64,000 bases of DNA. Origin: Vibrio penaeicida (GTDB taxonomy: Bacteria; Pseudomonadota; Gammaproteobacteria; Enterobacterales; Vibrionaceae). Position numbers and translations under genes: made by a program. The notes under the pieces were generated by a model, which did not search any database, was not told the origin of the DNA, and saw nothing but the letters and a program-made list of their open reading frames with translations. Location of the stretch: NCBI RefSeq assembly GCF_019977755.1, contig NZ_AP025144.1, positions 248,001-312,000 on the forward strand, in the 5' to 3' direction. Positions 1 through 64,000 of this stretch are shown here, piece after piece (within the stretch, counting starts at the first letter, position 1; every line of letters starts with the position of its first letter).

Positions 1-79
1 GACGTGTATCTAGCCAATGATCGATGACTTCGCTGGAGCCACCCCACTGTTCTTGTACTTGTTTGAATTTATTCAGCAT
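1..79 (-). CDS. rsd: Rsd, regulator of sigma D / anti-sigma-70 factor (5' part only)
   Basis: Only the first 26 codons lie in the window; the gene runs off the left edge. The reading frame starts MLNKFKQVQEQWGGSS and continues to a DHWLDTR stretch, matching the N-terminus of the Rsd/AlgQ family, which binds sigma-70 in stationary phase. A GAGG Shine-Dalgarno sequence sits about 8 nt before the ATG at 79. It is too close to the in-frame ATG at 85, so 79 is preferred. Divergent position next to nudC and hemE matches the usual rsd-nudC-hemE order. Identification rests on a short fragment plus synteny. Confidence 0.75.
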   Translation of the reverse strand, partial: MLNKFKQVQEQWGGSSEVIDHWLDTR

Positions 80-267
80 GACCATGTCCTCATGATCTGA
101 TTACTAGCCAATCAGCAATCTAAGCCTCTGAAACCAGAGGAGTCCATTTAAAATGCAATCTCTTGCTCTATATAGAATTTATAGATCGGATCTTACTGAG
201 CTACAAACTCTGGTAAGAAATTAGATTGCCAGTAAAATGGTTGAACTTCAAGCAAAGAGGGTTAGGC

Positions 268-1026
268 ATGCTCAAAAATGAAGAGTCTGTATATTGGTGT
301 GTAGTAGAAGGTAGCGATGTCTGGTTTAAAGATGGGACGCTACCTTTTGGCAGTGCTAGCTCATTGAATTTAAAGGCTGAGAATGCTCATCAAATCGGAT
401 GCTATCAAGGGAAAAAATTGGTTTGGTTAAACTATCAAGATGTGGAGCACACCCTTGATTTAGTCTCTTTGCGTTCATTACTTCATTTGCCAGAAGAACT
501 TTTTTTGCTGATAAGCCGAGCGATTCAATTTGGTCACATGAGTCAAAGTTTGAGATTTTGCCCCCAGTGTGGGGGACGGAACCATTTGAATTGCAATCAA
601 CTGGCCATGCAGTGTTCTGATTGTAGGACGTTACATTACCCGCGTATATTTCCCTGCATCATCGTTGCGGTTCGAAAAGGGGAGCAGTTATTACTCGCTC
701 AGCATAATCGTCACAAGGGGAGTATGTATACGGTGATAGCGGGGTTTGTTGAAGTTGGGGAAACGCTAGAGCAGTGTGTCACACGTGAAGTGGAAGAAGA
801 AACTGGGATTAAAGTATCCAATATAAAATATTTTGGAAGCCAGCCGTGGGCATTTCCGAGCAGTTTAATGATGGGGTTTATTGCTGATTATGCTGGTGGA
901 GAAATCAGAATAGATCGAACGGAGCTGGTGGATGCGCAATGGTTTGATTTTAATCAGTTACCGGAGGTAGCACCTGAAGGCACGATCGCCAAAGCGTTAA
1001 TCACTCAGGTAATTGAAAGTAAATAA
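268..1026 (+). CDS. nudC: NAD(+) diphosphatase / NAD-capped RNA decapping Nudix hydrolase
   Basis: NudC hydrolyses NADH/NAD to NMN and AMP and removes NAD caps from RNA. The 252-residue protein has a four-cysteine zinc ribbon (Cys98, Cys101, Cys116, Cys119), the Nudix box at about 159-181 (GX5[10 protein letters not shown]) and the family signature SQPWAFPSS after it. The frame is open from a TTG at 226, but the ATG at 268 is preceded by AGAGG at the right distance, and the protein then begins like other Vibrio NudC proteins ([11 protein letters not shown]). Length is normal for the family. It lies between divergent rsd and co-directional hemE. Confidence 0.93.
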
Positions 1027-1045
1027 GTTTTTTTAGCTTTAAAAT

Positions 1046-1072
1046 AAAAAAAACCTCCGGTCAGACCGGAGG
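1046..1072 (-). terminator. intrinsic terminator reading leftward
   Basis: CCTCCGG/CCGGAGG stem at 1054-1072, extendable to nine pairs with a one-base loop. On the minus strand it is followed by eight consecutive U (A-run at 1046-1053). On the plus strand no U-run follows, so it does not look like the nudC terminator. Confidence 0.8.
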
Positions 1073-1116
1073 GGTAAGTAAGATGTCGTTATGAGATACT
1101 GAGTATTCATATACCC
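1046..1116 (-). ncRNA. candidate small RNA in the nudC-hemE spacer
   Basis: On the minus strand a perfect TATAAT (1126-1121) is followed, at normal start-site distance, by about 71 nt with a small-RNA layout. There is a 5' hairpin (GGGTAT-ATGA-ATACTC), a region of about 30 nt with no obvious pairing containing CTTACTTACCCC, and a strong intrinsic terminator (CCTCCGG stem, eight U). No protein gene on this strand lies upstream, so the terminator is otherwise unexplained. The -35 is weak (near 1144-1150). It is not matched to a named RNA; existence and ends are inferred. Confidence 0.5.
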
Positions 1117-1285
1117 AGTTATTATAGTTTTCGCTAGCGATCAAATTTGTAACATGCGCTCTCTAATGAATCAATTTCACATTGATTTTTATCGCTAATA
1201 ACATGATCCAGGTTGCAAAGCCCAGATTTCCATAATGGAGATAAGTGGTAGAATAGCGACTTTCCAACATATTTAAGAAGCCGGA

Positions 1286-2353
1286 ATGACTGAATTAAAA
1301 AACGATCGCTACCTGAGAGCTCTTTTAAAAGAGCCTGTCGATTACACGCCTGTCTGGATGATGCGTCAAGCAGGTCGTTATCTTCCTGAATACAAAGCAA
1401 CTCGCGCTGAAGCAGGGGATTTCATGTCACTTTGCAAGAATGCCGAGCTGGCTTCTGAAGTGACGCTCCAGCCTTTGCGTCGTTTCCCACTTGATGCAGC
1501 CATTCTGTTTTCTGACATACTAACTATCCCTGACGCTATGGGTCTCGGGCTTTATTTCGAAACGGGTGAAGGTCCTAAGTTTAGCTGCCCAATCACATGC
1601 AAAGCTGATGTTGATAAAATCGGTATCCCTGATCCGGAAGGAGAGCTTCAGTATGTCATGAATGCTGTGCGCCAAATTCGCAAAGATCTCCAAGGTGAAG
1701 TGCCTCTAATTGGTTTTTCTGGTAGCCCTTGGACATTGGCTACGTATATGGTCGAAGGGGGAAGTTCAAAAGCTTTCACCAAAATTAAAAAGATGATGTA
1801 CGCAGAACCGCAAACACTTCATTTGCTGCTAGATAAGTTAGCTGACAGCGTTGTTGAGTACTTGAATGCCCAAATCAAGGCTGGTGCTCAGTCTGTGATG
1901 GTATTTGATACTTGGGGCGGTGTACTGACACCTCGTGATTACAACGAGTTCTCACTGCGTTACATGCACAAGATTGTGGATGGATTGATACCTGAAAACG
2001 ATGGTCGACGTGTTCCTGTTACCTTGTTTACTAAGAACGGCGGTATGTGGTTAGAGTCTATCGCAGCGACGGGGTGTGATGCTGTAGGTCTTGATTGGAC
2101 CATCAATATCGCAGACGCGAAAAAGCGTGTTGGTGATAAAGTCGCGCTTCAGGGCAATATGGACCCTTCAATGCTGTACGCTCAGCCAGATCGAATTCGC
2201 CAAGAAGTGGCGACTATTCTGGAAGGCTTTGGCGAGGGTAACACTGGTCATGTCTTTAACCTTGGTCATGGTATTCACCTTGACGTGCCGCCAGAAAACG
2301 CTGGTGTGTTTGTTGAAGCGGTGCATGAGCTGTCTAAGCCCTACCATAAGTAA
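1286..2353 (+). CDS. hemE: Uroporphyrinogen decarboxylase
   Basis: HemE decarboxylates the four acetate side chains of uroporphyrinogen III to coproporphyrinogen III in cytoplasmic heme synthesis. At 355 aa it has the usual length. The N-terminal signature [15 protein letters not shown] lies at about 21-35, the second family signature [16 protein letters not shown] at about 144-159, and the C-terminal [14 protein letters not shown] block near 325. A sigma-70-like -10 (TAGAAT, 1249-1254) lies upstream. The gene follows nudC but has its own spacer. It is followed by a clear intrinsic terminator. Confidence 0.97.
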
Positions 2354-2388
2354 CTATTTATTATTTGTAGCAAGCTAGTATATGTATC

Positions 2389-2420
2389 AAGCGCGCATTG
2401 CTTAGCAGGCGCGCTTTTTT
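2389..2420 (+). terminator. hemE terminator
   Basis: AAGCGCGC stem, 12-nt loop, GCGCGCTT, then a run of six T, 36 bp after the hemE stop codon. Confidence 0.85.
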
Positions 2421-2578
2421 GTACAGGTCTAAAAGTATTTAGATCATAGTAGGCCAATTAGTAAGATAGCTGCACACCTTTATTTTGTTATTTTATTTCA
2501 ATCTGTTAAGGCTGAATTTTCTTCTCCCAGATCCATGCGTGTAGCTTTTGGGGTGTTTAGATCATTATGATCCAAATG

Positions 2579-3154
2579 CTATAAAGCCTGTAAAACGGTC
2601 TTCTGTATGAAAGGGACTACTTCAGCTTCGAACCAAGGGTTCCTTTTGAGCCACAAGGTGTTTCTTGGTGAAGGATGGGGAAGTGGTAAATATTCAGGTG
2701 CCCATGTTTGCCAGTCTTTAACGGTGTCTGTTAACGTCTTTGGTCTATCTTGAAGGTAGTACTGTTGAGCGTATTGCCCTATTAGAAGTGTCATTTCAAT
2801 GTTCGGAAGATTATCCAAAACGGAAGCATGCCAACGTGGCGCGCACTCTTTTCTTGGTGGAAGATCGCCACTCCTTCCTTTTCCTGGGTAGCATAACCCC
2901 ATTGGCATGATCGCTATCTTAGATGCGTCGTAGAACACATCTTTGTCTATGTTTAGCCACTTTCTTAATCTATCGCCACTGGGATCATTCCAAGGGATGG
3001 AAGAGTGATGCACTTTTGTTCCAGGAGCTTGACCAATAATGAGTAAGCGCGCACATTCAGAGGCTTGAATAATTGGATTCGCGCCAAGAGGTAGTTCGGG
3101 CTCGCATAACTTACATTGTCGAATATCGCTGAGAAGCGCAGCGAGCTTACTCAT
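2579..3154 (-). CDS. Uracil-DNA glycosylase family protein (COG1573 type)
   Basis: A 191-aa cytoplasmic protein of the UDG superfamily. It carries the motif 1 loop GQAPG (about 41-45) and the C-terminal PLPHPSPRN motif. Two cysteine pairs, CKLC near residue 14 and a C-X15-C pair near 92-108, have the spacing of the [4Fe-4S] cluster cysteines of family 4/5-like enzymes. Family membership suggests uracil excision or a related DNA-repair role, but many COG1573 proteins are uncharacterised. The stop codon is four bases from the next gene downstream on the same strand, so the two are likely co-transcribed, the dehydrogenase first. Confidence 0.8.
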   Translation of the reverse strand: MSKLAALLSDIRQCKLCEPELPLGANPIIQASECARLLIIGQAPGTKVHHSSIPWNDPSGDRLRKWLNIDKDVFYDASKIAIMPMGLCYPGKGRSGDLPPRKECAPRWHASVLDNLPNIEMTLLIGQYAQQYYLQDRPKTLTDTVKDWQTWAPEYLPLPHPSPRNTLWLKRNPWFEAEVVPFIQKTVLQAL

Positions 3155-3157
3155 CGA

Positions 3158-4084
3158 TCAGTAACCTTTTTTGAAGTCGACTAAGTTTTGCAGTTTAAAC
3201 CCGTCATACCATCTTAAGTAGTTTTCTTTGAACTGATCGAAAACTTGATGAGGAAAACTGACGGCAGCAATATGAGGCGTAACGGTGATTTTATCGTGCA
3301 GCCAAAATGGTGAGGACTTCGCCAAAGGCTCTTGCTCAAATACATCCAGGAACGCATGAGCGATGTTGCCGTTTTCTATAGCCGGAATTAAATCGTCTTC
3401 CACAAGTACATCTCCACGCCCTACGTTAAAGAGTAATGCGTTATCAGCATGTGCTAGCCTAGCGGCATTCAAGTAGCCACGCGTATCTTCTGTTGAAGGG
3501 AGGGTGCTGACGATGATATCGGCATCTTTTACGGCAGATCGGAATTCACCGACATGGAAGGTGTATTTAAAAGGAGAAGCCTTTGCTGGGATCCCTGTTC
3601 GGTTGACCCCCCCAGTTTTCATACCTAATGCGTTACACACTTTAGCAAGGTGGCAGCCAATATCACCTGTTCCAAGTATCAATATCAATTTGTCGTCAAG
3701 AGATTGATAAGGGTGAGGTTGCCATTGAGACTTCAATTGTTGCTGTTGATAAGTAAATAGGTGGCGGAAATAATTGATCGTGTGCCCAACGACATACTCA
3801 GAAATTTGCTGACCGAAAATACCTTTTACATTGGTAAGATCATAATCTTGTCTGAGACCGCTTGCCACCAAAGCATCCACACCTGCGAAGGTGGATTGCA
3901 ACCACTCCATTTTGGAAAACTGGTTTAAATCGTGAGCAACCAAAGGGGGATCGGCCAATACAATGTTCGCGAGGCTTTTGTCTTGAGTAATGACAAGGTC
4001 GTCTAGCTGTGCGTTGTTGAGCATTGAAGTGTATTCAGCATGATCTTTCGATGCGATGTACAATTTGTTGGTAAAATTATTCAT
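3158..4084 (-). CDS. D-2-hydroxyacid dehydrogenase (glyoxylate/hydroxypyruvate reductase-like)
   Basis: An NAD(P)-dependent reductase of the D-isomer-specific 2-hydroxyacid dehydrogenase family, about 308 aa. The Rossmann motif GTGDIG is near 138-143, followed by the dinucleotide-domain signature with NVGRGDVLVEDDL near 220 and the catalytic His in TPHIAAVSFP. The frame is open to 4120, but the ATG at 4084 gives the N-terminus typical of the Vibrio family (MNNFTNKLYIAS). Substrate cannot be assigned; GhrA-like activity on glyoxylate or hydroxypyruvate is likely. It is four bases from the UDG-family gene. Confidence 0.85.
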   Translation of the reverse strand: MNNFTNKLYIASKDHAEYTSMLNNAQLDDLVITQDKSLANIVLADPPLVAHDLNQFSKMEWLQSTFAGVDALVASGLRQDYDLTNVKGIFGQQISEYVVGHTINYFRHLFTYQQQQLKSQWQPHPYQSLDDKLILILGTGDIGCHLAKVCNALGMKTGGVNRTGIPAKASPFKYTFHVGEFRSAVKDADIIVSTLPSTEDTRGYLNAARLAHADNALLFNVGRGDVLVEDDLIPAIENGNIAHAFLDVFEQEPLAKSSPFWLHDKITVTPHIAAVSFPHQVFDQFKENYLRWYDGFKLQNLVDFKKGY

Positions 4085-4154
4085 AGGCTTGCTTTTTTCC
4101 CTCTGGCGAATCAAGTACACTTCCGCTGTCTTTTCCTACAATCGTTGAGTCACC

Positions 4155-4751
4155 ATGTTACAGAACCCACTCCAGATTCGCCTAGAAAAGTTTGAACCTT
4201 GGCAGCAAATTACGTTTATGGCGTCTCTTTGCGAGCGTATGTACCCCAATTATGCGGCTTTTTGCCAGAATACAGAGTTTGCAGAATCTCGTGTCTACAA
4301 AGATATTTTAGACAGTGTTTGGGAGATGCTCACGGTTAAAAGCGCAAAAGTAAATTTTGAGCGTCAACTCGAAAAGCTAGAAGAACTTATCCCGTCTACT
4401 GATGAGTTTGATTTTTATGGTGTTTACCCTGCGGTTGATGCCTGTATCGCTTTATCAACACTTTTGCATGGCTTGCTGGACAGAGATACGTTGTTTGAAT
4501 CCATGCTTAAAGTCAGTGAGCAGTCGGTTAATACCGTAGCGCAATTGGAAGAAGCTCAGACTGGTGAAGAAATAACGAATGAAAACCAGAAAGAAAATGA
4601 AGCCGTGTGCGCAGAGTGGGATGTGCAGTGGGCAATCTTCCGCCCTCTAAAAGAGACGGAAGAAAGAGATATCGAACTGATAAAGGATTTACGCCAGGAG
4701 CTGCGTGATGACCCTATCAGTAATATCGGGATAGAGCTCACTCACGACTAA
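4155..4751 (+). CDS. yjaG: YjaG family protein (DUF416)
   Basis: A 198-aa cytoplasmic protein of the DUF416/YjaG family, with the N-terminal RLEKFEPWQQITFMASLCER segment. The family is conserved in gammaproteobacteria close to hupA, as here, but has no established biochemical function. No signal peptide or membrane segment is seen; the protein is acidic and probably helical. Transcribed divergently from the dehydrogenase, with only 70 bp between start codons. Confidence 0.85.
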   Translation: MLQNPLQIRLEKFEPWQQITFMASLCERMYPNYAAFCQNTEFAESRVYKDILDSVWEMLTVKSAKVNFERQLEKLEELIPSTDEFDFYGVYPAVDACIALSTLLHGLLDRDTLFESMLKVSEQSVNTVAQLEEAQTGEEITNENQKENEAVCAEWDVQWAIFRPLKETEERDIELIKDLRQELRDDPISNIGIELTHD

Positions 4752-4776
4752 AAAATTAGGCTCCTATGAGGAGCCT
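4751..4776 (-). terminator. terminator of the CNNM/CorC-like gene
   Basis: AGGCTCC/GGAGCCT stem with a TATGA loop; read leftward it is followed by AATTTTT. It lies between the convergent yjaG and CNNM-family genes; the plus-strand side lacks a T-run. Confidence 0.7.
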
Positions 4777-4783
4777 TGATGAG

Positions 4784-5884
4784 TTATTGATTTTTATCGG
4801 TGTTTTCGACAACAGGTGGTTCAGCCTCATCGTCGTCATCCCGACTTTCAATTACGCCATGTGTTTCTTTCCACTTTTCCCAGCGCTGGTTGGCTAGGAA
4901 CTGCATGTCGCTTGTTTTGTCTGCTTCATCGACAATTTCTTCACCGAGTAAGTACTCGAAGATGTCTTCAAGGGTAACAATACCTTGAATTGTGCCGTAT
5001 TCATCCACAATTAGTGAGAGCTGTACGCGCTGCGCCATCATTTGGTCAAACGCTTTCGGTAACCCTTTATTGTTTAAGATTACGTGAATAGGGCGCATCA
5101 CTGCCCCCAACTGTTTCTCACCTTCGCCAGATTGGCGCATTCTAAATAGCTCCAACCGATGGACAAAGCCAAGGATATTGTCGGTTTGTTGGCTGTAAAC
5201 CAATGGGCGAGAAAAAGGCGTATCTTTATGATCTTCTAGGAACTCATTGATCGTCATCTCAGCATTGACGCGGAAAACAACTGGGCGTGGCGTCATTACC
5301 TGAGTTACAGGTACATCTTGAATGTTCAGTAAGTTATGCAAAATACGAGATTCGCCTTCTGCAAATTCACCTGATTCTTTCGCCAATATTGCCATAGCTG
5401 ACAATTCGTCACGCATTTTAGGTGCTTGATGCCCATGGGCTAGACGTTTGGTGATCTGTTCTGAAAACCAAACAAAGGGGGTAAGTGCCCATACCATCCA
5501 GCGAAGTGTCGTTGCCGCCGATGGAGCAAGCTGTCGCCAGTATGTTGCGCCTATAGTCTTAGGAACGATTTCAGAGAAGACAAGAATACCGAACGTAAGT
5601 ACCGCGGAAAATACACCGAGCCACTGACTACCAAATACAACAGCAGCTTGTGCACCTGCTGTGGCGGCGCCAATCGTGTGAGCTATCGTATTGAGCGTCA
5701 AGATGGAGGCGAGTGGTCTGTCTATGTCCTCCTTCAATTCATACAATTTTTGAGCTGACGGATGGCCTTGTTGTCGAAGCTGGGCAATATAGCTGGGGGT
5801 AATACTCAATAATACCGCTTCTAAAACTGAGCAGATAAATGACACTCCAATCGCAATGGAGACATATAGAGCGAGCAGTAACAT
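4784..5884 (-). CDS. CNNM/DUF21 and CBS domain membrane protein (HlyC/CorC family)
   Basis: A 366-aa inner-membrane protein. The N-terminal DUF21/CNNM domain (about 1-170) has several hydrophobic helices, starting LLLALYVSIAIGVSFICSVL. A paired CBS module follows (about 190-320: TQVMTPRPVVF... and SLIVDEYGTIQGIVTLEDI), then a charged acidic tail. The shorter tail lacks an obvious CorC_HlyC domain. Family members affect magnesium/cobalt efflux or resistance; the substrate here is not known. A terminator follows immediately. Confidence 0.85.
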   Translation of the reverse strand: MLLLALYVSIAIGVSFICSVLEAVLLSITPSYIAQLRQQGHPSAQKLYELKEDIDRPLASILTLNTIAHTIGAATAGAQAAVVFGSQWLGVFSAVLTFGILVFSEIVPKTIGATYWRQLAPSAATTLRWMVWALTPFVWFSEQITKRLAHGHQAPKMRDELSAMAILAKESGEFAEGESRILHNLLNIQDVPVTQVMTPRPVVFRVNAEMTINEFLEDHKDTPFSRPLVYSQQTDNILGFVHRLELFRMRQSGEGEKQLGAVMRPIHVILNNKGLPKAFDQMMAQRVQLSLIVDEYGTIQGIVTLEDIFEYLLGEEIVDEADKTSDMQFLANQRWEKWKETHGVIESRDDDDEAEPPVVENTDKNQ

Positions 5885-6146
5885 AGTTTCCTACAATCAA
5901 TTGTTAGCGTCGATATCAATAGAATCCCAATGGAAACTAACTATCGACTAAGTTATAAATCGGTTCTGAACAGGAGAAAAACAAGCTCAAGAGTGAGAAA
6001 ACTCGTAACAAATTGTGAGGTAAAGCTCATAATCCGGCTAAAAAATCGGCAGAAGAGCGAAAGTGAGGTGACAAACCTTTGCCACAACAGGCATTTATGG
6101 ATTACAGTGAATTAGATTTCGAAAAACATACAAGAAGGGAAACCTA

Positions 6147-6419
6147 ATGAACAAGACCCAACTCATCGACTTCATCGCAGAAAAAGCTGATCTATCTAAA
6201 GCACAAGCAAAAGCAGCTCTTGAAGCGACTCTTGGTGGAGTGACTGAAGCTCTTAAAGAGGGTGACCAGGTTCAACTTATCGGTTTTGGTACATTCAAAG
6301 TAAACCATCGTGCAGCTCGTACTGGTCGCAATCCTAAGACTGGCGACGAGATTCAAATTGCAGCAGCAAATGTTCCGGCATTTGTCGCTGGTAAAGCGCT
6401 GAAAGAATCAGTGAACTAA
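6147..6419 (+). CDS. hupA: DNA-binding protein HU-alpha
   Basis: The 90-aa sequence is a full-length HU subunit: N-terminal helix-turn-helix dimer body, then the beta-arm signature [20 protein letters not shown] binds and bends DNA and compacts the nucleoid. The gene has a good AGAAGGGAAACC leader before the ATG. Location next to yjaG and a DUF1481 gene and upstream of purD matches hupA rather than hupB. The 260 bp upstream are A+T-rich and probably hold its promoter; an open frame there (5930-6115) is not convincing. Confidence 0.96.
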
Positions 6420-6425
6420 TCTATA

Positions 6426-6456
6426 CTACGCCGAGTTTTTACTCGGCGTAGCTATT
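6426..6456 (+). terminator. hupA terminator/attenuator hairpin abutting the next start codon
   Basis: CTACGCCGAGT/ACTCGGCGTAG 11-bp perfect stem (6426-6436 and 6441-6451) followed by CTATTTT and then, directly, the ATG of the DUF1481 gene at 6459. The T-run is short, so partial termination is likely. Confidence 0.65.
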
Positions 6457-6458
6457 TT

Positions 6459-7157
6459 ATGAAGCGATACTTTTACGCACCTCTGTTACTCGCCACGTTA
6501 GTTGGCTGTTCTTCAAGTTCAAATACACCACAAGCTAACCAGTATGCTTATTATTCTGGTGGTCAGTCTATTGGTGATTCCACAAGCTTTTATTGGTTTA
6601 CCAAAAGGCTAGGCAGTGCCTATTCGGCTGCTGACTATGTGACGTCTGGAGATTACGGTTATTACCGTACTGATTATGCTTGGCAAGGGGATGTACTGCG
6701 TGAGTTGATTCGAGAAGGTTATCGAACCAATGATGAGCAAGAGCTCGTACCTTATCGTGTCCATTTACGATTTAGTGCTTCTGGTGAGGCTGTTTATCAA
6801 CAGCTAAGGTTGGATGGTAAAGTCCTGCCTATTCCTGAAAAACAAATCAAACGCTATCAACAAGAAGCCAATTTTGTTGTAGAAACAACAGAAGCCCAAG
6901 ACAAGGAAAATCTAGAACTTGTTCAAGGGTATTGGGATGGCGAAACGTTCGAAACCTGCGATGACAGGGAATACGAAAAGTTAGCCTTCAACCAGACGCT
7001 CCCCAGTTTCGTAGTTAATCGTTTATCTACAGTAGATAGCTACGTAGCCTTTATTGGTCAAAAAGAGCTTAAAACGCTTTCTGTGAGTGATTTGCTGATG
7101 TTGTCAGAGGATAACCAGGATTGTATTAAGCGCCCGTCGTTTATCGAGCAGAACTAA
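6459..7157 (+). CDS. DUF1481 domain-containing lipoprotein (YjaH-like)
   Basis: A 232-aa protein with a lipoprotein signal peptide: Lys/Arg start, hydrophobic stretch and lipobox LVGC at about 14-17, giving a mature N-terminal Cys17. The rest matches the YjaH/DUF1481 family, usually found just after hupA, as here. Function is unknown. The start codon is eight bases from a strong hairpin after hupA and no free Shine-Dalgarno is visible, because the only G-rich stretch lies inside the stem. Expression may therefore depend on read-through or coupling. Confidence 0.85.
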   Translation: MKRYFYAPLLLATLVGCSSSSNTPQANQYAYYSGGQSIGDSTSFYWFTKRLGSAYSAADYVTSGDYGYYRTDYAWQGDVLRELIREGYRTNDEQELVPYRVHLRFSASGEAVYQQLRLDGKVLPIPEKQIKRYQQEANFVVETTEAQDKENLELVQGYWDGETFETCDDREYEKLAFNQTLPSFVVNRLSTVDSYVAFIGQKELKTLSVSDLLMLSEDNQDCIKRPSFIEQN

Positions 7158-7211
7158 GCAGTAAGCAAACTAGGTAGTAAGTAAGCTAGGCACTTGCTGC
7201 TAAACAAATAC

Positions 7212-7246
7212 AAAAAAGGCACTCAATGAGTGCCTTAATTATTTTT
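7212..7246. terminator. bidirectional terminator between DUF1481 gene and purD
   Basis: AAGGCACTCA/TGAGTGCCTT stem (7216-7236) with T-rich sequence on both sides (TTATTTTT to the right; a six-T run on the minus strand). It serves the convergent genes. Confidence 0.8.
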
Positions 7247-7280
7247 ATACGTGCGATTTTTTTACGTGCGCGAGAAAATA

Positions 7281-8570
7281 TTACTTTTCTTGCTCACGAG
7301 CAATCGCTCGATAACCAATGTCGCTGCGATGGAATACACCTTCCCAGTGAATCTGTTTTGCAAGCTCGTAAGCACGTTGTTGTGCTTCCGATACGCTGTT
7401 GCCCAGAGCGGTTGCACAAAGTACACGACCACCATTAGTCACAATGTCGCCGTCTTTGTTGTCTGTTCCTGCGTGGAATACTTTCTCGCCTGCCGTTTCC
7501 TGTTGAGGGAGGCCAGAGATCACATCGCCTTTGTTGTATGCCGCTGGGTAGCCACCGGCAGCCAATACAATACCGATTGACGCACGTGAATCCCACTTAG
7601 ATTCTACTTGATCCAGCTTTTCATCAATTGCAGCTAAACACAGTTCTACAAGATCGGATTCCATACGCATCATGATAGGCTGAGTTTCAGGGTCGCCAAA
7701 GCGGCAGTTGTACTCGATCACTTTTGGCGTACCGTCTTTGTCGATCATCAGACCAGCGTAAAGGAAGCCTGTGTACGGGTGACCTTCAGAAGCCATGCCA
7801 TTCACGGTAGGGTAAATAACTTCTTCCATGATACGGTTGTGGATTTCTTGAGTGACGACAGGAGCTGGAGAGTATGCCCCCATGCCGCCAGTGTTAGGAC
7901 CTGTATCTTTATCACCTACACGCTTATGGTCTTGGCTGGTGGCCATCGGAAGCACGTTTTTACCGTCGACCATCACGATGAAGCTCGCTTCTTCGCCGTC
8001 TAGGAATTCTTCGATAACCACTCGGCTACCTGCTTCACCAAATGCATTGCCAGCCAACATATCTTTAATAGCGTCTTCCGCTTCTTGCAATGTCATTGCA
8101 ACGATTACGCCTTTACCAGCCGCAAGACCATCCGCTTTAACAACAATTGGTGCGCCTTGTTCACGAACGTAAGCTAACGCAGGCTCAATTTCTGTAAAGT
8201 TAGCGTAAGCCCCTGTAGGGATGGCGTGACGTGCTAAGAAATCTTTTGTGAACGCTTTAGAGCCTTCGAGCTGAGCTGCAGCTTCTGTTGGACCAAAGAT
8301 AGGTAAGCCAGCTGCACGGAAGGCATCGACGACACCGATAACTAACGGCGCTTCAGGGCCGACAATGGTCAGCTCAATAGCGTTTTCTTTGGCAAATGCG
8401 ACAAGTGCTTCAATGTCTTCTACACCGATAGCGACATTTTCGAGTTTAGGCTCAAGCGCTGTCCCTGCGTTGCCAGGTGCAACGAAAACAGTTTCAACAT
8501 TTGGGTTCTGTGCTGCTTTCCAGCCCAAAGCATGCTCTCTACCACCGGCACCGATAATTAGTACATTCAT
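7281..8570 (-). CDS. purD: Phosphoribosylamine--glycine ligase (GAR synthetase)
   Basis: PurD joins 5-phosphoribosylamine and glycine using ATP, the second step of purine synthesis. The 429-aa protein is full length, with the N-terminal [12 protein letters not shown] motif, the ATP-grasp core including [13 protein letters not shown] (about 141-153) and the family signature RFGDPETQP near 286. It lies downstream of purH on the same strand, the usual purHD order, separated by about 280 bp containing an imperfect palindromic repeat. Confidence 0.97.
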
Positions 8571-8740
8571 GTTTTAAAATCCTTATAGCTGCTTCAGAGC
8601 CTTTATTTCTGTGTCAAACATGCTCACTTATGGTCATAAGCTCCGCGTGTGTTCCTTGAACTAAAGTCACTGACTTGCTCTACGTATTTAAAATATTGGA
8701 ATATTTAAAAATACAAAATTATAAGTCTTGCTCAAAGTAG

Positions 8741-8840
8741 TTGGTGATGTGGCTAGGAAGCAATTGAGCCCATCCCCGGGAGCATAGTCCGCTATGTGAC
8801 CGGGGTGGGCGAAAGCAGCTAACAACGCCACAGTGCCAAA
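8741..8840 (-). repeat. imperfect palindromic intergenic repeat in the purH-purD spacer
   Basis: About 100 bp forming one long imperfect hairpin. The left arm runs TTGGTGATGTGGC ... CCCATCCCCGGGAGCATAG and the right arm returns as CTATGTGACCGGGG ... GCCACAGTGCCAA. It resembles repeats I have seen scattered in Vibrio intergenic regions (recollection, not searched). It lies in the purHD transcript and would fold in the mRNA between the two cistrons. Confidence 0.65.
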
Positions 8841-8853
8841 TACGAAGAGGAAA

Positions 8854-10446
8854 TTAGTGGCGGAAGTGACGCATGCCAGTAAAGATCATCGCCATTCCGT
8901 GTTCGTCAGCAGCTGCAATAACTTCGTCATCACGCATAGAGCCACCTGGCTGAATCACGCATTTGATGCCCGCTTCTGCAGCAGCATCGATGCCATCACG
9001 GAATGGGAAGAATGCGTCAGATGCCATAACGCAGCCTTCAACTTGAAGACCTTCGTCTGCGGCTTTGATGCCTGCGATTTTAGCAGAGTAAACACGGCTC
9101 ATTTGACCAGCGCCCACACCAATAGTCATGTCGCCTTTCGAGTAAACGATCGCGTTGGATTTTACGTATTTCGCAACTTTCCAGCAGAATAGCGCGTCTT
9201 TTAGCTCTTCTTCTGTCGGTTGGCGTTTAGAAACCACTTTAAGGTCAGACGCTTCAACCATGCCTTGGTCACGGTCTTGAACTAGTAGGCCACCGTTAAC
9301 GCGTTTCACGTCAAAGCCAGTCGTCTTAGTTGTCCACTCGCCACACTCAAGTAGGCGAAGGTTTTTCTTAGCCGCTACGATTTCTACTGCTTCAGCTGAA
9401 ACAGAAGGGGCAATGATAACTTCAACGAATTGGCGCTCAGTGATAGCGGTTGCAGTTGCAGCGTCTAGTTCACGGTTGAATGCGATGATGCCGCCAAATG
9501 CAGACGTTGGGTCTGTTTTGAACGCACGGTCGTAAGCTTCTAGGATGTTTTCACCTAGTGCTACACCACATGGGTTAGCGTGCTTAACGATCACACATGC
9601 TGGCTCGTCGAACTCTTTCACACACTCAAGAGCTGCGTCAGTGTCAGCGATGTTGTTGTAGGACAGTGCTTTACCTTGAATTTGGCGAGCAGTAGACACT
9701 GATGCTTCTTCAGGGTTTGCTTCAACGTAGAATGCTGCAGCTTGGTGGCTGTTCTCACCGTAGCGCATGTCTTGCTTTTTCTCGAACTGTTGGTTGAACG
9801 TGCGAGGGAATTTGCTCTCTTCATCACCTTCTTTGTTCTCACCATATGATGGAACCATAGTGCCGAAGTAGTTGGCGATCATGCCGTCGTAAGAAGCTGT
9901 GTGTTCGAACGCAGCGATAGCTAGGTCGAAGCGAGTCTCTAGTGTTAGAGATTTCTCGTTAGCGTCCATTTCGGCGATAACGCGATCGTAGTCGTGTGCG
10001 TTCACAACGATAGTGACGTCTTTGTGGTTTTTCGCTGCAGAGCGAACCATTGTTGGACCACCGATATCAATGTTCTCAACAGCATCAGCCAGCGTACAAC
10101 CTTCTTTAGCAACAGTTTCTGCAAATGGGTATAGGTTAACTACAACCATATCGATAGGGTTAATGCCGTGTGTTTCCATGATGGCATCGTCTTGACCGCG
10201 ACGACCAAGAACACCACCGTGAACTTTAGGATGAAGCGTTTTAACGCGACCGTCCATCATCTCAGGGAATCCAGTGTAATCGGATACTTCAGTTACAGAG
10301 ATGCCTTGTTCGGCAAGAAGGCGGGCTGTGCCACCAGTAGACAGGATATCAATACCGCGGTCGGCAAGAGATTTTGCAAACTCAACGATACCAGTTTTGT
10401 CTGATACGCTGATAAGAGCGCGGCGAATAGGACGAGCGTTATTCAT
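8854..10446 (-). CDS. purH: Bifunctional AICAR formyltransferase / IMP cyclohydrolase
   Basis: PurH carries out the last two steps to IMP. The 530-aa protein has the N-terminal MGS-like cyclohydrolase domain ([33 protein letters not shown]) and the C-terminal AICARFT domain with [10 protein letters not shown] near 284 and the terminal [15 protein letters not shown] block. The frame opens at 10470, but [13 protein letters not shown] from 10446 matches the family start; an ATG at 10455 (MEAMNN) is also possible. First gene of purHD; a PurR-like box lies about 245 bp upstream. Confidence 0.96.
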
Positions 10447-10688
10447 TGCTTCCATCTTCCTCAAATTCACAGAGTAGTTAGATTAAAGATATTTGCCAAA
10501 AATGTACTTGTTCTTACGCTCATTAAGGATAAATAGAATTATCATTCCTTAGGTCATGCCATTATTATTAGAGACATGTGAGCAAAGATATTGGCCAGTT
10601 TTGGTAAAGACCTTTGATTGGTCGATGTATTCATTTCAACTCGAAATTTGATGGCGCGTATTCTAACTAAATTATTACAAAAAAGCTC

Positions 10689-10704
10689 GCGCAATCGTTT
10701 GGCG
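10689..10704. promoter_or_regulatory. PurR-like operator upstream of purHD
   Basis: GCGCAATCGTTTGGCG resembles the palindromic PurR consensus (ANGCAANCGNTTNCNT) with its central GCAANCGNTT intact. It lies in the spacer between divergent purH and zntR, consistent with purine repression of purHD. Assigned by motif and position only. Confidence 0.5.
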
Positions 10705-10768
10705 TCACAAAAATAATTAGGAAAATCCGTTTTTGACACCAAAATCGTAACAATAAGGTTAAAAAAAC

Positions 10769-11212
10769 ATGTTTCAGATTGGTGAGTTAGCGAAAAGGTG
10801 CGAAGTCAGCACTGACACGTTACGCTTCTACGAAAAGAATAAATTGATATCGCCAGCTGGGCGAAGCGAGTCCGGCTATCGGCTTTATGATGAAGAAAAT
10901 CAAAAACAGGTTCAGTTTATCCTCAAATCTAAGTCTCTTGGGTTGAGTTTGGATGAAATTCGTGAACTTTTAGATATTAAGTTAGAAGCGACAGAACACA
11001 GTTGTGCTGAAGTAAAGTCGATCACGTCGGCGAAACTGACCCTTATCGATGAAAAAATTCATGACTTAACACGAATTCGTCGAGCATTGAAGAAAATCAA
11101 TGATGCGTGCTGTGGGCACGTCGATGACGATGCTAGCCATTGTTCAATTCTCGAGGCATTGGCAGGAGAAAAAGTGCATGGTCGTGGAGTTTGCTGTGAT
11201 GAGCGACAATAA
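10769..11212 (+). CDS. zntR: ZntR, Zn(II)-responsive MerR-family regulator
   Basis: A 147-aa MerR-family activator. The N-terminal winged helix includes IGELAKRCEVSTDTLRFYEK and GYRLYDEEN, followed by a dimerisation helix. Metal-site cysteines match ZntR: one in the HSCAEVK loop (near 79), the CC pair in NDACCGH (near 114), one in HCSILEAL and a further CC at the C-terminus. ZntR activates a zinc-export ATPase gene by distorting the promoter; no such exporter is in this window. Usual location beside purH. Confidence 0.88.
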   Translation: MFQIGELAKRCEVSTDTLRFYEKNKLISPAGRSESGYRLYDEENQKQVQFILKSKSLGLSLDEIRELLDIKLEATEHSCAEVKSITSAKLTLIDEKIHDLTRIRRALKKINDACCGHVDDDASHCSILEALAGEKVHGRGVCCDERQ

Positions 11213-11254
11213 GTCACGTTGCTTAAAGAAAGTGGCTAACGGTTAATGATGAAT

Positions 11255-11282
11255 AAAAATGGGCAGCTTTAGAACTGCCCAT
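11255..11282 (-). terminator. terminator of the alcohol dehydrogenase gene
   Basis: ATGGGCAG/CTGCCCAT stem at 11259-11282; read leftward it is followed by TTTTTATTC. It sits between convergent zntR and adh and may serve both. Confidence 0.7.
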
Positions 11283-11326
11283 TGTGTATCTGCAGTTGAG
11301 AATTACTGTGCTTGGGTGAAGGAGAG

Positions 11327-12340
11327 TTACGCAAACTCCATCACGATTCGACCAGTAATTTCGCCTTTTTCCATATCAGCAAAGATGTCATTGATGTCTT
11401 CAAGCTGCTTTACTTCCGTGATGGCTTTCACTTTACCATCAGCCGCAAATTGCAGACATTCTTGCAGGTCTTTTCGCGTACCAACAATAGAACCAATCAC
11501 CTTCACTCCATTCAACACGGTATCAAAAATAGGGATAGGCATGTCTTCAGGGGGCAACCCAACCAATACACATGAACCGCCTCGTCGGATGGCTCTGTAT
11601 GCTTCTTGGAACGCAGGCTTGGATACTGCGGTGCAGACAACACCATGTACCCCTCCAACCAGCTCTTGAATGACCTCTGAAGGCTTCTGTTTCATAAAGT
11701 CGATACAATGAGTAGCACCGAGTTCTTTTGCCAGTGCCAGCTTCTCATCTCCAGTATCTACCGCGATGACATTCATACCCATTGCTACTGCGTATTGAAT
11801 CGCCAAGTGGCCTAAGCCACCTGCACCAATAATCGCGACCCATTGCCCAGGTTTTACACTGGTGACTTTCAAGGCTTTGTAGGTGGTTACGCCTGCGCAG
11901 AATAAAGGCGCGGCATCGACGTAGTTGAGACCTTCAGGGATTTTAATCGCATATTCGCCATTCGCGAGGCAGTATTCAGCATACCCGCCATCGACAGAGT
12001 AGCCAGCATTATGCTGATCGAGACAAAGGGTTTCTTGACCTTCTAAGCAGTAATCACAATGACCACAAGCACTATAGAGCCACGGAATTCCAACGCGATC
12101 CCCCACTTTTAAGTGGTGGATCTCACTGCCGACTTCGACAACTTCACCTACACCTTCATGTCCGGGGACCAATGGCATTTTAGGCTTCACAGGCCAATCA
12201 CCATGACAGGCGTGTAAATCGGTGTGGCATACGCCACAAGCGTGGATCTTAACTAACACATCGCGTGCCTTTACGTTTGGCAGCGGAATATCTTTAATGA
12301 CCAGCGGTCCTTTAAACTCATTCACCACAGCGGCTTTCAT
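11327..12340 (-). CDS. adhP: Zinc-dependent alcohol dehydrogenase (AdhP family)
   Basis: A 337-aa medium-chain dehydrogenase. The catalytic zinc motif is [15 protein letters not shown] with [12 protein letters not shown]; four structural-zinc cysteines are in [15 protein letters not shown]; the NAD-binding [13 protein letters not shown] is near 167-179. It interconverts primary alcohols and aldehydes with NAD. The start at 12340 is favoured by GGAG seven bases upstream; the in-frame ATG at 12352 lacks this. A Fur-like box lies about 30 bp upstream, an unusual regulatory link. Exact substrate is not determined. Confidence 0.88.
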
Positions 12341-12369
12341 GGGATTCTCCATCAGTGACTAAATGTTTT

Positions 12370-12384
12370 CGATAATCATTCTCA
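12370..12384. promoter_or_regulatory. Fur-box-like site upstream of adhP
   Basis: CGATAATCATTCTCA matches 13 of 15 positions of the 7-1-7 Fur consensus TGATAATNATTATCA. A degenerate A+T-rich continuation (TGATATGAATTTAAATTGATATTAA) follows. It lies 30-44 bp upstream of the adhP start codon, where Fur-Fe(II) would block transcription. Confidence 0.6.
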
Positions 12385-12465
12385 TTTAATTGATATGAAT
12401 TTAAATTGATATTAATCACGAAAGGTGAGGAAAATGAAGCGCGGTTTCTAGTGTGTGATAGACAA

Positions 12466-12495
12466 CAAAAAACGCCACTCGATGTGGCGTTTTAG
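12466..12495 (-). terminator. chemoreceptor gene terminator
   Basis: AACGCCAC/GTGGCGTT stem (12471-12491) with loop TCGAT; read leftward it ends in TTTTTTG. It lies 33 bp past the stop codon of the chemoreceptor gene. Confidence 0.8.
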
Positions 12496-12523
12496 CGTGT
12501 TTATCCAATCGCACCTTGAACGA

Positions 12524-14167
12524 TTAAACCTTGAAGTGATGGATTATCTTTTGGAGGTTTTGCCCATTACTAAGCAATACTTCACTTGCTTGTGCAACTT
12601 GCGTTGCTTGGGCTGCCGACTGGTCGCTGTTTTCTGAAATGATGACCAAATTTTTACTGATCTCTTCGGTAGCAAGAGTCTGCTGAGCACTTGAATCGGC
12701 TATTTGCTGGTTAAGATCCAATATATGGCTGATTTGTTGCCCAATTTCGGCCAATGTTTCTCGTGCTTCCTTAGCTTGTCCGTGGGTGGCATTGGATTGG
12801 ACTTGTGTTTTCTCCATTGCAGAGGTAACCGTTTTTGCTCTAGCTTGTAGGTTACCTACAATTTGCTCTATCTCATCAGTACTTGCTTGCGTTCGAGTTG
12901 CTAAGGTGCGTACTTCATCTGCCACCACCGCAAAGCCTCGTCCTTGTTCCCCAGCACGAGCGGCTTCAATAGCTGCGTTGAGCGCCAATAAGTTAGTTTG
13001 CTCAGCAATACCCCGAATAACATCCAATACCGTACTCACCGTTTCAGAATCCTGAGCAAGTTGAAGAGTACTTTTTTCTGTTTCTGTCAGTAGGTCGGAC
13101 AGTGAGCTCATATGGCTGGTCGCGCTATCGATAACACTAACCCCTTGCTCACCCAATTGTGCAGCTTGTTGTGCAGCATCTGCGGCAGAAGAGGCTGACG
13201 TAGCGACTTCTTGGTTACTGGCGTGGAGCTCATTCATCGCAGAGGCAACTGTATCGACGGATTGATGTTGTTCACCCGCCTTCATTGACGCATCTGACGC
13301 CACTTGGTTAAGTTGTGTAGCGGCGCTAGTAATGCCTTCACTTACAGGAATCATGTCGGTGACAATAGAGCGTATTTTGTTGGTAAATAGATTAAATGCC
13401 GCAGCGATGTGGCTGAGTTCATCCTTTCCATTCGAAGGTAAGTCTTTGGTGAGGTCGCCATCTCCTTCGGCGATATCATTAAGTGCTTCTTCGGTGTCAA
13501 TACAAGGTTTGGTAATGCTGTAGCCAAACCAAGTGGCAATGAGAGCCATAGTAATCAAGCAGGCAATTATAATCATAATGATTGACTGGGCTCGCTCCCA
13601 AAACAGCGCGTCTACATCATCAATGTATACCCCACTTCCAACAATCCACCCCCAAGGTTCATGGAGTTTTACATAAGACACTTTTTCTACATCTACTTCC
13701 GAACTAGGCTTTGGCCACATGTAATTGACGAACCCACCGCCGTTGTTTCGCTTAACCTCGTTAACGAATTCAATGAAAAGTGATTTTCCTGTGGGATCTT
13801 TTACACCGGACAAGTCCTTACCATTAAGTTGAGGTTTAATTGGGTGATTAACCATATAGGGGCGGGTGTCGTTTACCCAAAAGTAATCATTTTTCTCGTA
13901 CCGCAGACCATTTAGTGCAGCCTTAGCTTGGGTCTGTGCTTCTACTTTAGTAAGAGTTCCATTTTTTTCGAGTTGGTAAAAATGCTCAATTACACTGTGC
14001 GCTGTCTCGACCAAATGGCGAGTTTTTACTTGTTTAGCGGTAAGCAGGTCACCAAAGTAAGCGTATTTTATGTAGGCAAGTGGGGCGAGCATAAGTAACG
14101 CAATAGTAAGCGTCATAATGTACAGCCGTGATTTGATGGACACGGAGCGCAAGCTAATTCCATTCAT
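12524..14167 (-). CDS. Methyl-accepting chemotaxis protein with single Cache sensor
   Basis: A 547-aa transmembrane chemoreceptor. It has an N-terminal membrane helix (about 15-35) and a periplasmic sCache_2-type domain (about 40-185, with [15 protein letters not shown] and [15 protein letters not shown]). A second membrane helix (about 195-217), HAMP, and the cytoplasmic signalling domain with the conserved hairpin tip ([20 protein letters not shown]) follow. Cache_2 receptors typically bind small organic acids; the ligand is not predictable here. It is monocistronic with its own terminator. A short perfect palindrome lies upstream. Confidence 0.9.
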
Positions 14168-14470
14168 ATCGACAATCCTTTGTTTAGTGATTCGTTCGCT
14201 AGGCGTTATTTTTATTTTTTTAAGCTACATCGTGTTCGTTACACGTCAACGACGTGTACCAATTTAAAGTTAGCCTTTAATTGATTATAAAAAGGAGAGC
14301 TAGATAGATAAATTCGACCAAAGGCACATAAAAGGATTGATTTCGGGCTACTTTGGGAAGGTGGTTAAGTAATTGCTTATGAAGGAAAATACGCTTTTGA
14401 GCTGTACAGTAATTTTATTGGTCTTTATGTGAATGAGTTCAGAAGTGAGTGCGAGATTTGGATTCCAATA
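14168..14470. other. intergenic spacer between the chemoreceptor gene and the fis terminator
   Basis: About 300 bp without a convincing gene. It contains a perfect 17-bp palindrome, ACACGTC-AAC-GACGTGT (14241-14257), about 75 bp upstream of the chemoreceptor start codon. Promoter elements for that gene presumably lie here; nothing else is recognised. Confidence 0.5.
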
Positions 14471-14501
14471 AAAAAAGCCCTGACCAAGTAGTCAGGGCTT
14501 T
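14471..14501 (-). terminator. fis operon terminator
   Basis: AAAGCCCTGAC/GTCAGGGCTTT 11-bp stem (14474-14501) with a six-base loop; the leftward transcript continues into T-rich sequence. It lies 28 bp past the fis stop. Confidence 0.85.
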
Positions 14502-14528
14502 AAAATTCGGTAGAAAACTGATCTGTGA

Positions 14529-14825
14529 TTAGTTCATGCCGTATTTTTTAAGTTTCTTACGAAGCGTACCGCGGTTGATACCCATCATAGTTGCTGCGCG
14601 TGTTTGGTTACCACGAGTGTATTGCATGATGGTGTCTAGTAGTGGCTGCTCTACTTCTGCCAATACTAGTTCGTACAGGTCGTTGACTTCCTGGCCATTA
14701 AGTTGAGCAAGGTAGTTTTTAAGAGACGCTTTTACTGAGTCACGTAATGGCTTTTGAGTGATCTGGTCTTGTGAGGTCACTGTAGTTACTGTCAATGCTT
14801 CGGAAGTCAGATTTTGTTCGAACAT
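14529..14825 (-). CDS. fis: DNA-binding protein Fis
   Basis: A 98-aa nucleoid protein identical in layout to enterobacterial Fis: N-terminal beta-hairpin arms ([13 protein letters not shown]), helices A/B, and the C-terminal helix-turn-helix ([26 protein letters not shown]). It regulates rRNA promoters, recombination and replication. It follows dusB by 24 bp on the same strand, the classic dusB-fis operon, so its expression depends on the upstream promoter. Confidence 0.98.
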
Positions 14826-14849
14826 ATTCGGTCTAGCTCTTTTCTGTAA

Positions 14850-15863
14850 TTATGATGCAACGTTATCAAAATAACCTTCTAGCGCGTCCAGTTGCAGCGG
14901 AGCCGCTTCTATAGCGTTGAAGGTACGGCGAAACTCACTTGCTTGCTCACGTTCTTTTAAGTACCAGCCAACGTGCTTACGCGCGATTCTAGGACCTAAA
15001 AACTCCCCATAAAACTCATGAAGTGCCTTCACATGACCAAGCATAATGTCTTTCACTTCCAATACAGGAAGGGAAGCCATCGTGCTGCCGTTTTCCAAAT
15101 AGTGGTGGATTTCCTGAAAAATCCACGGACGACCCTGGGCAGGGCGACCTATCATCAAAGCGTCCGCACCAGTGTATTCCAGTACGAATTTGGCTTTTTC
15201 CGGGCTATCGATATCACCGTTAGCAATAACCGGTATGGAAACCGCCTGTTTAGCCGCTTTGATGCTTTCATATTCTGCCTCGCCTTTGTACATACAAGCC
15301 CGAGTTCGCCCATGTAGAGCAAGAGCTTGTATGCCGCAGTCTTCGGCCATTTTAGCAATTTGAACACAGTTCTTATTGTCTGTATTCCAGCCTGTACGGG
15401 TTTTCAATGTCACGGGAACATCAACGGCATTTACAACAGCGGTCAGTATCTTTTCGACAATGTCCGGATGCTGAAGTAATGCTGAGCCGGCAAGCTTCTT
15501 GTTTACTTTCTTAGCAGGGCAACCCATATTGATATCGATAATTTGTGCACCATTATCGACATTATATTGAGCGGCTTCTGCCATCTGCTGGGGATCTGCC
15601 CCTGCAATTTGTACTGAGCGGATGCCCGATTCGCCTTCATGTACCATGCGTTGTTGGGATTTCGCTGTTTTCCATACTTTGGGGTTTGACGACATCATTT
15701 CACTGACAGCCAAGCCCGCACCGTATCGGAGACATAACTCTCGAAAGGGTCTATCGGTGACTCCTGCCATAGGAGCGACGATAAGATTGTTCTTAAGTTG
15801 ATAGTTTCCGATCTTCAAAACAGCATTCAGTTCTATACCAGCAAGGGCGCGCATTTTACGCAT
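14850..15863 (-). CDS. dusB: tRNA-dihydrouridine synthase B
   Basis: An FMN-dependent enzyme that reduces U17 of tRNA. The 337-aa frame contains [15 protein letters not shown] near 30-44, the active-site Cys in [11 protein letters not shown], and LKTRTGW and NGDIDSP of the TIM barrel. The frame starts with [22 protein letters not shown]; most DusB proteins begin near the IGNYQL block, so the true start may be internal (ATG at 15854 or a TTG nearer IGNYQL). No strong Shine-Dalgarno settles it. First gene before fis, downstream of prmA. Confidence 0.95.
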
Positions 15864-15967
15864 TTTTTCGCAAAGAGAAAAGCTTAATTTTTGAGCATTT
15901 ACAATTTGTTTTTTAAAATGCCTAAATTTCAGTCAATTAGAGTAGAAGCGCTTACTTTCTCTTGCTT

Positions 15968-16855
15968 TTAGGCATTTTTCTTGCCCGAAATTCGGCACCA
16001 TTCTGATTGTTCAATAATCGGATCGATGTTCAGTTCGTCTCGGTAGTAATTTGCTACGTCTTCTGCTTGTGTATCTAACACGCCAGACATCGCGAGCATG
16101 CCTTCAGGTTTCAGTAATCCTTTAATAACACCAGAGAGCTCACGCAGTGGCCCTGCAAGAATATTGGCAACCACAACGTCTGCAATAAGGTTGTCAGGCT
16201 GATCTTGTGGCAGAAACAATTCGAGCTGGTCCGCTACGCCATTTCGCTCTGCATTTGCTCTGGAAGCTTGAATAGCCTGTGGATCGATATCAATCCCAAT
16301 GACTTTACTTGCGCCCAGTTTGATTGCAGCGATAGCCAGAATGCCAGAGCCACAGCCAAAATCGATCACTGTTTTACCTTCGAGCTCAATTCCTTCAAGC
16401 CATTCAAGGCAGAGTGAAGTTGTTGGGTGCGTACCGGTGCCGAAAGCTAAACCTGGATCGAGCATAACGTTCACAGCATTTGGATCCGGAATATCTCGCC
16501 AGCTTGGGCAAATCCACAAACGCTTGCCAAATTGCATTGGGTGGAAATTCTCCATCCATTCGCGCTCCCAGTCTTTGTCTTCAAGTTGCTCGACTTTGTG
16601 CGCAAAACCATCTTCTAACAGATCGCTATCTGCAATTTGATTTAAGACTTGTTTGGTATCGGTTTCAGCGTCGTACAGTGCGACAACGTCCGTTTCACCC
16701 CATAAGCGAGTTTCACCCGGAAGCGGTTCGAACACAGGAGTATCTTTGGCATCTAAAAAGGTAACGGATAATGCGCCTGTGTTTTCCATCAGCATATCGC
16801 CGATTTGTTCAGCGTTCTTGTCGCTCGCATTGAGTTTGATTTGAATCCAGGGCAT
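15968..16855 (-). CDS. prmA: Ribosomal protein L11 methyltransferase
   Basis: PrmA trimethylates ribosomal protein L11 at several amino groups using S-adenosylmethionine. The protein is 295 aa from ATG 16855, which gives the standard [17 protein letters not shown] start and has AGGTG at suitable distance; the open frame extends further upstream without support. SAM-binding motif [13 protein letters not shown] lies near 166-178, with the [10 protein letters not shown] substrate motif near 230. Part of the conserved prmA-dusB-fis cluster. Confidence 0.96.
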
Positions 16856-16910
16856 GGAGTGCACCTTTTTGTCATATTGAAATTGGTGGAGGAGTCTAGC
16901 TGATTTGGAC

Positions 16911-16951
16911 AAAAAAAACACTCCCCGACACTTTCTCAAGTGCGGGGAGTG
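16911..16951 (-). terminator. accBC terminator
   Basis: CACTCCCCG/CGGGGAGTG outer stem with an inner CACTT/AAGTG stem (16919-16951); the leftward transcript ends in eight U. Lies 26 bp past accC. Confidence 0.88.
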
Positions 16952-16977
16952 CGGTTTGTCTTTATCGGCGTAAACGC

Positions 16978-18321
16978 TTACTGAAGACCGAGTTTCTTCT
17001 CAAGGTAGTGAATGTTTGCACCACCGTGTTGGAAGTTCTCATCATTCATGATCATTTCTTGCAGAGACACATTGGTTTTGATGCCTTCAACGATCATTTC
17101 ACCCAATGCGTTCTTCATACGAGCAATCGCAACATCACGGTTTTCACCAAAGGTGATCAGTTTACCAATCATCGAATCGTAATGAGGAGGTACTGTGTAG
17201 CCCGTGTAGATGTGTGATTCCCAACGTACGCCCATACCGCCAGGTGCGTGGAAACGTTCCACCTTACCTGGAGAAGGCAAGAAGCGCTCTGGATCTTCGG
17301 CATTGATTCGGCATTCAACCGCATGACCGCTGATCTTAATGTCGTCTTGAGTGTAAGAAAGCGGTTGACCAGCAGCAACACGAAGTTGCTCTTTGATGAG
17401 GTCTACGCCCGTTACCATTTCAGTAACTGGGTGCTCTACTTGAATACGAGTGTTCATTTCGATGAAGTAGAATTCGCCGTTTTCGTATAGGAACTCAAAT
17501 GTACCCGCACCGCGATAGCCAATTTCCAAACAAGCGCGAGTACAACGCTCACCGATGTATTTACGCATTTCTGCCGTGATACCCGGTGCTGGCGCTTCTT
17601 CCACTACTTTTTGGTGACGACGCTGCATTGAGCAATCACGTTCGCCTAGGTGGATTGCACCACCCTGACCGTCTGCAATGATCTGAACTTCAACGTGACG
17701 TGGGTTTTCTAGGAATTTCTCCATGTAAACGATGTCGTTGTTGAATGCTGCTTTTGCTTCCGCACGAGTCATTGCAATCGCTTCAATCAATTCTTCTTCG
17801 CTACGAACCACACGCATACCGCGACCGCCGCCGCCGCCAGAGGCTTTGATGATCACAGGGTAGCCAATGCGTTTCGCGTGCGCTTTGTTTTTGCTGCCGT
17901 CGTCATCTAGCGGACCGTCTGAACCAGGTACGCATGGAACGCCTGCTTTTTTCATTGCCGTGATAGCGGAAACTTTGTCACCCATCATGCGGATGGTTTC
18001 GGCTTTAGGGCCGACGAAAATGAAACCGCTGCGTTCAACTTGCTCTGCAAAGTCAGCGTTTTCAGATAGGAAACCGTAGCCAGGGTGAATAGCGATAGCA
18101 CCAGTGACTTCCGCAGCAGAAATAATTCTTGGAATGTTTAGGTAGCTGTCGATACCACGAGCAGGACCGATACAAATGGATTCGTCTGCCAATAGTACGT
18201 GTTTAAGGTCACGGTCAGCGGTTGAGTGAACAGCGACCGTTTTAATACCCAGCTCTTTACATGCGCGAAGGATACGAAGTGCAATCTCACCTCGGTTCGC
18301 GATGACTAATTTATCTAGCAT
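16978..18321 (-). CDS. accC: Acetyl-CoA carboxylase, biotin carboxylase subunit
   Basis: AccC carboxylates the biotin of AccB with ATP and bicarbonate in fatty-acid synthesis. The 447-aa protein carries the N-terminal [21 protein letters not shown], the glycine-rich ATP-grasp loop [14 protein letters not shown] near 159-172, and the active-site stretch [14 protein letters not shown] near 288-301. It is 14 bp downstream of accB and ends at a strong terminator; aroQ-accB-accC forms a run on one strand. Confidence 0.98.
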
Positions 18322-18335
18322 ATAATCAGCCTCAG

Positions 18336-18800
18336 TTATTCGATGATAACGAGTGGTTGGTCAAACTCAACAGGTTGACCGTCTTCCACTAGGATGGCTG
18401 TAACTACGCCAGATTTGTCCGCTTCGATTTGGTTCATCATTTTCATCGCTTCTACGATACATAGAGTGTCGCCAGCATTAACGCTTTGACCGATTTCGAT
18501 AAATGATTTTGATTCAGGGCTTGGAGAGCGGTAGAACGTACCGACCATTGGAGAAAGAACATGGTGTCCAGCCGGTACAGCTTCAGCCGGAGCTTCCGCT
18601 GCTGCTGGTGTTGCAGGTGCAGCTACAGGTGCTGCTGCCGCTGGAGCGACAGGCGCTGCTGCGTATTGAATAGGTGCCGCTACAGGAGCAGGACCGGAAC
18701 GACTGATTCGTACTGACTCTTCACCTTCAGAGATTTCAAGCTCTGCGATGCCAGATTCTTCCACTAACTCAATCAGCTTCTTAATTTTACGAATATCCAT
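18336..18800 (-). CDS. accB: Biotin carboxyl carrier protein of acetyl-CoA carboxylase
   Basis: The 154-aa carrier protein has an N-terminal [17 protein letters not shown] helix, a flexible Ala/Pro-rich linker (about 50-78) and a C-terminal biotinyl domain. The biotin-accepting Lys is in VEAMKMMNQ near 120, and the thumb-like [13 protein letters not shown] near 84-96 is typical of AccB. BirA biotinylates the Lys; AccC then carboxylates it. First of the accBC pair, 14 bp before accC. Confidence 0.98.
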
Positions 18801-18882
18801 CTTATTTTCTCTTTCTCAAATTAGGTGACTCTCAAGTATCGAGAGTGTTCTGTGTCATGTATTACTTATTTGACTGCTGGTA

Positions 18883-19335
18883 TTACCCATTTGACTGCAG
18901 GTGATTCACCGCTGCAGCCAATGCGAATTGGTAGCCTTGGGCACCCAAGCCACAAATTACCCCGACGGCTTTATCCGATAGGTAAGAATGATGGCGGAAA
19001 GGTTCACGTGCGTGAACGTTAGATAGGTGCACTTCAATGAACGGAATGTCGACGCCCAATAACGCGTCACGTAGAGCGACGCTAGTATGGGTAAACGCTG
19101 CTGGATTGATCACAATGAAATCCACATTTCCCATGGCAGCATGTATGGCTTCAATCAGTTCGTACTCACGATTGGATTGCAGATGCTGGATCTCTACATC
19201 AAGCGAAACCGCTTGGTGTTCTAGATCATCAATGATCTGAGAGAGCGTTTTAGAGCCATAATGTGCCGGTTCACGAAGACCCAAAAGATTAAGATTAGGA
19301 CCGTTTAGAACCAGAATGCGTGATTTTGTAGCCAT
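18883..19335 (-). CDS. aroQ: Type II 3-dehydroquinate dehydratase
   Basis: AroQ dehydrates 3-dehydroquinate to 3-dehydroshikimate, the third shikimate-pathway step. The 150-aa protein has the family start [17 protein letters not shown], the lid region with catalytic Arg and Tyr, [17 protein letters not shown] near 80-96 and [18 protein letters not shown] with the catalytic His near 105. Sits just upstream of accB, as in many gammaproteobacteria; the 82-bp spacer probably contains the accB leader. Confidence 0.96.
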
Positions 19336-19540
19336 CGTGAGGTTATCTTCCTTTAACTAGAGGTTAAAATTCGACATTCCAAAATTTGTGAGCTGATAAT
19401 TAAATTTAGAGGTCTAAATTACCGTCTTGCTCAAATTAACTGTCGATTATAGACAATTCAGCGCAATTAGCAGCAAAATACTGGTCAAACCTCGACAATT
19501 TTATGTCAAAGATAAGGAAATTTGTGAGGAAGATAAAGAA

Positions 19541-19583
19541 TCCGGACCCGCCTTCAAGGAGACAGTAGTGGCGAGCCCGGAAA
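19541..19583 (-). terminator. possible terminator of the DMT transporter gene
   Basis: Imperfect TCCGGACCCGCC / GGCGAGCCCGGA stem (10 of 12 pairs) directly after the transporter stop codon; only short T stretches follow on the minus strand, so this is tentative. Confidence 0.4.
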
Positions 19584-19585
19584 AC

Positions 19586-20491
19586 TTATTTGCTTGAGCG
19601 AGAAAGCAACCATGTAGGAAGTTGTGGAACTTTGGCAATGACGATACCAATGAGTAAAGGCAGCAGCAGTTGCTGTGACAGCTCTGATAGGTGGTTATCG
19701 TTTATCCAAGCGTCGAGAAGCAGCGCAACCACAGGGAATATGAGAAAACAGAGTGAAGCCGTGAAGGGAGCCGTCATTTGATTGAGGGAGAAGTACGCAA
19801 CAATACCAATGACACTTGCAACAAGCCCAAGATAGACCACGGCATACATCGATTCGGCGGTGAAATAATGTGTGTCTGGCTGTTCCATAAACAGTCCAAC
19901 AACCAATAGTAATAACGCGGCGATACCAGAAGGCAATGCGTTATAGGTGAGCACATGGATTCCCTTTGCATACTTTTGAGTTAACACATACATGACGGCA
20001 TGGATAAGTACGGCGCTCACGAGTGCTAGGATACCTGCGTTATCATTGCTGTCACCCATCTCCAGTTCGCCTGATAGAATCAAACACAACGCGATGACGG
20101 CCATGCCTAATCCAAAAAATTGGTGAGCAGAAAGACGCAATGACAAGCTGATCATAGAAACGGCTAAAACCGCGATCGGCATATTGGCAAAGATGATGGA
20201 GGCCAACCCAGAAGAGATGTATTGCTCACCTAATATCATCAAGGTAAAGGGAATCGCGAAGTAAAATACAGCGACAGCCACCATGAATTTTCGTTTGCCC
20301 TTTGGGAAAAGTAAGGCTTTTTTCATCAGCAGTGTCACAGCGATTAATAAAGGGGCAGAAATCAGGAACCGCAGGCCTGTCGCGGTAATCGGGGGGATGG
20401 TTTCAACCGCAATTTCCATCGCCATCCATGTTGTACCCCATATCAAACAAACGGAGACAAATGTGATGGTGCAAAGTAATTGTTTAGACAT
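19586..20491 (-). CDS. EamA/DMT-superfamily transporter
   Basis: A 301-aa inner-membrane protein with about ten hydrophobic helices arranged as two EamA repeats (about 8-140 and 150-290). The start LLCTITFVSVCLIWGTTWMA with WGTTW matches the first helix of drug/metabolite exporters. Members export amino acids, nucleobases or drugs; no substrate can be assigned. It stands alone between aroQ and acs on the same strand as its neighbours but with separate spacers. Confidence 0.85.
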   Translation of the reverse strand: MSKQLLCTITFVSVCLIWGTTWMAMEIAVETIPPITATGLRFLISAPLLIAVTLLMKKALLFPKGKRKFMVAVAVFYFAIPFTLMILGEQYISSGLASIIFANMPIAVLAVSMISLSLRLSAHQFFGLGMAVIALCLILSGELEMGDSNDNAGILALVSAVLIHAVMYVLTQKYAKGIHVLTYNALPSGIAALLLLVVGLFMEQPDTHYFTAESMYAVVYLGLVASVIGIVAYFSLNQMTAPFTASLCFLIFPVVALLLDAWINDNHLSELSQQLLLPLLIGIVIAKVPQLPTWLLSRSSK

Positions 20492-20643
20492 TGCTTTTAT
20501 CTGTTACTGAGAAAGAGCGTCTATTCTATGCAATCAGTAGGAGTGGTAATTTCTCAATGTAGCACGACTTTTTCGTATAAAGAGAAAGGCATTTTCTAAT
20601 ATGACGTTTTACAGAAAAATTTTCCTTAACACGGAGTTCAGAT

Positions 20644-20670
20644 AAAAAAAGCCAGGTCAAAAGACCTGGC
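20644..20670 (-). terminator. acs terminator
   Basis: GCCAGGTC-AAAA-GACCTGGC stem (20651-20670) followed, reading leftward, by seven T. 35 bp past the acs stop. Confidence 0.88.
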
Positions 20671-20704
20671 GAAGTAATAAAGGTGGAAATTAGGTTGAAT
20701 CAGA

Positions 20705-22654
20705 TTAAGACAGGTTCTGATTTTCTTCGATGAGCTTATTCACCACGCTTGGATCGGCAAGTGTCGAAGTATCGCCCAAGTTGCTGGTATCGCCTGTGGC
20801 GATTTTACGTAAAATTCGACGCATGATTTTACCCGAACGCGTTTTCGGTAGAGAATCTGTCCAGTGCAATACGTCTGGTGTTGCGATAGGACCAATCTCT
20901 TTGCGTACCCAGTTCTTCACTTCTTTGTGAAGTTCTGCACTTGGTATTTCACCGTCATTCAAGGTGATGTAGGCATAAATTGCCTGACCTTTGATGTCGT
21001 GAGGAACACCAACGATAGCCGCTTCTGCAATCTTATCGAAGGCAACCAACGCCGATTCAATTTCTGCAGTCCCCATACGGTGACCAGAAACGTTTAGCAC
21101 ATCATCCACACGACCAGTGATCCAGTAATAGCCATCTTCGTCACGGCGAGCACCGTCACTGGTGAAATACATGCCTTTAAATGTAGAGAAATAGGTTTGT
21201 TCAAAGCGCTCGTGATCGCCATAAACAGTACGCATTTGCCCTGGCCAAGAGTCGAGAATCACAAGGTTACCGTCTGCGGCACCTTCAATGATGTTACCTA
21301 CGTTATCGACAAGCGCCGGTTGTACGCCAAAGAATGGGCGTGTCGCTGAGCCCGGCTTCAATGCGGTTGCACCAGGCAGTGGTGAAATCAAAATACCGCC
21401 TGTTTCTGTCTGCCACCAAGTATCCACGATAGGTGATTTTTCATCACCGATGGTTTTGTAGTACCACTCCCACGCTTCAGGGTTAATCGGTTCACCAACA
21501 GAACCCATGATGCGCAAACTGCTGCGGTTTGTACCTTCAACGGCTTCATTCCCTTTTGCCATTAAGGCGCGAATTGCCGTTGGTGCGGTGTAAAGGATGT
21601 TGACGTTGTGTTTGTCGACTACTTCGCTCATGCGGTTTGTTTTCGGGTAGTTAGGCACACCTTCAAACAAGATAGTTTTCGCACCGTTAGCAAGTGGCCC
21701 GTAAATAAGGTAAGTGTGACCCGTGATCCAACCTACGTCTGCAGTACACCAGAAGGTTTCGCCTTGCTGGTAATCGAACACGTACTTGAATGTCATTGTT
21801 GCGTAGACGAGGTAACCACCTGTGGTGTGTAAAACGCCTTTTGGTTTACCTGTGGAACCAGAAGTGTAAAGAATGAAAAGTGGGTCTTCTGCGTTCATTT
21901 CTTCTGGCGGGCAATCATCCGATACCGCTGCGGTTGCTTCGTGCCACCAAACATCACGCTGCTCATCCCAAGCAACATCGCCACCTGTGCGTTTTAGAAC
22001 CAGTACTTTTGAAATGCTGTCGACTTCAGGGTTAGCCAATGCATCATCGACATTTTTCTTCAATGGAACCGCGCGACCACCACGAACCCCTTCGTCTGCT
22101 GTAACAACGACTTTTGCGTTGGAATCAACAATACGACCTGCCAGTGCTTCTGGAGAAAAACCCCCGAAAACGACAGTGTGAACCGCACCAATACGTGTAC
22201 AAGCCAGCATTGCCACGGCAGCTTCCGGTACCATTGGCATGTATAAACAGACGACATCACCTTTCTTAACACCTTGTTCTTTCAGGGCGTTAGAGAAACG
22301 GCAGACTTCTTTGTGGAGTTCATTAAAGGTCAGTGTTTTATCATCGGCTGGGTCATCCCCTTCCCAAATGATGGCAACTTCATTGCCACGCTCGGCGAGG
22401 TGACGGTCGATACAGTTTGCAGAAACATTGAGTGTTCCATCTTCAAACCAGCGAATATCAACGTGTCCAGTATCGAAGGAGGTTTGTTTTACGTTGGTGT
22501 AAGGCTTGATCCAATCTACGATTTTTCCGTGTTCGCCCCAAAAGCCCTCTGGGTCGCTGACAGATTGTTGGTACATCGCCAGATAAGTGTCGTTATCAGC
22601 GTGGGTCTTAGCTTTAATATTTTCTTTGACCGGATAAACGTGGGCTTCACTCAT
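20705..22654 (-). CDS. acs: Acetyl-CoA synthetase (AMP-forming)
   Basis: Acs activates acetate to acetyl-CoA through acetyl-AMP and is the high-affinity acetate-scavenging enzyme. The 649-aa protein is full length, with the AMP-binding motif [16 protein letters not shown] near 263-278, [10 protein letters not shown] near 410, and the C-terminal [11 protein letters not shown] carrying the Lys (near 609) that is acetylated in this family. A GGAGAGAGC leader precedes the ATG. In Vibrio cholerae acs is activated by CrbSR, both of which are encoded in this window. Confidence 0.98.
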
Positions 22655-22845
22655 TGCTCTCTCCTTGTGAATTCAGCAAGTTCCATTATTTCCGAAATGA
22701 TATGGAAATCGGTTGGTATTAACTCTCAGCTACCCCCAGTTTTTCTACAATTAGACTTTAGGATGATAAGGGGGCATTTGCCTTTATAAGCAGCGGCTTA
22801 CTTAGAAAATTGAGAGGTGGATCAGCGCTTTAATTGCAGAGCAAG

Positions 22846-23481
22846 TTAACGCACATAGGCAGAGGTCAGAGCAGGTAGGTCGCCATAAGTGAGCCGAACG
22901 TAAACTAATGCGGCTGAAATGGCATCTTGCAGGGCATCGTGTTTGTTGTCTTGTGGGGGCAGACCCAAGTGCTTGCAGATGGCATCCAAACTAAGATCAA
23001 AATAAGCATTAGGTAGGTGGCGCTCAAGCTTTTCGTGATAGATCTGGCTAACTTCCAACAAAGGGTTTGGAAGAGGAAAGCCCAAGTGGCGCTTACAGGC
23101 TAGATCAAGAATCGTTTTGTCATAACGGATGTGATAGCCCACGACAGGGCGGTTGCCAATGAATGCGATTAACGCCTCTAGTGCGTCCTTTTCATTCATT
23201 CCCCCTGCAAGATCACTATGGCGAATCTTGTGCACGCAAACGGAATCCGCATTAAGAGATTGAGGTGCACGTAAACGAACATGGAATGGTTGGCTGGTGA
23301 TGATACGGTTGCCAATGATTTTTGTGGCAGCAATAGTGACCAGTTCGGCTCGGTTAGGGTCTAGGCTGGTGGTTTCACAATCGAGAGAAACAAATTCCGT
23401 TTCATGGGGCGCATCAAATAATGATTGATACGGGTTTCCCTTTAATTTTCTGCGCCACCACCAGCGAAACACTCTATTCAT
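22846..23481 (-). CDS. DnaQ-like DEDDh 3'-5' exonuclease
   Basis: A 211-aa exonuclease-domain protein with the three DEDDh motifs: Exo I SLDCETTSLD near 33-42, Exo II GYHIRYD near 114-120 and Exo III HDALQDA near 179-185, the His and Asp marking the DEDDh subclass. It probably degrades DNA or RNA ends, but the cellular substrate is unknown. It is 26 bp downstream of the cNMP/CBS/DUF294 gene and directly upstream of acs, a linkage that suggests co-regulation with acetate genes. Confidence 0.88.
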   Translation of the reverse strand: MNRVFRWWWRRKLKGNPYQSLFDAPHETEFVSLDCETTSLDPNRAELVTIAATKIIGNRIITSQPFHVRLRAPQSLNADSVCVHKIRHSDLAGGMNEKDALEALIAFIGNRPVVGYHIRYDKTILDLACKRHLGFPLPNPLLEVSQIYHEKLERHLPNAYFDLSLDAICKHLGLPPQDNKHDALQDAISAALVYVRLTYGDLPALTSAYVR

Positions 23482-23507
23482 ATGACCTCTTTGTCTTTGT
23501 TTTTCTC

Positions 23508-25334
23508 TTAGTCACGGATTTGATAATGATAGCCTAGCCACTGCTTGAACTTTTTCACGACATGTAAGCTGTGCCTGAGAAGATCCCTTTCAGAGCGGTC
23601 CAGTAATTTGAGTTCTATATTGTTACCACTGTGATGCTCTGATAACTGCTGCGCTAAACGTAATTTAAAGAACAATTTGAGCGCTTCCGTCAGGTTGTCA
23701 GCCGTGTCAGGTTCAAGAATCCGCTTTTTCTGTAGTGCTTCTATACGGTCAAAGGTGTTCTTTTCACTTAAAGCGTATTCCAACGAAAGTGCGCGAATAC
23801 CGTGCACAATGGGGAAAATGCCACCTCTTTTTATATCGAGCCCGTCTTTGCTTTTTTTGACATTCCCAAACAGAGTGAGGGGGAGTGAAAACTGCAAGGC
23901 TGGGCGAGTAAAATCCATTAGCACGAGCATGTTATTCTTCATGCTGTCGGAGATATGCTGTGCAACGGGGGTAAGTAACTCGTGGTTTCCCGCCACAGCG
24001 TGAGCATCGGTGAGAATGGCAAGTTTCATTACGTTCTCTGCCGTCCCCTTTGTGATCCATCGGGTAACAGTGCGTTGCCAATCACTTTGGCTATGCACCC
24101 AATCGGGGTTATTTACCATGACTTTGCCGGGGCAAAGAGGGTAGCCGAGTTGCTGCAGAGTATGCGTAAATCGCTCCATGATTTCTTGGCATTCTGCCCA
24201 TTCAACGCCATCTTGTAATATCAGCGCATTGTCTTGGTCGGTTTTGAGTACCTGTTCCCCTCGTCCTTCTGAGCCCAATACGATCAAGCAGCATTTATCG
24301 TGCATGGGGGAGGGAATGATAAGGTGGAAGGCTTTCTCAATGATTTGTTCGTTGACTGCGGAAATAAGCTCCATGATGAAGCGAGTTCGAATGCCGTTAT
24401 TGATTAGGCTTTCAACCAAATGTCGCTGCCTATTGGCTGCCAGAGCGAGCTCTTCAATGGTTTGAGCACGGGCAATGCTGAGAGATAAAACGTGTGAGTG
24501 TGTTGAGAAGCTAGACAGTATTTGTGTCATGTCTAACATGCCAACGGGCTCATTGCCATTGCAAACCATCACACGCTTCATTCGTTGACGAGTCATGGTG
24601 ATCATCGCATTAAACAGGAAGTCCCCATCTTCGATGTAATACACTGGAAAGGTTGCAATGGTGCCTACAGGCGTATCCAGTGGGTGGTCATCTAACATGA
24701 CGGCATGCAGCATGTTGGTTCGCGTAATAATGCCAAATGGGTAAGGGGTTGAAGATTCAGCAAGCCTCGGATCGTGTTCTTTCAATCGTACTAATGCACT
24801 GTCGATGGAGCGCTCTTTCATGAGTTTCGTTACGGCATTGAGTGGCTCATCGTGATCAAGAATCAGTACTGGATGATAAATGCTGTCATCGACTTTCGTG
24901 AGAATAAATTCCCCAAGATTTTGCTGCTTTTGTGCCGCTTCGACCAGTTCTTGCCGTTTCGACAGGTTGGAATCGAAATAGGCAGAAAACTTCGGGTTGG
25001 TTTGGTATAGCTCGATAAAGACTTCACTTGGGAGCAAATAACTTAAGGTGTCTTCTAAGGCGATGTACTTGTGCTTAACGGTTCCTTCTAGCTGAGCGCG
25101 CACGTCAAACAAATCATCGTTCGCATAATGTGCGAAGATTTCTTGATCGTCCCCTGAACGCTCTTCTACTCCACCTTTTATCAGAATGTGTAACGCTGTC
25201 CCCGTTTGACCAGGTTTAAGTATGGTTTCATTTTCGCGGTAATACGCTACATCTAAAGAAGATCTTAGTCGTTCTTGTTCGTGCGTTGAAAGCCGATCAA
25301 AAGGAGCGGCGTTCATATTGAATTTATCCGGCAT
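23508..25334 (-). CDS. cNMP-binding / CBS-pair / DUF294 nucleotidyltransferase-like protein
   Basis: A 608-aa cytoplasmic signalling protein with three modules: an N-terminal cyclic-nucleotide-binding-like fold (about 10-125), a CBS pair (about 150-275), and a DUF294 nucleotidyltransferase-like domain with its C-terminal partner (about 310-600). The nucleotidyltransferase signature is GSEGRGEQVLKTDQDNALIL near 350-370. Such proteins are thought to sense adenine nucleotides or cyclic nucleotides; activity is unproven. It forms a likely operon with the exonuclease and lies between acs and the CrbS gene. Confidence 0.86.
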   Translation of the reverse strand: MPDKFNMNAAPFDRLSTHEQERLRSSLDVAYYRENETILKPGQTGTALHILIKGGVEERSGDDQEIFAHYANDDLFDVRAQLEGTVKHKYIALEDTLSYLLPSEVFIELYQTNPKFSAYFDSNLSKRQELVEAAQKQQNLGEFILTKVDDSIYHPVLILDHDEPLNAVTKLMKERSIDSALVRLKEHDPRLAESSTPYPFGIITRTNMLHAVMLDDHPLDTPVGTIATFPVYYIEDGDFLFNAMITMTRQRMKRVMVCNGNEPVGMLDMTQILSSFSTHSHVLSLSIARAQTIEELALAANRQRHLVESLINNGIRTRFIMELISAVNEQIIEKAFHLIIPSPMHDKCCLIVLGSEGRGEQVLKTDQDNALILQDGVEWAECQEIMERFTHTLQQLGYPLCPGKVMVNNPDWVHSQSDWQRTVTRWITKGTAENVMKLAILTDAHAVAGNHELLTPVAQHISDSMKNNMLVLMDFTRPALQFSLPLTLFGNVKKSKDGLDIKRGGIFPIVHGIRALSLEYALSEKNTFDRIEALQKKRILEPDTADNLTEALKLFFKLRLAQQLSEHHSGNNIELKLLDRSERDLLRHSLHVVKKFKQWLGYHYQIRD

Positions 25335-25649
25335 ATCTGAACAGCTCTAACACAATGACATTATCAATAGTGTTGGTAAAAAGTGGGATAAGCTCCAGAC
25401 GACTTTGGTCTAATGGGTGCAGAGAACTTAGTTGTATCGGAGGAAATACTATTAGGCTGAATGCCAAATCAGAGGTTTCGAAGGGTGTCGATCTAGGTTG
25501 TTAAAATGATAGGTGTTTGATAATAAAGCGCTTCATTTTGTTAGGTGTGTTCCGTTAAACAGGGAAGAAAAATCTCTCAAATTTTTCTCTTTTAGTTTGA
25601 TGCGAAGTTGGGATAATGTCGCCCCGTTCCTTATTCAATTAGGTGTTTA
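25335..25649. other. divergent promoter region between the DUF294 gene and the MFS gene
   Basis: About 315 bp without a gene. CTTTGGTCTAAT (25403-25414) resembles sequences upstream of acs and of the symporter operon (see findings). TTGATG near 25600 with ATAATG near 25613 resembles a promoter but the spacing is short. Confidence 0.4.
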
Positions 25650-26798
25650 ATGCTCCGCAGTACCCCATATGGCTGGATATCTCAGTATTTTGTCGGCTTC
25701 TTTTTCTCTTATGGCGTCCATTTGCCTTTTTGGGCAATTTGGTTTGCTTCACAAGATATTTCAGCGTCTGACATTGGTGTGCTGATCGGGCTTGGTCTGG
25801 CTTCTCGGTGTTTTGCCAATTTGGTGATTACCCCACGTTTGCACAAGGTTGAACACCTAATCCCAGCCCTTCGTTGGCTCACTTTGGCATCGATGCTCGC
25901 CATTGTTGCGCACTTATTTGTTGGGGGCGACTTTTGGCTTCTGGCTGGTGCAACCATTCTATTTAACCTCTCTTGTGGCCCTGTGGTTCCATTAACCGAT
26001 GCAATGGCGAACTATTACGCCCGCCTTAAGTTACTGGATTATGGAAGAACAAGGCTTTGGGGCTCCATTGCTTTTGTGGCGGGTTCGACAGTCGTGGGAT
26101 ATTTAGTGGCGATATACGGAGCGAGCGCCATTATTTATACCGCATTGGCAGGGCTTGCTGCTTCAATGCTATTGGTGATGCGTAACCCCAATGTGATGCC
26201 TGTTTCGGAAACGGAAGAAAGCAAAGAAAGACCAAAACTGACGGCGATTTTGAAAGACTCGTCCGTGGTTCGTTTTCTGGTTTTAGCGTCGTTAATCCAA
26301 GGGAGCCACGCCGCTTACTACGCCTTTAGTTCGCTGCATTGGAAGTCTTCGGGTATTTCAGCAGATATCATTGGTTATCTCTGGAGTTTAGGGGTAATTG
26401 CTGAAATTTCCGTATTTGCGTTCAGTAAACGCATGTTCATGGGGTGGTCACTGCGATTATTATTTGTTGTGGCGTCTGTTGGCGTATTTGTGCGATGGGG
26501 ACTAACGGCATCCACTACGGATATTTGGGCACTGATCATGGTTCAACTTCTCCATGGGGTGACGTTTGCTATGGCACATATCGCTGCTATTCAATTCATT
26601 CAAAAGCAGAGCCAAAACAAAATGGTACCCTTACAGGCGCTGTACAATGCAATTCCTCTAGGGGCATTCATAGCATTAATGACAACACTCAGTGGTTGGG
26701 GTTATGAGAAGTGGGGCGAAAATGTATTCTGGATGATGGCCGCTATGGGGGTCATTGCCATTTTTATACGAGTAGATTCGAAGAAATCAGTGCGGTAG
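25650..26798 (+). CDS. MFS transporter, 3-phenylpropionate (HcaT)-like
   Basis: A 382-aa major-facilitator protein with about 12 hydrophobic segments. The first helix with GVHLPFWAIWFASQDISA and the early SRCFANLVITPRLHK loop match the HcaT / nucleoside:H+ symporter-like subgroup. Presumed to import a small organic acid by proton symport; the substrate is not known and the hca catabolic genes are absent. It stands alone and ends at a strong terminator just before the crbS gene. Confidence 0.82.
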   Translation: MLRSTPYGWISQYFVGFFFSYGVHLPFWAIWFASQDISASDIGVLIGLGLASRCFANLVITPRLHKVEHLIPALRWLTLASMLAIVAHLFVGGDFWLLAGATILFNLSCGPVVPLTDAMANYYARLKLLDYGRTRLWGSIAFVAGSTVVGYLVAIYGASAIIYTALAGLAASMLLVMRNPNVMPVSETEESKERPKLTAILKDSSVVRFLVLASLIQGSHAAYYAFSSLHWKSSGISADIIGYLWSLGVIAEISVFAFSKRMFMGWSLRLLFVVASVGVFVRWGLTASTTDIWALIMVQLLHGVTFAMAHIAAIQFIQKQSQNKMVPLQALYNAIPLGAFIALMTTLSGWGYEKWGENVFWMMAAMGVIAIFIRVDSKKSVR

Positions 26799-26850
26799 CA
26801 CAATTTCAAAGCGAACCGTTTGAGATTAAAAATGAGACAACGTTAAATGA

Positions 26851-26876
26851 AAACCAGAGCATAGCTCTGGTTTTTT
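26851..26876 (+). terminator. terminator of the MFS gene
   Basis: AAACCAGAGC-ATA-GCTCTGGTTT stem followed by TTT, 52 bp after the stop codon and 22 bp before crbS. Confidence 0.85.
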
Positions 26877-26897
26877 GCGTTACAAGGAAAGTTATTA

Positions 26898-29800
26898 ATG
26901 CAAGGTTGGATTGTCATCCCCGTTTCATTGACCTATCTCGGTCTGTTGTTTTTTATTGCTTGGTATGGCGATCGCCGTGTGAAATGGCTGTCACGCTGGC
27001 GTCCTTGGATCTACAGTTTGTCGATTGCGGTGTACTGTACCTCGTGGACTTTCTACGGAACGGTAGGGCAAGCAAGCAGTAATCCTTGGTCTTTCATTCC
27101 CATCTATGTTGCTCCGATTCTCGTTTTCACTATTGGCTGGCGATTGCTCGCACGGTTGATTCTTATCGCCAAACGCGAACACATTACGTCTATTGCCGAT
27201 TTCATTGCCGCCCGATACGGAAAATCACAAGGTTTGGCAGTCACGATCACCATTATTGCTGTGGTGGGGATTCTGCCATATATCGCCCTTCAGCTCCGTG
27301 GTATTACCATGGGGCTAGAGCTGGTAGCACCAAATTTAACCGAAGATTTGGGTTATCAAGACGCCAATATTTCTTGGTTTGTGGTGTTGGCGTTAGCTAT
27401 GTTCACCATGCTCTTTGGAACAAGGCACATCGACAATACCGAGCACCACCGTGGCATGATGATGGCCGTCGCATTTGAGTCCATCGTAAAGCTGGTGGCT
27501 TTTCTCACTGTGGGCTGCTTTATTGCTTATGTTGCTTTGCATACGCCCGAGCTCGATTTAATGGCGATTGCCAGTGAAACCTACGAATCACCGAATGTTC
27601 CAACACTCGTGATTCACACCATACTAACCATGGCTGCCATTATTTGTTTACCACGACAGTTTCACACCATGGTGGTAGAAAACGAAAAAGCGAAAGATCT
27701 CTACACCGCGCGGTGGCTGTTTCCAATTTACTTAGTATTGATGGGGCTGTTTGTCTTACCTATTGCGTGGGCAGGACAAGGGCTATTAACAGGTGTTTCG
27801 CCTGACTCCTATGTGATCAGTTTGCCTCTCTCCATGGGGGCAGAAAACATAGCGTTGCTGGCGTTTTTGGGCGGTACGTCTGCCGCGTCGGGCATGGTTA
27901 TCGTGTCGACGATCGCGTTAGCCATCATGGTCTCAAATGATTTAGTTTTGCCGCTCATTCTAAGGCGAATGAAGCTTTCCGAGCGCACCCATACCCACTT
28001 CTCTGGCATGTTATTGAATATCCGCCGAGGACTAATTCTTTTGCTATTGGCAGGAGCGTGGGCATTTTATCAAGTGCTTGGCAGTATCAGTTCGTTGTCG
28101 GTGATTGGGTTGCTTTCGTTTGCTGCTATCGCACAATTTGCGCCTTCATTAATCGGTGGTATGTATTGGCGAGAAGGCAATCGAAAAGGGGTTTACGTCG
28201 GTTTATTTGCGGGCTTTACCGTGTGGCTTATCACCCTAATGAGTCAAACGGAGATGCTGGCAGGCAGCGCCGACAGTAACTTTTTATTGTGGGTGGTTAC
28301 GCCACCGGACGTGCTATCAAACCTATCGCTGTCTATGTCGGACTGGGGTATGTTTCTGAGTGTTTTGCTGAACACATTCTTCTATATCGCAGTATCTCTC
28401 TTTACTCGCTCTAGCCTGAGTGAGCGCTTACAGTCGGCAGCGTTTGTCGGAACACCGTTGCCAGAAAGCGAAAATGTCAGCTTGTATCAAAGCCGAGTGA
28501 CAGTGGCAGAGTTAGAGATGCTGGCGTCTCGATTTGTTGGGCGAAGCCGCGCCCGTGCTGCATTTCGAAATTTCTGGAATCAGCAGGGTGGCGACATGCT
28601 ACCCAACCAACAAGCTTCTTCAGCCCTCATTCGTCATACTGAACGGGTGCTCGCTGGGGTGTTTGGTGCCTCTTCCGCTAAGTTAGTCCTTACTTCTGCG
28701 CTTCAAGGCAGAAATATGCAGTTAGAAGAAGTCGCGACCATCGTTGATGAAGCTTCTGAGCTGTATGATTTTAGCCGCGGGTTACTACAGGGCGCGATTG
28801 AACATATTAGCCAAGGTATTACCGTGGTGGATAAGCAGCTTAGGTTGGTGGCGTGGAATCAGCGATATCTGGAGTTGTTCGATTTTCCTACGGGGCTTAT
28901 TCAGGTTGGTCGCCCCATTGCTGATGTGATTCGTCACAATGCTCAGCAAGGGCTATGTGGTCCTGGTGACCCTGAAGATCACGTAAAACGACGTGTTGAG
29001 CACCTCGTGCGCGGAACCAAGCACACCTCTTCTCGAATTCGACCTGATGGTCGTTTTATAGAGGTGCAAGGTAACCCAATGCCGGGCGGCGGCTTTGTGA
29101 TGAGTTTTACGGATATCACCGTGTTCCATGAAGCAGAAAAAGCGTTGAAAGAAGCCAACGAAAATCTGGAGTCACGGGTACATGAGCGAACCATCGAGCT
29201 AGAACGGTTGAATAAGCGCTTGGTCTCCGCCACTCAAAGTGCCGAATCAGAATCGCATTCCAAGAGCCGATTCTTAGCTGCGGTCAGCCATGATTTGATG
29301 CAGCCGTTGAATGCGGCGCGGCTTTTTGCTTCATCTCTTTCTGAAACCGCCAAAGATGATGACACGAAAAAGTTCTCTCACCACATTGAGAGCGCGCTTG
29401 GTGCAGCGGAAGAACTGATTGGTGATTTGCTGGATATTTCTCGATTGGAATCGGGGAAACTAGAAACCAATGTACATGCGTTTTCCTTAAACGACGTACT
29501 CGATAATTTGGATGCCGAGTTCAGCGCGTTAGCCAAACAGCAAGGTATTAATTTCAAAATGGTGCCTTCCAATCTACTGGCGGAATCTGATCCCAAATTA
29601 TTGCGCCGAGTGCTGCAAAACTTCCTCACCAACGCTTTTCGTTATAACCCGAAAGGCAAGGTACTGCTGGGGGCTCGCCGAGTGGGTAACCAAGTTCGAA
29701 TCGAGGTTTGGGACAATGGTGTTGGCATTCCTGAAGACAAACAAGCCGCTATTTTTGAAGAGTTTACGCGCGTAGAGGTGGGGCACAGCGATCAAGGCTT

Positions 29801-30329
29801 GGGGTTAGGGCTTGCGATAGCAAAAGGCATCGCTCGCGTGCTTGGGCACGAGATTTCGCTCAGGTCTTGGCATGGGCAAGGCACCGTCTTTTCGGTGGCA
29901 TTAAACCGAAGTGCTCAAATTGAACCTCAAGCAGCGATATCAGCGCCAGCCAATACCAGTGATGTGGCTGGAATGAAGGTTCTTTGTGTTGATAACGAAG
30001 CGGACATCTTAGTAGGAATGCAAGGGCTATTGGAGCGTTGGGGCTGCGATGTAAAAGTGGCAGAAGATTTAGTCCAAAGCTTAAAAGCACTCGAAAACGA
30101 TTGGGCACCGGAAGTGATTTTCTCCGACTATCGCTTAGATCATGGCAGAACGGGATTAGAAGTTTTGCAGCAATGCCGACTCAGATTGGGTGACAGCTTT
30201 GAAGGGGTGATCATCAGTGCCGATCGGACCGATGACATGTTGGACGCCATTCAATCCAACGGATTCAGTTTTATCGCCAAACCAGTAAAACCGTTGAAGT
30301 TGAGGGCGGTGTTGAATCGGGTAAGTTGA
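26898..30329 (+). CDS. crbS: CrbS-type hybrid sensor kinase with sodium:solute symporter domain
   Basis: A 1143-aa fusion protein. An N-terminal SLC5/sodium:solute symporter domain (about 1-480, 13 predicted helices) is followed by a linker, a PAS domain (about 640-750) and a histidine kinase core. The phospho-His is in AAVSHDLMQPLNA near 799, with ATP-lid motif DNGVGIPEDK near 940. A C-terminal receiver domain (about 1022-1143) has its Asp in SDYRLDHG. This matches CrbS of the CrbSR system that activates acs in Vibrio cholerae. The cognate regulator gene lies 3.7 kb downstream on the opposite strand. Confidence 0.9.
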   Translation: MQGWIVIPVSLTYLGLLFFIAWYGDRRVKWLSRWRPWIYSLSIAVYCTSWTFYGTVGQASSNPWSFIPIYVAPILVFTIGWRLLARLILIAKREHITSIADFIAARYGKSQGLAVTITIIAVVGILPYIALQLRGITMGLELVAPNLTEDLGYQDANISWFVVLALAMFTMLFGTRHIDNTEHHRGMMMAVAFESIVKLVAFLTVGCFIAYVALHTPELDLMAIASETYESPNVPTLVIHTILTMAAIICLPRQFHTMVVENEKAKDLYTARWLFPIYLVLMGLFVLPIAWAGQGLLTGVSPDSYVISLPLSMGAENIALLAFLGGTSAASGMVIVSTIALAIMVSNDLVLPLILRRMKLSERTHTHFSGMLLNIRRGLILLLLAGAWAFYQVLGSISSLSVIGLLSFAAIAQFAPSLIGGMYWREGNRKGVYVGLFAGFTVWLITLMSQTEMLAGSADSNFLLWVVTPPDVLSNLSLSMSDWGMFLSVLLNTFFYIAVSLFTRSSLSERLQSAAFVGTPLPESENVSLYQSRVTVAELEMLASRFVGRSRARAAFRNFWNQQGGDMLPNQQASSALIRHTERVLAGVFGASSAKLVLTSALQGRNMQLEEVATIVDEASELYDFSRGLLQGAIEHISQGITVVDKQLRLVAWNQRYLELFDFPTGLIQVGRPIADVIRHNAQQGLCGPGDPEDHVKRRVEHLVRGTKHTSSRIRPDGRFIEVQGNPMPGGGFVMSFTDITVFHEAEKALKEANENLESRVHERTIELERLNKRLVSATQSAESESHSKSRFLAAVSHDLMQPLNAARLFASSLSETAKDDDTKKFSHHIESALGAAEELIGDLLDISRLESGKLETNVHAFSLNDVLDNLDAEFSALAKQQGINFKMVPSNLLAESDPKLLRRVLQNFLTNAFRYNPKGKVLLGARRVGNQVRIEVWDNGVGIPEDKQAAIFEEFTRVEVGHSDQGLGLGLAIAKGIARVLGHEISLRSWHGQGTVFSVALNRSAQIEPQAAISAPANTSDVAGMKVLCVDNEADILVGMQGLLERWGCDVKVAEDLVQSLKALENDWAPEVIFSDYRLDHGRTGLEVLQQCRLRLGDSFEGVIISADRTDDMLDAIQSNGFSFIAKPVKPLKLRAVLNRVS

Positions 30330-30330
30330 A

Positions 30331-30357
30331 AAAGAGCGCCTTTTGGCGCTCTTTTTA
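30331..30357. terminator. bidirectional terminator between crbS and the outer-membrane protein gene
   Basis: AAAGAGCGCC-TTTT-GGCGCTCTTT stem followed by TT; the same hairpin read leftward also ends in T's. It serves both convergent genes. Confidence 0.85.
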
Positions 30358-30360
30358 CAA

Positions 30361-30963
30361 TTAGAATTTGTAGCCGATACCTACGTAGAACGAACTTAGG
30401 TCTAATGTGATACCACCGTCTTCAATACTTGTCTTTTTATAACCTGCACGAGCTAAAACGCCGTTGTGGTGCTGGTATCCACCTTCTAAACCGTAAATGA
30501 AGCCATTTTCACTTGATGTCTTAATTGCAAAGTTGTTTACCAAGTCCAGATTAAGAGTGTATGAACCGTAGCCAAGAGTACCACCAATATAGATGTTGTC
30601 ATTGACGTAGTATTTTGGTTTTACATTCAATGCAGTGCTAGTGATATAAGCTTCAGCTGCTCTATCTGAGAACGTTTTGTAGTTGCCCCAGTTATAAAAT
30701 TCTAACTCAGCAGCAACATTAATTTTGTCGTTGGCTTTGAATTCATAACCAAGGTTGAAGCCTGATGCAATATCTAGGTCAGAGTTGTATGAATTATCGC
30801 TAGAAATGGATTCTCCAGAGACAGATGATTCTCCCGAAAGTCCCAAATCCAAACCTGCGTAAAAGCCTTCTGTTTTTACTGACGTTGGCGCTTTGTCTTC
30901 TTGAGCTTGTGCTGGAAGGGCGATAGCTAGAGATAGCGCGCTCAGTAGAATTGTTTTATTCAC
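30361..30963 (-). CDS. small outer-membrane beta-barrel protein
   Basis: A 200-aa secreted protein. The signal peptide is MNKTILLSALSLAIALPAQAQ with cleavage near residue 20. Alternating beta-strand pattern, repeated Tyr/Gly-rich strands (GFYAGLDLGLSG, NLGYEFKAND, GGTLGYGSYTL, FYVGIGYKF) and a C-terminal Phe are typical of eight-stranded OmpA/opacity-like barrels. No specific family or function is recognised. It lies between crbS and a small membrane-anchored protein gene and may be unrelated to acetate use. Confidence 0.75.
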   Translation of the reverse strand: MNKTILLSALSLAIALPAQAQEDKAPTSVKTEGFYAGLDLGLSGESSVSGESISSDNSYNSDLDIASGFNLGYEFKANDKINVAAELEFYNWGNYKTFSDRAAEAYITSTALNVKPKYYVNDNIYIGGTLGYGSYTLNLDLVNNFAIKTSSENGFIYGLEGGYQHHNGVLARAGYKKTSIEDGGITLDLSSFYVGIGYKF

Positions 30964-31111
30964 TTTTATAATTTCCTGATTGATGTATCTATATTTTCGC
31001 GCGAATTATTATTTCTAATTCATATAGTTATCAATGGACAAATTGTTAGTATTTATTAATGATTGTCTATTTTATAATTTCTTGGAGATTATCCTGATTG
31101 AGCTGAAATAG

Positions 31112-31136
31112 AAAAACCGTCAGGTTGACGGTTTTT
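31112..31136. terminator. hairpin terminator
   Basis: AAAAACCGTCA-GGT-TGACGGTTTTT perfect 11-bp stem with A/T runs on both sides; positioned to end transcription of the 31238-31720 gene leftward. Confidence 0.8.
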
Positions 31137-31237
31137 GGGGGAGTTTTAATGTTGTTTAGGGCTGAATTTCGCTAATCGATCTATCGTGCAAAATTCAGAT
31201 TAAGTCGTTTCTTGAGTGAATTTTTATCTTAAATCGA

Positions 31238-31720
31238 CTATTTGTCTTCAGTAAACAGCGTTTCATAAACCACGAATTGGGTGTTTGCTTCACCGTAATA
31301 TAGCGTGTCGCCAGACTGAAACACCATCAGTAACTTGCTTTCTTCATTCTGTGGAGCATTAACGGTTAAGTGCCAGTTTTGCGCATCGATTTTACGCATT
31401 TTTGATGGAATACGTTTATCGTCAGGGGAGTCTGCTATTGCGATTTTGGCGCCCTCTAAAGGTAAATCTGCTTTTAAACTTAACGTCAATTGACCGTCTT
31501 TAATCCCTTCTGAGCGAAACTGTACTTTAAAATCCCCATTTTCCATATTGCACAAACCGCTGGTGTAGCGGCAATTGGATTTGCTTGCCAGCTTATAAGA
31601 TTCCCCTTCTTTGGCAGCATGCGGTTTCTCGCTTATTGCTGCGTCCGTACCGAAATACGCAATAATGGCAAGAATGGGAGCGATGAGCATGGCAATAATA
31701 AAGTGCTTGTTTTTAAACAT
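31238..31720 (-). CDS. conserved hypothetical membrane-anchored protein
   Basis: A 160-aa protein with one N-terminal membrane segment (about 7-26, IIAMLIAPILAIIAYFG) and a periplasmic domain containing two cysteines in a C-X6-C spacing (SNCRYTSGLCNM near 49-56) that could form a disulfide. It resembles uncharacterised proteins common in Vibrio. It lies downstream of the symporter on the same strand but is separated by a terminator. No function can be given. Confidence 0.65.
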   Translation of the reverse strand: MFKNKHFIIAMLIAPILAIIAYFGTDAAISEKPHAAKEGESYKLASKSNCRYTSGLCNMENGDFKVQFRSEGIKDGQLTLSLKADLPLEGAKIAIADSPDDKRIPSKMRKIDAQNWHLTVNAPQNEESKLLMVFQSGDTLYYGEANTQFVVYETLFTEDK

Positions 31721-31772
31721 GTTTGGGCTTCTTCCTGCTGACTTTTATCTAAAATGCCTCAGATGAGGAGAT

Positions 31773-31797
31773 AAAAAAAGCCCCTGTCGGGGCTTTT
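31773..31797 (-). terminator. terminator of the symporter operon
   Basis: AAAAGCCCC-TGTC-GGGGCTTTT stem; on the minus strand a long T-run follows. It lies 17 bp past the end of the symporter reading frame. Confidence 0.85.
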
Positions 31798-31813
31798 GTG
31801 GCGTGTGTTTTAA

Positions 31814-33542
31814 TTAGTGTGACTGAGCGTCGCCTGCGCCAGCTGGAACACGTACGTGCTCAACCAAGTCTTTCACTTCTTGCGGTGTATCTGCGGTTAC
31901 TTTAGAAACGGCAAATGCGACTGCGAAGTTGAAGGCGGCACCGATAGCACCAAATGCATTTGGTTCAATGCCTAGGAACCAGTTGCTGCCCCAACTTTCT
32001 AGGTATTTCCAATCAGCGATGAACAAAATACCTAGAAAGTTGGAATACGTAGAACAAAGTAATCGTGATACCTGCGATCATACCGGCGATTGCACCTTCC
32101 TTGTTGATGTTCTTGCTGAAGATACCCATCATCAAGGCGGGGAATATCGACGAAGCGGCCAAGCCAAAGGCGAGGGCTACGGTACCGGCGGCAAATCCGG
32201 GTGGGTTCAAGCCTAAATAGCCTGCCACCGCAATTGCCACCGCCATCGATATCCGACTGGCGAGGAGCTCCTTCTTCTCGGATATGTTCGGATTTATCAC
32301 CCCTTTTATTAAGTCGTGGGATATGGACGACGATATCGCGAGCAATAAGCCGGCAGCAGTAGAGAGTGCAGCCGCCAAGCCACCTGCTGCTACTAATGCG
32401 ATGACCCAGTTAGGCAGTTTCGCAATTTCAGGGTTTGCCAGAACCATGATGTCACGGTCCACTTTTAACTCGTTTGTTGCTTTGTCAGAGGTGTACTGAA
32501 TCTCACCGTCGCCATTCTTATCGTCAAATCCTAGAAGACCTGTTTTCTCCCAGTTTTTGAACCAAGCTGGACGCTCGTCGTATTTCAAGTATTCGTTCTG
32601 AGCTGGGTTTACTGTGTCCATTAAGTTCAGGCGAGCCATTGCTGCTACAGCTGGAGCCGTGGTGTAAAGGATCGCAATAAAGAACAGTGCCCAACCTGCT
32701 GAAGTTCGTGCATCACGTACTTTCGGTACGGTGAAGAAACGGATGATTACGTGAGGCAGACCTGCCGTACCAATCATCAGAGACATGGTGTAAACGAACA
32801 TGTTCAGTGTATCGCCCCGGACGGCGGTGGTGTATTCGGTGAATCCAAGCTCTGTGACGACTTGATCAAGCCGATCGAGCAAGTAGACATCGGTTCCGAC
32901 CATGGTCCCACCTAAACCAATTTGAGGTAGAGGGTTACCTGTCAGCTGAAGTGAAATGAAGATTGCGGGAATAGTGTAAGCTAAAATGAGTACGCAATAC
33001 TGAGCGATCTGTGTGTAAGTAATCCCTTTCATTCCGCCCATTACAGCGTAAATGAATACGATACACATACCAATCAACAGACCCGTTGAGTAGTCCACTT
33101 CAAGGAAACGACCAAACGCAACACCCACACCTTTCATCTGACCGATAACGTATGTCACCGATGCGATGATCAAACACGCTACCGCTACAACGCGGGCAGT
33201 GTTGGAATAAAAGCGCTCGCCTACGAATTCTGGCACTGTGAACTTACCAAACTTACGAAGGTAAGGAGCAAGAAGCAGAGCAAGTAATACGTAACCACCG
33301 GTCCAACCCATAAGGAATACAGAGCCACCGTAGCCCATAAAGGCAATCAAGCCAGCCATCGAAATAAACGATGCTGCCGACATCCAGTCTGCTGCTGTTG
33401 CCATGCCGTTTGCGATAGGGTTTACTCCCCCGCCCGCAACATAGAATTCTTTGGTCGAGCCAGCGCGGGCCCAAATGGCGATACCAATGTAAAGTACAAA
33501 GGTGGCACCGACGACTAAATATGTAATTGTTTTAAGATCCAT
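31814..33542 (-). pseudogene. frameshifted VC2705-type sodium:solute (acetate) symporter
   Basis: Codons 1-503 from ATG 33542 encode an SLC5-type sodium:solute symporter of the VC2705 subfamily, which pairs with a DUF4212 subunit (directly upstream here). The frame then shifts near 32036: translation from the start stops at 32013 after seven aberrant residues (509 aa). The missing end, LGILFIADWKYLESW to the stop at 31814 and including the last membrane helix, continues in another frame. The break lies in a perfect 18-bp inverted repeat. Codon use is atypical in two internal patches. Function may be lost, or the shift may be an assembly error. Confidence 0.8.
31991..32043. repeat. 18-bp perfect inverted repeat spanning the symporter frameshift
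   Basis: CCAACTTTCTAGGTATTT (31991-32008) and its exact reverse complement (32026-32043) are separated by 17 nt. The distal arm contains the point where the symporter frame is lost. Confidence 0.95.
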
Positions 33543-33554
33543 CTTAACGACTCC

Positions 33555-33818
33555 TTACTCGTCCACGTCAAATTCGCGGTCTAACTGACGCATCTTCCAC
33601 GCGTAGTAGAAAATGATTGCCAGGAAGCAGTAAATTGAGCCTTGCTGCGCAAACCAGAAACCGAGCTTGTATCCGCCAAGTTGGAATTGATTTAGTGCAT
33701 CAACAAACAAAATGCCACAACCGAATGACACTACAAACCAGATTGCCATCAAGGAAATCATGAGTCTTACGTTTTTGTCCCAGTAGGCCTTTGCCCGTTC
33801 TTTGTTTTCGAACGCCAT
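33555..33818 (-). CDS. DUF4212 small subunit of sodium:solute symporter
   Basis: An 87-aa membrane protein with two hydrophobic helices (MISLMAIWFVVSFGCGILFV and an IYCFLAIIFYYAWKM stretch) and a charged C-terminus (RQLDREFDVDE). It matches the DUF4212 / TIGR03647 family found immediately upstream of VC2705-type symporters and presumed to be a partner subunit. Start at 33818 is set by AGGAGA five bases before the ATG; the frame upstream is unsupported. The stop is 12 bp before the symporter start. Confidence 0.9.
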   Translation of the reverse strand: MAFENKERAKAYWDKNVRLMISLMAIWFVVSFGCGILFVDALNQFQLGGYKLGFWFAQQGSIYCFLAIIFYYAWKMRQLDREFDVDE

Positions 33819-33949
33819 TGCCGTCTCCTTACGATATTGAATGCTCTTCATTACATGAACAGCTCGTTGTTAACGATTTGTATCAGGATTTACAATAGCA
33901 AGATGAAATCAAGAACTCTTTTCTACTTTAGTCTGGGCGATAAAATGAA

Positions 33950-33972
33950 AAAGCCCCCTAAAAACGGGGCCT
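33950..33972 (-). terminator. crbR terminator
   Basis: Interrupted GCCCC/GGGGC stem (AAGGCCCC ... GGGGGCTT on the minus strand) followed leftward by TTTTT; lies 58 bp past crbR. Confidence 0.6.
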
Positions 33973-34029
33973 TAAAGAGGAGTGTTCCGAAAAGTGAGAT
34001 GTTAACACGTTGTTAACTTAGCCGAAGGT

Positions 34030-34665
34030 CTAAGACTCTGGCTCCATTTGTTGAAGAAGAATGACGGCTTGAGTTCGGTTTTTGACACCGAGCTTGCGAA
34101 AAATGGCGGTCATGTGTGCTTTGATGGTCGCTTCTGAAACATTGAGTTCGTATGCGATTTGCTTGTTCAATAATCCGTCAGACAACATACCAAGTACGCG
34201 GTATTGTTGAGGGGTTAACGCGGCGATCTTTTCACTTAGCTCATTGCATGCAGCATTATTTGTGATCATCCCTTCTGGGAAGAAAGGTTCTCCGTTGAGT
34301 ACCTGATTGAGTGCCGCCACCAGCTCTCTCATGTCACTTGATTTTGGAATAAAGCCAAACGCACCATGGCTTTTAACTTGAGTGACGACACTGGATTCTT
34401 CACTTGCGGAAATAACGACAATCGGGAGATCTGGGTATTCGGCGCGAAGTTGGATCAAACCAGACATTCCATTGGCGCCGGGCATCTTCAAGTCTAACAA
34501 CAGAAGATCGGGTTCTTGCTCTTTCTCCAAAAGGGAAAGTAAAGCCTCTAGAGAATCGGCTTCAAGCAGATTGGCTCCGCTGATCGCCATATGTACCGAC
34601 TGAAATAAAGCATTACGGAACAGTGGGTGATCATCGGCGATGAGGATGGTGTAGGTCGAGTCCAT
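34030..34665 (-). CDS. crbR: CrbR, LuxR-family response regulator
   Basis: A 211-aa NarL/LuxR-type regulator. The receiver domain (about 4-120) has acidic residues ADDH, phospho-Asp in LLLLDLKMPGANG near 58 and Lys in FIPKS. The C-terminal LuxR helix-turn-helix (about 145-205) includes LTPQQYRVLGML and NKQIAYELNVSEATIKAHM. Context with acs, CrbS and the symporter identifies it as CrbR, the activator of acetate genes. ATG 34665 is preferred; a GTG at 34677 is also in frame. Confidence 0.88.
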   Translation of the reverse strand: MDSTYTILIADDHPLFRNALFQSVHMAISGANLLEADSLEALLSLLEKEQEPDLLLLDLKMPGANGMSGLIQLRAEYPDLPIVVISASEESSVVTQVKSHGAFGFIPKSSDMRELVAALNQVLNGEPFFPEGMITNNAACNELSEKIAALTPQQYRVLGMLSDGLLNKQIAYELNVSEATIKAHMTAIFRKLGVKNRTQAVILLQQMEPES

Positions 34666-34770
34666 GACGTTAAGCACTCTTTAACAGACAGTTAATTTAA
34701 TTATTATCACCGTCTCCAGAATACAACAACTAATATGCGCTTATTCTCTGATTTTTCTTCTGAAAATGTG

Positions 34771-34801
34771 AAAGAGCCAGACTAAGATAGACCGGCTCTT
34801 T
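34771..34801 (-). terminator. terminator of the AfuABC-like operon
   Basis: AAAGAGCC/GGCTCTTT stem (34771-34778 and 34794-34801) with a 15-nt loop, just past the ATP-binding gene. Confidence 0.6.
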
Positions 34802-34826
34802 GATAATTGATACTAATGTCAATAAC

Positions 34827-35903
34827 TTAGCTTAACGCAACGATTTCATCGGGGTTAAGTTGCAGTAAGATCGGGGATCCATTTCTAATATGGGTCGAAC
34901 CTCGCAAGTGAGGGTCATCGACCATTAACATTTGACCGCCAATATCAATGCCGTAACGCACTAAGTGACCTAAAAACTCTCGATGTTTTACTTTTCCTTC
35001 CAATTTTATTGCGTCTGCATTGGGGGAGGTGTGGCAAATTTCTAAGCTTTGAGGTCTGAATACCAACGAAATATCGCCTCGTTCCTTCGTTTGATACGGG
35101 AAATGAATACCGGATTCCGATTGGAACACACTGCTTCCGCCAGATTCGGTGATTTGCCCATTCAATACGTTCGCAGTACCCAAGAAATCGGCAACAAACT
35201 TATTAGCAGGATTATCGTAGAGTTCAATGGGTTCTCCGATCTGTTGAATCACGCCTTGATCCAAAACCGCAATGCGATCTGAAATGGTGTTGGCTTCTTC
35301 CTGATCGTGAGTAACAAAGATCGTGGTTAATCCTAATTGACGTTGCAGATCAAGAAGATCACGTCGCATTTGTTCACGCAAATTCGCATCCAGATTCGAT
35401 AAGGGTTCATCCAGAAGCAACACGCGTGGTTCAACGACTACCGTTCGTGCAATGGCGACCCTTTGTTGCTGACCACCAGAAAGTTGTGAAGGTCGGCGCT
35501 CAGCTAAATGAAAAAGGCCGACGAGGTTGAGCGCTTCATCCACCCGTTTTTTGATTTCCGGTTTCGGCACTTTGCGTTCTTCTAAGCCATAGGCCACATT
35601 CTGGCGCACCGTCATATGCGGCCATAACGCGTAGCTTTGAAACACCATGCCTACGTTGCGCTTCCACGGTGGCTGTTCGATGACGTTTTCATCACCCAAC
35701 AATATTTGTCCGTTAGGGACGGGACCAAACCCAGCGATCGCGCGGAGCAGGGTAGATTTACCTGAACCGGAAGGACCAAGAAAGGCGAAAAACTCTCCGG
35801 GCTGGATGTCTAAATTCACCCCTTTTAGCACCTCGGTTTCCCCAAATGCTAACGTGAGATCCTTAATGGTAATGCCGACTTGTTGGCTGTTTTCTAAACT
35901 CAT
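34827..35903 (-). CDS. afuC: ABC importer ATP-binding protein (AfuC/FbpC-like)
   Basis: A 358-aa ATPase: Walker A GPSGSGKST near 39-47, Q-loop FQSYALWPHMTV, signature LSGGQQQRVAIARTV near 138, Walker B VLLLDEPLSNLD and switch His in VTHDQEE. A C-terminal TOBE-like regulatory domain (about 240-358) is typical of the iron/sugar-phosphate (FbpC/AfuC, PotA-like) group. It energises the permease encoded 32 bp upstream. AfuABC systems, first annotated as iron transporters, can carry hexose phosphates; substrate here is inferred as a phosphorylated compound. Confidence 0.85.
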   Translation of the reverse strand: MSLENSQQVGITIKDLTLAFGETEVLKGVNLDIQPGEFFAFLGPSGSGKSTLLRAIAGFGPVPNGQILLGDENVIEQPPWKRNVGMVFQSYALWPHMTVRQNVAYGLEERKVPKPEIKKRVDEALNLVGLFHLAERRPSQLSGGQQQRVAIARTVVVEPRVLLLDEPLSNLDANLREQMRRDLLDLQRQLGLTTIFVTHDQEEANTISDRIAVLDQGVIQQIGEPIELYDNPANKFVADFLGTANVLNGQITESGGSSVFQSESGIHFPYQTKERGDISLVFRPQSLEICHTSPNADAIKLEGKVKHREFLGHLVRYGIDIGGQMLMVDDPHLRGSTHIRNGSPILLQLNPDEIVALS

Positions 35904-35935
35904 GGGAAATTCCTTTTTTTATTGGTCAACAGACT

Positions 35936-37684
35936 CTAATGACTCTTTTCGCCGTGAGCTTGGCGAGTACGTTCAACAATGGTGTGCGACAAGTACGTCG
36001 CTAACCCAACTATCACTACGGCAATCACACCTAAAGCAGCACCAGGACCCCGCCCAGCAGCGCTTTGCATGAAGATGTACAAGCCGTAAGCCAATGGGGC
36101 ATCCGATTCTTGTGCAACGAGCATAATGGTGGCGGAAAGCTCAACCGCAGCAGTGGCAAATGCTGTGACAAACCCTGCCAAAATACCTGCAGCCATTAGT
36201 GGCACGACAATGCGTCGGATGGTTCGAGAGCGGGTTGCTCCTAGGTTTTCAGAGGCTTCTTCAAGTGAAGGGCTAACCTGCTGTAACGCGGCTACGCAGG
36301 AGCGAAGCGCATAAGGTAAGCGCCTTACAGACAACGCAATCACAATGATTCCCCACCACGTTGCCATCGATGTGCCGACAATCGGTAATTCAACATCATA
36401 GAAGGTACGCAAATAGCCAATGCCGAGAACAACACCCGGTACCGCGAGAGCGGCCATGGCACCAAAATCGAGCCATTTTCTCCCCACCATTTTTGTGCGC
36501 CAGACAAGGTAAGCGATCGCGGTGCCCAAAATGACATCGATAATGCCCGCTAGACCAGCGTAAAGCAGAGTATTGGTGATGAAGTCAGAAGCCTGAGTGA
36601 TCGCGGTGGTGTAGTGATCAATCGTGAAACCGTCTGGGAGTGGGCTAAAGCTCCAGATCGTACCAAATGAAAGCAGCAACAAAGCAAAGTGCGGAGCCAG
36701 AACCAGCATGAGGATCAGGGCAATCACCGCATAGCAACCCACCATTTCCATAGGACGAAGCTCACGCTTGGATAAACCGCCGCCGCCTTTTTGCGTGGTG
36801 GAGTAGTCTTTTCCTTTTAACGCTTGGAAAGAAACCCAAAGTGCAAACACAGAAAACGCTACGAGAATAACCGAAATAACGTACCCCATCGGATCAGAAA
36901 TACCCACCGATGAAATGCGCAAATACGCTTGCGGAGCCAGCATGTTGTTTACGTTGAGTAAAAGTGGTGTGCCTAAATCATCAAACACTTTCACAAACAC
37001 CAGCGACGCCCCCGCAACATAGCCAGGCATAGCGAGTGGGAATACGATTCTTCTAAACAATTTTAAGCCTGAAGAACCCAGTGATTGCGCCGATTCTTCC
37101 ATTGAGCGATCAATGTTTTGCAATGCGGCAGATAAGTTAATCAGAATGAATGGGAAATAGTGAACGCTTTGAACAAAGATAACGCCATTCAACCCCTCCA
37201 TAACCGGGATCGTGAAACCGAAATATTCGTCCAAAAGCAAGTTCATTGTGCCGTTTTCACCAAACAGTAATTGCATCGCGACGGCGCCAATAAAGGGCGG
37301 CATGATAAGAGGCACAATACCTAAGGTTTGAATCAGCACCGTACCTTTAAACTGGAATCGGCTGGTGAAGTACGCCAAAGGCATGGCAATAATAGACGCC
37401 ACCACCACCGACATGAAGGCAACATAGAAAGAGTTAAAGAAAGATTCTTGGAACAAAGAAGAACCAAAGAAATCTTGAAAGTTAACCAGTGAAAAGCCGC
37501 CTTCTTGATCTTGGAAAGCAACAAAAATGACCTTTAACACGGGTACAAAAAGAAAAACGATGATGAACAAGGCGATGATGATGGCGGATAAATATAATCC
37601 CCAATCTTCACGAATTTTTTTCAGCAAACCACGGCCTTTTTGTCCTGTGTCGTCTTTTGACTGTGGAAGAGAGACACTACTCAT
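35936..37684 (-). CDS. afuB: ABC importer permease, duplicated (AfuB/FbpB-like)
   Basis: A 582-aa inner-membrane protein made of two BPD_transp_1 permease halves (about 60-280 and 350-575), each with about six helices and an EAA-type loop (EESAQSLGSSGLKLFRRIVFP and EEASENLGATRSRTIRRIV regions). Fused permeases are the norm for FbpB/AfuB. Start at 37684 is favoured by GGAG six bases before the ATG; the frame extends upstream without support. It sits between the binding-protein and ATPase genes. Confidence 0.86.
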   Translation of the reverse strand: MSSVSLPQSKDDTGQKGRGLLKKIREDWGLYLSAIIIALFIIVFLFVPVLKVIFVAFQDQEGGFSLVNFQDFFGSSLFQESFFNSFYVAFMSVVVASIIAMPLAYFTSRFQFKGTVLIQTLGIVPLIMPPFIGAVAMQLLFGENGTMNLLLDEYFGFTIPVMEGLNGVIFVQSVHYFPFILINLSAALQNIDRSMEESAQSLGSSGLKLFRRIVFPLAMPGYVAGASLVFVKVFDDLGTPLLLNVNNMLAPQAYLRISSVGISDPMGYVISVILVAFSVFALWVSFQALKGKDYSTTQKGGGGLSKRELRPMEMVGCYAVIALILMLVLAPHFALLLLSFGTIWSFSPLPDGFTIDHYTTAITQASDFITNTLLYAGLAGIIDVILGTAIAYLVWRTKMVGRKWLDFGAMAALAVPGVVLGIGYLRTFYDVELPIVGTSMATWWGIIVIALSVRRLPYALRSCVAALQQVSPSLEEASENLGATRSRTIRRIVVPLMAAGILAGFVTAFATAAVELSATIMLVAQESDAPLAYGLYIFMQSAAGRGPGAALGVIAVVIVGLATYLSHTIVERTRQAHGEKSH

Positions 37685-37787
37685 AAGAAACTCCATGTTC
37701 TTGAGATAAAAATTCCCCCCAGCACCACGCAATTACGTGGTGCTGACCTACAAGTGGGGGAATCAGATGTTGTAGAGCGGAAAAGGC

Positions 37788-39128
37788 TTACAGCATATCC
37801 ATAGCTTGTTCGGCAAGCGCTTTCGCTTTGTCGTAGTTAACGACGACTTTTTTATCCCAAGCTTGCTCAATTTCAGCCTGACGAGCGCCGACTTTGTCGG
37901 TTTTCTTCTTACGCTTTTTAGTGAAGATACCGGCAAAATCAGGGTCACTGGCTTCTTGCGCTGTGATGGGCATTTGATTGATTAATGCTTTAGCTTGAGC
38001 AACCAGCTCTAGCGCTTTGGCATTGTTTTGAGATTTCGCTTTGGATTCAGCCTCTTGAATGGCTTTCGTTGCACTGCGCAATTCCCCCATACGGTAGGTG
38101 ATCATGACGTCAAACAAGCTATTGACGACGTTGTAGCGAGATTTGGATAGGTTGAGATCGAAATCCACCGTTCCAAGCTTTTCACCTGTAAATGGGTTTG
38201 GGAAACCTTCAGGCGTTTTGCTGTATACATTTGGGTTGACGGGTAAGCGCTGAATCCCTTCATCGAGAAGGAGCTCTTGCCCTTCGTCAGAGAGTAGGAA
38301 ATCGATAAAAGCGCCTGCCGCTTCTTGGTTCGGTGCATTTTTGACTTTACCAACGTTAGCGGGAACAAGTGCCGTCACTGTCGGATAGTGGAAGTCGACC
38401 GGGAAACCTGTTGCTTTCGACGACAGACCAAAGAAGTCAATTACAATACCCACACCAAATGAGCCACTGTTTACGCCATCTGGCACACCAAAACTTCGCT
38501 CGGTGACTACGCGGAAGTTACCTGAAATGGCTTTTAGCGTTGCCCAACCATCTTCCCAGCCCTTACCTTGAAGGATCGCTTCTACCGTTAGGTGAGTGGT
38601 TCCTGAGCGTGAAGGTGCCGACATTCCTACGTGTTTGTGGTAAACGGGGTCAGCCAAATCTTCCCATTCATTGGGAATAGGCAGCTTTTTGGCTTTCATG
38701 TAGCGTTCGTTCCACATCATTCCGTAGCCCGAAAGCGCAAACCCTTTGTAGTAACCGTCTGGGTCATTAATAGGAAATGATCCTACTTTCTCGGGAATAC
38801 CGGTTACTGAGGATTGGTACTGTGCCAGTAAGTCGTTGTCTTTTAGCACTTCAAAAGCATCGGGGGCTGAAGCCCAGAAAATATCGGAGTTGTTACGAGA
38901 AGCCGTTTCTTGCAGATACTTGATACCGGATGTGGTTTTTTTCTTTAAGATTTCGACTTTTACGTTGGGGTATTTTTTTTCAAACGCTTTTTTATAAACG
39001 TCGGTCACGTCATTGGAAAACGAGGTGACGATCACCAAGTCTTTGTCCGACATTGCCCAAGCGGATGCGCTGCCCATTGCGAGCATCATTGCGCTGGTTA
39101 GTGTCAGCAGTTTGATTCCATGTTTCAT
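37788..39128 (-). CDS. afuA: periplasmic solute-binding protein (AfuA-like) of ABC importer
   Basis: A 446-aa secreted type-2 periplasmic binding protein. It has a signal peptide (MKHGIKLLTLTSAMML... cleaved near ASAWA), a ligand-cleft motif VTSFSNDVTD near 34, SAPSRSGTTH near 163 and RSFGVPDGVN near 201. It carries a helical extension of about 100 residues beyond usual AfuA/FbpA length, including EASDPDF, and lacks the FbpA iron-binding Tyr pair as far as visible. The PgtC-like protein at 42654-43886 shares the same motifs and extension. Start at 39128 has GGAG six bases upstream. First gene of the importer operon. Confidence 0.82.
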   Translation of the reverse strand: MKHGIKLLTLTSAMMLAMGSASAWAMSDKDLVIVTSFSNDVTDVYKKAFEKKYPNVKVEILKKKTTSGIKYLQETASRNNSDIFWASAPDAFEVLKDNDLLAQYQSSVTGIPEKVGSFPINDPDGYYKGFALSGYGMMWNERYMKAKKLPIPNEWEDLADPVYHKHVGMSAPSRSGTTHLTVEAILQGKGWEDGWATLKAISGNFRVVTERSFGVPDGVNSGSFGVGIVIDFFGLSSKATGFPVDFHYPTVTALVPANVGKVKNAPNQEAAGAFIDFLLSDEGQELLLDEGIQRLPVNPNVYSKTPEGFPNPFTGEKLGTVDFDLNLSKSRYNVVNSLFDVMITYRMGELRSATKAIQEAESKAKSQNNAKALELVAQAKALINQMPITAQEASDPDFAGIFTKKRKKKTDKVGARQAEIEQAWDKKVVVNYDKAKALAEQAMDML

Positions 39129-39207
39129 TGTGCACTCCATTTTTATCAACGTAGGGTTATCCATGTGCGGGTTACCAGCGATTTGTGCGATAACCTATCG
39201 TTAATAG

Positions 39208-39224
39208 TTCAAATGTTATGCCAA
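39208..39224 (-). promoter_or_regulatory. candidate sigma-54 promoter of afuABC
   Basis: TTGGCATAACATTTGAA read leftward matches the -24/-12 consensus YTGGCACGRNNNTTGCW, with GG and the downstream TTG spaced correctly; the -12 GC is GA. It lies 80 bp before the afuA start codon and next to a gene for a sigma-54 activator. Confidence 0.6.
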
Positions 39225-39277
39225 TGTTAAATTTAAATTAACTCCTTTAATTTTAGTGTGTTATGGTTTTTCGACTT

Positions 39278-39316
39278 CTCACAGTGTGTCAAATGACGAC
39301 GAATGTGATCTGTGAG
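39278..39316. promoter_or_regulatory. inverted repeat, possible activator-binding site
   Basis: CTCACAG (39278-39284) and CTGTGAG (39310-39316) form an inverted repeat about 55-90 bp upstream of the sigma-54-like promoter, a usual distance for a sigma-54 activator site. Confidence 0.4.
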
Positions 39317-39331
39317 TAGGTCACCGATGAC

Positions 39332-40675
39332 CTACTCTTCTGGCAAAACGTAATCTTCTTTTTTCAAGCCAAACTTTTTCATTCTTAAGTACAGATTCTT
39401 ACGTGGGATATCTAGATGTTCTGCTGTTGCGCCAATATGACCATCAAATTGAATCAAGGTATGGTGAAGGACAGAAAACTCAAATTGTGTCATCTGATGC
39501 GCCAAACTGTGACATTCTTGCTGGTTACTGGTGAAGATAAGATCCGATATGCCCAAAACGATCCGATCTGCTTCGTTCATCAGTTCGCGCACATTCCCAG
39601 GCCAGTCATGAGACATGAGATGCTGGAAATGCATCGGCGTTAGGGTGGGGGCTTTCTGCCCAAGACGCTTTTCGGCGCCGTGAATGAAATACCCCAATAG
39701 CATCGGGATATCAGACTTTCGGTCTCGCAGTGGTGGGATGTCTAGGTTGGCGACGTTTAGGCGGTAGTACAAATCTTGTCTGAAAACGCCTCGTTGTGAT
39801 AGGTCGAATAAGTCGTCTTTTGAAGCGGAAAGAACTTTCAAATCAACTTTTACGACTTGATTACTGCCCACTCGTTCTAGCTCACCTTCTTGAATGACTC
39901 GCAGTAAACGGATTTGAGCGGATAACGGCATGCTTTCTATTTCATCGAGAAATAAGGTGCCGCCAGAAGCGTATTCTATTTTGCCGATCCGTTTTTTACT
40001 GGCTCCAGTAAAGCTGCCTGCTTCATGACCAAACAGCTCCGACTCAATTAGGTTTTCTGGCATAGCGCCGCAGTTAATGGCGACAAATGGTTTATCACTG
40101 CGTTCAGACTGGCTGTGTAAGGTACGGGCGATTTTCTCTTTGCCTGTGCCTGTTTCTCCGTTGATCACAATGTTGACATCGGCATTGGCGAGGGTCATTA
40201 ACCGGCTTTTGAGTTTCTGCATGGAATCGGATTCGCCAATGAGCAGTTCATCCAATGTGATGTTACGAGGATTCCTTTGTTTCAGCCTTCGGTTCTCGAG
40301 CGTGAGGGCGCGATGCTGAATGGCTTTGGTTGCGAGCCCGATAAGGTGCTCTGGTCTCAGCGGTTTTTCGACAAAATCAAAGGCACCTTGTTTAATGCAT
40401 TGCAACGCGGTTTCGATGTCCGCATGACCTGAAATCAGAATCACGGGCAGCTCCGCGTCGAGTTGCTGTAGGTGTTGTAAGAACGTCATACCATCCATGT
40501 TGGGCATTCTGATGTCTGAAATGACAATGCTATTGGCGTTATATTGAATGCAAGGAAGCGCCTTGTCGGCAGAAGCAAATGCCGTGACGATCATGTCATT
40601 CAGTTCTAAGATCTCGCTCAGGCTTTCTCTGAGTTCTTTATCGTCTTCCACCAGTACTACATGGGTTTGAGACAT
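39332..40675 (-). CDS. pgtA: sigma-54-dependent response regulator, PgtA-like
   Basis: A 447-aa NtrC-family activator. Receiver domain (about 1-120) has phospho-Asp in ISDIRMPNMDG near 54. The AAA+ domain has Walker A GETGTGKEKIA near 173, the sigma-54 contact loop GSFTGA, and Walker B GTLFLDEIESMP. A Fis-type helix-turn-helix (HIGATAEHLDIPRKNLYLRMKK) ends the protein. The order with the following sensor and binding-protein genes matches the phosphoglycerate-transport regulators PgtA-PgtB-PgtC. Overlaps the kinase gene by 19 bp, so translation is probably coupled. Confidence 0.85.
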   Translation of the reverse strand: MSQTHVVLVEDDKELRESLSEILELNDMIVTAFASADKALPCIQYNANSIVISDIRMPNMDGMTFLQHLQQLDAELPVILISGHADIETALQCIKQGAFDFVEKPLRPEHLIGLATKAIQHRALTLENRRLKQRNPRNITLDELLIGESDSMQKLKSRLMTLANADVNIVINGETGTGKEKIARTLHSQSERSDKPFVAINCGAMPENLIESELFGHEAGSFTGASKKRIGKIEYASGGTLFLDEIESMPLSAQIRLLRVIQEGELERVGSNQVVKVDLKVLSASKDDLFDLSQRGVFRQDLYYRLNVANLDIPPLRDRKSDIPMLLGYFIHGAEKRLGQKAPTLTPMHFQHLMSHDWPGNVRELMNEADRIVLGISDLIFTSNQQECHSLAHQMTQFEFSVLHHTLIQFDGHIGATAEHLDIPRKNLYLRMKKFGLKKEDYVLPEE

Positions 40676-42657
40676 ACCATGACCTCCGTTCCCTTGTTCA
40701 TTTCAGACTGCACAAAGATCGTGCCGCCGAAATCTTGAATTATGTTATGTGTTATCGACATACCGAGCCCTAAGCCGCTGCCCACCTCTTTTGTGGTGAA
40801 GAAAGGTTCAAAGATTTGGTCGATTTGTTCTTGATTCATACCACACCCATTATCGGTGATGCACAGGTTGATCCAGTCGGTCGATTGATTGGCTGAAATG
40901 GAAATAGAAGGATGAAATTCATCGTCTCCTAGTCTCTGTTGAATGGCGTCTAAGCTATTGCTGATGGCGTTGACCAAAACCTGCTCTAGCCGTATTTCGT
41001 TGGCACGAACGCATAAATCGGTTGCAATATCGATGGTGACCCAATCCTCAGGCAAGCTTTCTGTGAATAAATCTATGGCGTTGATCACCGCTTTGTATAC
41101 GTAGGTTCTTTGGGTTACGTCGTCTGTTTTGCGAGCAAAGGATTTAAGGTGTTGGCAGAGTTTAGTCGCTCTGTCGGTGATGCGATCTATTCGGTCCAAT
41201 TTTTCTAGCGCTTGCTCTGGTTGCTGTTTACTTAAGTATTGAGAGGCGAGATAGCTGTTCGAACGAATGGCGGCTAATGGCTGGCTAAATTCATGCACGA
41301 TGCCTGAGGTTAGTTGCCCGAGCACGGCCAGTTTGGCGGCTTGAACCAATTCTTCTTGGGTTTCTTTTAAATTGTTTTCTGCTTGCTGGCGCTGCTCAAT
41401 TTCATCTAAAAGCTGGTGGTTTTTTTCTTCTAGAGCACTGGTACGTTGCCTCAATTGCCTTGCGGTTTGGTTAAATACATTGGTGGCGTGCGCCAACGAG
41501 GCCACTTCATCTTGCCCCGCTATTTTTAACGGTGTTTGCAACTCGCCTTGTGCCAAATGTCGCATGCTTCGAAGTACGGTGGCTAATCGGCTGAGGAGCT
41601 GGTTTTTAAGGTACAAAGCAACAAATATTGTCAGTATGGCAATAGTGCCGATGGTGACGTTGAGTTGAGTTCGGCTGGTGTTCACGATATCGGTAATACT
41701 GCTTGCGGTATTGGTTGCCTGTGCTTCGGCTTCGCGAACGGCTTCTGAAATGAATTGGCGAATGCTTTGAATGAGTGCTCGGTTTTGAGCAAGCAATTCT
41801 TGGTTCCCTTCATCGAGAGATAATACTCTGAGTGCTCGCTGAATGGGGGTATTACTCCCAGTAACATGGTCGTTGAGCTGCGACGCAATTTGACGAATGG
41901 TAACCGTGCTAGGAAGTGGCTTGAGTGCGCTGATTTGCTGATAAATGGTGACCATGGTTTCATCGATCATGCTTTGCGCTGCCAAAATGTCGGTTTGGCT
42001 TGAAAACAGAGAGACACGCTGGAGTAGATCCAGCACTAGGTTTACATCGGCTTCAAGCTTTAAAAGCTGGCTCTGGCTGTTGCTCTCAAATTGAAGAGAG
42101 GCAAATTCAGATTTAGACAGCACCTGACTCTTTTCGAGCTTGTCCATTAACAGTCCGAGGTTGAACTGGCTTTCTTCCGTAAGCGGAATGACTTCATCTA
42201 CAAAATCGATTTGTGTCCAATAGAGCTGTTGCCTAAGTTGTTGCTGGCGTTCTTGAATCAGCAGTTTCTGCTCGGTATTGGCATAGATTTTACGAATGTT
42301 TTCTTTGAGTTCCGAAGCGAGCCGTTGCATTTCTTGATGATGTTTGGGAGACAGCTTTTGTGGATCTAAACTGCTCAGCTTGGGAAGCGTATTTTGTAAA
42401 CTTTGATTGGCCTCCTGAAGCGCACTGGCGGACTTGGCTAATGCCAAGTGAGTAGCGTCTGTCGTTATCTGACCGCCCAACTCCGCAAACTTGGCAGCGG
42501 CGACCATAACCGGAAGCTGTTTTTGCCCCCAAGTTTCTGAAGAGGAGGCGAGGTGTTGGAGTGTGACGACGTTAGATACCACCATGCCGATGGCAAGACA
42601 GCCTAGCGCCATAAAAAGTGCAAAGATTCTAAGCGCGATACTGTGGCGTTTTTTCAT
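40657..42657 (-). CDS. pgtB: sensor histidine kinase, PgtB-like
   Basis: A 666-aa membrane kinase with an N-terminal helix (about 9-30), a long, largely helical periplasmic region to about 325, a second membrane helix, and HAMP (about 350-400). A coiled coil leads into the kinase core: phospho-His in GQLTSGIVHEFSQPLAA near 453, N box NAISNSLDAIQQR, G boxes DNGCGMNQEQ and GSGLGLGMSI. It overlaps the PgtC-like gene by 4 bp and the regulator gene by 19 bp. It presumably phosphorylates the sigma-54 activator when the periplasmic PgtC-like protein signals ligand. Confidence 0.85.
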   Translation of the reverse strand: MKKRHSIALRIFALFMALGCLAIGMVVSNVVTLQHLASSSETWGQKQLPVMVAAAKFAELGGQITTDATHLALAKSASALQEANQSLQNTLPKLSSLDPQKLSPKHHQEMQRLASELKENIRKIYANTEQKLLIQERQQQLRQQLYWTQIDFVDEVIPLTEESQFNLGLLMDKLEKSQVLSKSEFASLQFESNSQSQLLKLEADVNLVLDLLQRVSLFSSQTDILAAQSMIDETMVTIYQQISALKPLPSTVTIRQIASQLNDHVTGSNTPIQRALRVLSLDEGNQELLAQNRALIQSIRQFISEAVREAEAQATNTASSITDIVNTSRTQLNVTIGTIAILTIFVALYLKNQLLSRLATVLRSMRHLAQGELQTPLKIAGQDEVASLAHATNVFNQTARQLRQRTSALEEKNHQLLDEIEQRQQAENNLKETQEELVQAAKLAVLGQLTSGIVHEFSQPLAAIRSNSYLASQYLSKQQPEQALEKLDRIDRITDRATKLCQHLKSFARKTDDVTQRTYVYKAVINAIDLFTESLPEDWVTIDIATDLCVRANEIRLEQVLVNAISNSLDAIQQRLGDDEFHPSISISANQSTDWINLCITDNGCGMNQEQIDQIFEPFFTTKEVGSGLGLGMSITHNIIQDFGGTIFVQSEMNKGTEVMVCLKPM

Positions 42658-43886
42658 GGGGAAACCTCACGAGAAAGCTGCTCTAGCTCGGATATGGCGG
42701 ACTCTAGATCAGCATTCATTTGCGATTGCCATAGCCCCGTTATTCGCTGATAAAAATCCTCATAGCGGTGCACGCTACTGAGTTTTTGGTTGAGAGTAGG
42801 GTCGGAGGCGACGTCTTCTTCGACAGGAATTTGGCTAATTGACGCCCATATGTCGTCTAATTTTTGTTTTTGGGGCGATGAGAGTGGTTGCTGGTGGATG
42901 TGATGCCATGCGATCCAAAACCGATGTAAAGCATCCAGTCGATGTGTGATCCATTGGTCGAACAAAGCGTTGACGGTGTGATATCGGCTGGCGGAAAGCT
43001 CGCTATTGAAATCTGACGTACCACTTTTTTCTGCCATCTCAACGCCCACTTTAAAAGGAATTCGATTGATGTTGGGTTGGTTGAGCAAAGCTTGCCCCTC
43101 ATCAGACAATATGAAATCAACAAAGGTATGGCGAATAGCATTAGAAGGAGACTGCTTGGTGATGCCGATTTGTGCCGGAATAAGTGGCGAATTGGGAAAC
43201 GGATGAAACCCAACTGGAGCTTGATTGGCTAACGCGCTGCGATAGAAAAAGTCGACAACAGGGGCAACCGTAAAGCGCTGCCTTAAAATGCCTTCCCGTA
43301 CGCCAAAGCTGCGAGCGGTAATGGTGCTTAGATTTCCCCCGAGTTTTAACAATAGTTTCCAGCCTTCTTCCCAGCCGTATTGCTGCAATACGAGTTCGAT
43401 CACCAGATGGTTAGTGCCGGAGCGAGAAGGCGCGCTCATGGCTATTTGATTTTGAAAACTTTCAGAGGTGATCACTTCCCAGCTGGTGGGTGTGGGTAGA
43501 TTGATCTGTTCAAGTCTCTCGGTATTCCAAAAGAAGCCAAATTGTGACCATGCAAAGGTATGACTCTGCTGGATGAAACCTGCAATGGCAAGCTGAGCCA
43601 TGGCATCGGATGAGCTGAGCCAAATGAGGTCGGCATTTGGGCTTCGGCGCTGTTCTAAGTGCGCCATTAAAGCGGGTGTTTTTTTATTGATGAAGCGAAG
43701 GTGAGTATTGGGGTATTTATCCTGAAACGCCTCTCGAATAGGCGAGTAAAAGCTTTCAGGGAATGAAGTGAGCACTACAATGTCGTTCGATTGGATATTA
43801 CTGGCAACGGCCATATTCTGGGGTATTACCAGTGTGGAAAATAGCCACCCCAAACTCACACACAATGTGCAGATAATCCGTTTCAT
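42654..43886 (-). CDS. pgtC: periplasmic binding-protein-like sensor, PgtC-like
   Basis: A 410-aa secreted protein with an N-terminal signal peptide (MKRIICTLCVSLGWLF..., cleavage near 29) and a type-2 periplasmic binding fold. It has cleft motifs VLTSFPESFY, SAPSRSGTNH near 179 and RSFGVREG, and a helical C-terminal extension containing VASDPTL. It is a paralogue of the AfuA-like protein at 37788 but is placed first in the kinase/regulator operon, as PgtC is. Its ATG follows a hairpin with a T-run and no visible Shine-Dalgarno. Ligand is probably a phosphorylated compound (by analogy). Confidence 0.82.
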   Translation of the reverse strand: MKRIICTLCVSLGWLFSTLVIPQNMAVASNIQSNDIVVLTSFPESFYSPIREAFQDKYPNTHLRFINKKTPALMAHLEQRRSPNADLIWLSSSDAMAQLAIAGFIQQSHTFAWSQFGFFWNTERLEQINLPTPTSWEVITSESFQNQIAMSAPSRSGTNHLVIELVLQQYGWEEGWKLLLKLGGNLSTITARSFGVREGILRQRFTVAPVVDFFYRSALANQAPVGFHPFPNSPLIPAQIGITKQSPSNAIRHTFVDFILSDEGQALLNQPNINRIPFKVGVEMAEKSGTSDFNSELSASRYHTVNALFDQWITHRLDALHRFWIAWHHIHQQPLSSPQKQKLDDIWASISQIPVEEDVASDPTLNQKLSSVHRYEDFYQRITGLWQSQMNADLESAISELEQLSREVSP

Positions 43887-43890
43887 GATA

Positions 43891-43914
43891 AAAAAACTCA
43901 GTTACGTCACTGAG
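43891..43914 (-). terminator. hairpin with T-run just before the pgtC start codon
   Basis: CTCAGT/ACTGAG stem (43897-43914), six T on the minus strand, then ATC and the pgtC ATG at 43886. It could be a second terminator behind dsbD or an attenuator of the regulatory operon. Confidence 0.55.
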
Positions 43915-43955
43915 ATTATTATGTTGAAAATTTGAGCTTTTAACAGAAATGAAAC

Positions 43956-43986
43956 AAAAAAATGTGAGCCCGAAAAATCGGGCTCA
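43956..43986 (-). terminator. dsbD terminator
   Basis: TGAGCCCGA/TCGGGCTCA stem (43965-43986), then CA and seven T reading leftward. It lies 29 bp past the dsbD stop. Confidence 0.85.
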
Positions 43987-44014
43987 TATAGAGGTGTTTG
44001 CTTTGCTAGAACGG

Positions 44015-45841
44015 TTACAGTGCATTTAAGTGCGCAAGAAATGGTTCGGCTGGCATAAAGCCAGTGAGGCGCGCATTCGGCAAATATTCCCCATTTGCGT
44101 CCCAAAACTCTATAGTGGGCAACCCCAATACTTCGAGTTTTTGCAGTAATTCAATGTCTTCTGGCATGCTTCTCGTGACATCGGCTTGAAGCAATACATA
44201 GCCCTGCAGTTTTGCTTCCACTTCAGGGGCGTGGAAGGTGTATTTTTCAAATTCTTTACACGCGACACACCAATCGGCGTAGAAATCGAGCATGACGGGC
44301 TTCCCTGCCTGCTTGGCAGCCTGCAGTTCAGCTTCTAGCGCTGCAAGGTTTTTGACTCGTTTGAACGCCACGGTTGGCTCAGCTTGGGCAACCGCAGAAG
44401 GGTTCCACCACTGAGAAAGAATAGGTTGTGCAGATGCGACAATTCCGAGCATGGCAATAATACCGACTAAGCTTTGCTTCCAACCACCAAATGGCAAGCT
44501 GTTCTTCGCGTGGTAAAGCCAGCCAAATGCAGCTAAGCCAAGTAGCGACCACATAATTTGGGTCCAGAGCTCTGGAAGAATTCGCTCGAGTAGGAAAATC
44601 GGTGCGGCAAGTAAAATGAACCCGAACATCACTTTAACGCGATCCATCCAACCTCCCGCTCTTGGCAGAAGCTTATTACCAAATACAGCTACTGCAATGA
44701 GTGGAATGCCCATACCGAGCGCTAAGGCATACAATGCAACGCCACCCGTGAGCATATCGCCGCTTTGAGCAACATACAAAAGTGCGCCAGACAGCGGAGC
44801 TGTGGTACAAGGTGAGCACACTAAACCTGAAATCGCACCCATAGCAAACACGCCAGCATTGCTGCCACCTTGTTGTTTATTGCTAAGGTTATTAAGCCAA
44901 GTTTGAATGCCGCTTGGTAATTGAAGAGTGTAAGCCCCAAACATGGAAGCGGAAAGGGCAATAAACAGCACACTTAAGCCAATCAACACATAGTGGTGCT
45001 GCATGGCGGCTTGGAATTGAAGCCCAGCCGATGCAACGACTAGCCCAAGAATAGTGTAGGTGAGCGCCATCCCTTGAACGTACACAAACGACAAGCCAAG
45101 CGCACGTTTCTGCGAGATTTGGCCACCGCCCAATACGATACTGGTGAGGATTGGGTACATCGGCAGAACGCAAGGGGTGAAAGCTAGACCCACACCCAAA
45201 GCAAAGAACAGTAAAGGCGTCCACCAACTGTTGGCCAGTTTGTCCGCAAACCCAGATTCTTGTGATTGTGAAATGGTTGATGAAACAGGCGAACTTTTGG
45301 ATTCCGAGCTATTTAATTTTGAGTTGCTAGGCGCTGTATTCACTGAACTTGATGAGTCATTACCCCCTGTGGAAGTAAATGCTGAAATCGGCACAGTGCG
45401 AATTTCTGGTGGGTAGCAAAACCCTGCTTTTGCACAGCCTTGATAGCGGACTTCCAGCTCTGCGTTACTTGTAGCTGACAGCAGCGGCACGGTAACGGTG
45501 AGCGGAGAAGTGTAGATTCGAACATCGCCAAAAAACTCGTCTTTGTACGGTTGACCATCTCGCATTTCAATTGAACCAATTTCGGCACCATTTGCAGAGA
45601 CCGAAATACGTTCTTGATAAAGGTAGTATTCATCTTTGACCTGCCATTCAAGGCGAATGCGATCATTGTCTTGGAAAAAGTTAAATGGGAAGGCTTCGTC
45701 TACTGGGACAAATTGATTCGGTGAGTTATCGAAGCTGGGCGTGAACCCTTGAGCATTGTTCGAAAACAATTCAGCAGATGCTGGTGCAGTAAGCCACACA
45801 CTCAATACCAGCCAATATAAAAATGATCGCAGAGTTTTCAT
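44015..45841 (-). CDS. dsbD: Thiol:disulfide interchange protein DsbD
   Basis: DsbD carries electrons from cytoplasmic thioredoxin to periplasmic DsbC/DsbE/DsbG. The 608-aa protein has a signal peptide (to about ASA, residue 23), an N-terminal immunoglobulin-like domain with the redox Cys pair ([11 protein letters not shown] near 130) and eight membrane helices with [11 protein letters not shown] and [10 protein letters not shown]. The C-terminal thioredoxin-like domain has [11 protein letters not shown] near 518. ATG 45841 is preferred to the TTG at 45856. Neighbourhood with dcuA, aspA and fxsA is the usual one. Confidence 0.97.
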
Positions 45842-45908
45842 TACATTACTTGTCAAAAAATGAATACCTTATCAGACCTGATAGAGGCGCAATAAGTTTC
45901 ATCATATA

Positions 45909-46041
45909 CCCAAGTAACCTCAATATGCTAGGTTCAGCGAGTATTGCTTGGTTTTTAGGCAAGGCATTGATTTGTCGATTTAGTGGTTCTAAATCAAAAA
46001 TCGATAACGCAGCATAAGAACCAAGCAATCTCGCCCTTGGG
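45909..46041. repeat. structured intergenic repeat, dsbD-dcuA spacer
   Basis: About 133 bp bounded by CCCAAG and CTTGGG. Inside, an imperfect hairpin (GCGAGTATTGCTTGGTT ... AACCAAGCAATCTCGC, one extra base) encloses a second one (GATTTAG/CTAAATC). The core shares the phrase CGATAACGCAG and its flanking pattern with the two MITE-like elements at 54232 and 58562, suggesting a related repeat family. It fills most of the 383-bp spacer, which holds no gene. Confidence 0.65.
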
Positions 46042-46180
46042 AGCCTATCTTTTGTCTACTTTCATCGTCAAAAAGCTTTGATAGGATGGGTTTAAATAGA
46101 GAGGCTAGGACTGAGGTTGGCGATAGAGCTCTGAATCCTGCATCTTGAGGTCACTAGGGTATCATTGTGTTTAGCAGAAG

Positions 46181-46207
46181 AAAAAAAGGAGCGCAGTGCG
46201 CTCCTTT
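46181..46207 (-). terminator. dcuA terminator
   Basis: AAAGGAGCGCA/TGCGCTCCTTT stem (46185-46207) with T-run on the minus strand, 18 bp past the dcuA stop. Confidence 0.85.
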
Positions 46208-46224
46208 CCAAACTTTTGTAATGA

Positions 46225-47526
46225 TTAAATCATCATACCGCCAAAGGCAAAGCCTAAGGCAACAGCGGTTGTAATGGTAACGACCCCTGGGATGAAGAAT
46301 GGGTGATTGAATACCCACTGCCCAATTCGAGTTGAGCCAGTGTCATCCATTTCGACGGCGGCCAATAATGTTGGGTAAGTTGGCAGAACAAATAAAGCGC
46401 TTACTGCCGCAAAAGACGCCACGGCTGTTAATGGTGCAACGCCAATCGCTAATGCCGCTGGCATCAAAGCTGTGGTGGTCGCACCTTGCGAGTAAAGCAA
46501 CATTGATGCGAAGAACAAGGTAATGGCAAGCATCCATGGGTATTGCTCAAGAATGTGTGCCGACAGGTCTTTGATTTGGTCGATATGGCTTGAAACGAAG
46601 GTATCACCAAGCCAAGCAACACCAAGTACACACACACATGCGCTCATGCCAGATTTGAACGTTGCGGCGTTAGCGATGTTTGAAGCATCGATTTTGGTGA
46701 TCATCACAATAGCGGTGGCAGCGGTCAGCATTAACGCCATAATGGCTTGGTTTCGACCTATCGCGGGGTTTTCAATTAAACCCACAGCGTTTGAAATCAT
46801 CGTGGCGTACGCGACAACCGCAACAATGGCCGCAAAGAAAATATAAATGGAGGTTTTTGCTGTCGGTAAGATTTCACGCTTTTGCGTGCCTTTCATTTTG
46901 ATCAGCCCTTTCGCCAGACGATCCTGATAAATAGGATCATCTTTTAGCTCGCTGCCGAGGAAGTTAGACACAAATGCACCGACCATACACGCTACGAACG
47001 TAGTTGGAATACACACTGCCAACAACGTTAGGTAACCCACTCCTAGTGGTTCCAGAATGCCAGAGAAAAACACCACTGCCGCTGAAATGGGTGAAGCGGT
47101 AATGGCGATTTGAGAAGCTACCACGGCAATAGAAAGTGGGCGCGATGGGCGAACGCCTTGCTCTTTTGCCACTTCAGCAATCACCGGTAATGTGGAAAAT
47201 GCTGTGTGCCCCGTTCCGGCTAACAGCGTCATTAGGTAGGTAACCACTGGGGCATAAAAGGTAATGTGTTTCGGGTTCTTTCTAAGAAACTGTTCAGCCA
47301 GATCAACCAACCAATCCATACCGCCAGCTACTTGCATTGCAGCAATCGCAGTAATGACCGATGCAATGATCAAGATGACATCGACAGGAATATTGCCAGC
47401 TGGGACACCCATTACCATAGTTAACGCAACGACACCTGCACCACCAGCGAAGCCAATGCCGATGCCTCCGATTCTTGCTCCTAAATAAATAAAGAGCAGG
47501 ACTACTAACAACTCGACCATAATCAT
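46225..47526 (-). CDS. dcuA: Anaerobic C4-dicarboxylate transporter (DcuA/DcuB family)
   Basis: A 433-aa inner-membrane antiporter with about ten or more helices; starts VELLVVLLFIYLGARIGGIGIGF, the typical Dcu N-terminus, and contains GTGHTAFSTLPVIAEVAKEQG near 105-125. It exchanges fumarate, aspartate or malate for succinate, supporting fumarate respiration. Adjacency to aspA and dsbD points to DcuA. It is separated from aspA by a terminator and about 236 bp, so it probably also has its own promoter. Confidence 0.93.
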   Translation of the reverse strand: MIMVELLVVLLFIYLGARIGGIGIGFAGGAGVVALTMVMGVPAGNIPVDVILIIASVITAIAAMQVAGGMDWLVDLAEQFLRKNPKHITFYAPVVTYLMTLLAGTGHTAFSTLPVIAEVAKEQGVRPSRPLSIAVVASQIAITASPISAAVVFFSGILEPLGVGYLTLLAVCIPTTFVACMVGAFVSNFLGSELKDDPIYQDRLAKGLIKMKGTQKREILPTAKTSIYIFFAAIVAVVAYATMISNAVGLIENPAIGRNQAIMALMLTAATAIVMITKIDASNIANAATFKSGMSACVCVLGVAWLGDTFVSSHIDQIKDLSAHILEQYPWMLAITLFFASMLLYSQGATTTALMPAALAIGVAPLTAVASFAAVSALFVLPTYPTLLAAVEMDDTGSTRIGQWVFNHPFFIPGVVTITTAVALGFAFGGMMI

Positions 47527-47732
47527 ACGTCGTACCTTATCTTAAATTCCAAGTGGAAAATCCCCCTTTTATTGGAAAAAGAAGGATAAACAATCAGCAT
47601 AAAAATTTATAGAATGCTGAAAACGGCGCAGACTATAGCAGGTGGCTAGGTGTAATAGGACTGATATAAAACAAACTTGTGCTAATTGGCGCTATTGTCA
47701 GCAAACATTGTCAGCAAAACTCATTAGGCAGA

Positions 47733-47759
47733 AAATAAAATGGGACCACTGGTCCCATT
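47733..47759 (-). terminator. aspA terminator
   Basis: AATGGGACC-ACT-GGTCCCATT stem (47739-47759) followed leftward by TTATTTTC, directly after the aspA stop. Confidence 0.75.
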
Positions 47760-47762
47760 CAT

Positions 47763-49217
47763 TTAGTTAAATCGTTTGGCTTTGTACTTAGGGTGCATGA
47801 GGTTTTCCACTGAGAAGATATCATCCAATTCTTCTTCTGTTAGTAAGCCTCTTTCTAGCACCACATCTCTTACGCTTTTACCTGTTTCTGCACAGATTTT
47901 CCCTACGATATCGCCTTCATGGTGACCAATGTATGGATTGAGGTAAGTGACAATGCCAATAGAGTTATAAACATAGCTTTCGCAAACGTCTTTATTGACG
48001 GTAATGCCATCGATACACTTATCGCGCAAGTTAACGCAGGCGTTGGTTAGAATTTCCAAAGATTCAAACATACTTTGGGCGATAACAGGCTCCATCACGT
48101 TGAGCTGTAACTGTCCGCCTTCAGCTGCAAAAGAGACGGTGTTGTCGTTACCCAAAACCTTGAAGCACACTTGGTTAACCACTTCAGGTACAACAGGGTT
48201 TACTTTGGCAGGCATAATGGATGAGCCTGCTTGCAGTTCAGGTAGATTGAGCTCGTTGAGACCGGCGCGAGGTCCTGAAGACAGCAGGCGTAAGTCATTA
48301 CAGATCTTAGACAGCTTCACGGCGAGTCGTTTCAAAGCACCGTGTATCATCACGTACGCGCCACAGTCTGAGGTGGCTTCAATTAAATCTTCCGCTGGAA
48401 CACAGTCGAGCCCAGTTACTTGCGCTAAATGTTTGATCGCAGACGCTTGGTAGCCTTCCGCAGCGTTTAACCCTGTGCCGATTGCCGTTGCCCCAATGTT
48501 GACTTCTAATAGCAATTTAGAGGTGTACTGAAGGTTGCGGATTTCTTCATTTAAGGTCACCGCCCAAGCGTGAAATTCTTGTCCAACCGTCATTGGCACT
48601 GCATCTTGCAGCTGAGTTCGACCCATTTTAAGGACATCATTGAACTCTTGGCTTTTCAGTTCAAACGCTCCCTTAAGGTACTCAATGGCGTCCACTAATT
48701 TGCTGACACTGTTGTACACGGCGATACGAAAGCCCGTTGGGTACGCGCAGTTGGTCGACTGGCTTTTATTGACATGATCGTTCGGGTTAATGAATTCGTA
48801 TTGCCCTTTTTCTCTGCCCATCAATTCCAGCGCGAGGTTAGCGATCACCTCATTGGTGTTCATGTTTACGGAGGTGCCAGCACCGCCTTGAAAGACGTCT
48901 GATGGAAATTGATCCATGCACTTGCCCGTTTCCAAAATGGCATCACAAGCTTGAATAATAGGATTGGCGACTTCAGACGGAATGACACCGAGCTCTTTAT
49001 TTGCCAATGCGGCGGCTTTCTTTGTCATCACCATACCGCGCACAAATTCTGGGACATCAGAGATAGTGGCACTGGAAATGTTGAAGTTTTCGATGGCTCT
49101 TAGCGTGTGAATACCGTAGTAGGCATCAGAAGGAACGTGACGTTGACCGAGGAGATCTTCTTCGATACGCGTCGCAGCATGAGTTGAGGTGTGATTAAGA
49201 TCGAACGTCTTAGTCAT
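47763..49217 (-). CDS. aspA: Aspartate ammonia-lyase
   Basis: AspA deaminates aspartate to fumarate, feeding fumarate respiration together with DcuA. The 484-aa protein has the fumarase/aspartase signature [11 protein letters not shown] near 327-337, [12 protein letters not shown] near 111 and the substrate-binding [11 protein letters not shown] near 148. N-terminal [19 protein letters not shown] is typical. Transcribed toward dcuA; the 280-bp divergent spacer to fxsA probably holds its promoter. Confidence 0.97.
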
Positions 49218-49498
49218 AACAGGATCCTTAGACTTTTATTGTAAGTATTGATGTTGAATTAGCCACATCTGTTTTTAAGAATCCATTCATCAGAGTATAC
49301 GGCTGTAAATCGGTCCTGATGTTGTGTCCATAGTATCGAATTGGTGGCATAAAAATAGTAGCCCGATCACCTTTTGAGTCATTGAGTTGTCAACATTTCT
49401 TACAGAAGTTAACTGGGATCACAACATAAGTTTGAGGTAAGCAATTGTTGTTTGTTTAGCAAAGCAATACACTGACTGTAATTGCAACAGGAGGACTT

Positions 49499-50014
49499 GT
49501 GTTTCCGATACTTTTACTGCTTTTTATTGCCGTTCCAATCATCGAGATTGCCTTATTTATTCAAGTAGGCGGTTTTTTAGGTTTTTGGACGACCATCGGC
49601 TTAGTTTTACTGACGGCGTTTGTCGGTGCGACATTGGTTCGCAGCCAAGGGCTTCAAACACTGATGTCTGTTCAAAATCGGCTTCAGCAAGGTGAGTTAC
49701 CTGCTCAGCAAATTGTTGAAGGTGTCATGCTGGCTGTGGCTGGTGTGCTTCTTCTTACTCCAGGGTTTATGACCGATGCGCTAGGTATGCTTGTGTTATT
49801 ACCTGCACCGCGAGCAATTATTGCCAAGCAGTTGATGAGCAAAGTAAAGGTTCAAAACTTCGGAAATGGTGGTGGCTTTCATGCGCAAGGCGGTTTTCAT
49901 CAGCAGAACCCATTTGAGCAAGATCCTTTCCAGCGCGGTGATTCTTCTCAGGGAAATACGTTTGAAGGGGAGTACCAGCGTAAGGATGACGACGACCGTA
50001 ATCGCTTAAATTAA
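49499..50014 (+). CDS. fxsA: FxsA membrane protein
   Basis: A 171-aa FxsA family protein, with a GTG start set by AGGAGG five bases upstream. Hydrophobic helices fill the first 130 residues (LLLLFIAVPIIEIALFIQVGG; TTIGLVLLTAFVGATLVRSQG; GLLLLTPGF-type motif near 98). The C-terminal tail is Gly/Gln/Asp-rich and unstructured. Overproduction in Escherichia coli relieves F exclusion of phage T7; the native role is unknown. Position beside aspA is conserved. Confidence 0.9.
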   Translation: MFPILLLLFIAVPIIEIALFIQVGGFLGFWTTIGLVLLTAFVGATLVRSQGLQTLMSVQNRLQQGELPAQQIVEGVMLAVAGVLLLTPGFMTDALGMLVLLPAPRAIIAKQLMSKVKVQNFGNGGGFHAQGGFHQQNPFEQDPFQRGDSSQGNTFEGEYQRKDDDDRNRLN

Positions 50015-50060
50015 GGGCTCACCTTATGGTTTAAAGCTCATTGATGACGAGAAACAAGAA

Positions 50061-50090
50061 AGATGAAGGTGATTGCCTTCATCTTTTTTT
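50061..50090. terminator. terminator between fxsA and trmL
   Basis: AGATGAAGG/CCTTCATCT stem (50061-50084) followed by TTTTTT on the plus strand, and by TTTC on the minus strand. A short direct repeat (TTGTTAGAT-GAATACA twice, 50097-50131) lies just after it. Confidence 0.8.
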
Positions 50091-50133
50091 GTATCTGTTG
50101 TTAGATAGAATACAGTTGTTAGATGGAATACAG

Positions 50134-50610
50134 CTATAACGCGCCTTCAAATCCAAGTTGGCGCCATGCTTCAAACGCAATAATGGCTACCGCGTTAGAC
50201 AAGTTTAAACTGCGGCTGTCTGGCATCATAGGAATTCGGATGCGTTGTTCCATCGGAAGGCTTTCAATGAAGTCCGCTGGGAGCCCGCGTGACTCGGGGC
50301 CAAAAATCAGTACATCGCCATCTTTGAATTTCGCGTCTACGTGGTGACCTGTGGTTTTTGTGGTACACGCAAACAAGCGGTAATCTTCACCGCGCTCTTC
50401 CATGTATTCGATGAATGCTTCCATGTTTTCATGGCGCTTTACACGGGCAAGATCGTGGTAATCTAAACCAGCACGTCTTACTTTCTTCTCTTCAAAATCA
50501 AAACCTAATGGTTCGATCAAATGGAGGTTTGAACCACAGTTGGCGGACAAGCGAATGATGTTGCCTGTATTAGGGGCAATTTCAGGCTCAAATAAAACGA
50601 TATCCAGCAT
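50134..50610 (-). CDS. trmL: tRNA (cytidine/uridine-34-2'-O)-methyltransferase TrmL
   Basis: A 158-aa SPOUT methyltransferase that 2'-O-methylates the wobble base of certain leucine tRNAs. N-terminal [21 protein letters not shown] and the C-terminal knot motifs [11 protein letters not shown] and [18 protein letters not shown] are those of TrmL; length equals the Escherichia coli protein. Monocistronic between fxsA and sodA. Confidence 0.95.
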
Positions 50611-50654
50611 GACAAATCTTATGAATGAGTTGAGTGAAGGGCATTATGGAGGAA

Positions 50655-50685
50655 GAAAAAAGAGCAAGCAAGGCGCTTACTCTTT
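50655..50685 (-). terminator. sodA terminator
   Basis: AAAGAG/CTCTTT with an inner AAGC/GCTT stem; read leftward it ends in six T. It lies about 37 bp past the sodA stop. Confidence 0.7.
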
Positions 50686-50721
50686 CATACTGTAAGGCGT
50701 TATGTCGCCTGACGCGCAATA

Positions 50722-51333
50722 TTACTTAGCTAGTGCTGCTGCGTAGTTTTGTGCAACGGCATCCCAGCTCACAACATTCCACCAAGCATCAATGTACTCA
50801 GGGCGACGGTTTTGGTAGCTGATGTAGTAAGCGTGCTCCCATACGTCTAGTGCTAGAACAGGTTCGCCGCGATCAGCCGCTACGTCCATTAGAGGGTTGT
50901 CTTGATTGCTGGTTGAAGTAATTACCAACTTACCATCTTTTACGATCAACCAAGCAAAGCCAGAACCAAATGTGTTGATTGCAGCTTGAGCAAATTGCTC
51001 TTTGAACGCATCAAAGCTGCCGAATGTTTCTGTGATCGCTTTGCCTAGATCGCCTTGTGGTTCACCACCAGCGTTAGGTGCCATGCAATTCCAGTACACA
51101 ACGTGGTTGTAGAAACCGCCACCGTTATTGCGAACGGCTGGCGCTTGGCTTGAGATGGAATCAAAAATGGTCTCTAGAGATTGGTTCTCTAGGTCAGAAT
51201 CTTTGATTGCTGCCGTGAATTTGTCAAAGTACGTACGGTGGTGCTTGCTGTAGTGTACTTCCATTGTTTTTGCATCGATGTACGGTTCCAGTGCGTCGTA
51301 TGCGTACGGTAGTTCTGGGAATGTGTGTGACAT
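50722..51333 (-). CDS. sodA: Superoxide dismutase, manganese type
   Basis: A 203-aa Fe/Mn-family dismutase. Metal ligands are visible: His in VHYSKHHRTY, His in GGFYNHVVYW, and Asp and His in DVWEHAYY. GGFYNH (Gly instead of Gln at the FeSOD position) with Gln in TSNQDNPLM favours the Mn type. A Fur box 35 bp upstream agrees: Vibrio and enteric sodA genes are derepressed by iron shortage. It lies next to cpxA as in other vibrios. Confidence 0.9.
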   Translation of the reverse strand: MSHTFPELPYAYDALEPYIDAKTMEVHYSKHHRTYFDKFTAAIKDSDLENQSLETIFDSISSQAPAVRNNGGGFYNHVVYWNCMAPNAGGEPQGDLGKAITETFGSFDAFKEQFAQAAINTFGSGFAWLIVKDGKLVITSTSNQDNPLMDVAADRGEPVLALDVWEHAYYISYQNRRPEYIDAWWNVVSWDAVAQNYAAALAK

Positions 51334-51367
51334 TATTACTCTCCTTATTGTTACGTAATAATGTAAT

Positions 51368-51386
51368 GATAATTGTTATCGTTATC
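51368..51386. promoter_or_regulatory. Fur box upstream of sodA
   Basis: GATAATTGTTATCGTTATC closely matches the 19-bp Fur consensus GATAATGATAATCATTATC and lies 35-53 bp upstream of the sodA start codon. Confidence 0.75.
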
Positions 51387-51443
51387 AACTTGTGAATAGT
51401 AGGGATATATACCCAAAAGGCATATAAATTCAACTTTTTGAGA

Positions 51444-52856
51444 TTATGAATGTTCGCTAATGGGTAATCGGATAGACATTTTTAGCCCCCCAAGAGAGCT
51501 GGGTTGCGCTTTGATGGTTCCATTATGCTGCCGAATCGCGCTCTCTGTGATCGCCAAGCCCAAGCCCGCGCCACCAGAGTGTCGATCTCTTGCGGTCGAA
51601 ACTCGGTAGAAAGGTCGGAAAATGTCTTCCAGTTCTTCTTTCGGCACGCCGTTACCATCATCATCGACGTCAATTTGTAGCTCACTGCCATTAAGCACAA
51701 TCGATACTTGTATGTTCTGGTTGCCATAATGAATGGCGTTTCGAACGATGTTTTCCACCGCACTCATTAACAAGTTTGGATTACCGTAAATGTAGGTGTG
51801 AGGTAAGGGGCTATCGCGCTCGGATTCATCATGGAAAGAACCATAACGCAGCACTTTGCCTTTTTGTTCTGCTTCAAATTGCGCGTCTTTTAATATCTCT
51901 TCCCACAGATCAACAACAGAAAGACGTTCTCTATTTTCGTGGCTGTGCACTTGCATACGTGACAGTTCCAAGAGTTCGCTGATCATCTGCTCTAAACGTT
52001 CGGCTTCGGTATCAATGCGCTTAAGCTCGTCACTCTCTCCCTGTTTTCTGGTTGCGAGTGCATTCGCCATTCTCAGCCGAGTAAGGGGGGAGCGAAGTTC
52101 GTGGGAAATGTCCGATAACAATCTTTGTTGGCCTGTGATCATTTGATCAACGGCTAAAACCATTTGGTTAAAACTGGCTCCCGCTTGTTGAAATTCTCGG
52201 GTGCCTTTTTCTAAATCAGGATCGGCTACAAATTCTCCTTTAGCGACTCGTTTAGCGGCTTTTTCCAAACGGCGAGCAGGCTGGCTAAGCGCCCAAGCAA
52301 GCCAAAGCAAAAGAGGGGTGCTAGCAACCATAACAGCAAAAAGTAACTGTAAGGGTTTGTCGAACAGTTGAAGTAAAAAGGGCGGTGTCTGAGTCCATTT
52401 CATGGCGTTGAATAGCAAGACGTCTTGGTTTGCTATTTTTGCTGGGAATGGACCCGCCACCATCATGCGGCCATACAATTTTTGCTGGGGCTGAGTTCGG
52501 GTTAAATCCAATTCGGTGATGTAGTTTTGCATTGCTTTGCGAATCGGACCTCGTTCTCGGGTAATCAAATTTCCCTCTAAGTCGGTCAGATAAATCAAAG
52601 GGCGCTTTCCATGATGTTTCCCCCCTCTATCTGCTAGCTTTCTTGCGACGTCCTGTATATTTGGGTGATTAGCGTACCTTTCTTCTAACTTGCTGACGGA
52701 TTGCGCAATACGGTTAAGATGATCTTTTGGAATATCATGAGGCTGGCGCGGATCAAGAAAAGGTAAAATTAAAACAGCGATCAATACCAGTAACATCGTA
52801 AGCCAGAAAATGGCAAAAATTCGCCCATATAAGCTAGAAAAAAGATGCAATCGCAT
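51444..52856 (-). CDS. cpxA: Envelope-stress sensor kinase CpxA
   Basis: A 470-aa inner-membrane kinase. Membrane helices lie near 9-30 and 172-192, flanking a periplasmic sensor domain. HAMP follows (about 190-245), then the phospho-His in LLSDISHELRSPLTRLR near 252, N box ENIVRNAIHYG, and G boxes DDDGNGVP and GGAGLGLAI. CpxA detects misfolded envelope proteins and phosphorylates CpxR. Stop and start codons of cpxR/cpxA overlap (TAATG), so they are translationally coupled. Confidence 0.95.
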   Translation of the reverse strand: MRLHLFSSLYGRIFAIFWLTMLLVLIAVLILPFLDPRQPHDIPKDHLNRIAQSVSKLEERYANHPNIQDVARKLADRGGKHHGKRPLIYLTDLEGNLITRERGPIRKAMQNYITELDLTRTQPQQKLYGRMMVAGPFPAKIANQDVLLFNAMKWTQTPPFLLQLFDKPLQLLFAVMVASTPLLLWLAWALSQPARRLEKAAKRVAKGEFVADPDLEKGTREFQQAGASFNQMVLAVDQMITGQQRLLSDISHELRSPLTRLRMANALATRKQGESDELKRIDTEAERLEQMISELLELSRMQVHSHENRERLSVVDLWEEILKDAQFEAEQKGKVLRYGSFHDESERDSPLPHTYIYGNPNLLMSAVENIVRNAIHYGNQNIQVSIVLNGSELQIDVDDDGNGVPKEELEDIFRPFYRVSTARDRHSGGAGLGLAITESAIRQHNGTIKAQPSSLGGLKMSIRLPISEHS

Positions 52857-53548
52857 TATCCGGCCTCCACCAGCATGTACCCACGACCACGTAGCGTTTT
52901 AATTCGAGGTTTGTTGTCGCTAAGCAATGGAATTTTTTTGCGAAGGTTTGATACATGCATATCAATCGCGCGATCAAACGGTGCTAAGCGCTTACCCAGC
53001 ACGTCTAAGCTGAGCATCTCTTTCGTTAGGGTTTCACCTGGGTACGTAATAAAGTGGCTAAGCAACGCAAATTCAGTGGTGGTGAGGTCAAGTAGGGTAT
53101 CTTCACAGTACGCTTCTTGCTTTCCCGGGAAGACTTTCAAATCTTGATAAGCAATGCATTCTGGATCTTTATGGCTATTGGTATCGGAGTGTTGAGTACG
53201 CCTTAATATAGCGCGAATACGTGCCATCAATTCACGATCAGAGAATGGCTTAGGTAGGTAGTCGTCGGCACCTAACTCAAGCCCAATGACTCTGTCTATC
53301 TCTTCGCCTTTGGCTGTGAGCATCAGTACAGGAGTTTGCCAGTTTTCACGCAATTTCTTAAGCATCTCCATGCCATTGAGCCTAGGCATCATGATATCCA
53401 GAAGAATTAAATCGACACTTTCATCCACTAATTCAAGCCCGACTAAACCGTCGCAGGCTTGGCTTATTTGAAAGCCTTCGAAGGTCAGAATATCACTGAG
53501 TAGGCTAGTCAATTCTGTATCGTCATCCACTAATAGTATATGTGCCAT
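52856..53548 (-). CDS. cpxR: Envelope-stress response regulator CpxR
   Basis: A 230-aa OmpR-family regulator. Receiver domain: acidic pocket VDDD, phospho-Asp in LILLDIMMPRLNG near 51, Lys in LPKPFSDREL. C-terminal winged helix (about 132-228) with LTTTEFALLSHF and DMHVSNLRKKI. It binds the perfect GTAAA-N5-GTAAA box located between cpxR and divergent cpxP, implying autoregulation. First gene of cpxRA. Confidence 0.96.
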   Translation of the reverse strand: MAHILLVDDDTELTSLLSDILTFEGFQISQACDGLVGLELVDESVDLILLDIMMPRLNGMEMLKKLRENWQTPVLMLTAKGEEIDRVIGLELGADDYLPKPFSDRELMARIRAILRRTQHSDTNSHKDPECIAYQDLKVFPGKQEAYCEDTLLDLTTTEFALLSHFITYPGETLTKEMLSLDVLGKRLAPFDRAIDMHVSNLRKKIPLLSDNKPRIKTLRGRGYMLVEAG

Positions 53549-53611
53549 TGTTGCCTCACTTACGGTTTTTCTATCTTCATGATACTCACATTTACTGGGT
53601 AACCAGAACTC

Positions 53612-53626
53612 TTTACGTTGATTTAC
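53612..53626 (-). promoter_or_regulatory. CpxR box in the cpxR-cpxP spacer
   Basis: GTAAA-TCAAC-GTAAA on the minus strand is a perfect CpxR consensus. Extra GTAAA half-sites lie at 53590-53595 and 53643-53647. It would control both cpxRA and cpxP. Confidence 0.8.
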
Positions 53627-53731
53627 GCTTTCTTCACGTTGCTTTACAACCCAGTTCGTATTCTATCCTCAAGCGCTGCAAAAGCAGCACAGCACACAAA
53701 ACGAATTCCAATGACGATCGAGGATACAATT

Positions 53732-54232
53732 ATGAAACTAGCTAAAAAAATGGTTCTAATGGCAGCGGCACTTCCTTTAGTTTTAGGCAGCGCGAGTGCA
53801 TGGGCTTTTGGTGGTAAGGGGCATCATAAAGGTGGTCACGACTTCGGCGGAAAGTGCGGTATGGGCATGGACAAACGTGTGCTTCGCCAGCTTGATTTAA
53901 CCGACGAGCAGAAGTCGCAGTTTAAGCAATTGCGAGAAGACGCCAGAAATAATCGAAAAGGCAAATCAGAAGAAATGTTCGCCAAGATGCAATCGCACCG
54001 ACAAGAGATCCAGCAATTGATTTTGGCTGATACATTCGATGAAAATACAGCGCAAGAGTTGGCCGCAAGAATGGTAGATGCCCAAACGGAAAAGCGTGTA
54101 AAAATGCTGGAACAACAGCATAAAGCCATGAGCATCTTAACGGCAGAACAGAAGGTCAAACTTCAAGAATTACAACAAGAAAAAGCCGCTAAGTGTGCTG
54201 AAAAATTTGCAGAGCGTCATCAAGATGACTAG
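53732..54232 (+). CDS. cpxP: CpxP/Spy-family periplasmic protein
   Basis: A 166-aa periplasmic chaperone-like protein. The signal peptide is MKLAKKMVLMAAALPL with cleavage after ASA-WA near 22. It contains a Gly/His-rich segment and the two LTXXQ-type motifs LDLTDEQKSQF and ILTAEQKVKL within a helical, Gln/Lys-rich body. CpxP damps CpxA signalling. The start at 53732 has GAGG eight bases upstream and gives the signal peptide at the N-terminus. The TAG stop is completed by the first base of an inserted MITE-like element. Confidence 0.88.
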   Translation: MKLAKKMVLMAAALPLVLGSASAWAFGGKGHHKGGHDFGGKCGMGMDKRVLRQLDLTDEQKSQFKQLREDARNNRKGKSEEMFAKMQSHRQEIQQLILADTFDENTAQELAARMVDAQTEKRVKMLEQQHKAMSILTAEQKVKLQELQQEKAAKCAEKFAERHQDD

Positions 54233-54508
54233 GGTCTGCTGACCTTTCGAGATGATTTTTGCAGCAATTTGTGGGTGATTTATACAAGGCAGAGCTTATT
54301 CGGTGTAGTCGCTCTACATCAATGAGCGATAACGCAGTAGAAATAAGCCACAAATGCTGCCCGAAGGGTTCGACTAGGCGTCCCCGTTCTATACCTTTTA
54401 CTCTTTGTTGCAAGGTATTTGCTTAGAATGACTAGGCTACACACCTTGCGCCGCGATTAAAAGGCATAGAACTCGAACGAAATTTAACCACGAAAGGTCA
54501 ACAGATCC
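54232..54508 (+). mobile_element. MITE-like element, copy A
   Basis: 277 bp, about 90% or more identical to copy B at 58562. Ends are near-perfect inverted repeats (GGGTCTGCTGACCTTTCG and CGAAAGGTCAACAGATCC) flanked by TA on both sides. It contains two long internal imperfect hairpins and has 13 or so extra bases (ACTAGGCGTCCCCG region) relative to copy B. No transposase is encoded. Insertion at TA with duplication suggests mobilisation by an IS630/Tc1-mariner-type enzyme (inference). Confidence 0.75.
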
Positions 54509-54538
54509 TAAGTAAATAAAGCTTACATACGCGACGAT

Positions 54539-54566
54539 AGCAGCCTTCATGGCTGCTTTCTTTTTG
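54539..54566 (+). terminator. terminator, probably originally of cpxP
   Basis: AGCAGCC-TTCAT-GGCTGCT stem followed by TTCTTTTT. It lies 30 bp beyond the MITE-like copy A, so the element separates cpxP from its terminator. Confidence 0.8.
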
Positions 54567-54627
54567 TATATAAAACCGCCCTTGACTATGCTCAAAGTAG
54601 CTCGATAGTTAGAGGGAATATAAGACA

Positions 54628-55449
54628 GTGCGGAAAGTAGCCCTACCAATAATTGTTTGCTTGTATTTTATGATTTCTCAAACCGTTGGTGCCACTGAAT
54701 CAACATGTGTGTTGAAAATGGGGTATCGCACCAATGAACGCTTACCCAATATTGCAAGAGCGCCAGATAACTCGGGTCTATATCTAGATTTGTACCAAAA
54801 AGCAGCAAAGAAAGTGGGCTGTGAGCTACAGGTCACTCGTCTTCCAAAAAACAAAGTGGTCAGTTTATTAAAACGAGGTGAAGTCGATTTCTATCCCGGT
54901 TTCAATCTAACCAAAAAGCGGTCTTCATTCGCTTACTTCATCGAAAATGGTTTACCGGGAGGTGATGCCGGTATTTCTCGTGATGATATGGAAGAGGTTA
55001 CCCAGCTTGAACAACTAAAAGGTAAAGTACTGCTTCGCGCGAAAGGGGCGGCTGATATCACAAAAGGCATTACTGACATTTACATTAAAGAGCCGCCTGA
55101 GATGACATCTATGCAAGCTATGACGTTTCTTTTACAAAGGAAAGGCGACTTCTATATCTACAACAAATCCACGCTGGAATACTTATTGAAGCAACATCCA
55201 TTGGAAGGGTTGAAACTACACCCAGACTGTTGTGGTGGTGTGTTGCCGCTGTATCTCGGATTTTCTTTAAAGTCGAAATGGTTTAAAGGAACGACAAACC
55301 CTAAATATAAAGAAGATGAGCCGATCAGTGCGGATAATTACCCGGTTCTCATGTCTGTCGAGAGTAAAGCGTATGAATTCTCACAAGTACTTAGGAGAAT
55401 GAAGGTTAGCGGAGAAACGCAAGCGTTGTATGAGCACTATTATAAATAA
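54628..55449 (+). CDS. orphan periplasmic solute-binding protein (SBP_bac_3-like)
   Basis: A 273-aa secreted protein starting with GTG, with a signal peptide (VALPIIVCLYFMISQTVGA, cleavage near 22). The remainder fits an amino-acid-type extracellular solute-binding fold: NSGLYLDLYQKAAKKVGCEL near 48-67 and LLKRGEVDFYPGFNLTKKRS near 79. Four or so cysteines (for example DCC near 198) may form disulfides. No permease or ATPase gene is adjacent, so it may be an orphan binding protein or a sensor partner. Interrupts the usual cpxP-fieF order. Confidence 0.7.
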   Translation: MRKVALPIIVCLYFMISQTVGATESTCVLKMGYRTNERLPNIARAPDNSGLYLDLYQKAAKKVGCELQVTRLPKNKVVSLLKRGEVDFYPGFNLTKKRSSFAYFIENGLPGGDAGISRDDMEEVTQLEQLKGKVLLRAKGAADITKGITDIYIKEPPEMTSMQAMTFLLQRKGDFYIYNKSTLEYLLKQHPLEGLKLHPDCCGGVLPLYLGFSLKSKWFKGTTNPKYKEDEPISADNYPVLMSVESKAYEFSQVLRRMKVSGETQALYEHYYK

Positions 55450-55512
55450 ACAGTGAACGCGTCGGTCAGAAAACCTTAACGTTATTTTGATGGCAAAAGA
55501 AGGGGGAGATGG

Positions 55513-56259
55513 ATGAACAAATTTTTCATGTGCATTTTCTCGATTTATGCAAGCGTTGGTATTTGCTGTGCAGCGGAACTCAGGCTCATTGCAGAAAATG
55601 CCCCCCCAAACTCATTCACTGTGAATGGGCAACCAACAGGAAAGTCTGTTGAAATAGTCCAAGCAATATTAGCTGCGATAGATATGCCTTCAAATGACAT
55701 TGAAGTGATGCCATGGGCTAGAGGGTATTGGAACCTAGAAAATATCCCTAACGTGGCGTTATTTCCAACATCTAGGACAAGTGAAAGAGAATCAAAGTTT
55801 AAATGGGTAGGACCAATTTTTGAAAATGAGGTCAACCTTTATAAGTTGAAAAACCGACAAGATATTTGGGTCAATAACTTAATAGATCTGAACAACTATA
55901 ACGTAGGCAGTGGCCGAAACGACCAAAAAACTCGGTTTCTACTGTCAAAAGGTATAGAGGTTAATCAAGTTAGTGTTGAGCATCAAAATATTCAGAAACT
56001 GTTTATTGGGCGCATTGATATCATTGCTTATCAATCTGGGCGATTGTTCTATGACGTTAAGCAGCTAAACTACAACTTTGAAAAAATAGAAAAGATTACA
56101 AATATTCCAGAGATGAGTAAGGATGCGTTTATGGCTTTTCATATCGATACCTCTGATGAGGTAATACGAAGGTTTCAAGAAGGGTTAAACGCGATCAGGG
56201 AATCAGGTGAGCATGCGAAAATTTTACGCAAATGGGAAGGCACGCTTGGTAATCCTTAA
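55513..56259 (+). CDS. orphan periplasmic solute-binding protein (SBP_bac_3-like)
   Basis: A 248-aa secreted protein with signal peptide MNKFFMCIFSIYASVGICCA. The fold resembles amino-acid-binding proteins: LRLIAENAPPNSFTVNGQP at the mature start, GKSVEIVQAILAAI, and FPTSRTSERESKF near 77-89. A GGGGGAGATGG leader precedes the ATG. 63 bp after the preceding orphan binding protein, likely co-transcribed. Such lone proteins occur in many vibrios; function unknown. A+T content looks higher than in neighbouring core genes. Confidence 0.72.
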   Translation: MNKFFMCIFSIYASVGICCAAELRLIAENAPPNSFTVNGQPTGKSVEIVQAILAAIDMPSNDIEVMPWARGYWNLENIPNVALFPTSRTSERESKFKWVGPIFENEVNLYKLKNRQDIWVNNLIDLNNYNVGSGRNDQKTRFLLSKGIEVNQVSVEHQNIQKLFIGRIDIIAYQSGRLFYDVKQLNYNFEKIEKITNIPEMSKDAFMAFHIDTSDEVIRRFQEGLNAIRESGEHAKILRKWEGTLGNP

Positions 56260-56357
56260 TGTAAGAATTGTACTTGGGTCGTGAATTTCAATTTGTCACT
56301 CGTGCGACTGAGTTAACTTTAGTAATCTATTCTTTTTCCTTAATACCACCTATCTAG

Positions 56358-57284
56358 ATGCAAAAATCTGATTATTCCAAACTTGTTACCACAGCTGCTT
56401 GGTTAGCGGCAGGGGTTGCGACCATACTATTGATTGTTAAAGTCGCGGCTTGGTGGATAACGGGCTCAGTGAGTTTGCTGGCTTCATTGATCGATTCATT
56501 GTTGGATATTGCGGCTTCTGTCGTGAATCTCATCGTAGTGCGTTACTCCCTTCAACCTGCGGATAAAGAACATTCTTTCGGTCATGGAAAAGCTGAATCA
56601 CTCGCTGCATTGGCGCAGGCTATGTTTATTTCGGGCTCTGCTTGCTTTCTAATTTTGAATGGCGTGGATAGGTTCTTCCGTCCTCATGAGCTGCATTCTC
56701 CTGAGCTAGGTGTGTATGTCAGTATGTTCGCCATACTGGTGACTGGTGGGTTAGTGGCATTTCAAAAGCATGTAGTCAAAAGGACAGGTAGCCAAGCTAT
56801 TGCTGCTGATTCTCTTCACTATCAATCCGACCTTTACATGAATGCCGCTATTATCGTGGCACTTGGATTAAGTTGGTATGGAATCGGGCAAGCCGATGCT
56901 GTATTTGCGGTTGGAATAGGTGTCTTCATTCTTTCTAGCGCCATTCGCATGGTTTATACCGCAGTACAATCTCTGCTAGACAGGCAGCTTCCAGATGATG
57001 AAATTGAAGACATTCATTTAATCACATGCTCAGTCAAAGGGGTGTTGGGTGCCCATCAAATCCGGACTCGAATGTCTGGTCCTGTTCGTTTTATCCAGCT
57101 TCATTTAGAGTTGGATGATCACATGCCGCTGATTGAAGCGCATCGCATTTCTGATGAAGTTGAACAAAAACTGATCGAAAGATTCCCAGAAGGTGACATT
57201 CTGATCCATCAAGATCCAATTTCTGTTGTGCCATGGGCAAAAAATAAACAAAACGAGCATGGGTCAGGAAATTCTCAGGTTTAA
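56358..57284 (+). CDS. fieF: Cation-efflux pump FieF (CDF family)
   Basis: A 308-aa inner-membrane exporter of Fe(II)/Zn(II). It has the CDF metal site in [18 protein letters not shown] (Asp residues near 46 and 50), HSFGHGKAE near 75-83 and the second site [10 protein letters not shown] near 154. A cytoplasmic C-terminal dimerisation domain begins near 210. Position between cpxP and pfkA is conserved from Escherichia coli to Vibrio. No metal-responsive operator was recognised upstream. Confidence 0.95.
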
Positions 57285-57579
57285 ATCACTGAGGATTGGC
57301 TGCTGTTAAGTTAATTATTACGAACCGTGAAAGAAAGAAGACAAATGGAAGATAATTAGCTATCTTTTGTTCAAACCACACAAACCACTATTGAACGTGA
57401 TGTGAATCAACAAAGTTTAATAGCATAATTGTAATACTCTTTCATAAGTAGAAAAGTTTCAATAATCCGTTATGTGCGCCGTGTGGAGCGGAAATGTAAC
57501 ATAACGTGAATAAGATAAGATTTCGCCGAGAATGGCATTTAGAATTAGAGATTAGATTCCCAGATATCAGAGGGTGAGC

Positions 57580-58542
57580 ATGATTAAGAAGATCGGTGTT
57601 TTGACAAGTGGCGGTGACGCACCAGGCATGAATGCAGCAGTTCGTGGTGTTGTTCGTACGGCACTTTCAGAAGGGCTAGAAGTGTACGGTATTTATGACG
57701 GTTACTTAGGTCTATACGAAAACCGTATCGAGAAATTAGATCGCTGCAGTGTATCTGATGTGATCAATAAAGGCGGTACCTTCCTTGGTTCAGCTCGTTT
57801 CCCAGAATTTAAAGAAGTAGAAGTTCGCGAGAAAGCGATCGAAAACCTGAAAGAGCACGGTATTGAAGCCCTAGTTGTTGTTGGCGGTGACGGCTCTTAC
57901 ATGGGTGCGAAAAAGCTGACCGAAATGGGTTACCCATGTATTGGTTTACCGGGCACGATTGATAACGATATCGCTGGTACAGATTACACAATTGGTTACT
58001 TAACCGCATTGAATACTGTTATCGACGCCATTGACCGTCTGCGTGATACATCATCTTCTCACCAGCGTATTTCGATTGTAGAAATCATGGGTCGCCACTG
58101 TGGTGATTTGACGTTGATGTCTGCGATTGCTGGTGGTTGTGAATACATCATCACGCCAGAAACAGGCTTGAGTAATGATGAGTTGATTGCCAATATTCAA
58201 GACGGCATCAAGAAAGGTAAGAAACACGCAATCATCGCTTTAACTGAGCTGATGATGGATGCTAACGAGCTTGCTAAAGAGATTGAATCTGCCACTGGAC
58301 GTGAAACTCGTGCGACAGTATTGGGGCATATCCAACGTGGCGGTCGTCCAACAGCATTTGACCGTGTTCTTGCATCTCGCATGGGTAACTACGCTGTTCA
58401 CCTTCTACAAGAAGGTCATGGCGGTCGTTGTGTGGGTATTCAGAAAGAACAGCTTGTTCACCACGACATTATTGACTGCATAGAGAACATGAAGCGTCCA
58501 GTACGCGATGACTTGTTCAAAGTTGCGAAAGAGTTGTTCTAA
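57580..58542 (+). CDS. pfkA: 6-phosphofructokinase
   Basis: PfkA phosphorylates fructose-6-phosphate, the committed step of glycolysis. The 320-aa protein has ATP motif [16 protein letters not shown] near 9-24, GGDGSYMGA near 102-110, catalytic [16 protein letters not shown] near 124-139 and signature [14 protein letters not shown] near 243-256. ATG 57580 follows AGGGTGAGC; the GTG at 57574 is less likely. The stop is 19 bp before a MITE-like element that separates the gene from its terminator. Confidence 0.97.
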
Positions 58543-58561
58543 TATTGAGCATTCAAGACTA

Positions 58562-58825
58562 GGGTCTGTTGACCTTTCGAGATGATTTTTGCAGCAATTT
58601 GTGGGTGATTTATACAAGGCAGAGCTTATTCGGTGTAGTCGCTCTACATCAATGAGCGATAACGCAGTAGAAATAAGCCACAAATGCTGCCCGAAGGGTT
58701 CGTTTCTATGCCTTTGACTCTTTGTTGCAAGGTATTTGCCTAGAATAACTAGGCTACACACCTTGCGCCGCGAGTAAAAGGCATAGAACTCGAACAAAAT
58801 TTAACCACGAAAGGTCAACAGACCC
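58562..58825 (+). mobile_element. MITE-like element, copy B
   Basis: 264 bp with perfect 18-bp terminal inverted repeats (GGGTCTGTTGACCTTTCG and its complement), 20 bp when the flanking TA on each side is counted. Inside are two imperfect hairpins: 58591-58690 (GCAGCAATTTGTGG ... CCACAAATGCTGC) and 58704-58788 (TTCTATGCCTTT ... AAAGGCATAGAA). No coding capacity is credible. Nearly identical to copy A at 54232. Confidence 0.8.
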
Positions 58826-58840
58826 TAACTTACTTAATAA

Positions 58841-58867
58841 AAACCGCTGACTTTTCAGCGGTTTTTT
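58841..58867 (+). terminator. pfkA terminator
   Basis: AAACCGCTGA-CTTT-TCAGCGGTTT stem followed by TTTTT; 15 bp beyond MITE-like copy B. The A-run on the left means it can also serve the convergent MATE gene. Confidence 0.85.
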
Positions 58868-58897
58868 TGTTTGAAATAGACTTTCTCTGGTTTTTAG

Positions 58898-60256
58898 CTA
58901 TCGACTTGTTTCCAGCTCGTGAGCTTCAATCACTTCGTTGCGTATTTTAAGTGCGTACAAGTACCCCAGTGTTCCGCCAACGATATTACCTGCTGCAATA
59001 CCGATAAAAAGCCCTTCAACCTGATACCACTCACTACCAATGTAGGCAAAAGGCAATGTGAATATAAACAAACGCATCGCACTCCAACTAAAGGCATGCA
59101 TGGGTTTGTGTAGTGCATTGAGCCCACTAGCCAGTACCATTAATATGCCTTGAAACCCATAACTGAACGGGACCACCAGCAAGTAATGCCAAAGCAAATC
59201 TCTCACACTTTGCTCTTGTGAGAAAAGTGAAGCAATAGGCATACTCAATGGGACCATCATAATAAAGATGAGAAGCTGAAAAAGAATCGAAAATCGCATG
59301 CACACAAATAAAGCGTTAAAACTGCGTGTTGGATTATTTGCACCTAAATTTTGCGCCATAAAGGGCGTCAAAGCGGAGGTCAGTGCCATTAGCACCAAAA
59401 TCAAGATAGATTCGACACGTTGCGCGGCGCCATAAGCGGCAACGGCTTCTGTACCGTGGCTCGCTAATATCATCATCAGTATTGCACCTGAAATAGGTGA
59501 CATCGCATTAGACAAGGCGGCGGGTGTGCCAATTTTTAAGATGGCACGCCAATCTTGTATGAGTGACGAAAAATACGGGAGTGCCAGCAGCTTTTCTCTT
59601 TTTATGAGTACGTACAAAGATCCACACAAAGCGCCCATGTAGCTGAGTGCACTGGCTATAGCAGCCCCTTTTATTCCCAATTCAGGAAACGGACCGTAAC
59701 CAAAGATAAGCAGTGGGTCGAGTACGCCGTTAATGACACCAGCCAGCATCATGATTTTTGCTGGAGTTTTGGTATCACCAGTTGCACGAATCGCACTGTT
59801 TCCCGCCATGGGAATGACTAACATTGGGATCGTTAGATACCATACCACCATGTACTCTTTGATGAGTGGGATAAGATCTGGGGTCGCCCCGAGAAGAGAA
59901 AACAGCGGGGTGATGGTCAGCAATCCTATTGTTGATGCGATACTGACGAGAATGACCGCTAGGATTAAACCGTGGGAAGAAAACCTTGCCGCATCTTGAT
60001 TGTTGCCTTGCCCAAGCAGCCGACCGACGTTGGTCGAAAGCCCCATGCCAATACCCATCGTGATGCAATTGACGGCAAAGGTGACGGGAAAAGTAAAGCT
60101 GATCGCAGCCAGAGCCTGAGTACCAAGCAAAGAAATGAAAAAAGTGTCCACAAGATTAAACATAAGGATCGAAATCAGGCCCACAATCATCGGTAGGGTC
60201 ATGTTTCGGAGCACTGCGGGGATAGGTGCAGTGAGTAATCCATGTTTATCTTGCAT
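58898..60256 (-). CDS. MATE-family multidrug/cation exporter
   Basis: A 452-aa inner-membrane protein with about 12 hydrophobic helices in two MatE repeats (about 18-180 and 240-400). The first helix with LPMIVGLISILMFNLVDTFFIS, and GMGLSTNVGRLLGQGN and GNSAIRATGDTKTP are typical of MATE exporters driven by Na+ or H+. ATG 60256 is preferred to the TTG at 60268; neither has a strong Shine-Dalgarno. Substrate unknown. Convergent with pfkA. Confidence 0.88.
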   Translation of the reverse strand: MQDKHGLLTAPIPAVLRNMTLPMIVGLISILMFNLVDTFFISLLGTQALAAISFTFPVTFAVNCITMGIGMGLSTNVGRLLGQGNNQDAARFSSHGLILAVILVSIASTIGLLTITPLFSLLGATPDLIPLIKEYMVVWYLTIPMLVIPMAGNSAIRATGDTKTPAKIMMLAGVINGVLDPLLIFGYGPFPELGIKGAAIASALSYMGALCGSLYVLIKREKLLALPYFSSLIQDWRAILKIGTPAALSNAMSPISGAILMMILASHGTEAVAAYGAAQRVESILILVLMALTSALTPFMAQNLGANNPTRSFNALFVCMRFSILFQLLIFIMMVPLSMPIASLFSQEQSVRDLLWHYLLVVPFSYGFQGILMVLASGLNALHKPMHAFSWSAMRLFIFTLPFAYIGSEWYQVEGLFIGIAAGNIVGGTLGYLYALKIRNEVIEAHELETSR

Positions 60257-60435
60257 TGACAGTGACAACTTAATTTATCTTGAAGAACGCGTAGGATACA
60301 GAAGAATACACATTGGAGCCACAATGCGACGGAGGGCTCGAAAGTTGAGGTGGAAACAGTTACTTCGAGCCACAAACGTGAAATTTCTCGAAAAGCTGTT
60401 TGATTTTTCAACACTCGTCACAAAAAAACGCATTG

Positions 60436-60470
60436 CCCCCCTTGGGTTATCTCTATGTACGCCCTATATA
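60436..60470 (+). promoter_or_regulatory. heat-shock (sigma-32) type promoter of groESL
   Basis: CCCCCCTTGGG (60436-60446) and CCCTATATA (60462-60470), 15 bp apart, resemble the sigma-32 elements CCCTTGAA and CCCCATTTA. They lie 70-100 bp upstream of groES. No CIRCE repeat was found. Confidence 0.6.
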
Positions 60471-60538
60471 TGATCCACAAGCCGTTTTAACGGCATTTCT
60501 TACATCAAATAGAATCATCTAATCAGGAGAGACGACCG

Positions 60539-60829
60539 ATGAATATCCGTCCTTTACACGACCGAGTTATCGTTGAACGCCAAGAAGTTGAATCCAAATC
60601 TGCCGGCGGCATCGTTCTAACTGGTTCTGCTGCGGAAAAATCGACACGTGGTACGGTTTTGGCTGTAGGCAAGGGCCGCATCCTAGAAAACGGTACTGTG
60701 CAACCGCTGGACGTTAAAGTTGGTGATAGCGTTATTTTTGCTGAAGGCTACGGCACGAAATCTGAAAAGATTGACGGCAAAGAAGTTCTGATCATGTCTG
60801 AAAATGACATCATGGCAATCGTTGAGTAA
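60539..60829 (+). CDS. groES: Co-chaperonin GroES
   Basis: The 96-aa heptameric lid of GroEL. It begins [16 protein letters not shown], carries the mobile loop [15 protein letters not shown] near 21-35 and ends NDIMAIVE. A strong AGGAGAG leader lies before the ATG. First gene of groESL, 76 bp before groEL. Confidence 0.98.
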
Positions 60830-60878
60830 AAGCAATCATTGAGTAATTTTTACTCTGATTCAAAAAACGACAGACTAA

Positions 60879-62552
<1,674 letters not shown>

Positions 62553-62575
62553 GCCTCCTCCTCTCGGATGATAAG

Positions 62576-62602
62576 AGCCTCGCAGTTATGCGGGGCTTTT
62601 TT
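62576..62602 (+). terminator. groESL terminator
   Basis: AGCCTCGC-AGTTAT-GCGGGGCT stem followed by TTTTTT, 24 bp past groEL. Confidence 0.85.
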
Positions 62603-62759
62603 ATATCTTAAACATTCAATTATTTTATCGATTTTATATAATTTAGATAAACGCTCTATAGGTGGAGTAGGTTTCGTTGATCTAAGCTGAAAATTCACTT
62701 TATGTCGCATATTGTTCTGGTATGTTAGAGGCATAAAAATAAGTAGCTAGGTTAATCCT

Positions 62760-64000
62760 TTGAGCCATAATCACAATTTTCCAATTAAACGTTCTTTGCT
62801 GGGCGTAACGGCTTTGTACGGTCTATTTCTGCTTCTTCTTGTTGTGGACGCGCTCAATGAAGCGTCGGAAGAATTTACAGCAGAAAAAAAGCATGTGGCT
62901 GTGGCGTTAAAAGATATGTCGAACACATTAAGAGCGGTGGAGCATGAGATGACGGTGCTATCGCAGTTTAACGTCTCTGATTCTCCCCCTCATTTACATA
63001 CCGTTGTGGAAGGCAAAACGTGCTCTTTCGAAGGGCTAGGTGAGGGGCGTTCTACCATTCACTCGGACTTCATCATCACTGGTGTTGTCGATATGTGTGA
63101 TGTGCGTACCTCACTATACCAAGATGCGCATTTTTGGGTGCCTAGCGCTCACGTCATGTCTTATCTAGTGAACACCCGCGAAACAATTTCTTCCATCTAC
63201 TTTATTTCTAAAGATAAATACATTATTTCATCGCCTTCTAAGCTGGCGCGAAACATCACGAGCAGTACTTTTGATGATGTCCTTAAACATCGACCTTTTT
63301 GGCGAAACACTTTGCAGTACGGGCTTGCCAATAACCGTCGTGATATCACTTTTACAGGAGAATACCGCGATCTCTTTACCGGAAAGTCGGTAGTTACTTT
63401 AAGTGCGGCAGTGTATCGAGATGGAGAGCTGGCGGGCGTGTTGGCAATGGATGTTCTGGCGAGCCAGATTAAGCGTAATTTAGGGAAGGAGTACCTTATC
63501 CTTCCCTATCCAGGCGATAACCAAACGGGTCTGTTTACTTACAAAAAGTCGGGTGAGATCAGCGATGCTTCTCAAAATACGCGTTTGCATTTGAGTATCG
63601 ACCAACATTGGCAACAGCATTTGTATCAGTTGTGGAAGTACAAACATTATTGGTTGGTAACATGGTTTGTTTCTTATCTGTTTGTCGTTACGTTATTGAT
63701 TAATAAGAATTGGTCTTTGATTCAATCTTATGAAGATAAACTGATGCACCTTGATGATGAAACCGGGTTATTGAATCTCAAAGGGTTAGAGGCAAAACTT
63801 TCTGGGCTTAAGGAGCGTCCTTTCCTTTGCATTGCGGCGTACTCCGTAAAAGATACAGAATACCTGTCTGAACTAGCAAAAGAACAAGTTAAATCGCATG
63901 TACAAGTCGTTCTTAAGGAGAGGCTTCGTTCGTTCGATATTTTCGCTTCATCAGGAGATGGAGATTGGGTTCTGATTTTGCCTTGTGAATCGATAGAATT
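62760..64000 (+). CDS. membrane sensor protein with probable GGDEF domain (3' end beyond window)
   Basis: The frame is open from 62751 to the right edge (about 413 codons) with a likely TTG start at 62760 (SHNHNFPIKRSLLG). There is a membrane helix near 15-32, a large periplasmic region resembling a double-Cache sensor (about 35-290), a second helix near 298-318, and then HLDDETGLLNLKGLEAKL, the typical entry to a diguanylate cyclase GGDEF domain. The active-site motif lies beyond the window, so catalytic activity cannot be judged. A tag codon at 62748 limits the frame upstream. Confidence 0.78.
   Translation, partial: MSHNHNFPIKRSLLGVTALYGLFLLLLVVDALNEASEEFTAEKKHVAVALKDMSNTLRAVEHEMTVLSQFNVSDSPPHLHTVVEGKTCSFEGLGEGRSTIHSDFIITGVVDMCDVRTSLYQDAHFWVPSAHVMSYLVNTRETISSIYFISKDKYIISSPSKLARNITSSTFDDVLKHRPFWRNTLQYGLANNRRDITFTGEYRDLFTGKSVVTLSAAVYRDGELAGVLAMDVLASQIKRNLGKEYLILPYPGDNQTGLFTYKKSGEISDASQNTRLHLSIDQHWQQHLYQLWKYKHYWLVTWFVSYLFVVTLLINKNWSLIQSYEDKLMHLDDETGLLNLKGLEAKLSGLKERPFLCIAAYSVKDTEYLSELAKEQVKSHVQVVLKERLRSFDIFASSGDGDWVLILPCESIE

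What the first reader, a model, noticed from the sequence alone, without database searches (positions are those of the whole stretch)
31991..32043. Symporter frameshift sits exactly in a perfect 18-bp inverted repeat: likely hairpin-templated mutation
CCAACTTTCTAGGTATTT and its exact complement lie 17 nt apart. The symporter frame is intact up to this point and resumes in another frame (LGILFIADWKY...) right after. Perfecting of an imperfect palindrome by template switching would change the length here and cause such a shift. The distal tail is still conserved, so the event is recent, or it is an assembly error.
Basis: partly seen in the sequence, partly recalled or inferred. Interest (0 to 1): 0.7.

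Follow-up and report, generated by a model that had tools for sequence, protein, structure and literature searches.

The report
Hairpin-copied mutation truncates symporter gene
In one Vibrio genome a short stretch of a sodium/solute (possibly acetate) uptake gene appears to have been overwritten with the reverse complement of a stretch 17 bases away, which shifts the reading frame; it looks like a clean natural example of a known copying error of DNA replication.

Summary
The 18-bp inverted repeat (31991-32008 / 32026-32043, 17-nt loop) is the longest perfect one with a loop of 3-40 nt in the window; chance expectation 3e-5. It lies in a VC_2705-family Na+/solute symporter gene. Of 227 genomes of the genus only this one has it (up to 3 mismatches). 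In 93 of 93 relatives with the close form of the gene the 71-nt segment is one nucleotide shorter and free of stops. The left arm is old, one base apart from the nearest relatives; in the right arm the window has 9 nt where the three nearest relatives share 8, and all six differing columns lie in a 14-nt exact match to the reverse complement of the relatives' own left arm. The tail shows no decay, and an intact protein identical in 501 of 501 and 69 of 69 compared residues is on 4 contigs with names withheld: a recent event, or an assembly error. Best reading: quasipalindrome template-switch mutagenesis, a known process. Not shown: reads, phenotype, and whether one left-arm base belongs to the same event.

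The parts
31991..32008 (.). Left arm of the inverted repeat: the old arm and presumed template; gene-distal on the minus strand
   Evidence: G157, G158 and G207 have the same 18 nt but for one base (31994)
32026..32043 (.). Right arm of the inverted repeat: the rewritten arm
   Evidence: differs from all 93 relatives compared; one nucleotide longer
32030..32038 (.). Converted tract: 9 nt where the three nearest relatives share the same 8 nt; 6 differing alignment columns
   Evidence: lies within a 14-nt exact match to the reverse complement of the relatives' own left arm
32009..32025 (.). 17-nt loop between the arms, in the same orientation as in relatives
31994..31994 (.). Single synonymous change in the left arm (Ser codon third position) that also improves the pairing; not explained by one-way copying into the right arm
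   Evidence: 85 of 93 relatives have the other base, 8 of 93 have this one
32013..33542 (-). Truncated VC_2705-family sodium/solute symporter, 509 aa (575 aa in the three nearest relatives)
   Evidence: TIGR03648, 797.2 bits, cut-off 320.75, profile 1-487 of 547; PF00474
31814..32026 (-). Out-of-frame but conserved remainder of the symporter; mechanical frame of 70 aa
   Evidence: TIGR03648 profile 498-547; 177-nt tail: 5 synonymous and 1 nonsynonymous codons against G157, 5 and 0 against G158, 11 and 2 against G207
33555..33851 (-). Small subunit of the symporter (DUF4212, TIGR03647), frame intact
34030..34677 (-). Neighbour: response regulator with LuxR-type DNA-binding domain (CrbR-like by architecture and position; name not tested)
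26898..30329 (+). Neighbour: hybrid histidine kinase (PAS, HisKA, HATPase, REC), CrbS-like by architecture; name not tested

Best explanation
A quasipalindrome-associated template-switch mutation. In the ancestor of this strain the two arms paired only in patches (in the nearest relatives 4 nt at the loop side, then 3 nt, then 4 of 5 at the outer end). During replication the nascent strand, after copying the left arm, the loop and the first 4 nt of the right arm, folded back, used its own left arm as template for at least the next 9 nt, then returned to the normal template through the matching outer patch. This made the arms perfectly complementary, lengthened the right arm by one nucleotide and so shifted the frame of the symporter gene, which now ends 8 codons later. 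Shown: the perfect repeat, the imperfect state in relatives, the exact match of every change in the tract to the opposite arm, absence of the repeat from the 226 other genomes searched, the broken frame in this assembly. Inferred: the replication event, fold-back rather than a jump to the sister strand, the leading strand, loss of transport function.
For: Perfect repeat, longest of its class in the window, chance expectation 3e-5. Found in 1 of 227 genomes of the genus, the window's own. In 93 of 93 close relatives the segment is one nucleotide shorter and free of stops; only the window has a stop. The left arm is conserved, so the right arm is the changed one. The window's tract is a 14-nt exact reverse-complement match to the relatives' flank; among 101, 60 and 449 tested difference clusters against G157, G158 and G207, rc matches of at least 10 nt number 2, 1 and 1, this site being among them each time; direct, reversed and complemented controls in the same direction give 0. 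The three nearest relatives share one precursor tract. An intact 575-aa protein identical in 501 of 501 and 69 of 69 residues to the two halves is on 4 contigs, longest 4.3 Mb. dnaA lies at position 16 of the same contig and the site at 280 kb, so if the origin is there a fork moving right makes the altered arm last on the leading nascent strand, as fold-back needs; GC skew is positive in 6 of 8 blocks of the window. In E. coli an 18-bp lacZ quasipalindrome mutates this way, with stronger induction on the leading strand (passages of PMC7202029 and PMC6357072).
Against: The base at 31994 in the left arm also changed towards pairing and cannot come from the same one-way copy; it may be an independent synonymous change (8 of 93 relatives have it), and the two facing positions do not covary among relatives (4 of 52 against 4 of 41, Fisher p 0.73). 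Initial pairing at the switch is only 4 nt, and the minimum-energy fold of the G157 stretch is not this hairpin. Controls: in the scan within the window a reversed control reached 15 nt against G157; in the test a second rc match of 12 nt appeared against G157 (near 4766), and in the opposite direction (relative's cluster in the window's flank) one reversed control reached 10.
Confidence: 0.85

Rival explanations
1. Assembly, consensus or library artefact: the culture has the open gene and the hairpin was made in vitro (polymerase fold-back during amplification) or by consensus error.
For: No reads available; an intact protein otherwise identical is on 4 contigs with names withheld, which may be conspecific or even the same strain; strong hairpins trouble polymerases (general knowledge).
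Against: Against G157 and G158 (60,390 and 60,463 nt aligned) there are 29 and 18 gaps not divisible by three; of those seen in both comparisons only this one shortens a long frame in its interior (579 to 513 codons stop to stop). The relatives' arms pair poorly, so there is little hairpin to trouble a sequencer before the change. The error would have to be a templated 9-nt rewrite carried by most reads.
Confidence: 0.1
2. Several independent point changes and a one-base insertion that happen to perfect the palindrome.
For: Each change alone is possible; the left-arm change at 31994 probably is one such (8 of 93 relatives have that base).
Against: Six differing columns in a 9-nt tract, while the whole 501-nt stretch differs from G157 by 3%, each leaving a complementary pair; chance of an 18-bp repeat 3e-5 per window.
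Confidence: 0.02
3. The repeat is a functional element (terminator, attenuator, recoding signal or invertible switch) that is meant to be there.
For: The RNA hairpin is strong (-29.8 kcal/mol, z -6.19).
Against: Absent from 226 other genomes of the genus; no terminator-like hit at the site among the 3 found in 31700-32300 (that scan allows loops of 3-8 only) and no run of T after the stem on either strand; it breaks a gene whose matching segment has no stop in 93 of 93 relatives.
Confidence: 0.02

Closest known systems
Quasipalindrome-associated template-switch mutations in E. coli (thyA hotspot; lacZ QP5/QP6 reporters, 18-bp quasipalindrome with a 4-bp insertion)
   Same: Imperfect inverted repeat becomes perfect by copying one arm from the other, with a length change and a frame effect (passages, abstract among them, of PMC7202029; passages of PMC6357072). 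Arm length here is also 18.
   Different: Allele in a Vibrio genome, loss rather than gain of frame; no genetic test.
Inverted-repeat arm homogenization with multinucleotide mutations in yeast coding genes (Abraham and Hazkani-Covo 2021)
   Same: Coding genes of S. cerevisiae strains, arms homogenized on terminal branches; one example went from 4-bp to 11-bp arms (passages of PMC8604942).
   Different: That survey left out indels (passages); here the event is a frameshift with an arm of 18.
Short inverted repeats of proteobacteria (Lavi et al. 2018, not read; as cited in a passage of PMC8604942)
   Same: Said there to suggest repeated template switching between arms in the evolution of proteobacteria.
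   Different: Concerns conserved non-coding repeats, not a gene-breaking single event.
[quoted passage not shown]
   Same: Deals with small-scale template switch errors in genome comparison (only the title and start of the abstract of PMC7954356 seen).
   Different: Bacterial, gene-breaking, single case.

Membership tests
[quoted passage not shown]
   18 of 18 pairs; longest of its class in the window
Quasipalindrome-associated template-switch mutation | Relatives have an imperfect repeat at the same place and the change is polarised | tested here: met
   93 of 93 close relatives have the other, stop-free form; patches of pairing read off for G157, G158 and G207
Quasipalindrome-associated template-switch mutation | All changes in the altered arm are predicted by the other arm of the precursor | tested here: met
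   14-nt exact match spanning all six differing columns, for each of 3 relatives
Quasipalindrome-associated template-switch mutation | Only one arm is changed by one event | tested here: inconclusive
   one further base in the left arm also differs from 85 of 93 relatives; origin not resolved
Quasipalindrome-associated template-switch mutation | Arises in replication by strand switching (genetic dependence, strand bias) | not testable with these tools
   altered arm fits leading-strand fold-back by position; no genetics
VC_2705 family sodium/solute symporter (TIGR03648) | Score over the curated cut-off | tested here: met
   797.2 bits, cut-off 320.75, for the truncated frame
VC_2705 family sodium/solute symporter (TIGR03648) | Adjacent small subunit (TIGR03647, DUF4212) | tested here: met
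   33555-33851, 121.5 bits, cut-off 26.05
VC_2705 family sodium/solute symporter (TIGR03648) | Full length, including the C-terminal end of the profile | tested here: not met
   profile 1-487 of 547 in frame; 498-547 only out of frame: a disrupted member
ActP acetate permease of the E. coli type (TIGR02711) | Score over the curated cut-off | tested here: not met
   137 bits, cut-off 1099.25

The most novel reading that the evidence does not exclude
Both arms were rewritten in one episode: the hairpin or cross-strand pairing left mismatches that were repaired in opposite directions, nine nucleotides of the right arm from the left and one nucleotide of the left arm (31994) from the right, so that a single event perfected a palindrome two ways and switched off a nutrient-uptake gene in one strain.
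Probability: 0.15. Interest if true: 0.5.

Novelty: new member of a known kind. Interest (0 to 1): 0.35.

Why it matters
In the papers seen here, template-switch mutations at quasipalindromes are studied with laboratory reporters (E. coli) and in surveys of yeast and primate genomes, and inferred for non-coding repeats of proteobacteria. Here precursor, product, template and direction can all be read in one bacterial genome and its relatives, and the event broke a gene. It shows that such gene losses can be recognised by mechanism, and points to a comparison of broken and intact natural strains for a VC_2704/VC_2705-type uptake system. It is not a new kind of process.

Tried and rejected
Recurrent homogenization at this site in other Vibrio: no covariation. 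Functional terminator: no hit at the site. Other strains with the broken form: the 70-aa remainder found 82 proteins, the best full-coverage identity being 80% and the highest of any 89% over 54% of the query; the broken C-terminus did not appear among the 120 listed or. As the collection is clustered at 90% identity, this does not exclude others. Plasmid records gave 23 distant homologues, all 60-80% identity. No tRNA in the window. Sequence search of solved structures gave only distant SSS relatives (4 sequences). [quoted passage not shown] no transport assay was seen in these passages. A search for quasi-palindrome, Vibrio and mutation together listed one paper, on a transposase; some searches were the other literature searches on the mechanism, and only the listed best 20 of each were seen. 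The alignment mixed strands (L115, L116, L117 and L129 run opposite to the rest), so those rows were not used and one search replaces it. The first cluster scan did not exclude self-overlap in its control and is replaced.

Full report
Observation. The window holds a perfect 18-bp inverted repeat at 31991-32008 and 32026-32043 with a 17-nt loop. Among perfect repeats with loops of 3-40 nt it is by far the longest in the window (next: three of 12 nt); 20 simulations gave one repeat of at least 12 (13 nt), and about 3e-5 of at least 18 are expected. It sits in a minus-strand gene, 33542 to 32013, whose product is 509 aa.

The gene. The product is a VC_2705-family sodium/solute symporter (TIGR03648, 797.2 bits against a cut-off of 320.75; PF00474), followed by its conserved remainder in another frame (TIGR03648 positions 498-547 in the mechanical frame 31814-32026) and preceded by the small subunit DUF4212/TIGR03647. 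It is not an E. coli-type ActP by the curated cut-off. Nearby are a LuxR-type response regulator and a hybrid histidine kinase that resemble the CrbR/CrbS acetate-switch pair; those names rest on architecture and on passages of PMC5436829 and were not tested. In V. [quoted passage not shown] The genome has no second close copy: its other matches are distant, 24 and 32% identity.

Relatives. The window's genome is 6.78 Mb in 3 contigs. Its genus is not named by the tool; the best named relatives are mostly Vibrio, so I call it Vibrio. A DNA search of 227 genomes of the genus (own included) gave matches in 171. The 94 with the closely related form (E of 1.8e-55 or better, own included) were compared base by base; the other 77 matched genomes (E of 3e-23 or weaker) and the 56 without a match were left out of this comparison. 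In 93 of 93 relatives the segment is 70 nt and free of stops; in the window it is 71 nt with a stop. The whole frame was followed to its end in that call only for G157, G158 and G207, each 575 aa; one search lists open frames of 575-579 codons for 15 of the 16 close-form relatives that it shows, the sixteenth (G001) matching in two pieces. The repeat, allowing 3 mismatches, occurs in 1 of 227 genomes, the window's own.

What changed. The left arm is present in the three nearest relatives with one difference. The right arm differs: against G157 (97% over 501 nt), G158 (96%) and G207 (93%), which share one and the same 8-nt tract, the window has 9 nt at 32030-32038 with six differing columns. 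The window's tract with its flanks is a 14-nt exact match to the reverse complement of the relatives' own left arm. Applied to the difference clusters of the aligned part of the window (at least 4 differing columns, neighbours at most 5 apart, span at most 26; 2 clusters in each comparison were too short to test), the same test gives rc matches of at least 10 nt in 2 of 101 clusters against G157, 1 of 60 against G158 and 1 of 449 against G207; this site is the one common to all three, the other being a 12-nt match in a terminator-like stem-loop near 4766. Direct, reversed and complemented controls in the same direction gave none of at least 10 nt; in the opposite direction one reversed control reached 10. 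In the scan within the window itself this site scored 18 and the best reversed control 15.

One base does not fit a one-way copy. At 31994 the left arm also differs, synonymously, by a base that pairs. 8 of 93 relatives have that base, regardless of their facing base (4 of 52 and 4 of 41, p 0.73), so I treat it as probably separate; a two-way repair remains possible.

Mechanism. The pattern is that of a quasipalindrome template switch. In the passages I saw, E. coli work describes the nascent strand using itself as template so that the repeat becomes perfect, uses an 18-bp lacZ quasipalindrome carrying a 4-bp frameshift, and reports stronger induction on the leading strand (PMC7202029; PMC6357072). 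Here dnaA is at position 16 of the contig and the site at about 280 kb, so if the origin lies at dnaA the fork moves to the right, the leading nascent strand makes the left arm first, and fold-back would alter the right arm, as seen. GC skew is positive in 6 of 8 blocks of the window. A jump to the sister strand would give the same product and is not excluded. As single-stranded DNA the window's stretch folds at -17.6 kcal/mol (z -7.94) on the plus strand, the G157 stretch at -6.6 (z -1.01) and not into this hairpin: the strong hairpin is the product, not the cause.

Real or artefact. Of the window, 60,390 nt were aligned to G157 and 60,463 to G158. Of 29 and 18 gaps not divisible by three, the one at 32034 is the only one present in both comparisons that shortens a long frame in its interior (579 to 513 codons stop to stop). 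Others lie where no long frame is open, near the ends of stop-to-stop frames, or in one of these two comparisons only: for example 53698 (209 against 243 codons, G157 but not G158) and 12467-12524 (61 against 147 codons, G157). That speaks for a good assembly, but reads were not available.

Age and effect. The 177-nt tail has 5 synonymous and 1 nonsynonymous changed codons against G157, 5 and 0 against G158, 11 and 2 against G207: no sign of decay. A 575-aa protein identical in 501 of 501 and 69 of 69 compared residues to the two halves is held on 4 contigs, longest 4.3 Mb; names are withheld, it is probably of the same species, and it could even come from another assembly of this strain. So intact copies exist, and the event is recent or an artefact. 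A hydropathy scan of an intact relative gives 21 overlapping peaks that I group by eye into about 13 helices, the last near 530-548, beyond the break at 501/502, in line with 13 membrane segments given for ActP, with a core of ten (passages of PMC7918813). Loss of the last helix probably harms the transporter, but this is not shown.

Verdict. The kind of event is known; the case is a tidy example.

Noticed in passing
window 4755-4790: Terminator-like stem-loop whose loop differs from G157 by a cluster that also matches a 12-nt reverse-complement copy: possible loop inversion by template switch; a match of at least 10 nt was seen against G157 only.
   Followed up: partly
window 45905-46077 and 26861: A ~172-nt stretch at 45905-46077 with an internal 18-nt inverted repeat, 89% complementary, resembles (79-80%, minus strand) part of a ~264-nt stretch that G157 and G158 have and the window lacks at 26861, just before the hybrid kinase gene: perhaps MITE-like.
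   Followed up: no
window 26898-34677: A hybrid kinase (CrbS-like) and a LuxR-type regulator (CrbR-like) lie on either side of the symporter here, while passages on V. cholerae give the distant locus numbers VC0303 and VC2702.
   Followed up: no
G000 (own genome): Genome of 6.78 Mb in 3 contigs, larger than the other 226 genomes of the genus listed (at most 6.4 Mb as rounded there).
   Followed up: no
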